From NCBI GenBank assembly GCA_963575745.1, contig CAUYUJ010005736.1, positions 1 through 64,000 on the forward strand: a DNA stretch of 64,000 nt. Reading direction: 5' to 3'. The stretch comes from Prorocentrum cordatum. Taxonomy: Eukaryota; Sar; Dinophyceae; Prorocentrales; Prorocentraceae. Positions 1 through 64,000 of the stretch are shown here, in pieces. Positions within the stretch are counted from its first letter, which is position 1. The number at the start of each line of letters is the position of its first letter. Both the position numbers and the translations under genes were made by a program. The notes under the pieces were generated by a model. It was not told the DNA's origin. It saw nothing but the letters and a program-made list of their open reading frames with translations, and made no database searches.

Positions 1-225
1 CATCATCACCATCGTAATCATCATCATCATCAGCATCATCAGCATCATCATCACCATCATCATCATCATCACCATCATCATCATCAGCATCAGCACCATC
101 ATCAGCATCATAATCATCAGCATCAGCAGCATCATCATCAGCATCAACATCAGCATCATCATCATCATCATCATCATGATCATTACCTTCATCATCATCA
201 TCATCATCATCATCAACATCATCAT

Positions 226-278
<53 letters not shown>

Positions 279-529
279 GTATCACCACCATCACCATCAC
301 TATCAGCATCATCGTCATCATCATCATCATCATCTTCATCATCATCAGCATCATCATCAGCATCAGCATCATCAGCAGCAGCAGCATCAGCATCATCATC
401 ATCGTCATCATCAGCAGCATCATCACCACCACCATCATAATCATAATCGTCATCATCATCCGCATCATCATCATCATCAGCAGCAGCATCAGCATCAACA
501 TCAGCATCAGCATCAGCATCAGCATCATC

Positions 530-592
<63 letters not shown>

Positions 593-660
593 GTCATCGT
601 CATCGTCATCTTCATCATCATCAGGATCATGATCATCATCAGCATCACCATCCTCATCAT
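1..660. repeat. (ATC/CAT)n microsatellite block
   Basis: Almost pure CAT/ATC triplets with interspersed CAG, CAC and CGT variants. Translation in any frame gives runs of Ile, His/Gln or Ser, so the long open frames across it are not genes. Confidence 0.95.
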
Positions 661-1395
661 CCATCCTTTTCATCCTCCTCCTTCTCCTCCTCCTCCGCCT
701 CTTCCGCCTCCACCTCCGCCGCCACCTCCACCTCCATCTCCACCTCCTCCACCCCCTCACCCCTCCTCATCCACCCCCTCCTCTTCCTCTTCCTCCTCCT
801 CCGCATCGTCCTCTTCCTCCTCCTCCTCCTCCTCCTCCTCCTCCTCCTGCTGCCGCGACCCCAACACCCCCGAGCCCCCGCGACCCCAGCACTTCTTCCT
901 CCTCCTCCTCCTCCTCCTCTTTCTCACTCTCCTCCTCCTCCTTCTTCTTCTCCTCCTCTTCCTCCTCCTCCCTCCCCTCCTCCTTCCACCTCCTTCCTCC
1001 CTCCTTCCTCCTCTCCCTCCCTCCTCCCTCCTCCCCCTCCCTCCATCCTCCTCCTCCCTCCTCCCTCCTCCCTCCTCCTCCTCCCTCCTCCCTCTTCCCT
1101 TTCCCATCCTCCCTCCTCCCCCCTCCCTCCTCTCCTCCTCCTCCCTCCTCCTCCTCCTCCTCCTCCTCCTCCTCTTCCTCCTCCTCCTCCTCCTCCTCTT
1201 CCTCCTCCTCCTCCTCCTCCGCTTCCGTTTCCGCCGCCACCTCCTCCTCCTCCTCCTCCTCCTCGCTTCTCGCTTCTCGCTTCTCGCTTCTCGCTGTCCC
1301 TCCTCTTCGTCCTCCTCTTCGTCGTCCTCCTCCTCCTGCTCCTGTTCCTCCTCCTCCTCCTGCTCCTCCTGCTCCTCCTCCTCCTTCTCCACCGC
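661..1395. repeat. (TCC)n polypyrimidine tract
   Basis: About 730 bases of TCC/TCT triplets on the plus strand, including four direct copies of CGCTTCT near 1264-1295. It abuts the (ATC)n block. Polypyrimidine:polypurine mirror sequence of this kind can form triplex or slipped structures. No coding content. Confidence 0.93.
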
Positions 1396-4300
1396 CCATT
1401 CAGCCGCATTCGGGGGGCGGGGCAGGGAGATGGCAGGGAGGAGCAGGCGGGCGCGGGCCATGAGATTTTCGGGCGTCGCGGGGACGAGGGGAAAGGGGGC
1501 AAGGCTGCGGCGAGAGAAAACGCGACGGCCGCCTTCTCGTTCGGGTTCGAATTCACGGGGGGGGCGATCAACGGGCGGGGGGGAGAGGTTCCCTGTTCGA
1601 GCCCTGAAGACCCCCGCTTGAGCCCTCTTGGGCCCGGAAAGGCCTTCTTAGGCGCCCCGAAGGGCCCTTTTTTGTAGCATTCGCCGCCCCCTCAGCTGTC
1701 GCCCCCCTGTCACGCGCCCCCCAACTCGTTCGACGTCTCGAGTCTCCAGCCGCCGTCCCCCTGCACCAGGTACCGCGAGGAGAGAGGGCGCAAGATCGAG
1801 GATCCAGGATCAAGGGCCGAGGAAGTCCTTCCGAGACGGGGGCCGGTCGATGAGGATCCAAGATCGAGGATCGAGGTGCTCGGAAGCGTCCAACGGCCTC
1901 GCGGGACATCCATTGTCTCGAAAGAAAGCGTCGAATACGCCCTTCGCCACGACCAAAAAATGCTGGGCTGCGCGGAGGTCCGTGTTCGGCCCCCTGGCGG
2001 GCCCTCGAGGAAAAAGGTGGCGGTTTGGGGAGGGGGGGGGGACGGCGGAGGGCGGCGAGGGATATAGGGGGGATCAGGAAAGAGAGAAGGAGAGAGAGAG
2101 AGAGAGAACGAGAGAGAGAGAGAGAGGAGGACCAGCGGAGGGATCCGGGGAGGATGCGAGCGAGCGAGCAAGCTGGCGGTGGTGCATGTGGGTGATTAGC
2201 ACCGTGCCATCAGAGGTACATGTTGGGGCGGTCGCAGAACGCGAACGCCATGTGGCGGTGGGTGGGGAGGGACAACGGTCCTGCCACGCAATGCGGCGAG
2301 ACCCCCATGCCGTCCCCGTCTGCCACCACCTCCTGGCGCCGCCAGCAGCAGCGGCTCTGGGATGTTCTGGGACATCTCGAGAGGCGCGGCGACAGGGTCA
2401 TCCGTAACGAAGCGGACGGAGGCGAAGCACACCCCGACGGCGGCGACAAACACCTCGGTGCCCGCGCCAGCGCGCGATCGCGAGCCGGGGGCGAGAGCGG
2501 GCGGGCCCAGGCCAGGGCCGCGCAGCACGAGACCCTCCGTCCGCTCATCGGTCAGCTCATCCTCGAAGCCGTCCGGCAGCGACAGGAGCAAGAGGGAGGC
2601 CCACAAGGGCCTGCGGCCGCCCCCCGCGTCGTCACCCCTCGCCTCGCCACCGTCGGCACGAGCCTCGTCGGCCCAAGGCGCACCGCGGCCCGCAGCGCCC
2701 CCGCCACGGCCGCCGCGCTCGCGCCGCCGCCGCCGCCGCCTCCGAGGGGCGGCCGCGCGGCAAGGGGCGCCCGTGGGCGGCGGCGTGGCGGGAGCCGCCA
2801 GGCTCGCCACCGCCGCGCGCAGCAGGCCCTCGGCGGCCAGCACCAGGCGCACCCCCGGACAGGGAGGAGCGCCGAGCGAGGCCGCATCCTGGGCGCCGCC
2901 GCGCTGCTGCAGGAGCGTATCAGGCATCGCCCCAGAGCGGGGGCGGCGCGGCCGCAGCCCAGCGGTGCGGAGTTGAGCCAAAAACGTATTGGGATCGAGG
3001 GAAAGAGGGGAGGGAGAGAGGGGAGGGCGGTGAGGGAAAGACGTGGGAGGGAGGTAAAAGGAAGGGGAGGAGAATGGGGGTCGGCGGACTTTGTGGATGG
3101 AGAAGAGGAGAGTGATCTGGCGAAGGGATGGGGGGGAATGCTGCGGAGGCGAAAAGGACGAGGGCAGCGAAACGGGGAGGATGGGCTGGAAGACAAAGCG
3201 AGAGGAGGGAAGGCGACGGGGCATGGAGAGTAGACGATGTCACCGTGGCAGATGTAGCAGAGGCGGCCAGTGAAACAAGTACACGCTGTTGTAGATCGAG
3301 TTTCCAAATTTGGCGCCGTATGGCATGGCAGTGTCACTGCAGAAGCAAAACCGAACCTCATCACATACGTGAACAACTATATGAAAACTATTCAAACAAT
3401 GGGCACGTCACGCACGAGAGAAACGCAGCCGCTTTTCTGACAACAACAGTGCACGAGAAGGTGTGAAACATATCTGGCTGTGTGCGGCCCGCGCAAGGCC
3501 AGAGCGGCCTCGGAAACGCCTTTCCTTGTGCGCGAGCGCACTCCGGGCACGGTAGACAAGATCACAAGCCACCGCCAAATCAAGCCGCATGGTTCAGCAG
3601 ACATTCACTCTGCTAGCTCGGGAGGTTGATACACTCAACCCGTACCATAGGCGGCCCGTATCAGAAGGATGCGCGGAAAGGATGCAAAGGCCTTGGAGGC
3701 CCATGTGAACTTTTTTTCGAACGAGGTTGGCCAGCGACAGTGGCCAAGGATGGCCGAACGGGCAAGGATGCAAGGGCACCCTTGGAAGGCTGCCCATGCT
3801 TCTTATGCGGGTTGAGTGTACATTGGAATAGGCGACAAGTGGAAAGAAGGTGATCTACACACTCAACCTCTCCCACCTCCTGCCAGGATTGTGTGCCAGG
3901 GGGAGCCGTGGTCCGAAAAGACAAGGAATTAACAAGACGAGGATCGTAGCCAACTGGATAGCACAGCCTGTAGCATATATTGGGCGAGCCGGGCCAGGTC
4001 GGCTCCGCTTGCCTCAAGTGAGGCGGAGGCGTCGAGAAGAGGCGGCGGAGGAAGGAGGAGACGGCAGCAGCGACGAGGAGGGAGGAGGAGGTGGAGGGCG
4101 GAGAAGAACCGGCACGCGGATGTGGGAAGGTCTGTCCACCAGGAGCCTTGTGAGCGCAACGCATTTCAGGGCCGTACGGCAGGTTCACGCAGTGACGACC
4201 CCGGCGCTGGTTTGCGACACCGCGTGGATCGTTCAACCTTGAAAGATCGGCGGCTGTTCGATCGCGTTCAGATCTTTCCAAGTTGGGCGATGATGGGCCA

Positions 4301-5381
4301 CCAGCGACGTTCAGCCTCGAACGCCCGCCCGCCGCGGGGCCGCAGACGCGTCCACGCGACACGAACCTTCCGCAGCGAACACAGCGCGTAGCGCAGATCG
4401 GTGTGGGGTTGCAAACCCCCAAGCCAACGGCTGTCGACTGCTATACTCGGGCGCGAATTTACTGCGGGCGATATGGGGGGGAGCAGCGAGGGCTGCAAAT
4501 AGGGGCCCTGAAGGGGCCCTGTAGGGCCCAACAGGGGGCCTTCAGGGCCCGAAAAGAATACCGTTCTTCCCCCCCTTTGAATCACCCCCTAATAATTGCG
4601 CCCTGTGCACTCGCTTGTTATCTCTCCCAGGAAATGGCTATACTCGCTTGTTGTATCCTCCAGGAGGCGGGGGAGGAGGGAGGCAATGGGGAGGAGGCGG
4701 CGGCGGAAGAGGGAAGAGAGACGGCAGCGGCTGAGGGGGCGCGCGCGGGCGTGCCTCCCTGCGGGGTGCTGTTAGGCAGAGGACCAGCGGGGCGGGTATC
4801 GCCGCCGCCCTCGTCGGATAAGGAATCCTCCAGGGTATGATTCCTCTCGGGCACATTGCTTAACGAACGCCCCCGCGGTACCTCGCCGATAGACCGGCGA
4901 TAGGCCCTGGATCCATGCCGAGTCCGCACGCTCCTGGGCGGGGTGGGGGTCTCGGGCCCCCATCGGCGATGAGCGGGCGATCGGGGGTGGATGCATCCCC
5001 TCTTGAGTCTATCCCCCCCAGCACGTTGCCCGTTGTTTTTCGGATCATAAGTTGTCTCCAGCGGCCGTTCGGGACGTTCAAGGCTCCAGGCACCCCCGGA
5101 ACACCCTCGGCCAGACGCACCTGCTGGAGCGCATCCCGAGGCTGGGAATCGTTTACGAACCGAAAAAACCGTCCGAAAACCTCGAACCGCGAACCTGCCG
5201 TCCCTACTGAAACCTGAGCCGACCCCCCTCCTGTTCAAGGGATAGATCACCCAAGCAAGACAACCCCCCAGACAACCTGGACAACCCATGCAGATTCATG
5301 ACGACAAACGACCTGCCCCGGAAAACCCCTTGGACAACCCAGCGGGGATTCGGACAACCCCACCATCAAGGGCGGTCAAGA
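1396..5381. other. unique GC-rich sequence, no gene recognised
   Basis: Open frames occur on both strands but are low-complexity (Arg/Gly/Pro/Ala), overlap one another and show no known motif. Contains a (GA)n tract at about 2085-2126, a very GC-rich stretch at about 2450-2960, and GGGCCC-rich short palindromes at about 4500-4550. Part of 4870-5010 resembles 12510-12650, sharing the core AGTCCGCACGCTCCTGGGCG. Confidence 0.6.
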
Positions 5382-5556
5382 GGGGGACGTCCAAGAGGGG
5401 GGTGGCGAAAATCATGGCCGGCGGCATGCGCGCGGCTCAGGAAGGGGGGGGCCAGTGACGTATTGAAATAAACAGAGGCGCCATGAAATCTGGGAGGATA
5501 GCATGGCCCTGCCATGATATTCTCCCACTAGTCATCACCCCCTCCTGGCCGCCCCC
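5382..5556. mobile_element. MITE-like element, family A, copy 1
   Basis: A segment of about 175 bp starts GGGGGACGTCCAAGAGG and ends with CTCCTGGCCGCCCCC, whose reverse complement is close to its start. The interior ATCATGGCC and CTAGTCA blocks are shared with the copy at 6586-6735. Non-coding. I found no clear target duplication. Confidence 0.5.
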
Positions 5557-5824
5557 GACACCAGACAACCCCCCATTTGGACAAGCCTCTCCGGGATGTT
5601 TCTTCCATAATCCGCCAGCCCTCTTGTGGGGCCACCAGGCTGTGGGACCTAGGTTTGCCGTTCCCTGCGCCAGTCCCAATTTCCAGTTTCCATTGTTACA
5701 GTTCTGCTTCTTGCTGCTTACTGTTCTTTGTTGATGGACCGCGCGAGGAGGGGGAGTCGAGAAGGAAACTGGTTACCACGCCTGAATCGGGTGCTCTGAA
5801 TTCCCGGGGGAGGGGCGTGGGACA

Positions 5825-6370
5825 CGTCAAAATACATGAAAGTCGCGCCCCCGAGGCCACAATCCCTCGCAAATTACACCGTGTTCGCGTTCCCGAGGCC
5901 ATAGACCCTCGCGAATTACACCAAATTCGTGTCCCCGAACCCATAAACCCTTACAACATACGCCATGTTCGTGTCCCCGAAGCAATAAACCCTCGTAAAA
6001 TATGCAATGCTTGCGTCTCCGAGGCCACCAACGCTAGTAAATCACGCGATATTCGGGTCCCCGAAGCCATACACCTTTGCAAATTACACCATGTTCGCGT
6101 CTCCGAAGCCATACACCTGCGTAAATGATGCAAGATTTGCGACCCCGAATCAATAAACCCTCGTAGGAAACCAACTAATTACAATAAACCCTCGTAAGTT
6201 ACCAACTAATCGCGTGTCCGAAGCCATACGGCCGCGTACATTACGCAATATTCGCGTGCCCGAAGCCAAACACCTGTGTAAATTACGCTACAGTTGCGAC
6301 CCCGAAGCCAAACACCGTTGTAACTTACTCGCTACTCGCGTATCCAAAGCCATAAACCCTCGAACTACAA
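5825..6370 (+). repeat. 48-bp minisatellite
   Basis: About eleven degenerate units of roughly 48 bp with the pattern GTTCGCGT(T/C)CCCGAGGCCATA followed by ACCCTCG(T/C) and an AT-richer AATTACACCA segment. The period is a multiple of three, so one frame stays open and yields a 16-residue repeat (RVPEAINP type). This is probably incidental; no start context or flanking coding sequence supports a gene. Confidence 0.8.
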
Positions 6371-6585
6371 TACCGAATTCAACAATACCATCAGCATCTC
6401 AATTTGTCTTGCCGGTGACTCATCGTCTTCGCGTGAAGTCCCGACGCTGCTTCACGGCGGCGCCAAGGCCTCATAATTTCGCTCTTGCATTGCCCATTAT
6501 CCGAGAGAGGGGGCCGGCGGCAGGGGGCGAAGCCCATACGGATATAACAACGTTGTCCCTGCCCCCTGAGCGGGACGTCCATGAG

Positions 6586-6735
6586 GGGGGCGTCCAAGAG
6601 GGGGGCGCAAATCATGGCCCAAGGCATGTGCGCGGCCCCAGGGAGGGCCAGGAGACGGGCATTAGATCTGGGAGATCTCATGGCCCCCGCCATGGTAGTC
6701 GCCCCCTAGTCACCACCACCGTCTTGGCCGCCCCC
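6586..6735. mobile_element. MITE-like element, family A, copy 2
   Basis: A 150-bp segment bounded by GGGGGCGTCCAAGAG at the left and GTCTTGGCCGCCCCC at the right, which are inverted with one or two mismatches. The interior ATCATGGCC, GATCTGGGAGATCTC palindrome and CGCCCCCTAGTCA blocks match the copy at 5382-5556. Confidence 0.55.
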
Positions 6736-6769
6736 GACCTATCCCCCCCTAACAGTTTGGAACGCCCGA

Positions 6770-6900
6770 GATGGATGCGGAAAATTAGGTACAGTACCCA
6801 ACAACAAGTGTTGTCCGAAAACCGGCAGCGGCCGCTGCTGGGCAAGCGGCCTTCTGCCTCAAATGGACAACGTCTGCGGCGACAGGACCGGCTGTCGGTC
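6770..6900 (+). repeat. dispersed repeat B, copy 1
   Basis: Shares an ordered series of blocks with 50487-50620: GATGGATGCGGAAA, ACCCAACAACA, CAGCGGCCGCT, AACGGCCTTCTGCCTCA-type and GGCGACA. The copies are diverged, and the function is unknown. Confidence 0.6.
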
Positions 6901-8089
6901 TCTGTACGTACCCATTCTTCCGTGCCCACTTCGATCGTCCCGCACGTTGCCCCTGACCCCACTCCCCCGGCTGCGCACCGCGCCCGCGCTCGAGAAGGAG
7001 GACTCCACGTCCGAGAGCCCAGGGTGGCCCGGGCCTGGCTGCAGCGCGGCGGCGCGGCGGATAACGATGCCTCGATAGACGCCAGCACGGTACTGTGCAC
7101 ACAATGGAGGGGAGAAGACGGGATTCGCAACCAAGACTGATCGCGGAAACGACGTGCCGATCTTGGTCACGGTCGATATTGGTCAGCGCCATTCCGTGGA
7201 TCAACCTCGCGCAACGGCGATGGCTGGCACGGACCATGACCAAAATCGGCTTCGACAAGAACCCGCGACAGCTTGGTCATGGTCCCCGTGATTCTGCCCT
7301 CGACACAAGTCGTCCGCGGACCTGTGGCGCCGCCGAATGTTGGGACTCGGGAGCGCTGGAAAAGTCAGAAGCGAACCCACCAGCCATGTCACGGGAACAG
7401 AGGACCGAGGAGGGGTAGCTGATTGTCAGCCCGGTGTCCCCTTCTCCCCCACCCTGGGAGGCAATACTTGGGAAGTCTTCATGGGCTAGACTAAGCCAAA
7501 ATCAAGCCAGACCAAAAGGCGACTACGCTGGGTTGGGTCAAGAATTCAACCGGATTCGACCGTCCGATTGAGCTGGAGTGGCGATGCGCCCAGATAAACA
7601 GAAAAGGATGCGGAATCGTTCTCTGGATTCGCCCTGATTGCGCGGACTGGGTGGGACGAGGCCACGCAGCATGCGGTTGGACGACGGAAAAGAAAAGGAA
7701 GACCATGAAACGGGCGAAGCAGAGTGGGAAGAGCGAAGAGGGAGGGCGAGGATGAGCCGGAGGCGGCGGTGGGCGAGGGGGCGGGCGGCGGGACGAGTAT
7801 GAGGATGAAGCATGATAACCAGGAGCAGGCTGAGAGGCAAGGGGCACGAGAAACCAGCGAAAAAGGAGCTGGCGGAGGATGCGCAGGGAGAGAAATAGTC
7901 CGCCACCATGCCACTACAGTCGCACTTGCTCGGAGAGAACACGCGAGAGGACACAAGACCCTTCTGAGGGCCACATTGCAATGGGAATGTCGACACAGGA
8001 CACAAGGGTACCCAGGGCCGACCTACTAATCGGGGCCGACTGTAGGCACCGAGTGAAGTGTCCTCAAATCTCTCAGGGTCCTCTGTACC
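6901..8089. other. unique sequence, no gene recognised
   Basis: No supported gene. The stretch 7140-7300 has several inverted GGTCA/TGACC and CGATCTTGGTCACGG-type blocks reminiscent of the GGTCGCGACC-rich elements at 47238 and 49719, but without clear ends. Confidence 0.5.
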
Positions 8090-8580
8090 GAGTAAAAGAA
8101 CATGTGTTTTCCGGGCTGGTCCCGGGAGGCCCAAGGAGCCTTCGGGGCTCGTCGCACAATATTTGGAGCTTCCCGCACGCCTTTCCATCAGGCCAGGAGA
8201 CCCGAAGACGGCTCAAGAAATTCCCCAGAGCCTGCCACGACGGTCTGAGAGGCCCCGAGGCGGCCCTGGAGCGCTCCAAGACCTCCAAGACGGCCCCAAG
8301 ACGCCCGAGGAGGCGTCCAACATCGCCCAAAGAGGGCTCCAAAAGGACCCTCAGGAGGACTCGGGAAGAAAAAACGGGATTGGCATAAGCGGTTGAATGT
8401 TTTTTCAGGGTTCCCACGAGGGCCCGAAGACTGCCCAAGAAGGCTCCAGGACGGCCCAAAGGGTCTCCAATGTGGTCCAAGAAAGGCCCCAGAGGCTCCC
8501 CAGGATGCTTCCCGAGAGGCTCCTAAAATGCGTCGATGATGCCTCCGAGGGGCATCCCAAGAGGCCCTTTTAACATATCA
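8090..8580 (+). repeat. CCAAGAGGC-type short-period repeat
   Basis: Degenerate repetition, about 10-12 bp apart, of GGCCCAAGAGGCTCC-like words. The same word family fills the interior of the structured elements at 24341, 26970 and 31124, so this stretch may be an old relic of one. The terminal sequences of that family are not present here. Confidence 0.55.
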
Positions 8581-9409
8581 TCCTCGAGGCCTCTGACCCA
8601 CATCCCAGGCATGGTGGCGAAATGGACCGAATGCCACTCGACGGCGAGGACGAGGGATGGCGCGGACAGAAGGAAATGGGAGGCCACGGAGGAGGGGGAC
8701 GCGGAGGAGGCGCCTGCTTGGCAGCGCCACGGGCGCAGCGACGACGGATTCTGCTTCGCCGTCGCCACCTGGGCGGGCCCTCCTTCCTGGCGCTGCGTGC
8801 TCCGCAGGGAGGGGCAAAAGCCTCTGGCCCCTTCCTATTCCCTACACTTCCTCCCCCTTGTCCTGCTCCTCCACCCCCCTCGCCTCGTCATCCCCCCTAA
8901 TAGAACGGCCCTCGTTTTCTCATCGTACCACCTCCTTTCCCTTGTGCACAGCCTCCTCCTCACCCGTTGTCGAGTTTCCTCCAACGCCCCCCCCACCTCT
9001 TCCTTCCTGTCCCCTCCAAGTCACCCTCCCCATTTTCTCACCACCCCGACTGCCGCATCATCTCCACACTACGCAGCGGGCACAAATGTTGTGCATTCTC
9101 CAGCCATGAGCACCACGTTTAGTTTATGTCTAACTCCCAGCCCGACGTAACCATGACAATTAGGACTGTCACAAGCCACCCCGCAGCCAGCAAGCCAGAT
9201 GAGGCCATGTTCCTCCCGAGCGCCGAACCCGCACGCATCATAGATATAAAAGGACACGTTGTGAGCCTTTTGATCCAGGCAGTATGAGGACCAGCGAAAG
9301 CCCAAGCGACCCCCAAACCGAAAGAGGAGATCCGACCAGGTGGTCAGACCTGGAGCAGAGCTGTCAAGGCCCCCCTGACATGGGACTTACATACTCCGGG
9401 ACTTCTAGG
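8581..9409. other. unique sequence, no gene recognised
   Basis: GC-rich with a pyrimidine-rich stretch at about 8830-9060. No open frame shows recognisable domains. Confidence 0.5.
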
Positions 9410-9577
9410 CGAAGAAAGAACGCCATAAGGATTAACTTGTGGCGCTCCGCGCGGATTTTTTGGATCTGCGCTGGACGCCCCTCCTGCGTCGGAGGCGCCG
9501 CCGGGGGGGCCCAGCGCGGATCCAAGAAATCAGCGCGGAGCGCCAAACGTTTATGTTTATGGCGTTTCATCTTCTCG
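9410..9577. mobile_element. hairpin MITE, family H, copy 1
   Basis: A 168-bp near-palindrome. The left arm starts CGAAGAAAGAACGCC and continues to TGGCGCTCCGCGCGGATTT. The right arm is its imperfect reverse complement, ending at 9577. The short centre contains GGCGCC. A diverged relative lies at 50702-50901. It would fold into one long hairpin if transcribed. No internal ORF. Confidence 0.7.
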
Positions 9578-11135
9578 AAGCGCGTCGCCGAAAGTTAGGT
9601 CACCTTCAGGTCAATAGAAGAAAGTAGGTACGGTAAGGTTTTTCCAAGGCCGACTAGTAGGTAAGGTTCTCCAAAGTCTCCAAGTCTTCCATAACCGCAT
9701 AACCGCGTCGCGCCCCTGACCTCTCGTGAACTCTTGCCGGCACGCCCCCGCGCGCGGCTCCACCGTGCAGGCAGGCGGGCGGGCGGGGCGGCGGCTCACG
9801 TGCGCACAGCTCCTCGCCAGCGCTCGGACGTCCACTCCCCCCGAGCACCAGGACGGTCCAGACTTTCTGGCGCTGGCCTCGCCGAAAAAAATGCATACCC
9901 ATCTGTCGGAAGAAGCGGGTAGAAACATGCAGGATTGGGTGTCCGCCCGCCCCCTTAGAGGACAGAACATGTGAAGCCACTCGATCATTGAAGTAGGAAG
10001 GCGCTTCAAGTCGATTGGAACATTTGGCTCCAAAACTTCTACTTTCGACGACGATGGGTACGCCCGAGCGGCGCCAAGGCTCTCGTGTGTCCACGCACGC
10101 CTCTTCCCTGACGGGTGGCAGCTGTTCCGCGTTTGTATCCCCCGCGTCGGCGGCGCGCCCGGGCGGGAAGTGCGAGGAGGCAGGCCATCGCAGGAAAAGC
10201 GGCGGGGCTCCCGCAGAAGCCCTTCCCCGGCCCGTGACGTCCACGGCAAGCCGCTGCCCACTGACAGCCAGGCCATCAAACCCCGTCTCGTGCCCACCCA
10301 CGGCGGGAACTGCAGCATCACCGCTCGAGAGCCCGAGGCTGCGCCCATTCTCAGAGGGCGGAGAGACGCCGACACGACGAGCAGCTCTCGGGCATCCTCC
10401 GGATGTTCCAGCCGCGACCGACGAGAACGGTCGCCACGTTACACGTTGCGGCAGTGCCAGGGACACACTAGGGTGGGGAGCGTCACGTTTTGGGTGGGTG
10501 GGTGGGTGGGTGTGTGGGGGGGGGGGGGGGGCACAACGCGGGTTACTCGCCATCGCTCGGACGTCCCTTCCCCGTGCACTTGTTTCGGCTTCGTGCGCAT
10601 TTTTTCTCCCACTATGCTCCAACATATGCTCCTCGGTGGTCCTCACCGAGACAACACGCACACGTCCGAGCGATGCCAAGGCTATGGCCCAGAGGGTACC
10701 CTCAACATTGGATACTGGAATGTTTCCGCCGCGACCGCAGGGCAGATGCGAAGCCGATACACCGTCCTCTGTACTCATCCTCAGCCTGAGCATCCTCTCC
10801 TCCCGGTCTCCTCATCCTGCTCCTCCTCGACCCTCCTCCTCGTACATCATACTCCTGCTGATCCTTCTCAATCCTTCACTCCTTATCCCCCTCCTCGCTC
10901 GTGCTCCTCCTGCCCCTCTGTCCTCGTTAAGCACCTCCTCATCCCATCTGCACTCTCCGCGCTCCTCCTCCTCCCTCCTGCAGCTCCTCGTCCCCGGCCT
11001 GCTGCAGGGACATGCGAGTCCAGCCTGGCAGAACACAGAGGCAGGAACGGATGTTCAACAGTGCGTGGATGGCACGAGCTGCGCGTGAGATCATCCCCAG
11101 TCCTCATCCACCCGATCGACAAGAAGCCAGCATGA
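9578..11135. other. unique sequence, no gene recognised
   Basis: No supported gene. Contains a (TGGG)n/poly-G run at about 10490-10532, and fragments at about 10405-10440 and 10705-10740 that resemble the left end of the elements at 47238 and 49719 (TTGGATACTGGA and CGCGACCGACGAGAACGGTCG words). A polypyrimidine stretch lies at 10795-10990. Confidence 0.5.
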
Positions 11136-11340
11136 GGTATGGGATATTCGGCGGCGACATCCGAAGCCATACCCCCACCAACCATCGACTCTCCATTGTC
11201 GATGGGAGGCGGGGGTAGGGTTCGGATTTCGCCGCGTGTTCGACGAGTTCCGAACCCGATCCCCGCTGCCCATCGAGTTGCCTGAATCGTTAATCGGTGA
11301 GGGTAGGGTTCGGGTTTCGCCGCCGAGATATGGCATGGCA
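11136..11340. mobile_element. inverted-repeat element with nested arms
   Basis: The left end (from GGTATGGGATATTCGGCGGC) and the right end (GGTAGGGTTCGGGTTTCGCC to GGCATGGC) are imperfect inverted repeats over about 40 bp. A third related arm lies inside at about 11210-11240 and pairs with the left arm around CCATCGAC/GTCGATGG. This gives a compact multi-stem structure of about 205 bp. Non-coding and MITE-like; target duplication not evident. Confidence 0.5.
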
Positions 11341-11678
11341 AATCAACACGGCTGAGGACCGCGTGCTGGCTACTACCGTCGCTGAGCTAGAGTCTGCCTA
11401 TCCACAAACATGGTGGACGGACGGCAAAATCGCACGAGGGAAACAGAGGAAGCATGCACGGGGAAGGGGACGTGAGAGAGGAGAGGACAGGGGAGATGAA
11501 GAGAAAAGCAGGCAGGGAGAGCAACCTCAACCTTGTATCGAGCAAAGGGGATTTAGGGCGGCTCTCTCCCGACCCCCCCTTCTTCTCCGTCGGGAAAAGG
11601 AATTCACACACACCCATCCCCCCACCATCCCCAGAAAGACCAATACGGCAGAACCCCAAAGGGTGAACACACATTCAG
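11341..11678. other. unique sequence, no gene recognised
   Basis: About 340 bases with no motif or domain. Purine-rich at about 11430-11520. Confidence 0.5.
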
Positions 11679-11864
11679 AGGCCTCCTAGATGGGGTCCGA
11701 GCAGATGGGGCCGGAGGATCGCGCGCATCGCCCATGCATCGCCGATGCATCGTCGATCGGCGACGTCGGCGACGCATCGGCGACGTCGGCGTGGAGAAGA
11801 ACCGGGCTACGCATCGAACCGCAACGCCTGGGCATCGGCGATGCGGCGCGATCCTCCGACCCCA
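11679..11864. mobile_element. MITE-like element, family G, partial copy
   Basis: Starts with AGGCCTCCTAGATGGGGTC, nearly identical to the left end of 46784-47016, and contains the same GCATCGGCGATG-type short palindromes. Its right side ends in GATCCTCCGACCCCAT, the inverse of the subterminal ATGGGG..GGAGGATC on the left. The terminal CTAGGAGGCCT seen in the other copy is absent, so this copy looks truncated. Confidence 0.55.
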
Positions 11865-13353
11865 TGTACTCTGACCCAACCTGGGGAAACCAAACGGTAC
11901 CGGTACCGCTACTCTACGGCCCTCTCCAGGAATGCCCACTGAAGAGACCTTCGAGGCGAATCTGGCCGTGGCGACGAGGCCCTCCCAGGAGAGCCTCCAA
12001 AAAAGCGGGAACGAGGCCGGGGCAGCGGTATACGCCTTCCTCGTCTGGCCATCTGGGAATACGACTTTTGCCCATCGACCCCACAAACAAGATGGTCGGG
12101 CACAAGACCGTGGAGAGGAGGTTGTGAGCAACACAGTCATCCCCTGGGGACGCGGTTGTCGTACACCACCCCGACGAACAAGCCGATCTGGCACAAGGCA
12201 CGCGCGCGGGGGGCCGGGGGCCATGAATCCTCCCCCGATCTACCCGGAGCCCATCTGGCCCCGATCTGCTCTGGCACCACAAGGCCCGCGCAAAGCAAGG
12301 CCAGGCACAGCGCCCCCGAGACGGCTCCAAGGGTGGCCTCAGCGCGGCCCAAAGTGCCTCCAGGAAGGCCCAAGGAGGGCCCGCCCCGCCGTGGCGGAGG
12401 CGGCGAGGGCGGGCGCCTCGCGCGCAGCCGCCCGAGTCCGAGCAAAAACGCGAGGCCCAGATGAGGGCCAACGATGGGGAGGACCGGCCTGGGGGGGGGA
12501 CTCATCGATAGACCGCCGACAGGTCGGCGATACACCGCCGACAGATCGGCGATTGGCCCCCGATAGCAAGTCCGCACGCTCCTGGGCGGGATGGGACTAT
12601 CGGGCCCCTGGGCGACTGGGGATCGATACGTTCCCCATCCCCCCCTATCGTTGCCCCTGAGACAATTTGGGACGCCTCAAACACTGAGCCACCACACGTC
12701 CCGAAGACCACCGCAAAGCCTTATGTTGTATCCTCGGGGGACCTCGTCTGTCCTGTCGCGGCCCCATCCGCGTCGAACCCGTGTCGAATCCACGCCGTAC
12801 TCGTCGGATCCGTGCCGAGTCCGTGTCAAATCCGTGCCGAACCCACGCCAAATCCGCGTCGAGCCCGCCTCGAGCCCGCGCCGGGCACAAGAATCGGGGG
12901 CGAGCAAACATGGATTAGCGATCCATGGGTTTGGCGCGCGACCTCCCCCCAAATGCGGCCGGTGCCGCCCCGTTCGGCGGCGGAAATCCGCGATTTCTCA
13001 TGGAAACGGGACCCGTCGCTAATCCACGCCCCCCTTGATCCATGTTTGCGATCGCCTGAAAGAAGAGGCACCACTTGTTGGGGGGACAAGCGAGGTTCCC
13101 CCAAAGAGGTGCAACGCAAGGAAGCCGAGGAGCAGACGGCCGACGAACGACGGCGAATTGACCTTCGGGGGCGTCCAAGAGTTAAGTCGGGCCTGTCCAT
13201 CTCAACGAGAAAGACACAACAAAAAGTAAAAACAACAAAAATATGGGGACGATTGTTCGACCATCTTTAAGTTATTGTTGAATATGTTGTGACTCTGTTG
13301 CATTTGTCCTCCAAAATCCGCCTGTAGGAAAACATGCCCAACCTAATCCAAGA
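11865..13353. other. unique GC-rich sequence, no gene recognised
   Basis: No supported gene. 12500-12560 has three spaced CGATAGACCGCCGACAG / CGGCGAT words. 12510-12650 is related to 4870-5010. 12770-12870 has an internal repeat of CCGTGCCGAGTCCGTGTC words of about 15 bp. Confidence 0.5.
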
Positions 13354-13490
13354 GGGGGGCATCCAAGAGGGGAGGGAGGGCGCAAATCATGGCCAGCGCT
13401 GAGTACGAAGCCCAGGGGGCCCACGATATCTGGGACGATATCATGGCCAGCCTCCGACCCCTGGGCTGCCAGACCCTGGGATCCGACGTT
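13354..13490. mobile_element. MITE-like element, family A, fragment
   Basis: Shows GGGGGGCATCCAAGAGGGG and GGGCGCAAATCATGGCC as in 6586-6735, and then a diverged interior with GGGCCCACGATATCTGGG. The right terminal inverted repeat is not clear. Confidence 0.4.
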
Positions 13491-14116
13491 GCAAAAAATC
13501 GCAACATCGTAAAACATCACGCCTGGAGCCCTAGACCGCATCTTTCTACGTCGCCCAGTTTTCGAGCCGGATCGATCTGTGAGGGTCCTGAAAGCGAAAA
13601 CGCCGCTTGTGACAAACATTGCAGCGCCAGGATCTGATGAACAGAATTGCAGCGCCAGGTCTTGAGCAGGGACCGACTGTCCAGGCATTCCTACAGGCCT
13701 ACCACGAAGTGTTCTTCGAACCCAAAAATGCTCGAATAAGAAAACAATATTCTTAGAACACAGCGCCGACGCGTAAAATCAAGACAGTCCCAGCCAGAAA
13801 TATTATGAGATCATGTCGCGCAGGCCACAAGAGGATATCAGAACACTCTTCCGTGGGCCTCCATCGGCAAGCCGGGACGCTTCGCCACTGCTGGACTCCT
13901 GGCCGCCCCCGCGAGCCCTCGCAGCGGGCCGGCGGCGGCGGCGGCGGCCCGGGGCGCCTCGGGGCCAGCGGACTTCGCCCCCCCCGGGGCCGGCGTAGCC
14001 CGCGGCCAGCCAGCGAGCACCCCCCCCCCCCCTGCCCCTCCAGGGGGGGGGACCCCGGGGGGGAACGGGGGCTCGAGCCGGCAAGGGGGGCGGGCGGCGG
14101 AGCGGAGCAGCGCCAG
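13491..14116. other. unique sequence, no gene recognised
   Basis: No gene seen. 13930-14110 is extremely GC-rich, with C9-10 and G8 homopolymers that are likely sequencing trouble spots. Confidence 0.5.
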
Positions 14117-14500
14117 GAGGAGGAGGAGGAGGAGGAGGAGGAGGAGGAGGAGGAGGTAGAGGAGGAGGAGGAGGAGGAAAGAGAGGAGGAGGAGGAGGAG
14201 GAGGAGAGGAGGAGGAGGAGGAGGAGGAGGAGGAGGATGAGGAGGACGAGGAGGAGAGAAGGAGAGAGGAGGAGGAGGAGGAGGAGGAGGAGGACGGAGG
14301 AGGAGGAGGAGGAGGAGGAGGAGGAGGAGGAGGAGGGAGAGGAGGAGGAGGAGGAGGAGGAGGAGGAGGAGGAGAGATGAAACAGGAGGAGGAGGAAGGA
14401 GGAGGGGAGGAGGAGGAGGAGGAGGAGGAGGAGGAGGAGGGAGGGAGGAAGAGGAAGGAGATGAGGAGGAGGAGGAGGAGGAGGAGGAGGAGGAGGATCA
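14117..14500. repeat. (GGA)n polypurine tract
   Basis: Nearly pure GGA triplets over about 380 bases, giving poly-Glu/Gly/Arg open frames on the plus strand and poly-Pro/Ser/Leu frames on the minus strand. Not coding. Confidence 0.95.
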
Positions 14501-15332
14501 CATACCAAACACCCAGGTCAGCGAGCGGGCCGCCATTGAACAGTCCATCAGGGCCGTTGGCCGCATTTGACACTGCCAACGGGGGACACCCATTGCTTGG
14601 GGAAACCCCAACTCGCAGCCTGTGGATGGGGGATGCTAACGGGGACCCGCCCTGGCCAGCAACCCCGCATTAAAAGCCGGCTTGGGCTACCAGCCCTGGG
14701 ACGGGGGAGGAGGAGGGAGAGGGGAGAGCGCAAGGGGGGGGGAGGCAGTGGGAGCAGGCGGGAATTTTGAAACCCTCCTCGCACGGGCGGGCGGCCCTCC
14801 CTGGGGCGAGAACGGCCCGCGCGCTGGCCGTCGTCGTCGTCGTCGTGGGGCCCTTCCTCTCCCTCCCCCAAACCCCCACTTCGGCTCCCCCTGCCCCGCG
14901 AAAGGGACGGATTGCCCGCCGCCGCCCTACCCGCCGCCGATGAAGCCCCCAGCCCACCGAGCACAGTCGACTCGGTTACCCGCCGCTCCGCTTGGGGCGC
15001 CGGCTCTGGTGACGGGGCAAACCTAGGGAAGTGTAGGGGCCGGGTGGATGAGAGGGAAAGCGGCGCGGAGGGTGGGCCTGGAAGAAGGGGGGGAACGGGA
15101 AGGGGCGGGGGATGGCGTGGGCGGCCGCTGGCGCAGGCCACGATGGCGCGGCGTCCTATTTCTCATTCGCACCCCAGAGCGACGCGCTAGTGTGGATGGG
15201 CGCCGCCAACAAGCAGGCAAGCTCAAGGATACGTATTATCCTCCTCCACCTCCTCTTCTCCTCTCTCTTCCCACCCCCTCCAACCCTCCAATACGAATGC
15301 GCCCAAAAAGAGCAGGTGGGCGGTACAAGATC
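14501..15332. other. unique sequence, no gene recognised
   Basis: No gene supported. Contains a (GTC)n run at about 14828-14846 and short pyrimidine tracts. Confidence 0.5.
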
Positions 15333-15705
15333 TTGCCTACCTAGTGCGGCGTGCGACCAAAACTCCAGCCATATTTGTTGAATCGGGCCAGCCCTGGCAG
15401 AGTTCCAGTGCGGACGGCGCTGGTCTTTCCTACCATGTGAAGCTTGCTACCAAAACTCCCGCCTTATGTGTTGAGACGGGCCAACAGAAACAACGGACCG
15501 CAGGGTAGATGGGCATGAGTAGCATAGACGTAGCCCACGGTCCTACCACAATCCGAAACAACGGACCGCAGGCTAGATGGGTATGCGAAAGCATAGCCGT
15601 AGCCCACAGTTATTGCAGAGTTCCTGTGCGAACGGCGCCAGCCTGCACAGCCGCAGCACAACTGATGCAAAGACGCCTGACGCGATATGACTGGGCAGCG
15701 CATGT
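15333..15705 (+). repeat. ~145-bp satellite, head of composite unit 1
   Basis: Tandem, partly deleted copies of a repeat carrying ACCAAAACTCCAGCC, TTTGTTGA, GAAACAACGGACCGCAGG and TAGATGGG words. The same repeat precedes the second decamer array (17037-17525). It ends in a boundary segment (AACTGATGCAAAGACG .. GATATGACTGGGCA) shared with unit 2. Confidence 0.8.
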
Positions 15706-15710
15706 CAATT

Positions 15711-16812
15711 AATGCAAATGCGTGCCGCTGCATGCCAACGCTTCCCAGCGCATGCCAACGCATGCCAACGCATGCCAACGCATGCCAAGGCACGCCAATG
15801 CATGCCAACGCATGCCAATGCATGCCGACGCACGCCAACGCATGAGAACGCGTGCCAACGAATGCCAATGAATGGCAACGCGCGCCAACGCATGCCAACG
15901 CGTGCCACTGCATGCCAACGCATACCATAGCATGCCAAAGCGTGCCAACGCATGCGAACGCGTGCCAACGCATGCGAACGCAGGCCAGCGCATGCCGAAT
16001 GACGCCAACGAGTGCCAACGCATGCCAACGCAAAACAATGCATGCCAACGCAGGCCACCCTATGCCAATGCACGCCAATGCATGCCAACGCATGCCCACA
16101 CATGTCAACGCATGCCAACACATGTGAAGGCATGCCGCCGCATGCCAACGCAGACCAGTGGATGTCACGCAGGCCAATGCATGCCAACGCAAGCCAACGC
16201 GCGCAAATGCATGCCAACGCATATCATAGCACGCCAGCGCATGCCAATGCGTGCCGATGCATTCTAATGTCTGCCAACGCGTGCCAACGCATGCCAAATC
16301 ATGTTAATGCATGCCAGCGCGCGCCAATGCATGCCAACGCTCGCTAATGCATGCCAACGCATGCCAAAGCATGCCAACTCATGCCGATGCATGCCAACGC
16401 ATGGCAAGGAATGCCCATGCATGCAAGTGCACGCTGATGCATGCCAACGCGTGCCAACACATGCCACTGCATGCCACTGCACACCAAAGCATCCCACTGC
16501 ATGCCAATGAACGCCAACGCATACCAACGCATGCCAACGCATGCCAATGCATGCCAATGCGTGCCAATGCATGTCGATGTATGCCAGCGCATGCGAACGC
16601 ATGCGAATGCATGCCAAACCATGCCACTGCGTGCCAACGCATGCCGACGCATGCCAACGCATTGCAACGAAGGCCGGTGCATGGCTACACATGCCAACGC
16701 GCGCCAATGCATGCCACTGCATGCCAACGCATGCAAACGCATGCCAACGCATGCCAATGCAAGCCAACGCGTGCCAATGCATGCCAATGCATGGTAAACG
16801 CATGCCAAGGTG
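15711..16812 (+). repeat. GCATGCCAAC decamer array 1
   Basis: About 1.1 kb of tandem 10-bp units, mostly GCATGCCAAC and GCATGCCAAT, with scattered variants. Each unit carries the palindrome GCATGC once per roughly 10 bp, about one helical turn. All six frames are open for long stretches, so the His/Ala/Cys/Met-rich translations are artefacts. Confidence 0.95.
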
Positions 16813-17036
16813 AGGGTAGCGCGCGCAAAGAAAAGAGTTGACTACCCGAGTTCGGGATAGCACGGGTCAGGGATATAGCTGTGGCCCCCAAGAACCAGTG
16901 CCCTGACCGGGGAGACCGATACCTAAACCCAAATCACCGTCGCCTTCGCTCTGGCGACTGGAAATTCGCGCGACTCTAAAACTTTTAGGGTCACGCAAAC
17001 TTACGGAGCTTAGCCCGAAGCCATAGCTAAGTTCCC
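16813..17036 (+). repeat. tail of composite unit 1 and spacer
   Basis: Begins with GGTGAGGGTAGCGCGCGC then AAAGAGTTGACTACCCG, which recurs after array 2 at about 19320. The remainder is unique. Confidence 0.7.
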
Positions 17037-17525
17037 AAGATCTTGCTACCTAATAAGGCGTGCTACGAGAACTCCAGCCGCATTTGTTGAGCCGGGCCAG
17101 CCGAAACAACGGACCGCAGGCTAGATGGGTGTGCGAGGCATAGCCGTGGCCCACAGTCCTGGCGAAGTCCCAGTGCGGACGGCGCTGGTCTTTCTTACCT
17201 AGTGCTGCTTGGTGCCAGAACTCCAGCCTTCTTTGTTGAGCCAGGCCAGCCAAAACAACGGACCGCAGGCTAGATGGGTATGCGTAGCATAGGCGTAGCC
17301 CGCAGTTCTCGCAGAGTCCCAGCGCGGACGGCGCTAGCCTTACCTGCCTAGTGCGACTTGCTACCAAAACTCCAGCCTTGTTTGTTGAGTCGGACCAGCC
17401 GAAACAACGGACCGCAGGCTAGATGAGCACGCGAAGCATAGACGTAGCCCACAGTCCTCGCAAAGTTCCGATGCGATCGGCGCCAACCTATACAGCCGCA
17501 GTGCAACTGATGTAAAGACGACTGT
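17037..17525 (+). repeat. ~145-bp satellite, head of composite unit 2
   Basis: Three clear units of about 145 bp with AACTCCAGCC .. TTTGTTGAG .. GAAACAACGGACCGCAGGCT .. GTAGCCCACAGTCCT. Followed by the same boundary segment as unit 1, ATGACTGGGCAACGCATGCC. Confidence 0.85.
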
Positions 17526-17529
17526 CGTG

Positions 17530-19318
17530 ATATGACTGGGCAACGCATGCCAATGAATGCCAACACGTGCCATAGCAAACCAACGCATGACAACACATGC
17601 CAACACATGTCCATGCATGCCAACACGTGCCACTGCATACCAGAGCATGCCAATGCATGCCACTGCATCCCAACGCATGCCAACGCAAGCCAATGCATGC
17701 CACCGCATGCCCTTGCATGCACACGAATGCCAACACATGCCCACGCATGACAACGCGTGCCGACGCAAGCCAATGCATGCCAACGCACGCCAACGCATGC
17801 CACTGCATGCCAGAGCATGCCGGAGCATGCCAACGCATGCGAACGCATGCCAACGCAAGCCAACGCATGCAAACGCATGCCAATGCATGCCAGCGACGGC
17901 CAAGGCATATCAATGCACTCCAACGCATGCCAATTCAGGCTGACGCATGCCAATGCATGCCAGTGACACTGGATGCCAGCGCATGCCAATGCATGCCAAC
18001 ACGTGCCAATGCATGCCAACGCACACCAACGCATGTCTATGGATGTCAACGCATGCCAATGCATGCTAATGCACGCCAGCGCACGCCAACACCTGCCAAC
18101 GCATGCCACTGGATGCGAACGCGTGCCAATGCATACCTGCGCATGCCAACGCATGCCAGGGCATGCCAATGCACGCCATCGCATGTCAACGCATGCCAGC
18201 GGATGCCAACGCATGTAACAGCATGCCAACGCATGCCATTGCATGACAACGCATACCAAAGCATGCCTACGCATGGTAACGCGTGCCAACGCGTGCCATA
18301 CCAAACCAACGCATGACAACGCATGCCAACACGGGCCCATCCAACGCATGCAACGCAGGCCAACGCATGCCACCGCATGCCAATACATGCCATAGCACGC
18401 AAACGCATGCCAATGCATGCCAAAGCATGCCAATGCATTTGAATTCATGTCGGTGCATGCCAACGCGTGCCATAGCAAGCCAACGCACGCCAATGCATGC
18501 CAACGCACGCCAGGGCATGCCAACGCATGCGAACGCATGCCAGGGCATGCCACTGCATACCATTGCATGCCAATGGCTGCCTACGGATGCCAACGTATGC
18601 CAAAGCATGCCAACGCATGCCACTGCATGTCCGCGCACGCCAACGCAGGCCAGGGGATGCCAATGCATACCAATGCATGCCAACGAACGCCAAAGCATGC
18701 CAACGCATGCCAATGCATGCCAACGCATGCCACTGCATGAGAACGCATGCCAAGGCATACCAGCGCATGCAAACGCATGACAACGCATGCCAATGCATGC
18801 CAGGGCCTGCCAATGAACGCCATCGTATGCCGATGCATGCCAAAGCATGCCAACGCATGCCAACGCATGACAACGCATACCAAGGCATGCCTACGCATGC
18901 TAACGCATGCCAATTCATGCCCATGCATGCCAACGCGTGCCATAGCAAACCAACGCATGACAACGCATGCCAACACATGCCCATGCATGCCCTTGCATGC
19001 CGATGCCTGCCAACACGTGCCACTGCATACCAATGCATGCCAATGCATGCCAATGCATCCCAACGCATGCCAACGCAGGCCAATGCATGCCAATGCATGC
19101 CCTTGCATGCCAATGCTTGCCAATGTGTGCCAACGCGTGCCATAGCAAGCCAACGCATGCCCTTGCATGAAAAATCCAATGCATGCCAACGCATGCCATA
19201 GTACGCCAACGCACGCGAATGCATGCCATTGCATGCCAATGCATGCCAATGCATGCCAACGCATGCCAATGCATGCCAACGCCTGCCAGTGAATGCCAAC
19301 GCGTGCAAACGCATGCCA
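17530..19318 (+). repeat. GCATGCCAAC decamer array 2
   Basis: About 1.8 kb of the same 10-bp repeat as 15711-16812, same orientation, with higher-order similarity among 40-100 bp blocks (for example recurring ..GCCATAGCAAACCAACGCATGAC.. blocks). Terminates with the same GGTGAGGGTAGCGCG tail. Confidence 0.95.
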
Positions 19319-20774
19319 AGGTGAGGGTAGCGCGTGCGGAGAAAAGAGTTGACTACCCGGGTTAGGGGTAGCACACAGGTGAGAGCTGCCCTGTTAGGAG
19401 TAGCATTTGGAGCGGAAGGATGAGGGGTCAAAACACGAAGGGCTAATGCCCAAAGGATGAATACCTGGTATTGGCAGAACTACCCTCTTCGATAATGCAA
19501 GACTGGGGAAGCCCACACCCATACAGTCGTATCAGGGCGCTGCCCCGTGGAGGTAATACACCTCGTGCGAATGCCAAATACTAATCTTATTCATGAGGCA
19601 GGTATGGAGGAGCCGGGAAACAATGTCCAGCATCCTGATATGTCGAGTGAGCAACTGCTCGCTCGATATGGCGATTGTCAAGCGGGGTTGGGGGGACCCC
19701 TATTTGAAACCAGATTGCTTGTGTCGCCCCGGTGGCGTATCTCCAGAGGGCTCGGGTGAGGTGCTCTTCGGAGATCGATGGTCTCCTTATAGGCGCCCCG
19801 TGCGTCCTCACCCGACTACCCAACAGGAGCCCTGCGCACCATTGGCACGGGGAGGAGGAGGAGGAGGAAGCGGAGGAGGAGGGAGGAGGTGGAGAGGTCA
19901 CCCAGGGTGGCGTCCCGAGTCGGGAGCCTTGCGATATGGGGATCAAGGCAGAGCGTGGTTGACCCAAGACCCTTTCGCTATTGTCGGCCTCCAGGGGCCC
20001 TCGCCGGGCCCCGGAACCGTCAAAAACGACTCAGGATGCAAAACTGGTCCCAGGGGAGGGGTCCAGAAATCTGGGGGTCGCCATTGCGAACAAAATCACG
20101 ACGTCGGGGGTCAGGGAGGTCGCCCAGGCAGGCGTCCCGTGTCGGGAGCCTTGCGACGGGGATCAGTGCAAACTGTGGTTGGCCCACACGGAGGTCCAAC
20201 TGAAAAGGGCTGCTGCCATAGATTTGGGGCAGTCGCACTGCAAATGTGCTCCTTGCGCAAGGGAAGTTGTGTTGCATAGTATTGCAACGAATGTATGGCA
20301 CGCGAAAATCCAGCAATACATCTGCGCACCGGATTGTACTGCACGCCCCAAGCCTGCTGCATACCCACGAAGATGTTGCGCCAAACCCATTGCACCGCCC
20401 TCGTTTCGCTGGACCCCCGATTTTACGGGGTCACCCAGACCGGCGGGGGTCGGCCAGAGATTCTGCAGAGCCAAGGGTGCGCTGACCCGGGCTCGTGTGG
20501 AGGATCTCCGACCTTCTCAGGGAGGGGGGGGGAGGGGGCTCGAGCCACCAGGGGAGGGAAGCGGAGCGGAGGATCGGAAGCAAGGGGCGACGACGATGAC
20601 GATGACGCTGACGACATCGTCATCGTCTCGTCATGACGTCTCGTCATCGTCGTGACGATGACGAATCGGCTCGCGCAGAAATGGCTTCCTGGAACCTCGT
20701 GGCGCCGGGAGGCGCCCAGGTATCGAGGAGCCAACTGCACGCAGCAGATGTCGCAGCCCCCCCCTCCCCCACTC
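19319..20774. other. tail of composite unit 2 and unique sequence
   Basis: 19319-19370 repeats the tail of unit 1. About 19897-19970 and 20127-20195 are diverged direct copies (GTC(A/G)CCCAGG..GGCGTCCCG..GTCGGGAGCCTTGCGA). No gene is recognised. Confidence 0.6.
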
Positions 20775-20985
20775 CCTATATGAACGTTTGCATATTCGGC
20801 GTTTCGACATGGGGCGGAAGGGGGGAGGGAAAGGGTCTGGCTCTGGGCCTCGCCTGAATGCGACTGTTTGCAACACTGCGTCCTTTGGGGGGGATTCCGC
20901 CTGCTTGAAGCAGGCGCCAAAGACAGCCAAGATCTGCTCCATGGGCTGGGGGAGGGAGGGTGCGAGGGCCCGCGCGGATCGGCAA
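20775..20985 (+). repeat. dispersed repeat E, copy 1
   Basis: Shares with 42262-42476 the ordered blocks ATTCGGCG(T/C)TTC, GGGGCGGAA, GTTTGCAAC, GCGCCAAA, CAGCCAAGATCT(G/A)CTCCATGG and GCCCGCGC(G/C)GATCGG. Partial similarity also at about 35447-35500. Function unknown. Confidence 0.65.
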
Positions 20986-21364
20986 AACACTGAATACAGC
21001 GCGGCGCGGCCGCAAGAAACCCTCGCACCTTGAGAACCCACGCGCGAGGTGCACCTGAGGGGAAACCTGGGAACACAGCAGCTCCTTCAACGGCTGCGAG
21101 CAGTCACAGCGCAGCGAGGAGCGAAGAAACCCAAAATGCCCTGATAGAAAAAACATATGCTTTCTTGATGCGCGCCCCCACTGAAAAACGGTTCCCTGTC
21201 CCACCCTTTCCGGCGCAGGCAGGCGGTGCCCGGGCCCCCATTCGACAGTCTCGCAGCGTAGAGTCCCACCCGCTCTCAGGGCTGAGGTGGTTTAGCGGAA
21301 GCTGTCGTCTCCCTTTGCAAAACCCTTCCTCCCCCTGCTGGGGCGCACTGATAACTTAGACTCT

Positions 21365-22170
21365 CCTTTCGTTTTCAGAACAACTTACAAAAGGCAAACG
21401 AAAATAATGGCCGTAAATGTAATCAATGGTAAATTATATTCTTCTTCTACCATCATCGCACAACTGAGAAAAAAAAACAAATCAAACCGAAACGGCAAAA
21501 CACACTTCGCGCCCTCGGTCAGCACAGCCAACGAAAAACAAACAAACAAAGACCGTGACCACAATGATAATTTACAATATACTTTTATTCTCAGACCAAA
21601 CAACTGATAAAGGTAAATCTGAATTCGCGCTCTCAGACCGCACAAATCCCAAAAACCAAATGCAAGCAAAAACCCTTCGCAAAATAATACACTATACTCG
21701 TTTCTCGTTCTCTCTCGGACCGCAGAACTGAGAAAAAACAAGAACAAACAAAAACTGCAAACACACCTGATAGATTATACTCTTCTTTTGCGCTCTGGGA
21801 CCGCACAACTCACAAAAGCGAATGCAAGCAAACACCGTAAACACTTTTGGGCGGTTTAGCAAATAGAAACGGAATAAAAACGAATACAAACAAAAACCGG
21901 GAACACAATAATATATAATAGTTTCGTTTGCGCTCCAAAACCGTAAACACGATAACATTACTATTGTCTTTCGCGCTCTCGGCTCTCGGACCGCACAACT
22001 GACAAAATGCAAACGAACAGAAACCGTAAACGCAATGATAAATTATAATCGTCGTTCGCGCTAGCCGACCGCACAACCGAAACAATAAATGTAAACAAAA
22101 ACCGTAAACACAATAACAAATGGAAAAAAAACGGAACTAATAACAACAACCGCAATCAAAACTGAAAGAA
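21365..22170 (+). repeat. AT-rich ~95-110 bp minisatellite
   Basis: About eight degenerate units built around CTCTCGGACCGCACAACTGA, GCAAACGAAAACCGTAAACAC and AATGATAAATTATA. Composition is much more AT-rich than the surroundings, and it marks the left border of the AT-rich island. Confidence 0.75.
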
Positions 22171-23220
22171 ACCGCCAAAATGCCCAATCTGAATAAATTT
22201 CTGATTTATTGAACTATTTTCCTTCGACAATCATACCGTCAAAACATCAAAATAAATGAAGCATGTGCGTTTCTGATGTTCCTCTTCGCGACTCTATCGC
22301 CAATTTCGGTGCTGTATTCTTACTCAAATCTGACGCACCAACTCTATTAAAATTTAGACGCCTTTAAACAAAATTCAATTAGAGAAAAAGGCAAGGAACA
22401 TCAAGGCATGCGATGAGGTGTGCATCTGTTGAGCAATAACCAATATTATTCTTAAGCTACATACGCCCTGACACAAACAAAACAACAAACGTATACGCTT
22501 AAATTCAATTTCTACTGAAAAAAACGAATGCTCGAACTGATGGATGTAATGTTTAACTCAAAAATATTACTGCAAAATAAACAGAAAAACACTGGATTCG
22601 AAAACAAAAGACAAAAACAATATCTTGAAGAAATATGTTGCATGCAAAAAAAAACACATCCCGTAAATACAACAAGGACGACATAATTCTAATATTTCTG
22701 GTGAGCATTTCACCGAACGTTAATTTTTTTAAAGAAAAAAAAAAAATGTGAGCACAAATGTATGGTGTCAATATTTCCCGTCGTTTCGGTGCTACGTATT
22801 GGAAATCTTCTCCTTGATTTCATGCTCAAATCTTTTCTTCGCAACGATTCCAAATCAAAATACAGGTAATTTGTGCTACGCTCCTTTAATACTTAAATTT
22901 CTGACTGCTCCGTCATTTGCTGTAATACGCTGGCATATCACACACACACATTTTTACTTGACAATATTTACTCTTCTTCTGCGGCATTTCGTCAACTCTG
23001 CCCTTGGTAAAATTTAGATGCCAAAATAATGAATAACACGATGCCTTCTGCAACATTTGTGTTCAAATTAATTGGCTTTTCGCACTTATTTCTCACTCTG
23101 TGAAATATTCTCTATGGCCAAATCACGAAGAGAGGGTCACAACATTTCTTTAAATCTTATGAATGCCTTTGCCTTGGCTTGGGGCCTCTTCCTATTTTCC
23201 AATCTCGAATTTGAGAGCTC
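22171..23220. other. AT-rich unique sequence
   Basis: About 1 kb of AT-rich sequence with no recognisable open frame. It lies directly downstream of the minus-strand MULE transposase remnant and may be the 3' flank or terminal region of that element, but I see no terminal inverted repeat. Confidence 0.45.
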
Positions 23221-23223
23221 TAT

Positions 23224-23645
23224 CTAAAGGAAATCAATACAATGCTTCGTAAACAACTTCGATAAATATCGAATGTTCAGAATGACTGCTCTTTGCACAT
23301 GATGTCGGTTAACATCTCTGTATGTTCCCTCCTTTGTGACGTAAACGTGCGCGTAAAAAATTCGTAGAAACACATGTCGAAACATATCATACATACCTTC
23401 TTTCAAATCTGTGCTTGGATGAGAACGTCTGATCCTTTCTGCGTGCACCAATTTCAACATTGCTTCCATGTCACGGGAATTTCCATGAGCACGATTGAAT
23501 TTGTATTTCAGCATCGCGTAAATTCCACATACTTGTGCCATGAGGTCCGCTCTATTCAATTTCCCATCCGACGTCGAACAAACTCTTTAATAATCGGTGT
23601 TGCCGTTCGATGGTGTTTGCCGGAAATCTCGTAAAACCGTCCGGA
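23224..23645 (-). pseudogene. MULE-like transposase, C-terminal piece
   Basis: Minus-strand remnant of a Mutator-like element transposase. Reading from the 10-bp duplication, the sequence encodes FPANTIERQHRLLKSLFDV, which matches the conserved region after the MULE catalytic core where TNN..E..N..LK is usual. A TAG stop and a frameshift then separate it from a 111-residue frame (23224-23559) rich in Arg/His/Lys. The fold-back element 23668-26420 separates it from the core piece. When that element and one copy of its duplication are ignored, the frame is continuous across the junction apart from one TAA. Codon use is AT-rich, unlike the surroundings. Assigned by motif only. Confidence 0.6.
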
Positions 23646-23657
23646 ACTGCACCAAGA

Positions 23658-23667
23658 CCTTATGCCC
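23658..23667. repeat. 10-bp target site duplication, left
   Basis: CCTTATGCCC, an exact direct repeat of 26421-26430. Together they flank the inverted-repeat element 23668-26420. Length fits Mutator-superfamily insertion (usually 8-11 bp). Confidence 0.8.
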
Positions 23668-23960
23668 GGCACCAACGGGACTCGCAATTGAACAACGGGA
23701 CTCACAACTGGAACAACGGGACTCGCAACTCAACAACGGGACTCGCAACTGGCAACAACGGGACTCGCAACTGGCAACAACGGGACCCGCAACTGGCAAC
23801 AACGGGACTCGCATCTGGCAACAACGGGACTCGCAACTGGCAACAACGGGACTCGCAACTGGCAACAACGAGACTCGCAATTGGCACGGGATTCGTAACT
23901 GGCAGCAGCGGGATTCGCAATTGGCAGGCTCGCAATTGGCAGCAAGGAGACCTGCAATTG
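23668..23960 (+). repeat. left tandem-repeat arm of fold-back element
   Basis: About a dozen 20-22 bp units of GGGACTCGCAACTGGCAACAAC type, with shorter variant units (missing GGC) at the outer end. It is the inverse of 26160-26420. Confidence 0.85.
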
Positions 23961-24340
23961 GCAGCAACAAGGCGCGCAAACGAAGGAATTGCAGAGACGT
24001 GCGGCTTTTGCAGGAAACCCCGTTTAAGCGGGAAAGTCGGTAAAAGAAAGAGAGTTTGGGTTAGGCGGGGGAACCGGCCTACCAATTCAGCGGGAGATCC
24101 GGCTTATGCAGGAGAACCGGTTTAAGCGGGATAGCCGGCTTAAGCAGGAGAGCCGGGAGAGCTGGCTTCAAAAAGAAAACTAGGTTTAATGGTAGAGGTT
24201 GTTTTAACAAGAAATTGGGTTCAAACGGGACGGAAAGCTTAAAGACGAAACCGTTTTCAAGTCTAGAGCTTGTTTTTGTGGAAAAACCGGTTTCGTGAGT
24301 TGGCATTAGCGGGACATACAGAATGGTGCGATTGTCGGGA

Positions 24341-25311
24341 ATCCCACCAGCCCTCTGGGCGTAGGTGGTCTAGAGCAGATCATCTTCCACCCCTCCCTCT
24401 TCCCCCTTCGGGAGGGGTTTACCCCTCCCCCTACCCCCTCCCCTCGACCTGGACGGGGGGGGCCGCGGGTAGTTAGAGCGTCCAAGATGGCCCAAGACGG
24501 CTCCAAGAGCGCCTCAGAGAACCCAAGATGAGCTCCAAGATGGCTCAAGATAGCGCAAGATCGCTCACGATGGCTCCTAAGATGGTTCCAAGAAGCCCAA
24601 AGACGGCCCCAAGATAACTCCAAGTGGCCAAACAGCTCCCCAAGGAGGCCCCGAAGAGGCCAAAATCGTCCCAAAACCTAAAGAAAATCAATGATTTTTG
24701 CTTTCTCGCCTTTTCGCTTCCGATGGCCATTCGAGGCCTGGAGATGGCTCCAAGATGGCCCAAGAGGGCCCCAAGAGAGCCCCAAACGAGCCCCAAGACG
24801 GCCCCAAGAGCGCCCAAGAGCACTCCAAGAGCGTTCCAAGAGGGGTCCAAGAGGCGATTTTAGGGCTTCCGAGGGGGGACGCTAATTAAACCCCCCCTCT
24901 TGTTTGATCGACTCCCTCCAAGATGGCCCCAAAAGCGCCCCGAAGGCTCCCCAGAGCGCCTCAAGAGGGTCCCAAGAGGCGCCCAAGATGCCCCAAGGCG
25001 CCCAAAAAGCCCTCCAAGAGGCCCTCAAAAGACCCCCAAGAAGCTCCTTCCCCTCCTCCTCCTCCTCCTCCGATTCTTCCTCCTTCTCCGTCCTCCTCCT
25101 CCTCCTCCTCCTCCTCCTCTTCCCCCTCCTCCTCCTCCTCCTCCTCCGACGACGACGACGACGACGACGACGACTCTTCCATCCTCCCCCTCTCGGGGTC
25201 TGTGACAGCTTCCCCCGCCCTTTGTTATTCTGCATGCTCCCCGACTTCCCTGATCACCTCAACTCCCCTGAGCATCGTTTCTGGATGGGCTGGTGGGGAT
25301 ACGCGAAGCGT
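24341..25311 (+). mobile_element. structured element S, copy 1 (Helentron-like)
   Basis: 971 bp. Starts ATCCCACCAGCCC and has near its 3' end the inverted GGGCTGGTGGGGAT, followed by the short hairpin ACGCGAAGCGT. The order is: 5' stem region (CCACC..GGTGG; GGGGAGGGG..CCCCTCCCC-type palindrome), CCAAGAGGC-type short repeats, an internal 24850-25040 block (GGGGGACGCTAATTAAACCCCCC.. then GATGGCCCCAAAAGCGCCCC), a (TCC)n tract, (GAC)n, and a conserved 3' segment. It has about one internal unit where copies 2 and 3 have three. No coding content. Asymmetric inverted ends plus a 3' hairpin resemble Helitron2/Helentron non-autonomous elements; that assignment is inference. Confidence 0.6.
25045..25175. 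repeat. (TCC)n/(GAC)n tract inside element S copy 1
   Basis: Pyrimidine triplets followed by nine or so GAC/CGA triplets at about 25147-25172. The same position in copies 2 and 3 holds (TCC)n ending in a shorter CGACGACGACGG. Confidence 0.9.
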
Positions 25312-25353
25312 CAACAATTCATTTATGGATTAGCGGTGAAATCCGGTTTTGTC

Positions 25354-25722
25354 TTATTTGTATTGCATTGATTTTGTATTTGCCCGGATTGTAATAATAT
25401 GTATTTCTTTCGATTGCGTAATCGTAAATAGCCCCCGTTGACCGGATTGAAAACATTGCCGTAACCATACGGAGAAGCCTATAATATTCCCGATATTCTT
25501 CTGCATTGTTTCAAGGACCGAACCCGCGATCATAATGATTATTCCGTTTGTTATATGCGGGCCTTTTGCAGCCAATAGAACGGCACTACATTTCGACGAC
25601 GACCTGCCGATGAAAACGAAATTCTTCGACAATTTCATGGCGACGACCTGCTCGACGATAACGAAATTTCCTTGGCCGACCTCTTGCATGTGATCCTTCC
25701 TCCTCTTCACCCTCTTCCTCAT
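25354..25722 (-). CDS. hypothetical small ORF in AT-rich segment
   Basis: A 122-residue open frame within the fold-back element, in sequence that is AT-rich like the MULE remnants and not simple repeat. The N-terminal half (GNFVIVEQVVAMKLSKNF then KCSAVLL) loosely recalls a FLYWCH-type zinc finger as found in MULE transposases, but the Trp and His ligands are not convincing. It could be a captured or older transposon fragment, or chance. No product assigned. Confidence 0.2.
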   Translation of the reverse strand: MRKRVKRRKDHMQEVGQGNFVIVEQVVAMKLSKNFVFIGRSSSKCSAVLLAAKGPHITNGIIIMIAGSVLETMQKNIGNIIGFSVWLRQCFQSGQRGLFTITQSKEIHIITIRANTKSMQYK

Positions 25723-26159
25723 TCAAACCTCACAGAGCAATTATGTCCACCCCAGACGGCCCCAGGAATGGGAAAGAACTGGAATAAGAAGAGAAATAGA
25801 AGGGAATCGGAAAAAGATATCGGAATGGGAGCAAACCAGAATGGAAGGGAACCTGAATAAGTAGGAGAGAGCCGGAACACGAGGAATGGAGGAAGGGGAG
25901 ATGGAGGAAGGTCCCCTACATTTCCTTGTTCTCCTTTGTTTTCTCGTCCTCCTTCTGCCTCCTCATTACGAACCTCTCTCTGCTTCCTCGTTACGAACCT
26001 CCCTCTGCCTCCTCCTCATCCTCAGCCTCCTCCTCGAAGTCCCGCCTCTCGCGGATGCTGTTCGCCCGGTTCGCCGGGCTTCGTCTCGCCAAGCTTCGTT
26101 TCGCCGGGGTCGCTTTCGCCAGGTTTCGTCTTGCTGGGCTTCGTTCTCGGGGATGCGCA

Positions 26160-26420
26160 TGTAGTTGCGAGTATCGTTTTCCAAATGCGAGCGCCATTGT
26201 TGCCAGTTGCCGGTCCCATTGTTGCCAGTTGCGAGTCCCGTTGTTGCCAGTTGCGAGTCCCGTTGTTGCCAGTTGCGAGTCCCGTTGTTGCCAGTTGCGA
26301 GTCCCGTTGTTGCCAGTTGCGAGTCCCATTGTTGCCAGTTGCGAGTCCCGTTATTGAGTTGCGAGTCCCGTTGTTCCAGTTGCGAATCCCGTTGTTCAGT
26401 TGCGAGTCCCGTTGCCCTTC
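26160..26420 (-). repeat. right tandem-repeat arm of fold-back element
   Basis: Inverted copy of the left arm; plus-strand reading is CGAGTCCCGTTGTTGCCAGTTG repeats with the same short variant units at the outer end. Confidence 0.85.
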
Positions 26421-26430
26421 CCTTATGCCC
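26421..26430. repeat. 10-bp target site duplication, right
   Basis: CCTTATGCCC, identical to 23658-23667. Confidence 0.8.
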
Positions 26431-26966
26431 ATTTTGCACGAATAATATCTTCTTTGCAAATGAGGATGTAATTCTTCATATGTGGCAAATTCCGGATCAA
26501 CGAATTCGATTTCTTAATTGTTCCGGAAATACTTCGTGTTAGTATCTCATCCCAAAACGTTGTGAACTCTAAATCGTTCGGCATCCATGCTGATGACAGA
26601 TAAATGCGTCAAAATACGGTAGTAACTCCTGACGTGATAACCGTAAATTTCCACTCTCTTCATCTTTCTTCTTACTTCTGCTTTCAGATTTGTGCGTACA
26701 TGCTGCAAACATCGATGTAAATATAAGATTGCTCCATATTTCTTCTCGACAGTATGAAAACATGCGCAATCGAAACATGTATCTCGTATTTCCATGCCGA
26801 CATTCTTAGCGATATCGAAAAACAAATCCGCAAGCATAATGTGAGCGTCTTCGTCTTCCCTATCTGCCAACATGAACACGCATGGGAAACAACGCATATG
26901 TGGCTCTCTAGTTGTTTGATTTTGCCACAGACCAGCCGGACCTGCAGCGCCCAAAACCAAACCATG
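26431..26966 (-). pseudogene. MULE-like transposase, catalytic-core piece
   Basis: Minus strand. The open part (137 codons, stop at 26547-26549) reads GLVLGAAGPAG .. MRCFPCVFMLADREDEDAHI, the strand before the second catalytic Asp in MULE transposases. It continues with FDCACFHTVEKKYGAI and HRCLQHVRTNLK, whose C-x2-H is the conserved C2H motif of this family. The Asp in FDCACF is the candidate second catalytic residue. After the stop a +1 shift restores homologous-looking sequence (FWDEILTRS..) up to the 10-bp duplication. The N-terminal side is cut by structured element copy 2, and the stretch with the first catalytic Asp is not found. AT-rich composition contrasts with neighbours. Catalytically dead as it stands. 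Confidence 0.65.
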
Positions 26967-26969
26967 GTA

Positions 26970-28457
26970 ATCCCACCAGCCCTTTAGGGCGTAGGTGGTT
27001 TAGGGAGTTTCCTCTGCCAACCCCCTTCTTCCCCTTCGGGGAGGGGTTTACCCCTCCCCTTACCCCTCCCCACTGACCTGGACGGGGCGTTCCGCGGGTC
27101 GTTGGGACGGCCAAGATGGCCCAAGACATCTCCAAGAGCGAAAAGGCGAGAAACACACAAAACATTGATTTTACCTAGGTTTTGGAAGGATTTTGGCCTC
27201 TCGGGGGGGCCCAAGAGGCGCTTCGAGGCACTCTAGAAGGGCAACCCTAATTGGAGCTCCCCCCTTCTTTGATAGATCTCCTCCAAGATGGCCCCAAGAG
27301 CGCCCCGAAGGCTCCCAAGAGCGCCCCAAGAGCGCCCCAAGAGGGCCCCGAGAGACCCCAAGAGGCCCCCAAGAAGCCTCTAAGAGGCTGCCAAGAGACC
27401 CCCAAGAGGCCCCAAGAGAGTTCAAGATGGCCCAAGACGGCTCCAAGAGCGAAAAGGCGAGAAAGCAACAAACAATGATTTTACCTTAGGTTTTGGAAGG
27501 ATTTTGGCCTCTTGGGGGGCCCAAGAGGCGACTCGAGGCACTCTAGAGGGGCAACGCTAATTGGGGACCCCCTCTTCTTTGATCGATCTCCTCCAAGATG
27601 GCCCCAAGAGCGCCCCGAAGGCTCCCAAGAGCGCCCCAAGAGCGCCCCAAGAGCGCCCCAAGAGGCCCCAAGAGGCGCCCAAGAGGCCTCCAAAAGGCTC
27701 CCAAGAGACCTCCAAGAGGCCCAAGAGGCTCCCAAGACGGCCCAAGACGGCTCCAAGAGCGAAAAGGCGAGAAAACACAAAACATTGATTTTACCTAGGT
27801 TTTGGAAAGATTTTGGCCTCAAGAAGGGCCCAAGAAGCGATTCGAGGCACTCTAGAGGGGCAGCGCTAATTGAGGACCCCCCCTTCTTTGATAGATCTCC
27901 TCCAAGATGGCCCCAAGAGCGCGTCGAAAGCTCCCAAGAGCGCCCCAAGAGCGCCCCAAGAGAGCTCCAAGAGGCCCCAAGAGGCCCCCAAGAGGCCTCC
28001 AAGAGGCCCCCAAGAGACCCCCAAGAGGCCACAAGAGGCTCCCCGAGATACGCAAGAGGCCCCCGGGACCGCCAAGAGGCTCCAAAGACGGCCCAAGAGG
28101 CCCCCAAGCTCGCCATTGTCCTCCTCCTCCTCCTCTTTTTCTTCCTCCTCCCTCCTCCCCCTCCCCCTCCTCCTCCTCCTCCTCCTCCTCCTCCTCCTTT
28201 TCCTCCTCCTTCTCGTCCTCGCAGTCCTCCATCTCCTCCTCCTTATCTTCCTCCTCCTCCTCCTCCTGCTCCTCCTCCTGCTCCTCCTCTTCCTCCTCCT
28301 ACTCCGACGACGACGGCTCCTCCTACATCCTCCCCCTCTTGGGGTATATGGCGGCTCACCCCGCCCTTTGTTCTTCTGCATGCTCCCCCGCTTCCCTCAT
28401 AACCTCCACTCCCCTGGGACTCATTTCTGGACGGGCTGGTGGGGATACGCGAAGCGT
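26970..28457 (+). mobile_element. structured element S, copy 2 (Helentron-like)
   Basis: 1488 bp. 5' end ATCCCACCAGCCC then TTTAGGGC (CCACC..GGTGG stem); inverted subterminal GGGCTGGTGGGGAT at 28433-28446; terminal hairpin ACGCGAAGCGT at 28447-28457. Contains about three tandem units of ~310 bp, each with ATTTTACCTAGGTTTTGG, GGCACTCTAGA.GGGCAACGC and TCTCCTCCAAGATGGCCCC, then (TCC)n. Inserted in the MULE transposase gene: coding sequence resumes on both sides. No direct target duplication was seen. Its nearest relative is copy 3, which matches nearly end to end. No ORF with domains. Confidence 0.65.
28115..28315. repeat. (TCC)n tract inside element S copy 2
   Basis: Pyrimidine triplet tract ending in CGACGACGACGG. 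Source of poly-Glu/Gly/Ser open frames that are not genes. Confidence 0.9.
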
Positions 28458-29349
28458 CTAGAATTTGTCTTAGGGAACTCGATAAATGCTTCCAATCCTT
28501 ATCGACACTGCGAGCAGACGAGAACGGAATACGTAATTTTGTTGCACTTAGAATCTTCTTGTCATGGTAAACCTGCATCTCTTTTGGAGGATTTTCCAGA
28601 AACATATTGAAAGTACCAAGGCATTCTGCAACGTAATGATTAATAGGTACTTTATTCTTGGCTCGTTGGTTCGTGATTTGACGCTCTGTCGGCCAATGGT
28701 CTGGATCCAACCGGTCTGCTTTTTTCTCCGTGGTGATCTTGGCGTATTTTTTTGCATTCCTTAACTGCTCGTCACGTTGATTTACGTTGCCAGTACATTT
28801 TCCAGTTACTTCAATTATCATTGTCTTATTTTGCCTGGAAAAACACCACGTTTTCGTGCAATTATTACATTTCTTGCAAGCCGCCTGGAAATTCTTAATC
28901 CCATTGTAAGATGACGGTGTCAAAGAATGCACGTACATGTCGTTCTCGCGGATATAATTATTGATCATTTCACGTAACATATTTGGCAATGTAAAAGCAA
29001 TCGGCTCACCATGCAGCTCAAACGGGCGCCGCTTTTTACCTCTCTGCCCCCGCGGCCTTTCCTTAATTAGCTCTTCTTCGGGGGCATCTCGGATCTGTAA
29101 AGGAACGACATCGAGAGGTTGGCCTGTGCTGCTCGACCCAACTCCAGGAGCGCACGAATCTCCTGGAGCGGGGAGCCACCCATCTTCAAGATGCGATTGA
29201 TTGAATGAGGGCACGGCCTGCAGTTGGATGCGAGCGCCCTGTGCAGGTGGCCGACGCCATAAAACCACTCCATCCGCCACCATAAAGAAAAGAAACATAA
29301 ACATGATATGGACGTGTACCCTCTCCAACGGAGCGGACCGAAGGTACAA
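28458..29349 (-). pseudogene. MULE-like transposase, N-terminal piece
   Basis: Minus strand, open from Met at 29349 for about 296 codons before entering element S. Residues of about 130-240 carry a Cys-rich finger (FQAACKKCNNCTKTWCF, then GKCTG) of the zinc-finger type that precedes the core in MULE transposases. After it come a basic segment (AKKYAKITTEKKADR), EMQVYHDKKIL, and PFSSARSVDKDWKHLSSSL, which end at the insertion. The first 30 residues include a hydrophobic stretch (IMFMFLFFMV) that may not be native; the true start could be at 28982 (MLREMINNYI) or lie across an intron (a TTTACAG 3' splice-like site reads at about 29100). Distinctly AT-rich. Confidence 0.55.
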
Positions 29350-29538
29350 ATGAAACTGTGATAATCACAAAGAAATGCTGAAATAGTTTCAGCCTTAAAC
29401 ACTACGGATCAATTACATCACCGTTTCCGGAATATTAGCAATATATCGAGAGGGAAAAGGGATGGATGACAGATGTAGACATCCTTTTCCTTTGCCCGTG
29501 CCCTACCGACGCTCTGTCGTGGGATTCGTAACTTGGAT

Positions 29539-29856
29539 TCAAAAGTCCCCGCAGAGGTTTACAGATTTAGAGGGGACTAACTCTGTAAACTTAGCAACCT
29601 TTGATCCCTCGCTGCCGCAATTTTGCCCCAGAGCCGCTACGAATCCTCTGTAGGACACGGGCATGTAAGCTCTGGGAGGCCGATCGATCCCGGAAATACT
29701 TCCGGGAGACCAGCCGGCAGCCTGAGCTTCGAAAAACCTGTCTAGTAATTCGATGCTCCCAAAAACTGATCCTGAAGCCTGGAAACCAAATCCTCGAGGA
29801 AAGGAGCAATCTATCGCTGATTCTATCGTTGTTACGTCTATTCTCTTCGTCGACAA
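29539..29856 (-). CDS. hypothetical ORF upstream of MULE remnant
   Basis: A 105-residue frame of normal complexity beginning MSTKRIDVTTIESAIDCSF with balanced composition (FFEAQAAGWSPGSISGIDRP). It is on the same strand as, and about 190 bp upstream of, the MULE N-terminal piece, in the AT-rich island. I do not recognise a family. It could be a first exon or an accessory gene of the element, or an unrelated fragment. Confidence 0.25.
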   Translation of the reverse strand: MSTKRIDVTTIESAIDCSFPRGFGFQASGSVFGSIELLDRFFEAQAAGWSPGSISGIDRPPRAYMPVSYRGFVAALGQNCGSEGSKVAKFTELVPSKSVNLCGDF

Positions 29857-29907
29857 GGCGCGGAACTATAGAATTTGAAACTTATTTTCTAATAATTTTC
29901 TAGATAT

Positions 29908-30065
29908 AGAATTAACTCGCAAATTAATACTTTTCTATATGTGATATATGTATACACACGAGCCAAAAGTATTAACTCGCAAGTTAATACTTTCTATCCG
30001 GGGTATATGTATACCAACGATCAAAAAATATTAACTCGCGAGTTAGTACTTTTTAACTCGTGATT
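29908..30065. repeat. AT-rich palindromic ~60-bp tandem repeat
   Basis: Three units of about 60 bp, each with ATTAACTCGC(A/G)A(A/G)TTA followed by ATACTTT.. and, in the first two, a GTATAC word. The third unit approaches a perfect 16-bp palindrome (TTAACTCGCGAGTTAG). Lies at the right border of the AT-rich island, upstream of the MULE and hypothetical frames; could be a subterminal or promoter-like array of that element. Confidence 0.7.
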
Positions 30066-30626
30066 CCAGTCTCTTCCTATATATCTTTCTCCCTCTCTCA
30101 CTCTCTCTCTCTCTCCCTCTCACTACTGCCACTGCCACTAATACAAGTGGTTGTTCTATTTCCTGTGCTCTTCTTTCGCGTTCTCTCCCGTGCCAGGGCG
30201 CCCCTGAAAATGAGGAAGCATAGCACATAAAGACATCATGCAAATGTATTCCGTAATGAACCTCGGTGATCCGTAGTCGTCGCCCCGCTTCTTTTGACGA
30301 GTCTGACGCGCGAGATAATGATGTGTGATCGAACGGTATGTCGACATTCGTGCAGCTATCCGGAATCGAATGCCGATGCCGATGACGATTCAGATGATCA
30401 TGCGGCCTCGGAAATATAACCTCGTTGTCTTGTCGCGTTCCTCCTCCTTCCTCCCCATCCTACTCCTCCTCTCCCCCGCTTTCTCCTCCTCCTCCTCGTC
30501 ATCTTCGTCGTCGTCGTCCTCCTCCTCCTTCTCCTCCTCCTCCTCCTCCTCCTCCTACTGCTCTTCCTCCTCCCCTCCTCGCCCCCTGCGCGGGCCCCAG
30601 GGTAGGGCTTTAGCAGTATCGGTGCA
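30066..30626. other. simple repeats, no gene
   Basis: (CT)n at about 30088-30122 and (TCC)n/(GTC)n at about 30437-30590. No coding evidence. Confidence 0.7.
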
Positions 30627-31123
30627 AGATGAGGTTTCCATGGGGCCACGAAGCGTGGCACGCAGCATGCGGGCCCTGCCCGGGGCTGCGGGTGGAGTTC
30701 TCCGAAACGCTGGCATGGGCCCAGGCCGCCATGCGGAGCGGGGCCTTAATCGGTGGACCCCCCCATGGGGCCACGAAGCGTTGTTTGAAGGGCGTGCCGA
30801 ATCGGGCGCGGGTACGCCATGCAGGCGCTGCCGCTGGGGCGTTCGGTGGAGCTCCCTATGGGGCCACGAAACTTAAGAGGGGTGCGCCGAATCGGGTGCG
30901 GGTGCGCCATGCGGCCTTCGGTGGGGCTCCCTATGGGGGCACGAAATGTGGGCGGGGTGTGCCGAATCGGGTGGTGTTACGCCATGGGAACCCTGCCGCT
31001 GGGGCATCGGTGGGGCTCCTATGGCGCCACGCATCACGTGGCGGGTGTGCCGAGTCGGGTGCGGGTACGCCATGCGGACCTTGCCGCTGAAACCTTCGGT
31101 GGGGCTCATCCTGGGGCCACGAA
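30627..31123 (+). repeat. 90-bp satellite, left part
   Basis: About five to six units of roughly 90 bp: GTGCCGAATCGGG(T/C)GCGGGTACGCC, ATGCGGACCCTGCCGCTGGGG, CCTTCGGTGGAGCTCCCTAT, GGGGCCACGAAGCGT. Interrupted at 31124 by element S copy 3 and resumed at about 32606. The period being a multiple of three keeps frames open; I see no evidence that it is translated. Confidence 0.85.
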
Positions 31124-32605
31124 ATCCCACCAGCCCTTTAGGGCGTAGGTGGTCTAGGGAGTTTCCTCTGCCAACCCTCTTCTTCCCCTTCGGGGAGGGG
31201 TTTACCCCTCCCCTTACCCCTCCCCACTGACCTGGACGGGGCCGGTCGCGAGGTGTCAGAGCGTCCAAGGTGGCCCAAGACAGCTCCACGAGCGAACAGG
31301 CAAGAAAACACAAAACATTGATTTCACCTAGGTTTTGGAAGGATTTTGGCATCTTGGGGGGGCCCAAGAGGCGACTCGAGGCACTCTGGAGGGGCGGGGC
31401 TAATAAGCACCCCCCCCTTCTTTGATAGATCTCCTCCAAGATGGCCCAAAGAGCGCCCCGAAGGCTCCCAAGAGCGCCCCAAGAGCGCCCCAAGAGGGCC
31501 CCAAGAGACCCCAAGAGGCCCCCAAGAAGCCTCCAAGAGGCTGCCAAGAGACCCCCAAGAGGCCCCAAGAGAGTCCAAGATGGCCCAAGACGGCTCCAAG
31601 AGCGAAAAGGCGAGAAAGCAACAAACATTGATTTTATCTAGGTTTTGGAAGGATTTTGGCCTCTTGGGGGGCCCAAGAGGCGACTCGAGGCACTCTAGAG
31701 GGGCAACGCTAATTGGGGACCCCCTCTTCTCTGATCGATCTCCTGCAAGATGGCCCCAAGAGCGCCCCGAAGGCTCCCAAGAGCGCCCCAAGAGCGCCCC
31801 GAGAGCGCCCCAAGAGGCCCCAAGAGGCGCCCAAGAGGCCTCCAAAAGGCTCCCAAGAGACCCCCAAGAGGCCCAAGAGGCTCCCAAGACGGGTCCAAGA
31901 GCGAAAAGGCGAGAAAACACAAAAACATTGATTTTACCTAGGTTTTGGAAGGATTTTGGCCTCTTGGACGGGCCCAAGAGGCGACTCGAGGCACTCTAGA
32001 GGGGCAGCGCTAATTGGGGACCCCCCTTCTTTGATAGATCTCCTCCAAGATGGCCCCAAGAGCGCCTCGAAGGCTCCCAAGAGCGCCCCAAGAGCGCCCC
32101 AAGAGAACCCCAAGAGGCCCCAAGAGGCCCCCAAGAGGCCTCCAAGAGGCCCCCAAGAGACCCCCAAGAGGCCACAAGAGGCTCCCCGAGATACGCAAGA
32201 AGCCCCCGGGACCGCCAAGAGGCCCCAAGGACGGCCCAAGAGGCCCCCAAGCTCGCAATTGTCCTCCTCCTCCTCCTCTTTTCTTCCTCCTCCCTCGTCC
32301 CCCTCCCCCTCCTCCTCCTCCTCCTCCTCCTCCTCCTCCTCCTTCTCCTTTTCCTCCTTCTCGTCCTCCTCGTCCTCGCAGTCCTCCATCTCCTCCTCCT
32401 TCTATTCCTCCTCCTCCTCCTCCTCCTGCTCCTCCTCTTCCTCCTCCTACTCCGACGACGACGGCTCCTCCTACATCCTCCCCCTCTTGGGGTATATGGC
32501 GGCTCACCCCGCCCTTTGTTCTTCTGCATGCTCCCCCGCTTCCCTCATAACCTCCACTTCCCTGGGACTCATTTCTGGACGGGCTGGTGGGGATACGCGA
32601 AGCGT
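31124..32605 (+). mobile_element. structured element S, copy 3 (Helentron-like)
   Basis: 1482 bp, nearly identical in structure to copy 2: ATCCCACCAGCCCTTTAGGGC start, three ~310-bp units beginning at about 31320, 31630 and 31930, (TCC)n at 32258-32455, inverted GGGCTGGTGGGGAT at 32581-32594, hairpin ACGCGAAGCGT at 32595-32605. Inserted in the 90-bp satellite after GGGGCCACGAA. The next bases, CTAGAATTTG, are the same as those after copy 2, where they belong to the MULE coding sequence, suggesting that copy 3 descends from copy 2 with read-through of its flank. Confidence 0.65.
32258..32465. repeat. (TCC)n tract inside element S copy 3
   Basis: Same tract as 28115-28315, ending in CGACGACGACGG. 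Confidence 0.9.
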
Positions 32606-33257
32606 CTAGAATTTGAAAGGGGTGCGCCGAATCGGGTGCGGGTACGCCAAGCGGTCCCTAGAGCTGGGGCCTTCGGTGGGGCTCCCTATGGGGCCTGTGA
32701 GGGGTGTGCCGAAACGGGTGCGGGTACGCCGTGCGGACCCTGCCGCTGGGGCCTTCGGTGGAGCTCCCGATGGGGCCACGGAGCGTTTGAGAGGTGTGCC
32801 GAATCTGGTGCGGGTACGCCATGCGGGCCCTGCCGCTGGGGCCTTCGGTGGAGCTCCCTATGGGGCCGCGCATCGTGTGAAGGCTGTGCCGAATCGGATG
32901 CGGGTACGCCATGCGGACCGTGCCGTTGGGGCTCTCGGTGGAGCTCTCCTTGGGGTCACGAAGCCTGTGGGTGGAATGCGAAATCGGGCGCGGGTACGCC
33001 ATGCGGATCCTGCCATTGGGGCCTTCGGTGAAACTCCCTATTTGGCCGCGCAACATGTTGGGTATGGTGCCGAATCGGGCGCGGGTACGCCATGCGAGCC
33101 CTGCCGCTGAAGCTTTCGGTGCCCCCCCTATGAAGCCACGGAACGTGTGCGGGGTGTGCCGCATTGGGCGCGGGTGCGCCAGGCGGACCTTGCCGCTGTG
33201 GCCTTCGGTGGGGCTCCTATGGGGATACGAAGCGTGTGCGGGGTGTGCCGAATCGCT
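32606..33257 (+). repeat. 90-bp satellite, right part
   Basis: About seven units continuing the repeat of 30627-31123, with GCCGAATCGG words spaced 82-91 bp from about 32625 to 33247. Confidence 0.88.
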
Positions 33258-34389
33258 ATCAGCACCAGCAGCAGCACCACCACCACAAGCACAGCAGCAC
33301 CAGCAGCAGCACCAGCACCACCACCACCACCACAAGCACAACACCACCAGCAGACGCAGCACTACAGCAACAGCAGCTCATTGGCAGCTGCGGCTTTTGA
33401 CCGCGGCCGCCGCTCGCCACCCGCGCCGAGGTGTTTGGCTTACGAAACCAATTAGTGGACCACTTCCCCAGCGCTGCAAAACAACGCGTTCAATCACTCC
33501 TGCGCCCTGCCCTCTTGCTCTTGCTATTGCTCCTGCTCGTCGTCGTCGTCGTCCTCCTCCTCCTCCTCCTCCTGTTCCTCCCCCCCTCCGCCTCCTCCGC
33601 CTCTGGTAGTTATTGTTTCCGTATTCGTACCCGCTCGTGCTACGGCAAATCCGAGTGCCATCTTATGCAAGACATGATCGAGGAAGAGTGCCACCATATG
33701 CAAGGCAGAATCGAGAAATAATGTCACTAACGACACAATATATGCTCATGTGCATTCGTCGGGATTGCAATACTGTGCGAAGACTCAAATCAATGGCCGC
33801 TCACATCCTGGAATCGTTGAAACAACCAGAACGATGGTGAGAAGCGCGGGAAACGCAGCGTATGCTCATGTACATTCGTCAATTACCTCCAACGCGGAAC
33901 GGTCCAGCGGATGCGGTGGACAAGTTCAGAAAGGGGTCGGGAGATCCCGTATGGTCGAAAACCTGGGGTGCAATCTGAGCCCCAAAGGAAGGCGAGTCCA
34001 TCGAAGATCTTCGGAGACCCCGCCAAATCTCGCTGGCCCTCGGGCGCGCTCCTCCTGCTCCTTCTCCTCTTCCTCCTGCTCCTCCTTCCCTCCATCCCTC
34101 CTCCCTCTTCCCCTATGCCTCATCCTCTCCAGCCCTGGGGGGCCTGCAGCAGCGCTGGGGTCAGGACGACTTGGGCTTATATGTCTCCATCAACGACGCT
34201 GGCTGTCTGAGCGCCTGGTATTATTTGACAAGGGTCAGAGGGGGGAGGGGGGGGCAATGCCAGGATGGGCTGGCATGGTATGGTTTCACATATGGAATGA
34301 ACGGGTGAACAGTATCATATACAAATACATTGCGTATCCCAAGCCCGCCCTGGGGTGTGTGTGTGGGGGGATCCATGCCTCTTTCAGAA
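33258..34389. other. simple repeats and unique sequence
   Basis: (CAC/CAG)n at about 33260-33350, (TCC)n at about 33530-33600, then unique sequence. TATGCTCATGT(G/A)CATTCGTC occurs at 33742 and 33861. No gene recognised. Confidence 0.55.
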
Positions 34390-35165
34390 AGGAGAATCAA
34401 TGGGGGGAACCCGATGGGGGAAACTTATGGGGGAAGCGTATGGGGGGAATCCTATGGGGTGATCCGATGAGGAGTCCTATGGGGAAGCCTACGCGGGAAT
34501 CCGATGGGGGATCCGATGGAGGAGGCCTATGGGGGAATCCTATGGGGAAGCCTATGGGGGAAGCCTTGGGGGAATCTTATGGGGGAGGCCTATGCGGGAA
34601 TCCGATGGGGGAGTCCTGCGGGGGACGCCTATGGGGGAATCCTATGGGGGAAGCCTATGGGGGAAGCCTTGGGGGAATCTTATGGGGGAGGCCTATGCGG
34701 GAATCCGATGGGGGAGTCCTGCGGGGGACGCCTATGGGGGAATCCTACGGAAGAAGCCTATGGGGGAATCCGATGGGGGAATCCTATGGGGGAAACGTCT
34801 GGGTGAATCCGATGGGGGAATCTAATGGGGGAAGCCTATGGGGGGAACCGATGAGGGAACCTTATGGGGGAAGCCTATGGTGGGGGAATCCAATGGGGTA
34901 ATCCAGTGGGGGAATCCGAAGGGGGAATCCCATGGGGGAATCCGATGGGGGAAGCCCATGGGGGAAGCCTATGGGGGAATCCGATGGGGGAAGCCTATGG
35001 GGGAATCCGATGGGGGAGGCCAATGGGGGAATCCGATGGGGGAATCCTATGGGGGAGACCTATGAGGGAATCCGATGGGGGAAGCCCATGGGGGAAGCCT
35101 ATGGGGGAATCCTGTGGGAGATGCCGATGAGGGAATCCTATGGGGGACCCCCCATGGGGGAATCG
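34390..35165 (+). repeat. 15-bp G-rich minisatellite
   Basis: About fifty units of 12-15 bp of CTATGGGGGAATCCGATGGGGGAAGCC type. Some blocks of about 105 bp are themselves duplicated (34530-34635 and 34645-34750). Every unit has a G5 run, so G-quadruplex formation is plausible. Frames stay open and give Met/Gly/Glu/Ser/Trp repeats; no sign of real coding. Confidence 0.92.
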
Positions 35166-36125
35166 CGCAGAGGCTGCGCGGGGCTGCGCCAAGGCTATGC
35201 GTGATTGTGCGGGGCTGTGCCAGGATTACTATGGATCACATATTCATGATTCCACAAGGCCGTCGGTGGCATAACAGGGGAGGGCCCAACCGGAGGCATG
35301 CTTTTTTGGCGATCGGGTCCGGCGCCCCTGAGCCCTTTCGTTATGGTTCCAGAAGAATAGCAGGAAAAAGTTCGCACAGTTGCACACATCAACGATTCGA
35401 GTTTCTACCGGGGGGGGGGGGGGGGCGCCGGCCCGCGTAGTTCGTCCGATCGACTGAAGCAGGTGCCAAAATCAGCCCATAACTTCTCTACGGGGGGGGG
35501 GGGGGCGGGGGGTTCCGCCGAAAGCAAAAAACATAATAAAATAACGATTAGCCCTATGGCCCAATAGCCCTAACAAGAATATGATTGGGGTTTTTCTCCG
35601 GTGTTTTTTTTTGGTTGTGACCAGGCTCGCGCAGCACGAGCTCAGGTTCTAGCGGCCGCACAGATGCGGCCTGGGCTGGCAGCAGGCGTAAACCTAGGGG
35701 AGCCGAGCGGCAAAGGGACGAGCAAGCCAAAAGGGCCGACTCGCCGCCGCCAGCCAAGCCCCCAAACATCACCGAGCGTGCGCCTTCGGCTGCACCTCCT
35801 TAGGCGGCAGCCCGAGCTTGATCCTTTCGACCTTTTCGAGACGATGCTGCGAACCACGAGCGCTCTCTGGTAGCTTGCATTCCGCGGACAAGCCTCTGTG
35901 CTTGCCTCCGATCGTTCTCGCAAAGCAATGACAGCGCGTGCAAATGCGATATCCAAAGATGGTTGTGAGAACATGCTCGCCGCTCGCCACTCCTGAAACC
36001 CCTGTGCCATCACCAGCGGACGACGACGCAGCGAGGGGGCCACAGGGGCAATCGAAGGCCACCGACCCAGACCGATCGGGGGAGCTCGAGCGGCGAGACA
36101 AGACAACACGACCTTGCGGGGCAAC
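35166..36125. other. unique sequence, no gene recognised
   Basis: Contains G13-14 runs at about 35410 and 35492 and a short relic of dispersed repeat E at 35447-35500. No supported gene. Confidence 0.5.
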
Positions 36126-36375
36126 CACACTGCTGGCCGCTGGGGCTTTCGGTGGAGCTCCCTGCGGGGCCACGAACCGTGCGAAGGGTGCGCCGAAACG
36201 GGGGTGGAACTGCATGCGAGCTTTGCCACTGGGGCCTTCGGTGGAGCTCCTTATGGGGCCACGAACCGTGTGGGGGGCGCCGAAATGGGGGTGGAACTGC
36301 ATGCGAACTTTGCCACTGGGGCCTTCGGTGGAACTCCCTATGGGGCCACGAACCGTGTGGGGTGTGTGCCGAAAC
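36126..36375 (+). repeat. 90-bp satellite, outlying patch
   Basis: Three diverged units of the satellite at 30627-33257 (GGGGCTTTCGGTGGAGCTCCCT, GGGGCCACGAACCGTG, GTGCCGAAACGG), shortened to about 85 bp. Confidence 0.75.
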
Positions 36376-37064
36376 AGAGACCTGCAAGGAGCAGAAGTAA
36401 GGAGGGTGGGAGGCAGCGGGAGGAGAAGGAAGGAGGACGCGGGCGCTGTCTTTTAAAAAACAAGGACCCAACACCACAGGATGGTTGGGAAAAACCATAC
36501 AACACGCAGGCAAGCGGTGCCCCGTCCCCACCTGCACGACTGTTCTGCGGTGTAGAAGTGTACGTCATCGGGCCATCGCATCCGAAGCCGTTGCGGCAGC
36601 CTTTGGGCGCGCACGTCGCAGCAGGTGGAGCCACTGGGGGCGGGAGAGAGACAGGATGCGGGGCCGAGGCTCAAGGATCGAGGTCGGTTCCCTAAGGTCC
36701 AGGCGTCTCGATTCCTTCGAGTCGAGCGTTCTCGCCCCACTTCGGGGCCCCGCACCCTCGCGGATCGATTCAGCGCGAAGAATCCCTCGCAAGCATGCTG
36801 CACGATGTTTCAACAGTTGTTCCGCCCCGTCGGATGTCAGGGTCAGAGGATCGAGGGTCCCAGACCCGCTCGAGACATGCAGACAACTGGTCGGAGGAAG
36901 CATCTTCACTTGCAACCTCTGGGTTCCCTTTTGCTGGCGCTGGGGCTCTCGAAAAACGGTTCAGGATGAAAAGCCGACGAGACCTCTCTGGGGTCGACAT
37001 TGTGAACACAAATCGTGGCGTCGGGGGTCTGGGCTCAAGGATTCAAGTTCGAGGATCGTTGGAC
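36376..37064. other. unique sequence, no gene recognised
   Basis: No gene supported. Several GGATCGAGG / AGGATC words near 36670-36860 resemble those at 1795-1880 and 37340-37390. Confidence 0.45.
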
Positions 37065-37345
37065 AGCAATTCACGGAAGCTTTGGGTCGTCACCACAGCG
37101 CCTGATCATGCGCCCAACCGCGCGCAAAACGAACAAAACGCATCTCCCTCACATGGCGCTACTGGGCACTACTTGTCGCCCTTGGGCGCTATTTGATCGC
37201 TAGTCGGAGCTTTTGGGCGCTCTTGGACGCTATGTTGCGCAATTGCGCACTCTGGGTCGCTATTTGGCGCTATCGAGCGACATTGGGCGTCTTCGCCGTT
37301 ATAAACTCAATCCAAGACGAGCGCAAATTCCTGTGATTTACGATC
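37065..37345 (+). repeat. dispersed repeat F, copy 1
   Basis: Shares with 48050-48275 the order TCACGGAAGCT.TTGGTCG, CGCGCAAA, ATCTCCCTCACATGGCGCTA, TTGGGC.. TTTGGCGCTAT, CAATCCAA.ACGAGCG and TTCC(T/G)TGATTTAC. Function unknown. Confidence 0.65.
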
Positions 37346-37839
37346 TAAGGATCGAGGTCCGAGGACCAAAGTTCGAGGATCAGGGTCCGAGGTTGCGGTT
37401 AGCGGTCCTCGCTGGGACGCGGGAGGCCTCTGGAGGCCCCGAATGCGAAGACCTGCCTGGTGATCTCCAGCGACCTCTGGCGCGCGTGCAAAAGCCGTTG
37501 GCGCGTCCACAAGTTCTGACGCAGCCGTCACCAGGGCATCTCTCAGCAAGCGGCTTGCCTTGCTAACAAAATGGGGGGGAACGCTTTTTATTCCCCCCCG
37601 TAGCTTTTTATATTCTCCCTGGGGGGGCGTGGCTTTTTTTTGTGTCCCCCGGTGGCTTGTTTTGTTTCCCCTGGGGAGGGGGGGGGGGGGCGCGTGGGGC
37701 AGGGCCCCTCGAAGCTCTTGTTTTCCCCTCGGGGGGGGGGGCGCGTGGGCCAGGGGTCTCGAGGTGTTTCCTCTCCGTGAGGGGCCGGGAAGGGCGAGCC
37801 AGGGAGACCTGTCCTCGCTTCTGCGAGCTCTCTCCGGCA
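37346..37839. other. unique GC-rich sequence with G homopolymers
   Basis: G12-13 and G9-10 runs at about 37678 and 37731. GGGGAGGG.. is repeated with TTTTT(A/T)T.TTCCC words. No gene recognised. Confidence 0.5.
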
Positions 37840-37928
37840 ATCCAGCTCCAGAATTCCATGTTAGATACCCCCCTGCATGATCATTCCCCGTCATACTCAT
37901 AATCCTCATGAGCACTCGTCATCAACAC

Positions 37929-38003
<75 letters not shown>

Positions 38004-38250
38004 CATCATTCTCATCATCATCATCATCATCAGCAGCAGCATCATCATCAGCAGCAGCATCAGCCGCAGCAGCATCATCATCACACTCACAAACATATGT
38101 GGCTCGAGGTCTCTGGCGTGCCCTTCCCTGAACACTTTCCGTATTCTCCGTGTCCGACACAACACCCAATACTCAACAACCTCCGCGTCCCACGCACACA
38201 CACACACACACACTCAACTCAACAGACTCCCGCTGCAAGACACCCTCCTT
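37840..38250 (+). repeat. segmental duplicate block 1 with (CAT/CAG)n
   Basis: Runs from CCATGTTAGATACCCCCCTGC through CGTCATACTCATAAT, CATGAGCACTCGTCATCAAC, (CAT/CAG)n, AAACATATGTGGCTCGAG and CTCAACAGACTCCCGCTGC. The same order recurs at 40187-40545, differing mainly in the microsatellite length. Confidence 0.8.
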
Positions 38251-39465
38251 AGGAATTCTATTAATATCCCGGTCTCGCCCGCCGCCCGCCGCCCGCCCGC
38301 GCACCCGCCCGCCGACTGCCCCCGCTCTCCTTGTGCTCACCTCTTTCTGTGTTCAACACAACACCCAGTACTGAACAGCCTCCGTGTCCTCCATAACACC
38401 CTGTACTCAACAAACTCCGTGCCCAACACAACACCTTGAGCTCAACAGGCTCCCAATGCAAGACACCCTCCTTAGAAGTTCCCACCCGCCGCCCGCCGCC
38501 CGCCCGCGCGCCCGCCCGCCGCCCGCCCCCGCTCTCATTGTGCTCAACTCTTTCCGTCCCTAGCATAAAACACAGTACTCAACAGCCTGCGTGCCCAACA
38601 CATGACCAAATACTCAACAACCTCCGCGCCCAACACAACACCCTGTACTCAAGAATCTCCCGCTGCAAGACCCCCTCCTTAGGAGTTCGAATAAAATCCC
38701 GATCCCGCCCGCCGCTCGCCGCCCGCCAGCGCGCCCGCCCGCCGCCCGCCCCTCGCTCCCATCGTGCTCAACGCTTTGTGTCCAACACAGAACACAAAAC
38801 TTAACAGCCTCCGTGTCCTACACAACACCCTGTACTCAACAGCCTCCGTGTCCAACACAACACCCTGTACTCAACAGACTCCCGCTGCAAGACACCCTCG
38901 GAGTTCTTTGAAAATCCCGATCCCGCCCGCCGCCCGCCCGCCGCCCGCGCGCCCGCCCACCCGCCCGCCCCAGCTCTCCTTGTGCCCAACTCTCAACAGC
39001 CTCCGCGCCCAACACAACACCCTGTACTCAACAGCCTCCGTGTCCAACACAACACCCTGTACTCAACAGGCTCCCGCTGAAAGACACCCTCTCCCTATGA
39101 ACTCTGTTAAAATCCAGATCCCGCCGCGCCCGCCGCCCGCCCGCGTGCCCGCCCGCCGCCCGCCCCCGATCTCCTTGTGTCAACGCTCTTCGTGTCCAAC
39201 ACAGAACACAAAACTTAACAGCCTCCATGCCCAATACAACACCCTGTGCTCAACAGCCTCCGTGTCCAACACAACACCCTGTACTCAACAGCCTCCGCGT
39301 CGAACACTACATCCTGTACTCAACAGGCTCCCACTGCAAGACACCCTGTTTAGGACTTTTATTAATATCCCGATCCCGCCAGCAGCCGCCCGCGCGCCCG
39401 CCCGCCGCCCGCCATCGCTCTCCTTGTGCCTAACTCTCTCCGTGTCCAACACAACACCCAATAGG
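38251..39465 (+). repeat. ~215-bp composite satellite
   Basis: Five to six units, each with CTCCCGCTGCAAGACACCCTC, TTAGGA.TT, AAAATCCCGATCCCGCCCGC, (CCCG)n-type GC blocks, CTC.TTGTGCTCAACTCTTT and CCAACACAACACCCTGTACTCAACAG words. Further units at 40525-40830. Confidence 0.85.
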
Positions 39466-39714
39466 GGGGAGGGAGGGAGGGAGAGAGATGGAGAGAGAGA
39501 GAGAGGCGGGGGGGAGAGAGGCCCCTCAAGACGGCCCCTCCGAAGGCGTCAGACCGGCCAAGAGCCTCCTAAGACGGCCCAAGTCGGCCCCCAGAAGTCT
39601 CGACCCTCTCCCTGGGGTCGGTTTTTCATCCGGGATCGTTTTTAGACAGTCCCGGGGCCCAGAACAGGGATCCGGAGGCCGAAAACTGGCCGCGCCACAA
39701 GTAAACACACGTGG

Positions 39715-40215
39715 TTCAGCTCGGGACAGCTATGTTAGATACCCCGCTGTGGCCTGGACACGTGAAAACGCGTGGCATGAGCTCGGAACCGCCATGTTAG
39801 ATACCCTCCTGTGTGGGACGTGGTTCCAGCTCGGGACTTCCATGTGACATGAAAACACGTGGTTCCAGCTCGGAATCAACATGTTAGATACCGCCCTGGG
39901 TGACCAAGACACGTGAAAACACATGGCTCCAGCTCGGGACCGCCATGCTAGAGGCCCTCCCGGTGTGGCCTGAGCACGTGAAAACATAGTGTTCCAGCTA
40001 GGGACAACCATGGTAGATACCCCGCCGGGCAGCCTGGACACGTAAAAACACATGGCTCCAGCTCGGGAGTTCCATGTTAGATACCCCCGTGGGTGGCCTG
40101 GACACGTGAAAACACGTGGTACCAACTCGGGCCACCCATGCTGGATACCAGCTGGGGTGGCCTGGACACATGAAAAGACATGGTTCCAGCTGGGGACTAT
40201 AATGTTAGATATCCC
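39715..40215 (+). repeat. ~64-bp minisatellite
   Basis: About seven units of CCAGCTCGGGACCGCCATGTTAGATACCC .. GGCCTGGACACGTGAAAACA(C/T)GTGG. The last unit runs into duplicate block 2. Confidence 0.88.
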
Positions 40216-40832
40216 CCTGCATGTTCATCCCCCGTCATACTCATAATTCTCATGAGCACTCGTCATCAACACCATCATCATCATCACCATCATCATCAGC
40301 AGCAGCACCATCATCATCATCATCCTCATCATCATCATCAGCAGCATCAGCATCAGCATCAGCATCATCATCAACATCAGCATCAGCAGCAGCAGCAGCA
40401 TCACCCTCACAAACATATGTGGCTCGAGATCCCTTCTCTGAACCCATTCCGCATCCCACATGTCCGACACATCACCCAGTACTCAACAGCCTCCGCGTCT
40501 CACACACACAATGTGCTCAACAGACTCCCGCTGCAAAACACCCCCCCTGGGAATTAGATCAAACTCCCGATCCCGCCCGCCTTCGCGCCCGCCCGCCCCC
40601 GCTCTCCCTGCGCTCAACTCTTTCTGTGTCCAGCACAACACCCAGTACTGAACAGCCTCCGTGTCCTACACAACACCCAGTACTCAATAGCCTCCGTGCC
40701 CAACACAACACCTTGTATTCAACAAACTCCCGCTGCAAGACGCCCTCCTTAGGAGTTCTATTAAAATCCCGGCCCCGCCCGCCGCCCGCCGCCCGCCCGC
40801 GCGCCCGCCCGCCGCCCGCTCCCGCCCCCACC
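40187..40832 (+). repeat. segmental duplicate block 2 and ~215-bp satellite units
   Basis: Repeats 37840-38250 and then two units of the ~215-bp satellite, ending at a GCCCGCTCCCGCCCCC junction with decamer array 3. Confidence 0.8.
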
Positions 40833-41385
40833 CAATGCATGCCAGTGCATGCCAGTGCATGCCAACGCATGCAAGCGCATTCCAAAGCATGCAAATGCAT
40901 GCCAAAGCATGCCAATCCATGCCAATGCATGCCAACGCATGCCAACGCATGCCAATGCGTGCCAATGCATGCCAAAGCATACCAAGGGGTGCCAACGCAT
41001 GCTAATTCATGCCAACGCATGCCAATGCCAATGTTTTTGCCAATGCAGGCCACTCCAGGCCAACGCATGCCAATGCGTGCCAATGCATGCCAAAGCATAC
41101 CGAGGCGTGTCAACGCATGCCAATTCATGCCAACGCATGCCAATGCCAATGTTTGCCAATGCAGGCCAATGCATGCCAACGCATGCCAGTGCATGCCAAT
41201 GCGTTGGCATGCATTGGCATGCTTTGGCGTCCGATGACATGCATTGGCTTGCGCTGGCACGCATTGGCATGTCAACGCAAGCCAATGCATGCCAATGCGT
41301 GCCAATGCTTTGCATGCATCGGCATGCTATGGCATCCCGTAACATACATTGGCTTGCGTTGGCATGCATTGGCATGCATTGGCCG
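40833..41385. repeat. decamer array 3 with orientation switches
   Basis: GCATGCCAAT/C units as in 15711-19318. About 40980-41160 contains a ~115-bp block repeated twice with ATGCCAATGCCAATGTTT. At about 41200 the array flips to the complementary orientation, flips back at about 41265, and flips again at about 41320, so adjacent blocks are inverted repeats able to form hairpins. Confidence 0.9.
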
Positions 41386-42261
41386 CCGCCGTCGTCGTCG
41401 TCGCCGTCGTCGTCGTTGTCGCCACCGCCGTCGTCATCGTCGCCGTCGTCGCCATAATCATCATCATCACCACCACCATCATCGGCATCATTATCAGCAT
41501 GATCACTATCACCATGCCATAATCATCATTATTGTCATCAAGAGCATCGTCCTCCTCATCATCATCATCAACCTCATCATAGTCATCATCATCGAACTAT
41601 CTTCAGCATCATCATGAAGGCCATCATGCGCTTGAAGCGAGACGCCAAGCTCCAACGCCTACACAAGCTTGCTCGGCGCCCCCCCCCCCAAGGAGATATC
41701 CCCAGGCCCACGCCAGGGCCCCCCTCTGGCGCATTCCCCGCCCCCCCCGCCCCGCTCCCCGCGGCCCCCTTCCGGCGCCCCCCCGAGTCTCCCATTCGGC
41801 GCCTCCCCCGCCCCCCCTTGTGCCCCACCTGGAACACCCCCACCCCCCCAGCGATATTCCCAGGCCCGCACCGAAATCCCCCTGCGGCGCCCCCCTGGGC
41901 CCTTCTCTGGCGCCTCCCCTCCCCTTCGGGGGCCCTCTCCGGCGCCCCCCCCCCCGACCCCCTGGAAGAAAAAAGAAAGAGAGCCTCGAGGGAAACAACA
42001 AAAAATGTCGAGGAAAAACAATAAGCCTCCGAGGGGACAAAAAAACTTCGAGCCCCTAGGCCCCCCCCCCCCCCCGCCCCCCCCCAGGGGGGAAACCTCG
42101 AGGGGGGGGGGGGGGGAAAACCTCCGAGGGAAATAAAAAAGCTTCCAAGCCCACGGGTCCCCCCCCGCCCCCCTCTCCAGGGGGGGACGCTCCCCAGACC
42201 CCCCCGAAGCCCTCCCGAGGGGGGGGAAGCTACGGGGGGGAACAAAAAAACCAAACCCACA
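41386..42261. other. simple repeats and homopolymer-rich sequence
   Basis: (GTC/GCC)n at 41386-41455, (ATC)n to about 41610, and then very C-rich sequence with C8-C14 runs and G10-14 runs. The mirrored open frames here are low-complexity Pro/Gly/Arg. No gene. Confidence 0.7.
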
Positions 42262-42476
42262 ATATGGCGAGCGTTTTTTATTCGGCGCTTCAACATTGGG
42301 CGGAAAGGGGGGGAGGCGATCAGTGGGTCTGCCTCTGGAGCTCTGCTTAATGCGTCAGTTTGCAACCCTGCCCTGCATGGGGGAGACCCCACCTGCTCGA
42401 AGTTGGCGCCAAAACGCAGCCAAGATCTACTCCATGGGGGGACGAAGGAGGGGGGGGCTGGGGCCCGCGCCGATCG
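42262..42476 (+). repeat. dispersed repeat E, copy 2
   Basis: Counterpart of 20775-20985 in the same orientation; see shared blocks there. Confidence 0.65.
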
Positions 42477-43257
42477 GATGAATGAGAAAACGATCCGAAA
42501 AAATCAGACGGCGGGGACGAGGGCACCCGAGAAGGCCCCAAAAAGGGGAGAACGAGGAAAGGGTAGAGATATGGGTACCTCTTCCTCCTGATTGATATAT
42601 CGGACCGGCCGAAGTCGACATCGACCCGGATCAAAAGGAGCCCTGGCGGGTGACCCAGACTACCCGTTGACCCGAGCGGCGCAGGGCTGCTCACGCCCTC
42701 GCGGGTGACCTCTTGCTCGGACGCGGCTGGGTGGTCCGCGCTGGCTGGGCCTCGGGAGTCGGTCGATCGGGGTGGGAAAGGGCCAGGGGAAATCAATTCA
42801 AAATCTCGGGGCTTCGTAGATGGGGGATTAGCTAAACGGGAGCTTAGGTTTTTCCATATGCCTCCGTTTACTGTGCCCCCGTCTACGGCGCCCAGGGCCC
42901 GCTAAACAGGGGCATAGCCAAACGTGGGCATCGGCGTTCCCCGTGCCCCCGTTTGCTGTATCCCCGTTTCTGGCGCCCTGAGAATCGCTTCAGGGACCCC
43001 TCCGGGTCCACCTGGGTTAACGTTTCACTCCGGATCGTTTCCCAGCGGTTCTGGGCACCGAGAAGCGCCCCAGACGCCGAGAGCCAGTACTGGGCCACTT
43101 CGGCCCCCCCGCCGGCTCCAAACCTAGGGTAACCGTGGAACTGAGCAGCGCTCTGCCAGCCGCGCCGCGCAATGACTGTGTGCATTCCTGCGGCAGGTGG
43201 CCTGAAGGAGGCGACCGAAACCGTAGCCACAGCGTCGGCATGGCGCCTCCTCAGAGG
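42477..43257. other. unique sequence, no gene recognised
   Basis: 42830-42975 has a twofold repeat of GTTTACTGTGCCCCCGT / GTTTGCTGTATCCCCGT. No gene. Confidence 0.5.
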
Positions 43258-43285
43258 AGGATGACAATGATGCGGATGATGATGT

Positions 43286-43319
<34 letters not shown>

Positions 43320-43560
43320 AATGAGTGTGATGGTGATGATGATGATGATGATGGTGATGGTGATGATGCTGGTGAAGTTGGTGGTGACGATGGTGGTGGT
43401 GGTGACGATGATGACGCTGAAAGGATGACGATGATGATGATGGTGGTAATGATGATGCTGACGGCTACGATGATGATGATGATGATGGCCATGGTGGTGA
43501 TAATAATGCTGGAGGCGCTGATAATGATGAGCAGGACGATGATGGTGATGATGATGATGG
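43258..43560. repeat. (GAT)n microsatellite
   Basis: About 300 bases of GAT/GGT triplets; minus-strand His- and Ile-rich translations are artefacts. Confidence 0.92.
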
Positions 43561-43575
43561 AACTGTTGGTGGTGC

Positions 43576-43863
43576 TCATAGATCGTCGGACAAATCTCCA
43601 TTAAACGGAACTACCAGGTGAAAACATTTCGATTGAAGAATCAATCCAGTCAATGTTGCTGATTCTACGAATGTGAAATCTATGATGGTACACATCCTAT
43701 TGGGTGAAAGCCTGGGTTGGCGAATCCGATTGCATTGGCATGTAAATGTGTTTTGTCGTGACAACTTGAAATGTCTGCATTTTTTCCCGATCAAAATGCC
43801 GACCGCGCGAACTATGGCAGATTCTTGGCATTCCAAAATGTGGTTCGGGCAATTGTTGGGCAT
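43576..43863 (-). CDS. hypothetical fragment in small AT-rich island
   Basis: A 95-residue frame of normal complexity in a 300-bp island with lower GC than its flanks. It has a cluster of Cys/His/Arg residues (KKCRHFKLSRQNTFTCQC) and the phrase CTIIDFTFVESATLTGLIL, which loosely recalls the strand around the first catalytic Asp of MULE transposases (..DFTF....GLVLG). Too short and unsupported to name; may be another transposase relic. Confidence 0.2.
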   Translation of the reverse strand: MPNNCPNHILECQESAIVRAVGILIGKKCRHFKLSRQNTFTCQCNRIRQPRLSPNRMCTIIDFTFVESATLTGLILQSKCFHLVVPFNGDLSDDL

Positions 43864-43894
43864 GTTGTTGGCTGCTATATCACTGGCGCGAGAT

Positions 43895-44185
43895 TCGCGC
43901 GGGCCGCGGCGTCGCGGCGTCGCGGGGGCGAAGGCGGAAGGGCGAAAACCCTATAAATATGTCGCATTCTCGCGGTTTCGCGACGTCGATGCTCGGGTGC
44001 GAAGGCGGAGTGGGTGAAAAACCTTACAAACATGTCGCATTCTCGCGGTTTCGTGGCGTCGCTGCGCGGGGGCGAATGCGGAGGGGGCGAAAATCCGAAC
44101 CCTAGCCTAGCCTTAGCCCTACAAAGATGTCGAAGCGTCGCGGCATCGCGGCGTCGCGGGGGCGAAGGCGCGATGGGCGCGACGC
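43895..44185 (+). repeat. ~90-bp GC-rich tandem repeat
   Basis: Three to four units with GTCGCGGGGGCGAAGGCGGA, GGCGAAAACCCTA, AAA.ATGTCGCATTCTCGCGGTTTCG. One unit contains a degenerate AACCCTAGCCTAGCCTTAG stretch at about 44097-44115. Confidence 0.75.
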
Positions 44186-46064
44186 ATCGGGCGCGCGGCG
44201 TAGCTGGACGTGAAACGTAAGACTTAAAGGCTAGGAGCTAGGACTTCGGACCCTCGGAAAGTTTGCGCGGGCCCAAAGTTGCGGCGCGCGCGCTTCGCGA
44301 GCCCCGGGGCCCCGACGGCCTCGGCGCGCAGCCCGCTTGGCGCCGTCCTGTGACCGCGCCGCTCCCCTCGCCCCGACCCCCTTCTCGGCCCGCCTGCCCT
44401 GCGTTGGCGCGCCACTCGCGCGTCTCGCTGCCGCTCCGCCATCCGCATTTTCCCTGAAGACCTCCTGCTGGCACGCCCGCGCGGCACCTGTCCGCCAATT
44501 TCGACGGCCCTCGCCCATTGCTTGGCCACTGCGCCGCTGGCGCCCGCCTCCAGGCGCGCTGCCCTGGCCAGTTGAATGCCAGAACATATCGAGCATAAAA
44601 TTAAACAGCTGCGCATCTAAGCAACTGGGCCCCCGAGAAAGCGCGGCGGGCGCGATTGCGCCTTGGCCGCGCAAAGGGAAAAACGAGTAGATTTGATCAG
44701 CGCTTCTCTCTTGCGGGCGGGCGGGGAGGGGGGGGGGGGGGCAAAGCGCGCGCTGCGCGCGCCCCTCGTGCCGCCCCCCCCCCCCCTCCTCCTCATTCCC
44801 CGCGCCCCCCCCCACCCACCCCTTCCGCGCTGCCCCCCTCTTCCCCCCCCTTCTGCGCCGACCCCCCCGCCCCCTTTCTTGCCGCTTCCCCCAACCTTCG
44901 CCGCCCCCCGCGCCCGCCCTCCTTGATCTCGGGGCCTGCTCGCCCGCGCCCTGACGGGCTCGCCCGCCCTGGCCGAGCGCGCGGAAACGCATCGACGCTT
45001 CGCCAGTTCGTCGGGGGGTGGATCATCGTTGCGCCTACGCGTGGGGAAACGCATTGTCGTTTCGCCGGTTTGCTCAAATTGCATCAAACAAATATCAACG
45101 ACGTGTTGATTTTCAATCAACCTGTCGCCGGTTTGCGCGTAATCCGATAAACGGTTTCACCGGTTCGGTCAGAAGCCGATCAACGGCGTCGTTGGCTGGC
45201 GCAGTCAGCAAAGGAACTGCGCTTGGGCCAGCGCGCTTGCCATCCCGTCGCCCACCTTCCACCCCCCTTCACCGCGCCCCACGCGTCGTGAGAACATCGG
45301 CGCGCCCGCGGCCTTCGGCCCACCACGCCGCGCCGCGCGCGCCAACTTCGCGCCCGCGCCGCGCGATGCGCTTCGACATTCGCCCGGCGGATCGGAACGC
45401 CCGTCGGCGCGGCCGTTGCAAGAGAGGCGCGCGAAGACAATATGAGCCCCTCTGCATCGGCGAAGGAGCGCGGCGCCGCGCCTGCCGCGGAGAGGCCGGC
45501 CCCGTCGCGGAAACTCTCGAAGGCCAACGGGCGGCCGCGGGCGGCGAGCGGCCGCCGCTCACCGATCGCTGCCCGCGCATCCCCCATGGCTACCAGCTCC
45601 ATAGCCCGCGGCGCCTAACCCGTAGTTCCGTGACCCATAGCTCATAGCTCATTGCTGGTTAGCTGCTCCATTGTTCCATATATATATATATCCATGGCTC
45701 ATGTGGCCCATATCGCCAGAGCGCATAGCGCCAGAGTTCATAGCGCGCAACGTGGCAGCGTATACACTTCCCCATGGAAGACGGATTCCTCGAGGAACGA
45801 ATGGCGGCGTTTGGTCTCTGCTAACCGCGAATGGGCATCGAGGCGTCGACCACGCACCTATCCCTAGGCCCCTAGGCCCCACTCCCTATTCAGCCCTACT
45901 CTACTCCCTTCCCCTACTCAGCCCCCACTCCCCACCTTCTCTTCCCCCATCACCCCTCAATGACCTCCTCCCTCCTCCGTCCCGTCTCCCCCCCCCTCTC
46001 CCCTCGATTTGTTCCTCCTTCCCCTTTTCTGTTCTTCCCTCCTGCCTCCCCACTCCCCTAGATG
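44186..46064. other. unique GC-rich sequence, no gene recognised
   Basis: Long Arg/Ala/Pro-rich open frames overlap on both strands at 44230-45650 and have no domain or conserved motif; they reflect high GC. Contains G11-12/C10 runs near 44730-44790 and (TA)n at about 45678-45692. Confidence 0.5.
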
Positions 46065-46108
46065 GAATCCGACGGCGTCGTCGTATTCGTCGTCGCCGTC
46101 GCCGTCGC

Positions 46109-46139
<31 letters not shown>

Positions 46140-46262
46140 ACCTTCTTCGTCGCCGCCGTCGTCGTCGCCGTCGCCGTCGTCGTTGTCGTCGCCGTCGCCG
46201 TCGTTGTCGCCGTTGTTGTCGTCGCCGTCGCCGTCGATCGTCGATCGTCGATCGTCGCCGCC
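46065..46262. repeat. (GTCGCC)n and (GTC)n microsatellite
   Basis: GTCGTCGCCGTCGCC repeats ending in a triple CGATCGTCGAT palindromic word. Not coding. Confidence 0.92.
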
Positions 46263-46306
46263 GTCTTCAGTGCCATCGGAAGGCAATTTACGTGTATGAC
46301 GCGCAC

Positions 46307-46309
<3 letters not shown>

Positions 46310-46385
<76 letters not shown>

Positions 46386-46399
46386 TTTTTTTAAAAAAA

Positions 46400-46437
<38 letters not shown>
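46310..46437. repeat. poly(T) run followed by (TA)n
   Basis: About 70 consecutive T, then mixed A/T, then about 16 TA units. Read on the minus strand it is (TA)n then poly(A). Could be the tail of a retroposed sequence or an expansion; length is probably unreliable. Confidence 0.9.
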
Positions 46438-46441
<4 letters not shown>

Positions 46442-46783
46442 AGGCCGACGTGGCGCTCTATAGGGGCAACAATCGATCTATCGATGCGGGAGCTCACTCT
46501 GAACTGGTTTAATAGGTTTGCCAGCCGCATGGCAAATGTCGATCGGTTTGCCATATTTAGAACACAACACAATCGCTTCTTGCAACAAGAAATAAAAACG
46601 CACATACGTTCGCCAACTTGTTTTCGATACGAAATATGTTGAGAAGATGAAAATATGCCATGTTATTGAGAAGATGCCTACGTGGTCATAGGTGATGATG
46701 GTGATGATCATGATCCTGATGTTGGTGATGGTGGTGATGATGATGGTGATGATGCTGATGGTGATCTTGATGACAGTGATTAG
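46438..46783. other. AT-rich unique sequence and (GAT)n
   Basis: 46440-46690 is AT-richer, with no domain in any frame. (GAT/GGT)n occupies about 46690-46780. Confidence 0.6.
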
Positions 46784-47016
46784 AGGTCTCCTAGATGGGG
46801 TCGGAGCAGACAGGGTCGGAGGATCGCGCCGCATCGCCGATACATTGGCGATGCATCGGCGATGCAACGGTGATGCATCGGCGATGCACTGGCGACGTCG
46901 ACTTGGAGCAAATCGGGCTCCACATCGAGCCGCATCGGCGATGGGCTCGATCTGGATGTGGAGCAAATCGCGCTCCACATCCAGATCGAGCCCATCGGCT
47001 CACATCTAGGAGGCCT
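46784..47016. mobile_element. MITE-like element, family G, complete copy
   Basis: 233 bp bounded by AGGTCTCCTAGATG and CATCTAGGAGGCCT, inverted repeats of 14 bp with one mismatch. The interior has repeated GCATCGGCGATG words and a perfect long hairpin at 46939-46997. A truncated relative sits at 11679-11864. Non-coding, presumably mobilised in trans. Target duplication unclear. Confidence 0.65.
46939..46997. repeat. perfect 26-bp inverted repeat, 7-base loop
   Basis: Arms 46939-46964 and 46972-46997 are exact reverse complements (start CGATGGGCTCGATCTGG) with loop AAATCGC. Transcribed on either strand it would give a long perfect hairpin, a potential small-RNA precursor. Confidence 0.85.
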
Positions 47017-47237
47017 AGAGTGACGCGGATGGTGGTCATGCTGATAATAATGATCATGATGATAACGACAATGGTGATGATGACGATGATGATCACGACC
47101 GCCGCTCTACGGTCAATTGCGAAAGAGAAGGGGAGGACGCGGAGGAGGAGGACGAGGAGGAGGACGACCGCCCAGCCTCGTCCGAGATTGGGAGGGGGGA
47201 CGGGGCGGAAGGGAAGGCGAGGATGCGGGGATACCCT

Positions 47238-47484
47238 GATCATTGGATACTGGACTTTTCCAATCGCGACCAACGAGAACGGTCGCTACCGATTTTGCTT
47301 CGAATGTCGGTACCAGCCGCGACCGATGTGCTTCAAAATCGGTCGCGACCAATCGCTCGCGACCGATCGGTGGCGACTGGTCACGATCGATTCTGGGATC
47401 GGTCGCGATCGGTCGCGACCAATTTGGAGTGCCGATCGGTCGCCGCCGATCGCGACCGAAAAAAACCGGTGGTATCCAATGATC
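47238..47484. mobile_element. MITE-like element, family D, copy 1 (GGTCGCGACC-rich)
   Basis: 247 bp bounded by GATCATTGGATAC and GTATCCAATGATC, a perfect 13-bp inverted repeat. The interior is packed with GGTCGCGACCGATCGGTCG palindromic words. Matched by 49719-49932. Non-coding. Confidence 0.7.
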
Positions 47485-48049
47485 TGGGTACGAGAACGGG
47501 GAGAGAGGACAACGACAGGCGCCAGCGGACGGTAACCGCGCTCCACACCGACCCTGACCAGGCCCATCCAGGGCCAAGGATCGGTGCCCTCGCACTCGCC
47601 AGCCCGGCCGGGAGGGCACGCGCATCGATCCTGAGAGCAGGGGTCTCCCTGGGTCCCGGGGTCGTGCGTCCCTGTGATCTGACACTGAGCTTTGGGTTTT
47701 AATTCCTCTAGTTGTTATATTTTCTTGTTCTGAACATTGCCAAGAATGACGACCAGAGCTCTGTCATAGATCGAGCAAGATCGATCTACGAGGGTTCTGG
47801 GGGCCCGAAACTGGGCTCAAACGCCAAGGGTAAAGCAAAAGCTGCAACGCCCAGATCTGAAGGAGAGCTCCCCGTGCCAGCCGCTGCCGACCCATCCGCA
47901 GCAGAAGCGCCGCTGCGTGCAGCAGCCAGCGGCCAACAACTTTTCGGAAGTCACGCGTCAGGCGTCGGCCGGCGGGCGCGGATCAAGGCTGACTGTGGCA
48001 GGCCTTGACTGGCTCGGGAGGTCGGGCCGGCTGAAGGCAACGAACACCT
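47485..48049. other. unique sequence, no gene recognised
   Basis: No domain or reliable open frame. Confidence 0.5.
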
Positions 48050-48275
48050 CAGAAAGCAACTCACGGAAGCTGTTGGTCGCCCCCGTGTCGCGCAAAGGGG
48101 ACAGAATCTCCCTCACATGGCGCTATTGATCGCCAGTGGTCGCTCTTGGGCCATATTTGAGCTCTGCGGGGCGCAACTGAATGCTGTTTGGCGCTATTTT
48201 GACCACGATTAGGCGCTATTCGCCTATATACATTTAATCCAACACGAGCGGAAGCTTCCGTGATTTACTCTCCAA
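48050..48275 (+). repeat. dispersed repeat F, copy 2
   Basis: Counterpart of 37065-37345 in the same orientation. Confidence 0.65.
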
Positions 48276-48777
48276 CGAGGCGGCACATATCCGCCACGTC
48301 GGGAGCCGATGTCCCACGACCCATGGCGGTGGGCACCATGGCCCATGGGGCCTGAATGTATCCGTATCCACTGCCCCTCGAAGTCTTGGGCACTTGGTTC
48401 CCAGGGTGATGGATATGGGCGAACAACGGTATGGGATTAAGATTGGCTAAAGTCACATGCGCCGGGACTGAGAGCACAATCAGCGCGCCGACGCGAGATC
48501 TGAAGGAACACCTGCCAGTTCGCTTCCCCGGCAGGGAACAAATACTAAACATGCGGAGATCGGAATGACGCACCCCTCCCCCCATGGACGACGACTGTTC
48601 TGTCCTGTGGGCAGGGAAGGCGTGGTCAGCATGTGATGACCGACGGTCGGGAACTTTCGGATAGCTTGTCGCCACGGCGGCCCTGGCGACATGCGATGCC
48701 TTGCGAGTGGGCGGCGTGCCGCCCCGCTCCGCGTGGCGGGAGGCGTGGGGACCACGACGTGGATAGCGTGTCGGACG
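48276..48777. other. unique sequence, no gene recognised
   Basis: About 500 bases without recognisable features. Confidence 0.5.
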
Positions 48778-48990
48778 GTCCTCCTCCTCCTCCTCCTCCA
48801 CCTCCTCCTCCTCCTCCCTCTTCCCCCCTCCTCCTCCTCCTCCTCCTCCTCCTCCTCCTCCTCAACCTCCTCCTCCTCTTCACCCCTCCTCCTTCTCCTC
48901 CTCCTCCTCCTCCTTCTGCTCCTCCTCCTCCTCCTCCTCCTCCTCCTCCTCCTCCTCCCATCCCCCTCCTCATCCTCCCCTCGCTTCTCC
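48778..48990. repeat. (TCC)n polypyrimidine tract
   Basis: TCC triplets with few interruptions; open frames across it are artefacts. Confidence 0.95.
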
Positions 48991-49718
48991 CTAAAACCCT
49001 CGTTCAATTGCAACACACCGCCCTCTCATGGAGAACCCCACCCGGACGAACAGCGGGCACTCGGAGCACCCTAACATCACTCCAGCCGCGGATATGCCAC
49101 CCAACACGCTTCCCTTGTAGCTACCCCAACATACATTACCGTTTCCGTTTCCACTGCGCGACCGTTCCGTTCCCAGTACTCGGCCTTTCCGTTGCTGGGG
49201 TTGGGAACACGTTGGGGAATAGCATTTTCCAGGGTTGTCGGCAGCTCAGCCTTCCAGGGTTGAGACCTCGTTTCTCGGGTTGAGAATTGAGCCCTCCTCG
49301 TTGGGGGAGGAGGGGGCAGAACCCCCTTTGGTAGAAAAAAACTGGCCCTGGACCAGACCCGGCGGGAGCAAGCTGGCAAAAAACTGAGTTGCATCGCCCT
49401 ATCGAAAACTAGGAGGGGGCAATTCGCCAATCGACTCTCGGCAGAGGGAGGTTTCTACCAACCTCGGACTGCCCCCCACACATGATCGGGAGTTGCGAGA
49501 AGTGGTCTTGGCCCAAGGTGCCTCCAGCCATTCGAAGCCTTCAGGAGCCCCAGGGGGCCCTCTGGGCTTCGCGAGGGGTGCTCGTGAGGCCGTGGGGGTT
49601 TCCTTGGAAATTCGTGGGGCACCTCGGGCCAGGGACACTTTTAGCAACCCCCGACATGAACCCTCGGTCTCCCATCCTCCTCCCGCGCCGGCCAACACGC
49701 AGCTGCCGCCCCTGACCT
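48991..49718. other. unique sequence with a short inverted pair
   Basis: TTGGCCCAAGGTGCCTCC at about 49509 and its near inverse GGGGCACCTCGGGCCA at about 49616 enclose about 90 bp, possibly another hairpin relic. No gene. Confidence 0.5.
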
Positions 49719-49932
49719 GACCATTCCTACATGTTGTTGGTCGCGACCGACGAAATCGGTCGCTACCGATATTGCTTCAAATTTCGGCACACGATCGCGA
49801 CCGGTTTGCTCCGAAATCGGTCGCGACCGATCGGTCGCGACCGCCTGGGGAATCTGCCGCGATCGGTCGGGACCGGTTTGGAACGCCGATCGGTCGCCAC
49901 CGACAACGACCGAAAAATGCCATCCAATGATC
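49719..49932. mobile_element. MITE-like element, family D, copy 2
   Basis: 214 bp related to 47238-47484: GGTCGCGACCGA, ATCGGTCGCTACCGAT, GCTTCAAAT, CGCCGATCGGTCGCC and the right end CATCCAATGATC are conserved. The left end is eroded (GACCATTCCTAC). Confidence 0.65.
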
Positions 49933-50486
49933 TGGGGCGGCCATGAGCCGTCAGTAACGAAGCGCCCGAGCGCGGTGGGCAACTGTCGGCGACTCCGAAG
50001 GGTGTGGTTTGCACTACGTCGAGCCTGTCCTCCTACAGGCGGGTTTTGCCAGAAATATTGACAATAGCCCAAAAATACCCCAACACAAATCAAGAGATAG
50101 TAGGAAGATCGTCCCCTGACTATGTTTTGACTATGTTCGGATATGCCTCCTGTAGAGGGACACGCCCGACTTACGGTTTGCAAAGGGTGTGGTCTGCAAC
50201 CCGCGCAGGGGGGGGGGCGGGCGAGGACCTTGACAGGCACCTCCACCGCGCCCCGACGAGGGCTCACATCAAACCTCTGACGCAGAGTGGCGGCCCCAGA
50301 ACCCAAAGGGCGCCAATTGCAAAACCACACCCCTGTGTAGCCCCTCCCATTGATGAGCCAAGTTTCCACCACCAATACCGTGGGTAGGACGGAGGAGAGA
50401 GGAGGAGGTCCTCCTCCTCTTCCTCCTCCTCCTCCTCCTTCCCCTCCTCCCTGCCTTCAGGCCTATCAACCATTGTATTTTGACGC
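49933..50486. other. unique sequence, no gene recognised
   Basis: Twofold CTCC.GAAGGGTGTGGTTTGCA / GCAAAGGGTGTGGTCTGCA words at 49993 and 50177. (CCT)n at 50405-50450. No gene. Confidence 0.5.
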
Positions 50487-50620
50487 CCGGGATGGGTTCG
50501 GAAACACTAGGCGCAATGCCCAACAACAGATGCTGCCCGACACCAACAGCGGCCGCTTTTGGGGAAACGGCCTTCTGCCTCAGATGGACACCGGCCGCGG
50601 CGACACCGATAGCGAGTCCT
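50487..50620 (+). repeat. dispersed repeat B, copy 2
   Basis: Counterpart of 6770-6900, sharing GGATGGGTTCGGAAA, AATGCCCAACAACA, AACAGCGGCCGCT, AACGGCCTTCTGCCTCA and GGCGACA. Confidence 0.6.
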
Positions 50621-50701
50621 CTCCAAGATGCGCAGGAAGTGCTGCCGGTCTCTGTGCCCACTCTTTCAATATCCCTTTCGACCGACGCTGCACTGTATAG
50701 A

Positions 50702-50901
50702 CGAAGAATAAACGAAATAAACAAATACTGTTGGCGCTCTGCGCGGATTTCTTGGATCCGCGCTGATACGTACCCCTTCTCTGGCGCGCGGAGCGCGCAA
50801 TGGGCGGCGCCGGAGGCGCCGCTAGGGGGGGCCAGCGCAGATCCACGAAATCCGTGCGGAGCGCCGAAAGCTTGTGCTCACATGTCGCGTTTCTTTCTTC
50901 G
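50702..50901. mobile_element. hairpin MITE, family H, copy 2
   Basis: 200 bp. Left arm CGAAGAATAAACG .. TGGCGCTCTGCGCGGATTTC; right arm its imperfect reverse complement ending TTTCTTCG. Same arm core as 9410-9577 with a larger, GGCGCC-rich centre. Confidence 0.65.
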
Positions 50902-51284
50902 ACTGTGGTCGTCGAGACTGCCCGGCGCCTCCTCCTCCTCCTCCTCCCTCCTCCTCCCTCCTCCTCCTCCTCCTCCTCCTCCTCCTCCTCCTCATCCTCC
51001 TCCTCATCCTCCCCCTCTGCCCGGCGCGGCCTCAGAGGCGCTCGGCCGCGGGTGGCACGGGTTCGCTCGCCACCGGCCGCGCGCCGGGCTGCCCGGGGCG
51101 CGGCGCGGCCGTCGGGCGCCGCCGGTCATCTCGGCACGGGGGCGCCAGGAGGCCGTTGCTGTCGCGGGCGGTGGTCAGGAAGCCATGCTCGCGGAGGAGG
51201 AGCGCCATGCTCTGGCGCGGCGCGGGGCCCGGCGGTCGGCGGGCAGGCACCAATAATCCCCCCGCCCAGGGGGGGGTCACTTTA
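50902..51284. other. (TCC)n and GC-rich sequence
   Basis: TCC triplets at 50929-51018 followed by very GC-rich sequence with no recognisable gene. Confidence 0.6.
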
Positions 51285-51545
51285 TGTTGTTGGTGTTGCT
51301 GTTGTTGCCGGTGGTGTTGTTGTTGCAGTTGCTGTTGTGGCTTATGTTGCTGTTGTTGGCGTTGATGATGTCTGGTTGGTGTCGTTGCTGCAACTGCTGT
51401 TGTGGCTGCTGTTGTTGTTTTGGTTGTTGCTGCCGCTGTTGTTGTTGTTGCTGTTGTTGCTGTTGACACTAATGGTTTTGTTGTCGACGTGGTTTTTGTT
51501 GTCGTTGTTGTTGTTATTGTTGTTGTTGTTGTTGTTGTTGTTGAA
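51285..51545 (+). repeat. (TTG)n microsatellite
   Basis: TTG/CTG triplets over about 260 bases; purest at 51505-51543. Confidence 0.93.
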
Positions 51546-51676
51546 TGTTCATTGCTAAACGATTATTATTGTTGGACCCCCCCAGGCGCCCTGGCGCTCT
51601 CGCCTCGGCGCCGGCTACATCTTTATTGAAATAAGGCTCACGCTCGAGCGGTTTGGGGAGAACTACAACGGCTCCC

Positions 51677-51678
51677 CC

Positions 51679-51749
<71 letters not shown>
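51677..51749 (+). repeat. (AAC)n microsatellite, inverse of (TTG)n
   Basis: About 24 uninterrupted AAC triplets. With the (TTG)n block ending at 51545 it forms a large inverted repeat around a 130-bp GC-rich spacer. Confidence 0.95.
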
Positions 51750-51750
<1 letters not shown>

Positions 51751-52519
51751 TACTAGCACGTGGGGACACTCCGTTCTCACCAGTGCCAGGGTTTTCATAG
51801 GAGGCGGGCAATACCCCCACTTTGTGGGGGGGCCGGTTCAAGCTCTACCAAATTTCCAAACGACTCTTCGCCACCACCCACACCCAGCTTCCCGCCCTAT
51901 GACGTTCGGACACTTCACTTCGTGGCATGCGGACGACCGTGGCTACTATTCAGGGCCCCGCGGCCGACGACGACGGCGTGCGCGCGCGAAGAAAAAACGA
52001 ATGTGTCCCGCATGGTATTATTTGACAGGGATGATGGCCCTGGCAGGTGCGCAACCGTTGTTGCAGAAGTTCGAAAAAGTTGCTCGCAAAAGCCCGTTTG
52101 ACAGAAATGTTTAAAAAGTGTTGGGTTTCCTACGAATCCGCAAGAGCGCGCGGGATGAAATTTTGACATTTTTAAAAAAAAAAACCATTGGTTTTTTGAT
52201 GTTTTTATGTTAAAATCGCTACGAAAACTAAGGTTTTGGAAGGATTTCGTCTTGCGCGCGCGAATGTCCACTTTACCTTATTTTTTGCAAGGGATTCTTG
52301 AAGTTTGGTTATGTTAGAACAAGAAATGTCCACTTTAGCTTATTTTTTGCAAGGGAAAACGGATCGTAACAAAACAACCGGATCCGGACCAACCCGTTTT
52401 GCCTGAGACTTCCTCACGAAAATGATGAAAATGTGGCTGCGGCCTAGGCGCGGCGGGGGGGCCATGCACCAGGGGTCCCAACAATAATTATTCTTTAGAA
52501 GTAATAATGTTCAACAACA
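51750..52519. other. unique sequence with an AT-rich segment
   Basis: AATGTCCACTTTA.CTTATTTTTTGCAAGGGA occurs twice at about 52263 and 52325 (62 bp apart). GGTTTTGGAAGGATTT at 52231 recalls the internal word of element S. No gene recognised. Confidence 0.5.
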
Positions 52520-53265
52520 ACAACAACGCTCCCGCTCGAGACTTCTTCTTCTTCTTCTTCAACTCAGAGCTGGTGCTTTTGCTCGCCGCCGGAAACCGCC
52601 GCCCTAACAAAACCAACGCTCCCGCTCGAGACTTCTTCCCGTTTTACCTTGGACTGGCGCGCTATTCTTTCTCTCACGGGCGCCGCCCCCCACAAAAACA
52701 ACGCTCCCGCTCCAGACTCCCCTTTTTTTACTCAGAGCCGGTGTTCTTGCTCGCCGCCGAAAACCGCCGCCCCAACAAAACCAGCGCTTCCGCCCGAGAC
52801 TTCCTCCCGTTTTACCATGGACTGGCGCCCTACTCTTTACTGAATTGGCGCCGCCCCTAACAAGAACAACGCTCCCGCTCTAGGCTTCCTCGTTTTTTCT
52901 GAGGACGGTGCTGCTCCTCGCCGCCGACAGCCCCCGCCCCGACAAAACCGCGGCTCCCGCTCGAGGGTTCTTTCCTTCTTACTCAAGGCGGTGTTCCTCC
53001 TCGCCACCGACAACCGCCGTCCCAACAAAGCTAGCGCTCCCGCTCGAGACTTCGTTAGGTTTTACGCTGGACTAGCGCCCTACTCTCTTCTGAAGTGGCG
53101 CCGCTCCCAGCAACAACAGCACCCCTGCTCGAGATTTCCTCCGTTTCTATTCAGGACCAGGCCCTTGCCTCGCCGCCGACAGCCCCCATCCCCACCAAGC
53201 CAATCCTGTCGCTCGTTACTTCCTTGTGCTTTACCCATGGCTTGGGCTCCGCTGGCGGTCTCACA
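52520..53265 (+). repeat. ~85-bp tandem repeat, two alternating half-units
   Basis: Eight or nine units beginning AACGCTCCCGCTCGAGACTTC. They alternate between a half ending GTTCTTGCTCGCCGCCGAAA .. CCCCAACAAAACC and a half ending TTTTACC.TGGACTGGCGCCCTACTC .. GCGCCGCCCC. Dimeric period about 170 bp. Confidence 0.88.
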
Positions 53266-53469
53266 TCGGCGCAGCAGGGCGCGGGCATGTGTTTCCGAGG
53301 CTGGATACGTTGAAATTCCTGGGAGGAGGTGTTTGCAAAACCTCATTGGGCGGGAGATCTGGGAATGGGAATAACAACCCCCCGCCATATATCAATAATC
53401 CCCCATGATGGGGATGATTATCATATAATGGTCGCATGCTTCGTGTGGAAGCATTGCGCATGAGGGTAC

Positions 53470-53655
53470 ATTGATTGGTGTTATTGTTGCGGTTGTTGTT
53501 GTTGTTAGTGGTGGTCGTGGTGTTGGTGCTGTTGTTGTTGGTGTTGGTGTTGATGTTGTTGGTGTTGGTGTTGAGGTTGGTGGTGTTGTTTGTCCTGTTG
53601 TTTCTGATGTTGGTAGTGTTGTTGTGGTTGTTGTGATTGTTGTTGTTGTTGCCAC
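53470..53655 (+). repeat. (GTT/GGT)n microsatellite
   Basis: GTTGTTGGTGTTGGTG-type repeats; minus strand gives Asn/Thr/Gln-rich artefact frames. Confidence 0.92.
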
Positions 53656-53849
53656 TCCTTTCGTCCTCCACCGCCGCCGCTCCCTCGTCCTCCTCCCCTG
53701 GCGTGCCCTCTTCGGTCTCGTCTGTGCTCGGCCTCCACGCCCTCGTCCTCGTCCTTTGTCCCCTGCCTCCTCTCGGTGCTCATTCTGCTGCTGCTGCTGC
53801 AGTTGCTCCTCTCCTCCTCTCCCGCCGCGGTGGGCTGGCCTGGGCGAGG

Positions 53850-54045
53850 TGGGGAAGAGGAGGAGGAGGAGGAGGAGGAGGAGGAGGAGGAGGAGGAGGA
53901 GGAGGAGGAGGAGGAGGAGGAGGAGGAGGAGGAGGAGGAGGAGGAGGAGGAGGAGGAGGAGGAGGACGGGCGGTGAAGGGAGGAGGAGGAGGAGGAGGAG
54001 GAGGAGGAGGAGGAGGAGGAGGAGGAGGAGGAGGAGGAGAGAGGG
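53850..54045 (+). repeat. (GGA)n polypurine tract
   Basis: About 115 bp of uninterrupted GGA, a 20-bp break (GACGGGCGGTGAAGG), then about 65 bp more. Confidence 0.95.
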
Positions 54046-55326
54046 GAAGACAAGCTAGGTGCGCTCGCGCCATATCTGACATCCTACCCCTCCCACCCAT
54101 CCCTTCCCATTCCGCTGATTTCTTCTCTGTCTGCCGTGGGGTGTCATATCGGACCTGGAAATCCAAAAAGTAAACCTTCAAGCTGCGCACGGTCGGAAAA
54201 AAAGAGCAGCCGGGCACATTGGAGGAGGAGCCGGCGGATGAGCAGGAGGACGAGCAGGAGCAGGAGCAGGAGGAGGAGCAGGAGGAGGAGGAGGAGGAGG
54301 AGGACGAGGACGAGGAGAGAGGAGGACGAGGACGAACAGGAGGACCAGCGGAGGGCGGAGGAGGGGAAAGAGGGAGGCGACAACGATGAGGATACGTCAG
54401 GACCTAGAAAATAAGGGACCCGCGCTCGTGAGCGACGAGAACAGGCGTAACGCAAAGAAAAAGAGGCCGCTGCTGCAGCGGATGCGCCGTGGTGAAACAA
54501 CAAAAAGCGCTTCGAAGGAACACAGAAGAGGGGCATGCCAACTGATGAACTCCTGCGTGTGCAAAAACTGAAGGTTGCCCTGGGGCACGCAGCGAAATAG
54601 ACACCTGTTCCCAGGATTCCCCGTCTTCTTCATATATGTTCTTGACGCCCGTTTCCCAATCAACTTCCCCTAGTTCCCCACATGTTCCTGGGGATCGACG
54701 ATTCACTGTGTCTGTGTGTTGTTGCTTCCCTCCTGGAAAACATCACGCGGAAAAGGGGCTGGCGATGACACGGTCATCCTCGGGGGAGAGAAAGGTTGAC
54801 GGAAGAGAGGGGAGCAGGGATGGGGCTAAGAGAGCCGAGGCGTGGCCGGAGGTGTGCCCGTCGTCCCTCGCAAACTGCGCGGCGTGTTGGGCCAGGTCGC
54901 CCTTCCGCCCGCTCTCGCGCGGCCCCGCTGTCGCTTCCACGCTGCGGCGAGCGAGCCATGCGCTGCGCCCGCGCTCAAACGCATGACCCACATGCGCATG
55001 ACGTTTGGGCGAGGGCAGCCAACCGCCCACTCGCGCGGGCCCCCAACAGCTGGCGAGTGACAAGCAGGCGCCGCGTCGAAGCGGGAACGCCACTTTCAGG
55101 CGAAGTCTGCGCGGCGCCGAGGCGAGAGCGGCATTTGCGTCCGCTCGCGCATCGACGAAGCGGCGCGCCAAGAAGTGTGCGCCGCGCCCGAACGGGAGCT
55201 CACCTCGCTAGAAAGAGTGAGCGCGGCGCCGAAGCGAGAGCTGAATGTCGGCTTTCGCGCGGGATGCGCGCCCCGCTCCATTGGCACCACTCACTTTGCA
55301 GCATGGACGACAGAATATCAGTGTCG
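54046..55326. other. left flank of the LTR element, no gene recognised
   Basis: (GGA/GCA)n at 54220-54330, then unique sequence. GAAGCGAGAGC / CGCGGCGCC words repeat at about 55075-55245. No supported gene. Confidence 0.5.
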
Positions 55327-55331
55327 AGGCG
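55327..55331. repeat. 5-bp target site duplication, left
   Basis: AGGCG directly before the 5' LTR and directly after the 3' LTR (63847-63851). Five bp is the usual copia duplication. Confidence 0.75.
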
Positions 55332-55520
55332 TGCGAATCAAGCTCACTCCCCAGGAATGTAAGAGGCCCGAGAGGGTTCCCCCCAGAAGCCTCGAGGGCC
55401 TTGTGGTTTCATTCCGTGCTCTCACCGCCGCCGTTGTATTTCGAACTCGAGCCCTCGGCCTTAGAGCTACGCCCCTCGCCGCGCGAGTAAGAAGATTTAT
55501 CGCCAACCTTCCATGGCACA
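55332..55520 (+). repeat. 5' LTR
   Basis: Starts TGCGAATCAAGCTCAC and ends GGCACA (TG..CA). Matches 63659-63846 along its length, for example AGAGGCCCGAGAGGGTT, AGAAGCCTCGAGGGCC, TTAGAGCTACGCCCCTCGCC. Confidence 0.88.
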
Positions 55521-55521
55521 G

Positions 55522-55540
55522 TGGTAGCTTGGAGCGAGTC
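55522..55540 (+). other. putative primer-binding site
   Basis: TGGTAGCTTGGAGCGAG begins two bases after the LTR. TGGT pairs with the ACCA end of a tRNA; the specific tRNA is not identified. Confidence 0.55.
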
Positions 55541-55653
55541 TCAGTTGCCTGGCGCCGCGCGCCATTTCATATCCTGGCGCCGCGCGCCGCTCCATATCCA
55601 GCCAAGACGAAGCCGTCGCGAGCCACGGAGACGAAGCCCAGCGGCTTGCGCTG

Positions 55654-56859
55654 TTGCTCAGCGCCTACGCCAGCGTCAGCGACGCCAGCACCAACGCCTA
55701 CCCTGCCAACTCCTACGCCAGCGTCAGCGACGCCAGCACCTACGCCTCGAACGCCTACTTCCCCTACGCCAGCGTCAGCGACGCCGACGTCGACGCCTAC
55801 TTATCCCACGACAGCGTCAGCGACGCCGTCATCAACGACTATTACGCCTACTTCTCCTACGCCAGCGTCAGCGACGCAAGCATCATAGCCTACTTCTCCT
55901 ACGCCAGCGTCAGCGACGCAAGCATCAACGCCTACGTCTCCTACGCCAGCGTCAGCGACGCATGCGTCAACGCCTACCTTTCCAACGCCAGCGTCAGCGA
56001 CGCAAGCATCAACGACTACTTCGCCTACCTCTCCAACGCCAGCGTCAGCGACGCCAGCATGAACGCCTATTTCTCTTTCGACGCCAATGTCAGCGACGCG
56101 GCTCACTATTCTAATATTGACAACATGGCAGACAACTATGCGTGCAGCGCCATCCCTACCTGGCACGGCGATCCGTCAAAGTGGAGAGATTACAAACAGG
56201 AGGTCAAGCTCTGGAAGCTCAGTGAGAACCTCGCCGCGGCGCACAGTCTGGCATCGCAGCTCGCGATGAAGCTCAGTGGGACAGCCCGAGGTGCAGCGCT
56301 AAATATGACGGAGGCGCAGCCGCATCCAGCAGCCGCGGCGGACATCGAAGACCCCGATGACAGGAAGCGCAATAGGAACCAGGTCGGCATCGAGAATGCG
56401 CTACAGCACCTGGAGGCTAGTTTGGGCCAGCAGAAGCCCGTGCAGAAAGGCGAGACCCCTGAACAGTTTTTCGAGTCGACTCAACATCGCCAACGACGAG
56501 GTGAACGCATGACGGACTGGCACATCCGTTTCGAGACTGGACTGAAGCAGCTACGAGAGAACGAGGTGGACCTCGACGCGCTGGACGACGTGGCGGGATG
56601 GTTCCTGCCGCGCAAGGCTGGGCTCACGGCAGAGCGCCGCGAGCGCGTCGTGGGCAACCTGCCCGACGAGCACTACGGCTACAAACGCATCCGCGGGCTG
56701 CTGGTCAGGATGTTCCCGGACGCGCATGCGTCGGAGCGCCGCGCTCCCCCGCCGAGGTCATGGACCAACCAGTCGCGCTCACAAGGCGGCTGGCGCAGCC
56801 GTACATCCCCCAGCCGCGGGGGGGCGCTCTACCAACGTCGTCGACGAGCCGGGCGATGA
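55654..56859 (+). CDS. gag: copia gag, with repeat-encoded N-terminal extension
   Basis: A frame of 401 codons. Codons 1-157 are the in-frame 42-bp repeat. The recognisable Gag begins at Met 56125 (MADNYACSAIPTWHGDP), which I take as the more likely native start, giving 244 residues. Gag features are the opening PTWHGDPSKWRDYKQEVKLW, then GERMTDWHIRFETGLKQLRE in the middle, and LTAERRERVVGNLPDEHYGY near the end; these fit the capsid domain of UBN2/copia-type Gag, which assembles the cytoplasmic particle that packages element RNA. The frame runs out after a G7 homopolymer at 56818-56824. The expected continuation (VVDEPGDENDEV.., acidic) is in the next frame and closes at 57082. Whether that shift is mutation, sequencing error or programmed frameshifting cannot be told. 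Confidence 0.75.
   Translation: MLSAYASVSDASTNAYPANSYASVSDASTYASNAYFPYASVSDADVDAYLSHDSVSDAVINDYYAYFSYASVSDASIIAYFSYASVSDASINAYVSYASVSDACVNAYLSNASVSDASINDYFAYLSNASVSDASMNAYFSFDANVSDAAHYSNIDNMADNYACSAIPTWHGDPSKWRDYKQEVKLWKLSENLAAAHSLASQLAMKLSGTARGAALNMTEAQPHPAAAADIEDPDDRKRNRNQVGIENALQHLEASLGQQKPVQKGETPEQFFESTQHRQRRGERMTDWHIRFETGLKQLRENEVDLDALDDVAGWFLPRKAGLTAERRERVVGNLPDEHYGYKRIRGLLVRMFPDAHASERRAPPPRSWTNQSRSQGGWRSRTSPSRGGALYQRRRRAGR
55664..56075 (+). repeat. 42-bp minisatellite in gag leader
   Basis: About nine units of TACGCCAGCGTCAGCGACGC followed by a variable A/T..CAACGCCTAC..TCC segment. The period keeps the gag frame open and encodes a 14-residue repeat (YASVSDASINAYFS type). Confidence 0.85.
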
Positions 56860-57082
56860 GAACGACGAAGTGCAAGAGGAGGACGACGAGGACGAGGCCG
56901 ACGTCCAGGATATCGTTCGCCAGGAGCTCGAGGCTTTCAGCGCCGAGCTCGAGTCCTCCAGCGTGGGCGTCTCCGAGCTGTTCGACGGCGACGACTCTGC
57001 CAAAGTCGAAGCTGCCGCAGCGGAACTTGCCGCTATTCCCGAGGCCGTGGCCACCATCAGATCGGCCCGGGAGGCCCTCTAG
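56860..57082 (+). pseudogene. gag C-terminal acidic segment, shifted frame
   Basis: Continuation of Gag in another frame: EDDEDEADVQDIVRQELEAF and GVSELFDGDDSAKVEAAAAE, an acidic helical linker typical of the region before the zinc knuckle. Ends at a TAG at 57080-57082. Confidence 0.5.
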
Positions 57083-57154
57083 GGCCGCGGCACCGCGAAG
57101 TCCGCGCCGCCCCGCCGCCTGACCAGGCTATAGAGCCGGGTCGATCAGCGTTAG

Positions 57155-57943
57155 AGGAACACTTCTTGCTGGGACTGCGGCGAGACCGGACACTGGACAG
57201 GGGGCAAGGGGCGCCCCACGCCAGGTGCTCGCAAGTTCGCGCCCAGGGACGGCAAGTCGAAGGGCGGTGGGCGAGGAGGTCGCGGAGGCCGTCCTCAGCG
57301 ACAGGCGCGCATCGCCGAGCAGGTCCAGTTCGCGGGCGAGGAGATCGCCCTGCACCCGCAGGGACCAGTCACGCCGCCCCCAGAGGCTTGCGTCTCGGAG
57401 CGGCTGATCCACCACATGCCGAACGTGAGCGTCGCGATCGGCAGTGACAAGCCCGTGCTCGAAGGCGTCGGCGCGGTCGACACCGCCTGCCTTTTCTGCG
57501 TCTCGGGCAAGAAGCGGTATGACAACCACAAAGACATCCTCACGAGGATGGGACTTGCCAACCAGATCCTCGAGGAGCCGGAGGACGAGGTCTACAGGTT
57601 CGGCAACGGAGGTACTCTCCAAAGCAAGCTGCGCGTCACCGCGCCGCTTGCGCTGCGAGGCCAGGCTGGCCGCATCGTGTTCAGCGTCGTGGACAGCCCC
57701 GCGCTGGGCCTGCTCATCGGCCGCGACTTCATCCAGCCTTCCAAGATAGACACTTATCTCTGGAAGGGCCAGATCCGCGTTGGGAACGCCACCCAGAAGC
57801 CTACCACGAGCGCCGCGGGCACCCCGCAATCAAGTTGCAGCCAGAGGACTGGCAGGCCATCAAGAACGCCGGCATGGAGCAACCACCCAGCGCGGCCAGC
57901 TCGTCCGGAAGGAAGCGACAGCTGGACAATACCCTCTACGTAG
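57155..57943 (+). pseudogene. zinc knuckle and aspartic protease
   Basis: One frame from just after an in-frame stop near 57150. It starts with CWDCGETGHW, a retroviral-type zinc knuckle that binds element RNA; C, C and H are present but the final Cys position is not (GGKG), so the knuckle is defective. From 57416 comes a protease with D-T-A-C (residues 22-25 counted from Met 57416) in place of the usual DTG/DSG, then YRFGNGGTL and the closing hydrophobic-Gly motif LLIGRDFI. This enzyme cuts the Gag-Pol polyprotein. Homology stops around 57815 where the next domain continues one frame over, so residues beyond are out of frame. Confidence 0.7.
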
Positions 57944-59670
57944 AGGTCGAGAAGACGCTCGACCGACGGGATCGGAAGACGAGGACGGACGACCAGCCCA
58001 CGGTCAACAAGACTACCAGGACCAGCGTGCTGATCGACACCATCAACAACTTCGTCACGAGGAAGGAGCTGATAGTTCCGAGACGTCTCCAGACTCGCCG
58101 ACCGAAGGGGTCGCGGCTGATTTCGGCCGTAGCCTCAGCCCTGGTCTGCTGCTCCACCGCAGCTCCAGCTCCGAACGTCACGCTAGCGACGCTGCCCCAG
58201 ACGACCTACCCCACGACGTGCGTGACCGAGTACTCGGACTGCGTTTTCGGCGCGTCCGTGACCCTGAGCCACGGCCAGGACGCCATCGCCAACGGCTGCC
58301 TCGGACCCGAGGCCAACATCTTGGAGGAGGAGCAGCTGCGCGTGAGGACGCTCAAGAAGGGGGCGAAGCCGCAGCTGGTCGCTGGCAAGCGCTCAGTCTT
58401 CGAAACCAGCAAGAGCGGCATCCAGCCGCACAAGATCGGCCTGGCCTTGATTACTAACCTGGCCAAGTCTACAACCAGATCCAGCCCGACCTCCACAGCG
58501 AACAGCACCGTGCTCTACGAGTGGTGCCCAGACATCAAGCTCAGCGCCGTCTGGAAGAAGAAAGGAGGAGCTGCTGTCGGGTGTGGTCTTCCAAGCTTCG
58601 ACCCCTCCAAACATTTCGTGGTCCAGAAGCTGGAGGGCAGGATCCGGAAGCATCTTGCCGCATGCAAGAGTGTGCGAGTTCACGCTGCGTTTCCTTGCCA
58701 GCCGTGGACATCGCTACAGCGACTCGTCATCAAGATCGACCCGAGCAAGATCCCCAAGTTAAAAAGGGATCGGGCCAAGTCCAAGCAGATGATCGGCCTT
58801 TTCCTGCAGTCAATGTCACGGCTGAGCAAGGAGTTCGGCGCCCAGCTCGCTGTCTCGTTCGAGTGGCCGAGGTGCTGCGACGGATGGGGCCCCAGCAAGA
58901 ACGCCATTGCCAAGCAGCTGAAGGAGCAGCTCCCGCGCGTCGTGGACTTCGACGGCCGCGCGTTCAACCTCAAAACAAAGAATGGGATCCACATCAAGCA
59001 TCCGTGGCGGATCATCGCCGACCATTTCGGGTTCGACCACTCGCTCGGGCGCATCTGCAGCGGGGGGCGCCCACGCGCAGAGGCCCGCGGGAAGAACGCG
59101 AAGCGCAGCGAGAACTACACGACCAAGCTCGCGACGGTGCTAGCCGAGCAGCTGCGACGTCCGAACCGCCGGCCTGCGCGAAAAGCTCACCCTAGATCGA
59201 CGACGAGAAAGGCAAGAATAAGGACGGTTCCAGCCGCCGCGGCCGCTCAGGAGCCAGCGCCCACGGCCGCAGAGAAGCGGGCGCTACGGTCCGCCATCAT
59301 GCAACTCCACGTGGTCACGGGGCACCGGTCCAACGATTCACTGGCCCGCGCCATTCGCGCGACTGGTGGATCGCAAAGGTCCATCGATATGGCTCTCAAC
59401 CTCTACTGCGAGGCTTGCGCAGCACATCAGCGACCACTGCCGCCGACCCGGACGGATCAGACTGGGCAGGGGCTTCAACGACTCCATCGGAGTGGGCCTG
59501 TTCACCCTGGCCGACTACGCTGGCAACCAGCTGGTCTACCTCAACGTTGTCGACCTGGCCTCAGGTTTTACGATGTGCGGCACTGTCGCATCGAGGCACC
59601 CAGTTGTTTTCGCTCGACTGGTGCAGACTTGGATCACGCCCTGTGGCGCGCCTCAGCGAGTCATATTTGA
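57835..59670 (+). CDS. copia pol middle: methyltransferase-like region and pre-integrase
   Basis: An uninterrupted 611-codon frame, native to about codon 540. Residues 228-400 form a region I recall between protease and integrase in dinoflagellate copia elements: YEWCPD (228), an AAFPCQPW motif (285-291), FEWPRCCDGW (342), VDFDGRAFN and KHPWRII. The PCQ resembles motif IV of C5-cytosine methyltransferases, and YEWC could be the nucleotide-binding start, so a methyltransferase-derived fold is a fair inference; activity is unproven. Residues 490-530 are the GAG pre-integrase HHCC zinc site: H492, H497, C525, C528. After about 59450 the true integrase sequence is in another frame, so the C-terminal 70 residues are spurious. 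Confidence 0.75.
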   Translation: MQPEDWQAIKNAGMEQPPSAASSSGRKRQLDNTLYVEVEKTLDRRDRKTRTDDQPTVNKTTRTSVLIDTINNFVTRKELIVPRRLQTRRPKGSRLISAVASALVCCSTAAPAPNVTLATLPQTTYPTTCVTEYSDCVFGASVTLSHGQDAIANGCLGPEANILEEEQLRVRTLKKGAKPQLVAGKRSVFETSKSGIQPHKIGLALITNLAKSTTRSSPTSTANSTVLYEWCPDIKLSAVWKKKGGAAVGCGLPSFDPSKHFVVQKLEGRIRKHLAACKSVRVHAAFPCQPWTSLQRLVIKIDPSKIPKLKRDRAKSKQMIGLFLQSMSRLSKEFGAQLAVSFEWPRCCDGWGPSKNAIAKQLKEQLPRVVDFDGRAFNLKTKNGIHIKHPWRIIADHFGFDHSLGRICSGGRPRAEARGKNAKRSENYTTKLATVLAEQLRRPNRRPARKAHPRSTTRKARIRTVPAAAAAQEPAPTAAEKRALRSAIMQLHVVTGHRSNDSLARAIRATGGSQRSIDMALNLYCEACAAHQRPLPPTRTDQTGQGLQRLHRSGPVHPGRLRWQPAGLPQRCRPGLRFYDVRHCRIEAPSCFRSTGADLDHALWRASASHI

Positions 59671-59790
59671 TGGGGGAGGCGAGTTCGAGTCAGAGTTCTC
59701 CAAGGAGCTCGAGGACATGGGTTGCCGCCTGATGACGACATCTGCGGCGACGCCGCAGCATAATGCTACCGTGGAACGACGTGGGGGGGG
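59460..59790 (+). pseudogene. integrase catalytic core, frameshifted
   Basis: Frame beginning GRGFNDSIGVGLFTLADYAG, then LVYLNVVDLASGF, RVIFDGGGEFESEF and ATPQHNATVER. This is the rve core that inserts the cDNA. The second acidic residue is D at 59669 (FDGGGEF) and the Glu is at 59774 (VER), 34 residues apart. The first catalytic Asp is expected in the GV-D-LF strand; here that codon is GGC (59495), Gly. A G8 run at 59783-59790 then shifts the frame. With both shifts and the missing Asp the enzyme is dead. Confidence 0.75.
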
Positions 59791-60743
59791 CGCGGATGGC
59801 GCGCGCGAGGAAGCTGACCGACCAACTCAGCATCAGGTTCGACCAGCCCGCGGCCGCGCACAACAACCAGGGGATGATCGCCTCCGCGTGCTGGGCCATG
59901 AGCAGCCGGGCCAACTCCACGGGCTACTCGCAGTCGCAGCGGGCGCTCGGGCGAGGCCTTCGCCTCCCGCACGTCTGGCTGGACAACGCCGGCAGGCTGC
60001 CCCTGCACGAGCGCATCGTGTCCAACGAGCCGTTCTCGGAGAGGATCGCCATCGTGCAGGCAGCGCAAACCACCATGCAGCACCCGGGATTCAATCAGTC
60101 CCTCTCAAGTGCGCTGCTGGCCCGATCTCGGGCAGATGGAGCTCGGCACGCCAGCGACGTCCACCAAACGGGCGACCAGGTGCACTGCTGGAGGGGCAAC
60201 GGCAAGCCCGAGAGAGAATGGGCCTTGCAGTGGCACAGGCCCGCCATCATCATCGAGTTCGAGGGCGCGTCGAACGCGCGCGTCAGCCACCGCTCCGCGA
60301 CCGCGGAGGTCAACCGTGGGCACCTGCGCCACGCCACGGCCACGGAGCTCGCTCCGCGGGGACAAATGCTGAAAGCGCTGAAAAGCAACCGGCCGCCTGG
60401 ACCTCCACCAGGCGCCCCGCCAGGGACCTCCGGGCCCGCACCTCCTCCAGGCCCTGGAAGGGGCGGCGGCGCAGGCGGCGGAACCCCGCCGCCCGGTCCT
60501 GATAAAGGAGGAGACCCTGCTGGACCGGCACCGCCAGACGCTGGCGACGACATGTTCCTCGACCTGGCGGGGCCGACACCGAAGAGGCGCCCCCGCAGTG
60601 ACTGCCGGCCTCCCGCGCCACAAGCGCTACCAGCACCCGATCAGCAGCCAGCAACCCAGCAGCGCAATTTCGGCAACATCGAGCACTCGGAAGCGGACCA
60701 GCGTGCTTATAAGTACGCCGAGTGGCTGGCACGCCGCCAATGA
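59763..60743 (+). pseudogene. integrase C-terminal half and linker
   Basis: Continues the integrase after the G8 run: ARMARARKLTDQLSIRFDQ, GRGLRLPHVWLDN, HCWRGNGKPEREWALQWHRPA (the small DNA-binding barrel-like segment) and TAEVNRGHLRHATATE. From about 60395 it becomes Pro/Gly-rich (PPGPPPGAPPG..), a flexible linker to RT. A TGA at 60741-60743 interrupts; the same frame then runs on through 61016 into the RT section, so this is a simple nonsense change. Confidence 0.7.
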
Positions 60744-61790
60744 GACGGCGATTGCACAACCAGTGGAGGAGCAAGCGGCAGTGGGGGACCCGCCCCGCCG
60801 CCTTCGGGAGGAGACGCACAGCAGCCCCCGCCGCCGCCGCCGCCAGCGGGGCCGCCGCCGCCGCCAGCGGCCGCCGACCCGCGGGCGCCAGACTCAGCCT
60901 CGGGCGATGCTGCCGCTCCTGCAGCCACTCCCGCCGTTGCTGTCGCAGATTCTCGACCTCCTGAACCTGCCCCTCAGGGCCCGGTCGACGACGACATCGA
61001 GTCCGACGGTTCGGACATGATTCGAGAATTGGCCGAGTTCGCGGAGAAGCAGGCGCGCCAGGAAACGATGTCGCGGCGCCCACTGGACAACGAGAACCAG
61101 CGCGGCACCAAGACGCAGCGCCAAGTTCAACAGGATAACGCACCAGTGGCACTGCAACGTGACCACCAGCATGAGCTCGACCCTCGCGAGCGCGCTGCCA
61201 AGCGCAAAGATCTCTTGGACGATCTGCCCGAGGGTTTTAAGAGGCCGAAGGGCACGAACAAGGCCGACCTCTGCTTAGACAACTACTTCCAGAAGCACGC
61301 GGACGAGCTCTACGCAAGCACACGACCCCGCGAGGCACTGCTCACGGGCAACGCGACCGCCAAGAAGCTCAAGTACGACACGCTGAGCGCCACTGAGAAG
61401 AAGAACATGGACGCCACCATGAAGACCGAGTGGCCCAAGTGGATGGACTTCGGTGCCTACAAGAAGCTCCCGCCCAAGGAGCTGAAGGAACTCCTGCGGC
61501 GTAACCCTGGCATCCGCCCTGCGGGCGCGCGCTGGGCGCTGACCAGCAAGGGCCAGGACGCGACGAAGGCGCGCCTGGTCGCGCAGGGTTGCCCGGAGGA
61601 CACGTCGCAGATCGGGGCGGGCGTGCCTGCAGGGTCTAGGGGCGCGCTGTACCTGACCCTGGCCGCCGCGGCCCAGAAGGACTGGGGCATCTCGTCCTGC
61701 AACGCGATGGCGGCCTACCTGCAGACGGGTAACATTGAGAGGCTGCTGCTCCTACGCATGCCAGCCAAGGAGCCCGCCGCGGGGGGCCAG
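60744..61790 (+). pseudogene. copia reverse transcriptase, N-terminal part
   Basis: Same frame as the preceding piece. A Pro/Ala-rich linker leads to Met 61017 and then RT: EWPKWMDFGAYKKL, GARWALTSKGQDATKARLVAQG (the fingers motif, usually ..W.....G...KARLVA.G) and SSCNAMAAYLQTG, which aligns with the palm motif D..TAFLQG. Here the catalytic Asp position is Asn (AAC at 61701). After a G6 run at about 61779 the frame shifts; GGIYGARDAGRQW (the usual IYGLRDAPR.W) follows in the next frame. The part of RT with YxDD is missing altogether. Confidence 0.75.
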
Positions 61791-62220
61791 GCCCGGAGAA
61801 TTCGCGATGGCCACTGGCGGGATCTACGGGGCGCGCGACGCTGGGAGGCAGTGGCTCTGGCACAATCAGGAGGTCGGTGAAGTCGACCCTCGCTGCCGAG
61901 GGCTAAGCGGCTGCGCTACCCTCGAGGGATCGGAGACCAACATCTGGTTCCGACAGTTGCTGACCGAGGCCTCCAATCCCAAGACGGCGCTCAAGCATAT
62001 CGACGCGCTCGCCGACAAGCGCCCCGGGGAGATCTACAGCGACAGCAAGGGCCTCGTGACGCACATCGCTTCAGATGTGGGCCAGTCTACTGACAAGCGG
62101 TTCCGTATCTTCGCCTCCATGGTCAATGAGGCCGTGCACCCCAACAGTGCGCTCAAGCTCAGCTGGATCCCGACCTGGGCTGTCGTTCCTCGGGGCTTGC
62201 AAACACACCTATGGGACCCG
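61791..62220 (+). pseudogene. RT remnant fused by deletion to RNase H
   Basis: In the frame starting 61735: GGIYGARDAGRQWLWHNQ (RT) runs within about 20 codons into RNase H sequence (KSTLAAEG in an adjacent frame, then TLEGSETNIWFRQLLTEA, GEIYSDSKGLVTHI, FASMVNEA, LKLSWIPTWA). In intact copia elements several hundred residues containing the YxDD active site lie between, so an internal deletion of roughly 0.8-1 kb is inferred at about 61865-61890. RNase H Asp in YSDSK is present. Confidence 0.7.
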
Positions 62221-62306
62221 GCAGCCACGCGCTGCCATGCTCGCCTCAGTCCTGTTCACCTGCCTCGGCAAGGTCAAGGGACAGCCTACGCCTACGCGAC
62301 TATGCC

Positions 62307-63049
62307 AGACTACAGCTTCTACATATGCATGTTGACGTTCGCGCTGGTCCTCGGCATGACTATCGGTTTCGGCATCTTCATGACGCTCTGGACGATCATG
62401 AGGCATAAAAAAAGGGATCGCCAACGAGGAGAGTGCCGCCGAGGCGAAGGCCATGGACGGCCGCATGCTCGACCGGGACGGCCGCATGCTCGGCCATCGC
62501 CGCAACATACCACCTACAACTCCAGAGGATCGCGATCACGATGGTGACACCACGATGTCCCACGCGGACGTTTTCAGCAGCGCACAGGCATCGAGCTCAG
62601 CAGCATCGGCTGCGATTCAACAGCCGCCGCCACCACCATCACCATATACTGCAACATCAGCACGGGGATCTGGACGATTAAGATCAGCAGAATCGCAGGG
62701 CAGTTCGGCACCCGCACCACCAAGCGTTGTTACCGTGACGAGTTCATCGGGCTCCGTGTCCGCCACATCAACCAGTGTTGTATCGTGGAACGGCTCCTCA
62801 CCGACGGTGCAGCCGGATGACATGCTCAGTTGCGTGACTGGTACTCCCCATCATGATGTTGTCACCGGGCACAACCCGCACAGTGTATACATCACTTGCA
62901 AGACCTGCAAGAAGCATGCGTCGTGGCTGCTTCGGAATTATCATTTCGGCAACCCCGATGTCACGATTTTCCCGGAGAGTGTGATGAACGATCTCATGGG
63001 CCGCTGGTGGAACTCACATGCAGAGACTGCTGGCGAGGATCCGACCTGA
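62307..63049 (+). pseudogene. 3' accessory region: membrane segment plus Cys-rich domain
   Basis: Downstream of RNase H. MPDYSFYICMLTFALVLG then MTIGFGIFMTLWTIMRHKK is one hydrophobic helix followed by basic residues (cytoplasmic-side signature). An A7 run at about 62405-62411 shifts the frame into the 198-codon frame 62453-63049, reached in the open frame as ANEESAAEAKAMDGRMLD. That part is Ser/Thr/Pro-rich, then ends with a compact domain: VYITCKTCKKHASWLL .. VTIFPESVMNDLMGRWWNSH. The C-x2-C-x2-H suggests a metal site. A third gene or a C-terminal extension of Pol are both possible; function unknown. It is not part of the standard copia layout. Confidence 0.5.
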
Positions 63050-63138
63050 CGGACAAACTGGCGAAGCCAAAAAAAGAAAAGTGAACCCCGCTTGATTTTC
63101 GGACGGCAGATTGGCCGATCGGACCGGACATATTCTAC

Positions 63139-63290
63139 TGCTCAGATTTCATACCTGGCTACTCAACGTAAATCCGCATTGCGGCTCAGATTTTGTATTC
63201 GGCTATTCATACGTCGGTCCGCATTGCCGCTCAGGCTTCATACCCCGCTACAGATTTATGTACTCCGCATTGCTGCTCAGACTTTACGCC
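63139..63290 (+). repeat. 44-45 bp repeat in 3' untranslated region
   Basis: Four units starting GCTCAG(A/G)(T/C)TT.ATAC and ending TCCGCATTGC(G/C/T), between the last frame and the 3' LTR. Confidence 0.75.
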
Positions 63291-63645
63291 CGGCCAAAGA
63301 TCCACACGTAATTCCGCGTTTTTTTCATGAAGCGCCATTCGTTTCAGCGTGCATAGTTTTTTTATAGATGTGATGACGTTCACACACATTCAGCATTCAG
63401 ATCTTTTCTCGGTAAGATGGCTATATATTTTGGGGTTTTGTCGTTTCGCGATCGAACTCTTGCCATCGCTAGCTCTGCCTTTGATTAAGCGCCAACGGCG
63501 CTGAGAGCTGAGTATACCTTGCATGCCGTGCAAGCCGTTCGCTTGCTATAGATTATATCGATCACCATCTCCCTGCTTGCAATGCAGTTTCCGGCGAGTG
63601 ACTTGTTAGAGTCCCCGCTCAGGCTCGGCCCCGCGCCCGAGACGG
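63291..63645 (+). other. 3' untranslated region of the LTR element
   Basis: About 350 bases without coding potential, AT-richer at 63300-63450, leading to the polypurine tract. Confidence 0.5.
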
Positions 63646-63658
63646 CGACTAGGAGGAG
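63646..63658 (+). other. polypurine tract
   Basis: GGCGACTAGGAGGAG directly precedes the 3' LTR; AGGAGGAG is the likely primer for plus-strand synthesis. Confidence 0.6.
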
Positions 63659-63846
63659 TATGAATCAAGCTCACTCCCCAGGAATGTAAGAGGCCCGAGA
63701 GGGTTTCCCCCAGAAGCCTCGAGGGCCCTGTGGTTCATTCCTTGCTATCACCGCAGCGGTTGTATTTCGCACTAGGGCCCTTGGCCTTAGAGCTACGCCC
63801 CTCGCCGCGCGAGTAAGAAGATCAATCGCCAATCTTCAATATCACA
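63659..63846 (+). repeat. 3' LTR
   Basis: 188 bp, TATGAATCAAGCTC .. ATATCACA. About 18 substitutions and one single-base indel relative to 55332-55520. Confidence 0.88.
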
Positions 63847-63851
63847 AGGCG
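63847..63851. repeat. 5-bp target site duplication, right
   Basis: AGGCG, identical to 55327-55331. Confidence 0.75.
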
Positions 63852-64000
63852 AAGAACATTGATCCAGTATTGGTTTTGACAGGCGGGATGGAACCTTCAG
63901 GATTGGGCTGCTATCGGCTAGCTAGGTTGCAGAGTAAGAGCATTTTGAAATAAAGAATAGGAAGGTGAAGGTCTGAGGGGCACGTGGGCCGGGCCGGGGA

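What the first reader, a model, noticed from the sequence alone, without database searches (positions are those of the whole stretch)
23658..26430. Fold-back element with tandem-repeat arms and a perfect 10-bp target duplication
CCTTATGCCC occurs exactly at 23658-23667 and 26421-26430, and immediately inside each copy starts an inverted array of a 20-22 bp repeat whose outermost variant units match in order. Terminal inverted repeats made of a variable minisatellite are unusual. The 10-bp duplication suggests Mutator-type integration. It looks like a family that could expand or contract its own ends.
Basis: partly seen in the sequence, partly recalled or inferred. Interest (0 to 1): 0.75.

Follow-up and report, generated by a model that had tools for sequence, protein, structure and literature searches.

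The report
Foldback transposon with repeat-built ends
A mobile DNA element with no recognised gene of its own, whose two ends are mirror-image stacks of a 22-letter repeat, has spread to many places in a very large, probably dinoflagellate, genome; it is a new family of a known type, and its ends really do gain and lose repeat units.

Summary
Window 23658-26430 is a foldback DNA transposon, apparently nonautonomous, inserted in a dispersed AT-rich repeat. Its arms match at 94% over 214 bp. The joined flanks match 25 other host-repeat copies almost end to end, and four aligned copies hold one target instead of two. The interior matches about 38 other places (40 of 287 candidates scored). Of 22 loci with both ends read, 15 have exact 9-10 bp target duplications, 3 have one mismatch and 4 have none; among 580 mismatched pairings of ends only 2 match. 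Each arm is a 7-bp motif, a nearly fixed cap of units 20, 21 and 20 bp long, and a variable block of 22-mers. Five copies with cores 98.7-99.9% alike have 4, 5 or 6 inner 22-mers in the right arm, so whole-unit change is recent. A 973-bp high-copy element sits inside this copy and none of 18 others. No transposase was found; the Mutator assignment rests on duplication length and likeness to Tm1 and Tetris. It is a new family of a known kind. The organism is probably Prorocentrum cordatum (inferred).

The parts
23658..23667 (+). left target duplication CCTTATGCCC (9 bp, 23658-23666, if the element begins with the C at 23667)
   Evidence: exact pair, unique in the window; single target in four aligned paralogous host repeats
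23667..23673 (+). left terminal motif CGGCACC, outside the repeat array
   Evidence: C before GGCACC in 15 of 15 left ends
23674..23734 (+). left cap: three variant units of 20, 21 and 20 bp
   Evidence: 20-21-20 in 15 of 15 left ends and 8 of 9 further ones, L061 lacking one unit
23735..23979 (+). left inner array: six 22-bp units, then degenerate units
   Evidence: inner 22-mers vary 4-7 among 15 left arms
23980..24339 (+). left interior of the foldback element (no recognised coding sequence)
   Evidence: shared with other copies at about 85-98%
24343..25315 (+). nested high-copy element, not part of the foldback; flanked by AAT on both sides
   Evidence: absent from 18 of 18 other copies whose junction my pattern found (20 loci examined); 40 other places at 97-99% (40 of 4837 candidates scored)
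25316..26162 (+). right interior of the foldback element (no recognised coding sequence)
   Evidence: 94 matches at about 39 places, the window included (40 of 287 candidates scored)
26163..26352 (-). right inner array: seven 22-bp units plus degenerate inner units
   Evidence: inner 22-mers vary 0-11 among 19 right arms
26353..26413 (-). right cap: units 20, 21 and 20 bp, read from the end inward
   Evidence: 20-21-20 in 17 of 19 right ends, exceptions L029 and L044, and in 7 of 7 further ones (C92 not counted twice)
26414..26420 (-). right terminal motif GAAGGGC (GAAGAGC in one subfamily)
26421..26430 (+). right target duplication CCTTATGCCC

Best explanation
This is one copy of a dispersed foldback DNA transposon family, apparently nonautonomous. 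Shown: defined ends, target duplications of 9-10 bp, paralogous empty sites, near-identical copies at different sites, and arms built from a nearly fixed outer cap and a variable number of 22-bp units. Inferred: a transposase encoded elsewhere, most likely of the Mutator (MULE) superfamily, recognises the terminal motif and cap, cuts the element out and inserts it with a 9-10 bp stagger. Also inferred: the inner 22-mers change number by unequal exchange or slippage between identical units, and exchange between arms of different copies makes composite elements.
For: Copies: the interior gives 94 matches at about 39 places, window included (40 of 287 candidates scored); the left end gives 103 matches (40 of 128 candidates scored). 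Duplications: 13 exact and 3 with one mismatch among 20 loci with both ends, 2 of 580 cross pairs; two more exact, L058 and C92. Empty sites: 25 of 37 non-window rows cover almost the whole joined query; four aligned copies have one target. Cap: 23 of 24 left ends, 24 of 26 right ends. Unit change: L036, L037, L038, L040 and L042 have cores 98.7-99.9% identical and 5, 5, 5, 6 and 4 inner 22-mers in the right arm. Composites: L030 and L056.
Against: No copy with a transposase was found, but only 40 of 128 end candidates were scored. The MULE family search of the genome did not complete. Four of 22 loci show no duplication (L029, L033, L036, L057). Within one element the outer 83 bases of left and right arms are no more alike than between elements (0.958 over 12 pairs against 0.961 over 243; right arms L029 and L044 left out), so there is no sign of homogenisation between the two arms of a copy. 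The cap is not absolutely fixed: L061 lacks one left unit, and L029 and L044 depart on the right.
Confidence: 0.9

Rival explanations
1. A foldback element mobilised by a P-superfamily transposase, as the Drosophila element Galileo is, rather than by a Mutator-type one.
For: Foldback ends arise in several superfamilies; Galileo has internally repetitive inverted ends and a P-element transposase (start of the abstract of PMC3573991 in the listing; PMC3169594 discussion).
Against: Duplications here are 9-10 bp in 18 of 22 loci; P-type elements make 7-8 bp (recalled). The structure matches the Mutator-assigned families Tm1 and Tetris.
Confidence: 0.07
2. Two independent local minisatellite expansions that happen to lie in opposite orientation, with a chance 10-bp match.
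For: The window is extremely rich in tandem repeats (181 rows, some overlapping).
Against: Same arms, cap order, interior and ends recur at many loci with different flanks; paralogous empty sites exist.
Confidence: 0.01
3. The element is mobilised by the transposase-like gene of the very AT-rich repeat it interrupts. This is a special case of the best explanation, not exclusive of it.
For: The host repeat has open frames, and a C-terminal stretch looks like a MULE transposase to the eye (IERQHRLLK region; motif recalled).
Against: No Pfam transposase model at E<=1 for any host piece given, no protein homologues; the ends of the host repeat were not determined and no cap was seen on it.
Confidence: 0.05

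Closest known systems
Tm1, Mutator/Foldback family of root-knot nematodes (PMC3169594; abstract, sections 5 and 9 and part 1 of 2 of section 11 read)
   Same: Inverted ends made of a short tandem repeat whose number differs between the two ends and between copies; asymmetric 7-bp motifs outside the inverted repeat (A1 CGGTTAA, A2 CCTACCC there; CGGCACC, GAAGGGC here); 9-bp duplications; noncoding copies; a paralogous empty site; a nested insertion.
   Different: Repeat 22 bp against about 14 bp, unrelated in sequence by eye; here the three outermost variant units are nearly fixed in order and length; a transposase-bearing copy is known for Tm1 and not here.
Tetris, foldback of Drosophila virilis (PMC4079207; abstract, introduction and section 17 read)
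   Same: Nonautonomous foldback, 8-10 bp duplications, internal tandem repeats in the ends, rearranged forms, assigned to Mutator without a transposase copy.
   Different: Repeat about 220 bp, which spawned satellite arrays; satellite-size arrays of the 22-mer were not looked for here.
Galileo of Drosophila (PMC3573991, start of abstract in listings only)
   Same: Long inverted ends with internal repeats and structural dynamism.
   Different: P-superfamily transposase; duplication length differs (recalled).

Membership tests
Foldback-type DNA transposon | long inverted termini built of tandem repeats | tested here: met
Foldback-type DNA transposon | repeat number varies between ends and between copies | tested here: met
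   inner 22-mers 4-7 in 15 left arms, 0-11 in 19 right arms
Foldback-type DNA transposon | dispersed copies with target duplications and empty sites | tested here: met
   18 of 22 loci, 3 of them with one mismatch; paralogous empty sites
Mutator (MULE) superfamily | target duplication of about 9-11 bp | tested here: met
   9-10 bp
Mutator (MULE) superfamily | MULE transposase in the autonomous partner | tested here: inconclusive
   no coding copy recognised among loci read (three element frames tested against Pfam, no transposase); genome search with PF10551 unanswered
Tm1 | sequence of Tm1 motifs A, B, C | tested here: not met
   motifs in PMC3169594 compared by eye: only the first three bases CGG of A1 agree

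The most novel reading that the evidence does not exclude
The ends act as an adjustable binding ladder. Units of 20-22 bp are about two helical turns, so transposase molecules bound to successive units would sit on one face of the DNA. The nearly fixed 20-21-20 cap would set the cutting geometry, while the freely changing inner 22-mers tune how strongly each end competes for transposase supplied in trans.
Probability: 0.25. Interest if true: 0.6.

Novelty: new member of a known kind. Interest (0 to 1): 0.38.

Why it matters
It adds a foldback family from what is probably a dinoflagellate, a group for which two searches of the held library found no paper on foldback or Mutator-foldback elements. 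The copies are numerous and some are young, so one genome shows which part of a repeat-built transposon end is held fixed (terminal motif and cap) and which part changes (inner units). That separates recognition from padding and makes the question testable. Beyond that it is an ordinary, well-precedented type of element.

Tried and rejected
Exact-match scans outside the genome gave nothing: 0 hits for a 24-mer in viral contigs; a scan of prokaryote contigs for an 18-mer gave 6 single hits, about what I reckon chance gives in 257 Gb. No Rfam match in the window at gathering scores. Pfam scans of single window ORFs and of 144 window ORFs gave only weak hits, among them RVT_2 and rve at E about 0.009 in one unidentified member each. 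Three protein searches with pieces of the host repeat found nothing at E 0.001, 1 and 0.01. Three frames of foldback copies (270, 311 and 237 aa) gave no convincing Pfam match (best E 0.13). The long C92 copy (L054 plus L041, ends about 10.7 kb apart, 10-bp duplication TCTCAAATAT) looked like an autonomous copy, but what I recognised inside is reverse-transcriptase-like (judged by eye). The inner parts of the two arms are not inverted copies of each other (local score 11; 200 shuffles: median 12, maximum 19). The 10-bp arrays at 15730-19319 and 40832-41383 were read and not taken further.

Selection: of about 39 interior places I fetched 20 stretches first, then 3 more; the rest were not read at full length. 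Seven loci were chosen from the cap search because they were new, and one stretch completed C92. The counts leave out the ends its patterns missed; L058 and C92 were added, and the other loci lacking an end stay out. The pattern requires the C before GGCACC, so only speaks on that C.

Full report
What is there. The window is contig C5736:1-64000 of a 4.13-Gb assembly in 21,875 contigs. CCTTATGCCC is present exactly twice, at 23658 and 26421. Inside it lie (C)GGCACC on the left and GAAGGGC on the right, and then inverted arrays of a unit AACGGGACTCGCAACTGGCAAC. From each end inward the unit lengths are 20, 21, 20 and then 22. The arms match at 94.4% over 214 bp.

A nested insertion. The first genome search with the whole 2773 bp was dominated by one interior block, which matches 40 other places at 97-99% (40 of 4837 candidates scored). 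Aligning the junction in the other foldback copies shows GGGAATTC where this copy has GGGAAT, then 973 bp, then AATTC. So 24343-25315 is a separate high-copy element that landed in this copy; 18 of 18 other copies whose junction my pattern found lack it (not found in L035 and L044). The foldback itself is about 1.78 kb here.

The family. With the right interior (25320-26163) as query, 40 of 287 candidates were scored and gave 94 matches at about 39 places, the window included. I fetched 20 stretches with wide flanks and mapped arms and interior. With the outer 104 bases of the left arm as query, 40 of 128 candidates were scored and gave 103 matches, both left ends (query 1-104) and right ends (query 7-104). 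More loci were then read.

Ends and duplications. Over 31 loci, 24 left ends and 25 right ends were recognised, 20 loci having both. Thirteen of 20 have an exact 9-10 bp duplication, three more have one mismatch (L044, L051, L052), and four have none (L029, L033, L036, L057). Two loci with ends the pattern missed also match exactly, L058 (AGGTAGGGG) and C92 (TCTCAAATAT), making 15 exact of 22. Among 580 pairings of a left end with the right end of another locus, two match exactly: L029 left with L027 right, and L059 left with L035 right. None of those four loci shows its own pair, and L027 has a gap of 100 N next to the element. These are best read as one insertion split by a misjoin or by exchange between copies.

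Empty sites. The window's flanks joined at one copy of the target (297 bases) gave 39 rows. Two are the window itself, and 25 of the other 37 run through nearly the whole query (from position 21 or earlier to 273 or later) at 67-86% identity. In four aligned copies the target stands once, for example CCGGATGCCC. The host is therefore a dispersed AT-rich repeat and the foldback is inserted in it. In the window, joined, the host frame most like the paralogs has a stop at the target, where L048 and L049 are open. I describe this only. The host looks like a MULE transposase gene to the eye, but no Pfam transposase model matched the pieces given, and three protein searches found nothing.

What is fixed and what changes. 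In the first 21 loci the cap lengths 20-21-20 hold in 15 of 15 left ends and 17 of 19 right ends (not in L029 and L044). Loci read later add 8 of 9 left ends (L061 lacks one unit) and 7 of 7 right ends. The 22-mers behind the cap vary: 4-7 on the left and 0-11 on the right. Five copies with cores 98.7-99.9% identical (L036, L037, L038, L040, L042) keep five inner 22-mers on the left but have 5, 5, 5, 6 and 4 on the right, the difference being in identical units. So unit number changes faster than sequence. In the outer 83 bases, left and right arms of one element are no more alike than arms of different elements (0.958 over 12 pairs against 0.961 over 243; right arms of L029 and L044 left out). 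That speaks against conversion between the two arms as a main force. L030 and L056 are composites of two copies joined through arms.

How it most likely works. Shown: it is a transposon family with defined ends, 9-10 bp duplications, paralogous empty sites and young copies. Inferred: it is nonautonomous, since the open frames seen look low-complexity or belong to the arrays (by eye), and three of the longer ones (311, 270 and 237 aa) have no convincing Pfam match. Inferred: it is moved in trans, probably by a Mutator-type transposase that reads the terminal motif and cap, and inner units change by unequal exchange or slippage.

Comparison. Tm1 of root-knot nematodes is the closest in design: asymmetric 7-bp motifs outside the inverted repeat, a variable short repeat, 9-bp duplications and a paralogous empty site (PMC3169594). 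Tetris of Drosophila virilis was placed in Mutator on the same kind of evidence, 8-10 bp duplications without a transposase copy (PMC4079207). That paper notes most foldbacks seem to be Mutator, with exceptions. The Tm1 paper names Galileo, with a P-type transposase, as one. By sequence this is not a Tm1 member.

Organism. Inferred, not shown. The assembly (4.128 Gb, 21,875 contigs; window mean G+C about 59%) resembles Prorocentrum cordatum CCMP1329 (4.15 Gb, 22,724 scaffolds, 59.7% G+C; passages of PMC10666404). Two copies of the 12-mer TTTTGGCTCAAG, the end of the dinoflagellate spliced leader as I recall it, lie 44 bases apart in L047; the genome-wide pattern search did not complete. In the held library no paper joins 'dinoflagellate', 'foldback' and 'transposable element'; three papers hold 'Mutator', 'dinoflagellate', 'terminal inverted repeats' and 'transposase', none about dinoflagellate Mutator elements judged by title and start of abstract. 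A review of dinoflagellate genomics has no 'Mutator', 'MULE' or 'MITE' in its main text (PMC11453091, passages).

Unsettled. The base before GGCACC is C in 15 of 15 left ends. If that C belongs to the element, duplications are 9 bp in some copies and 10 bp in others, and the 9-bp ones are often followed by C on the right: six of the nine exact ones. I cannot explain this.

Noticed in passing
24343-25315: High-copy 973-bp element beginning CCCACCAGCCC and ending GCGAAGCGTCAAC, inserted at AATT; in several fetched copies the target is palindromic around AATT (for example GGGAATTCCC in L008, GGCAATTGCC in L012). Both ends could form short hairpins (by eye).
   Followed up: partly
26966-28476 and 31123-32613: Two larger relatives of that element (about 66% alike) with three internal units of about 300-310 bp; the first interrupts the same AT-rich host repeat.
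   Followed up: partly
about 21370-29900 apart from the insertions: AT-rich dispersed host repeat (ends not determined) with a minus-strand open frame that looks like a MULE transposase to the eye; in paralogs L048/L049 a frame nearby holds GDGNCQFRAF, reminiscent of OTU proteases (Pfam C65 E 0.14).
   Followed up: partly
L033:3560-3747: Ten bases upstream of one foldback stands the right end of another element: same terminal motif and cap, but a different inner repeat (about CAGTCTCTGACCCGGTTGTTC). Possible sister family; genome search unanswered.
   Followed up: partly
L027 right end with L029 left end; L059 left end with L035 right end: Pairs of loci that share one duplication between them, as if one insertion had been split by exchange or misassembly.
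   Followed up: partly
15730-16808, 17541-19319, 40832-41383: Long arrays of a 10-bp unit GCATGCCAAC; the third switches orientation near 41200, forming a large palindrome. The first two arrays have similar sequence on both outer sides (by eye).
   Followed up: partly
L054 and L041 (contig C92): A foldback copy whose ends are about 10.7 kb apart, still with a 10-bp duplication, holding reverse-transcriptase-like frames (judged by eye).
   Followed up: partly
46308-46380: Uninterrupted run of 73 T, with a 35-base AT run at 46404-46438 close by.
   Followed up: no
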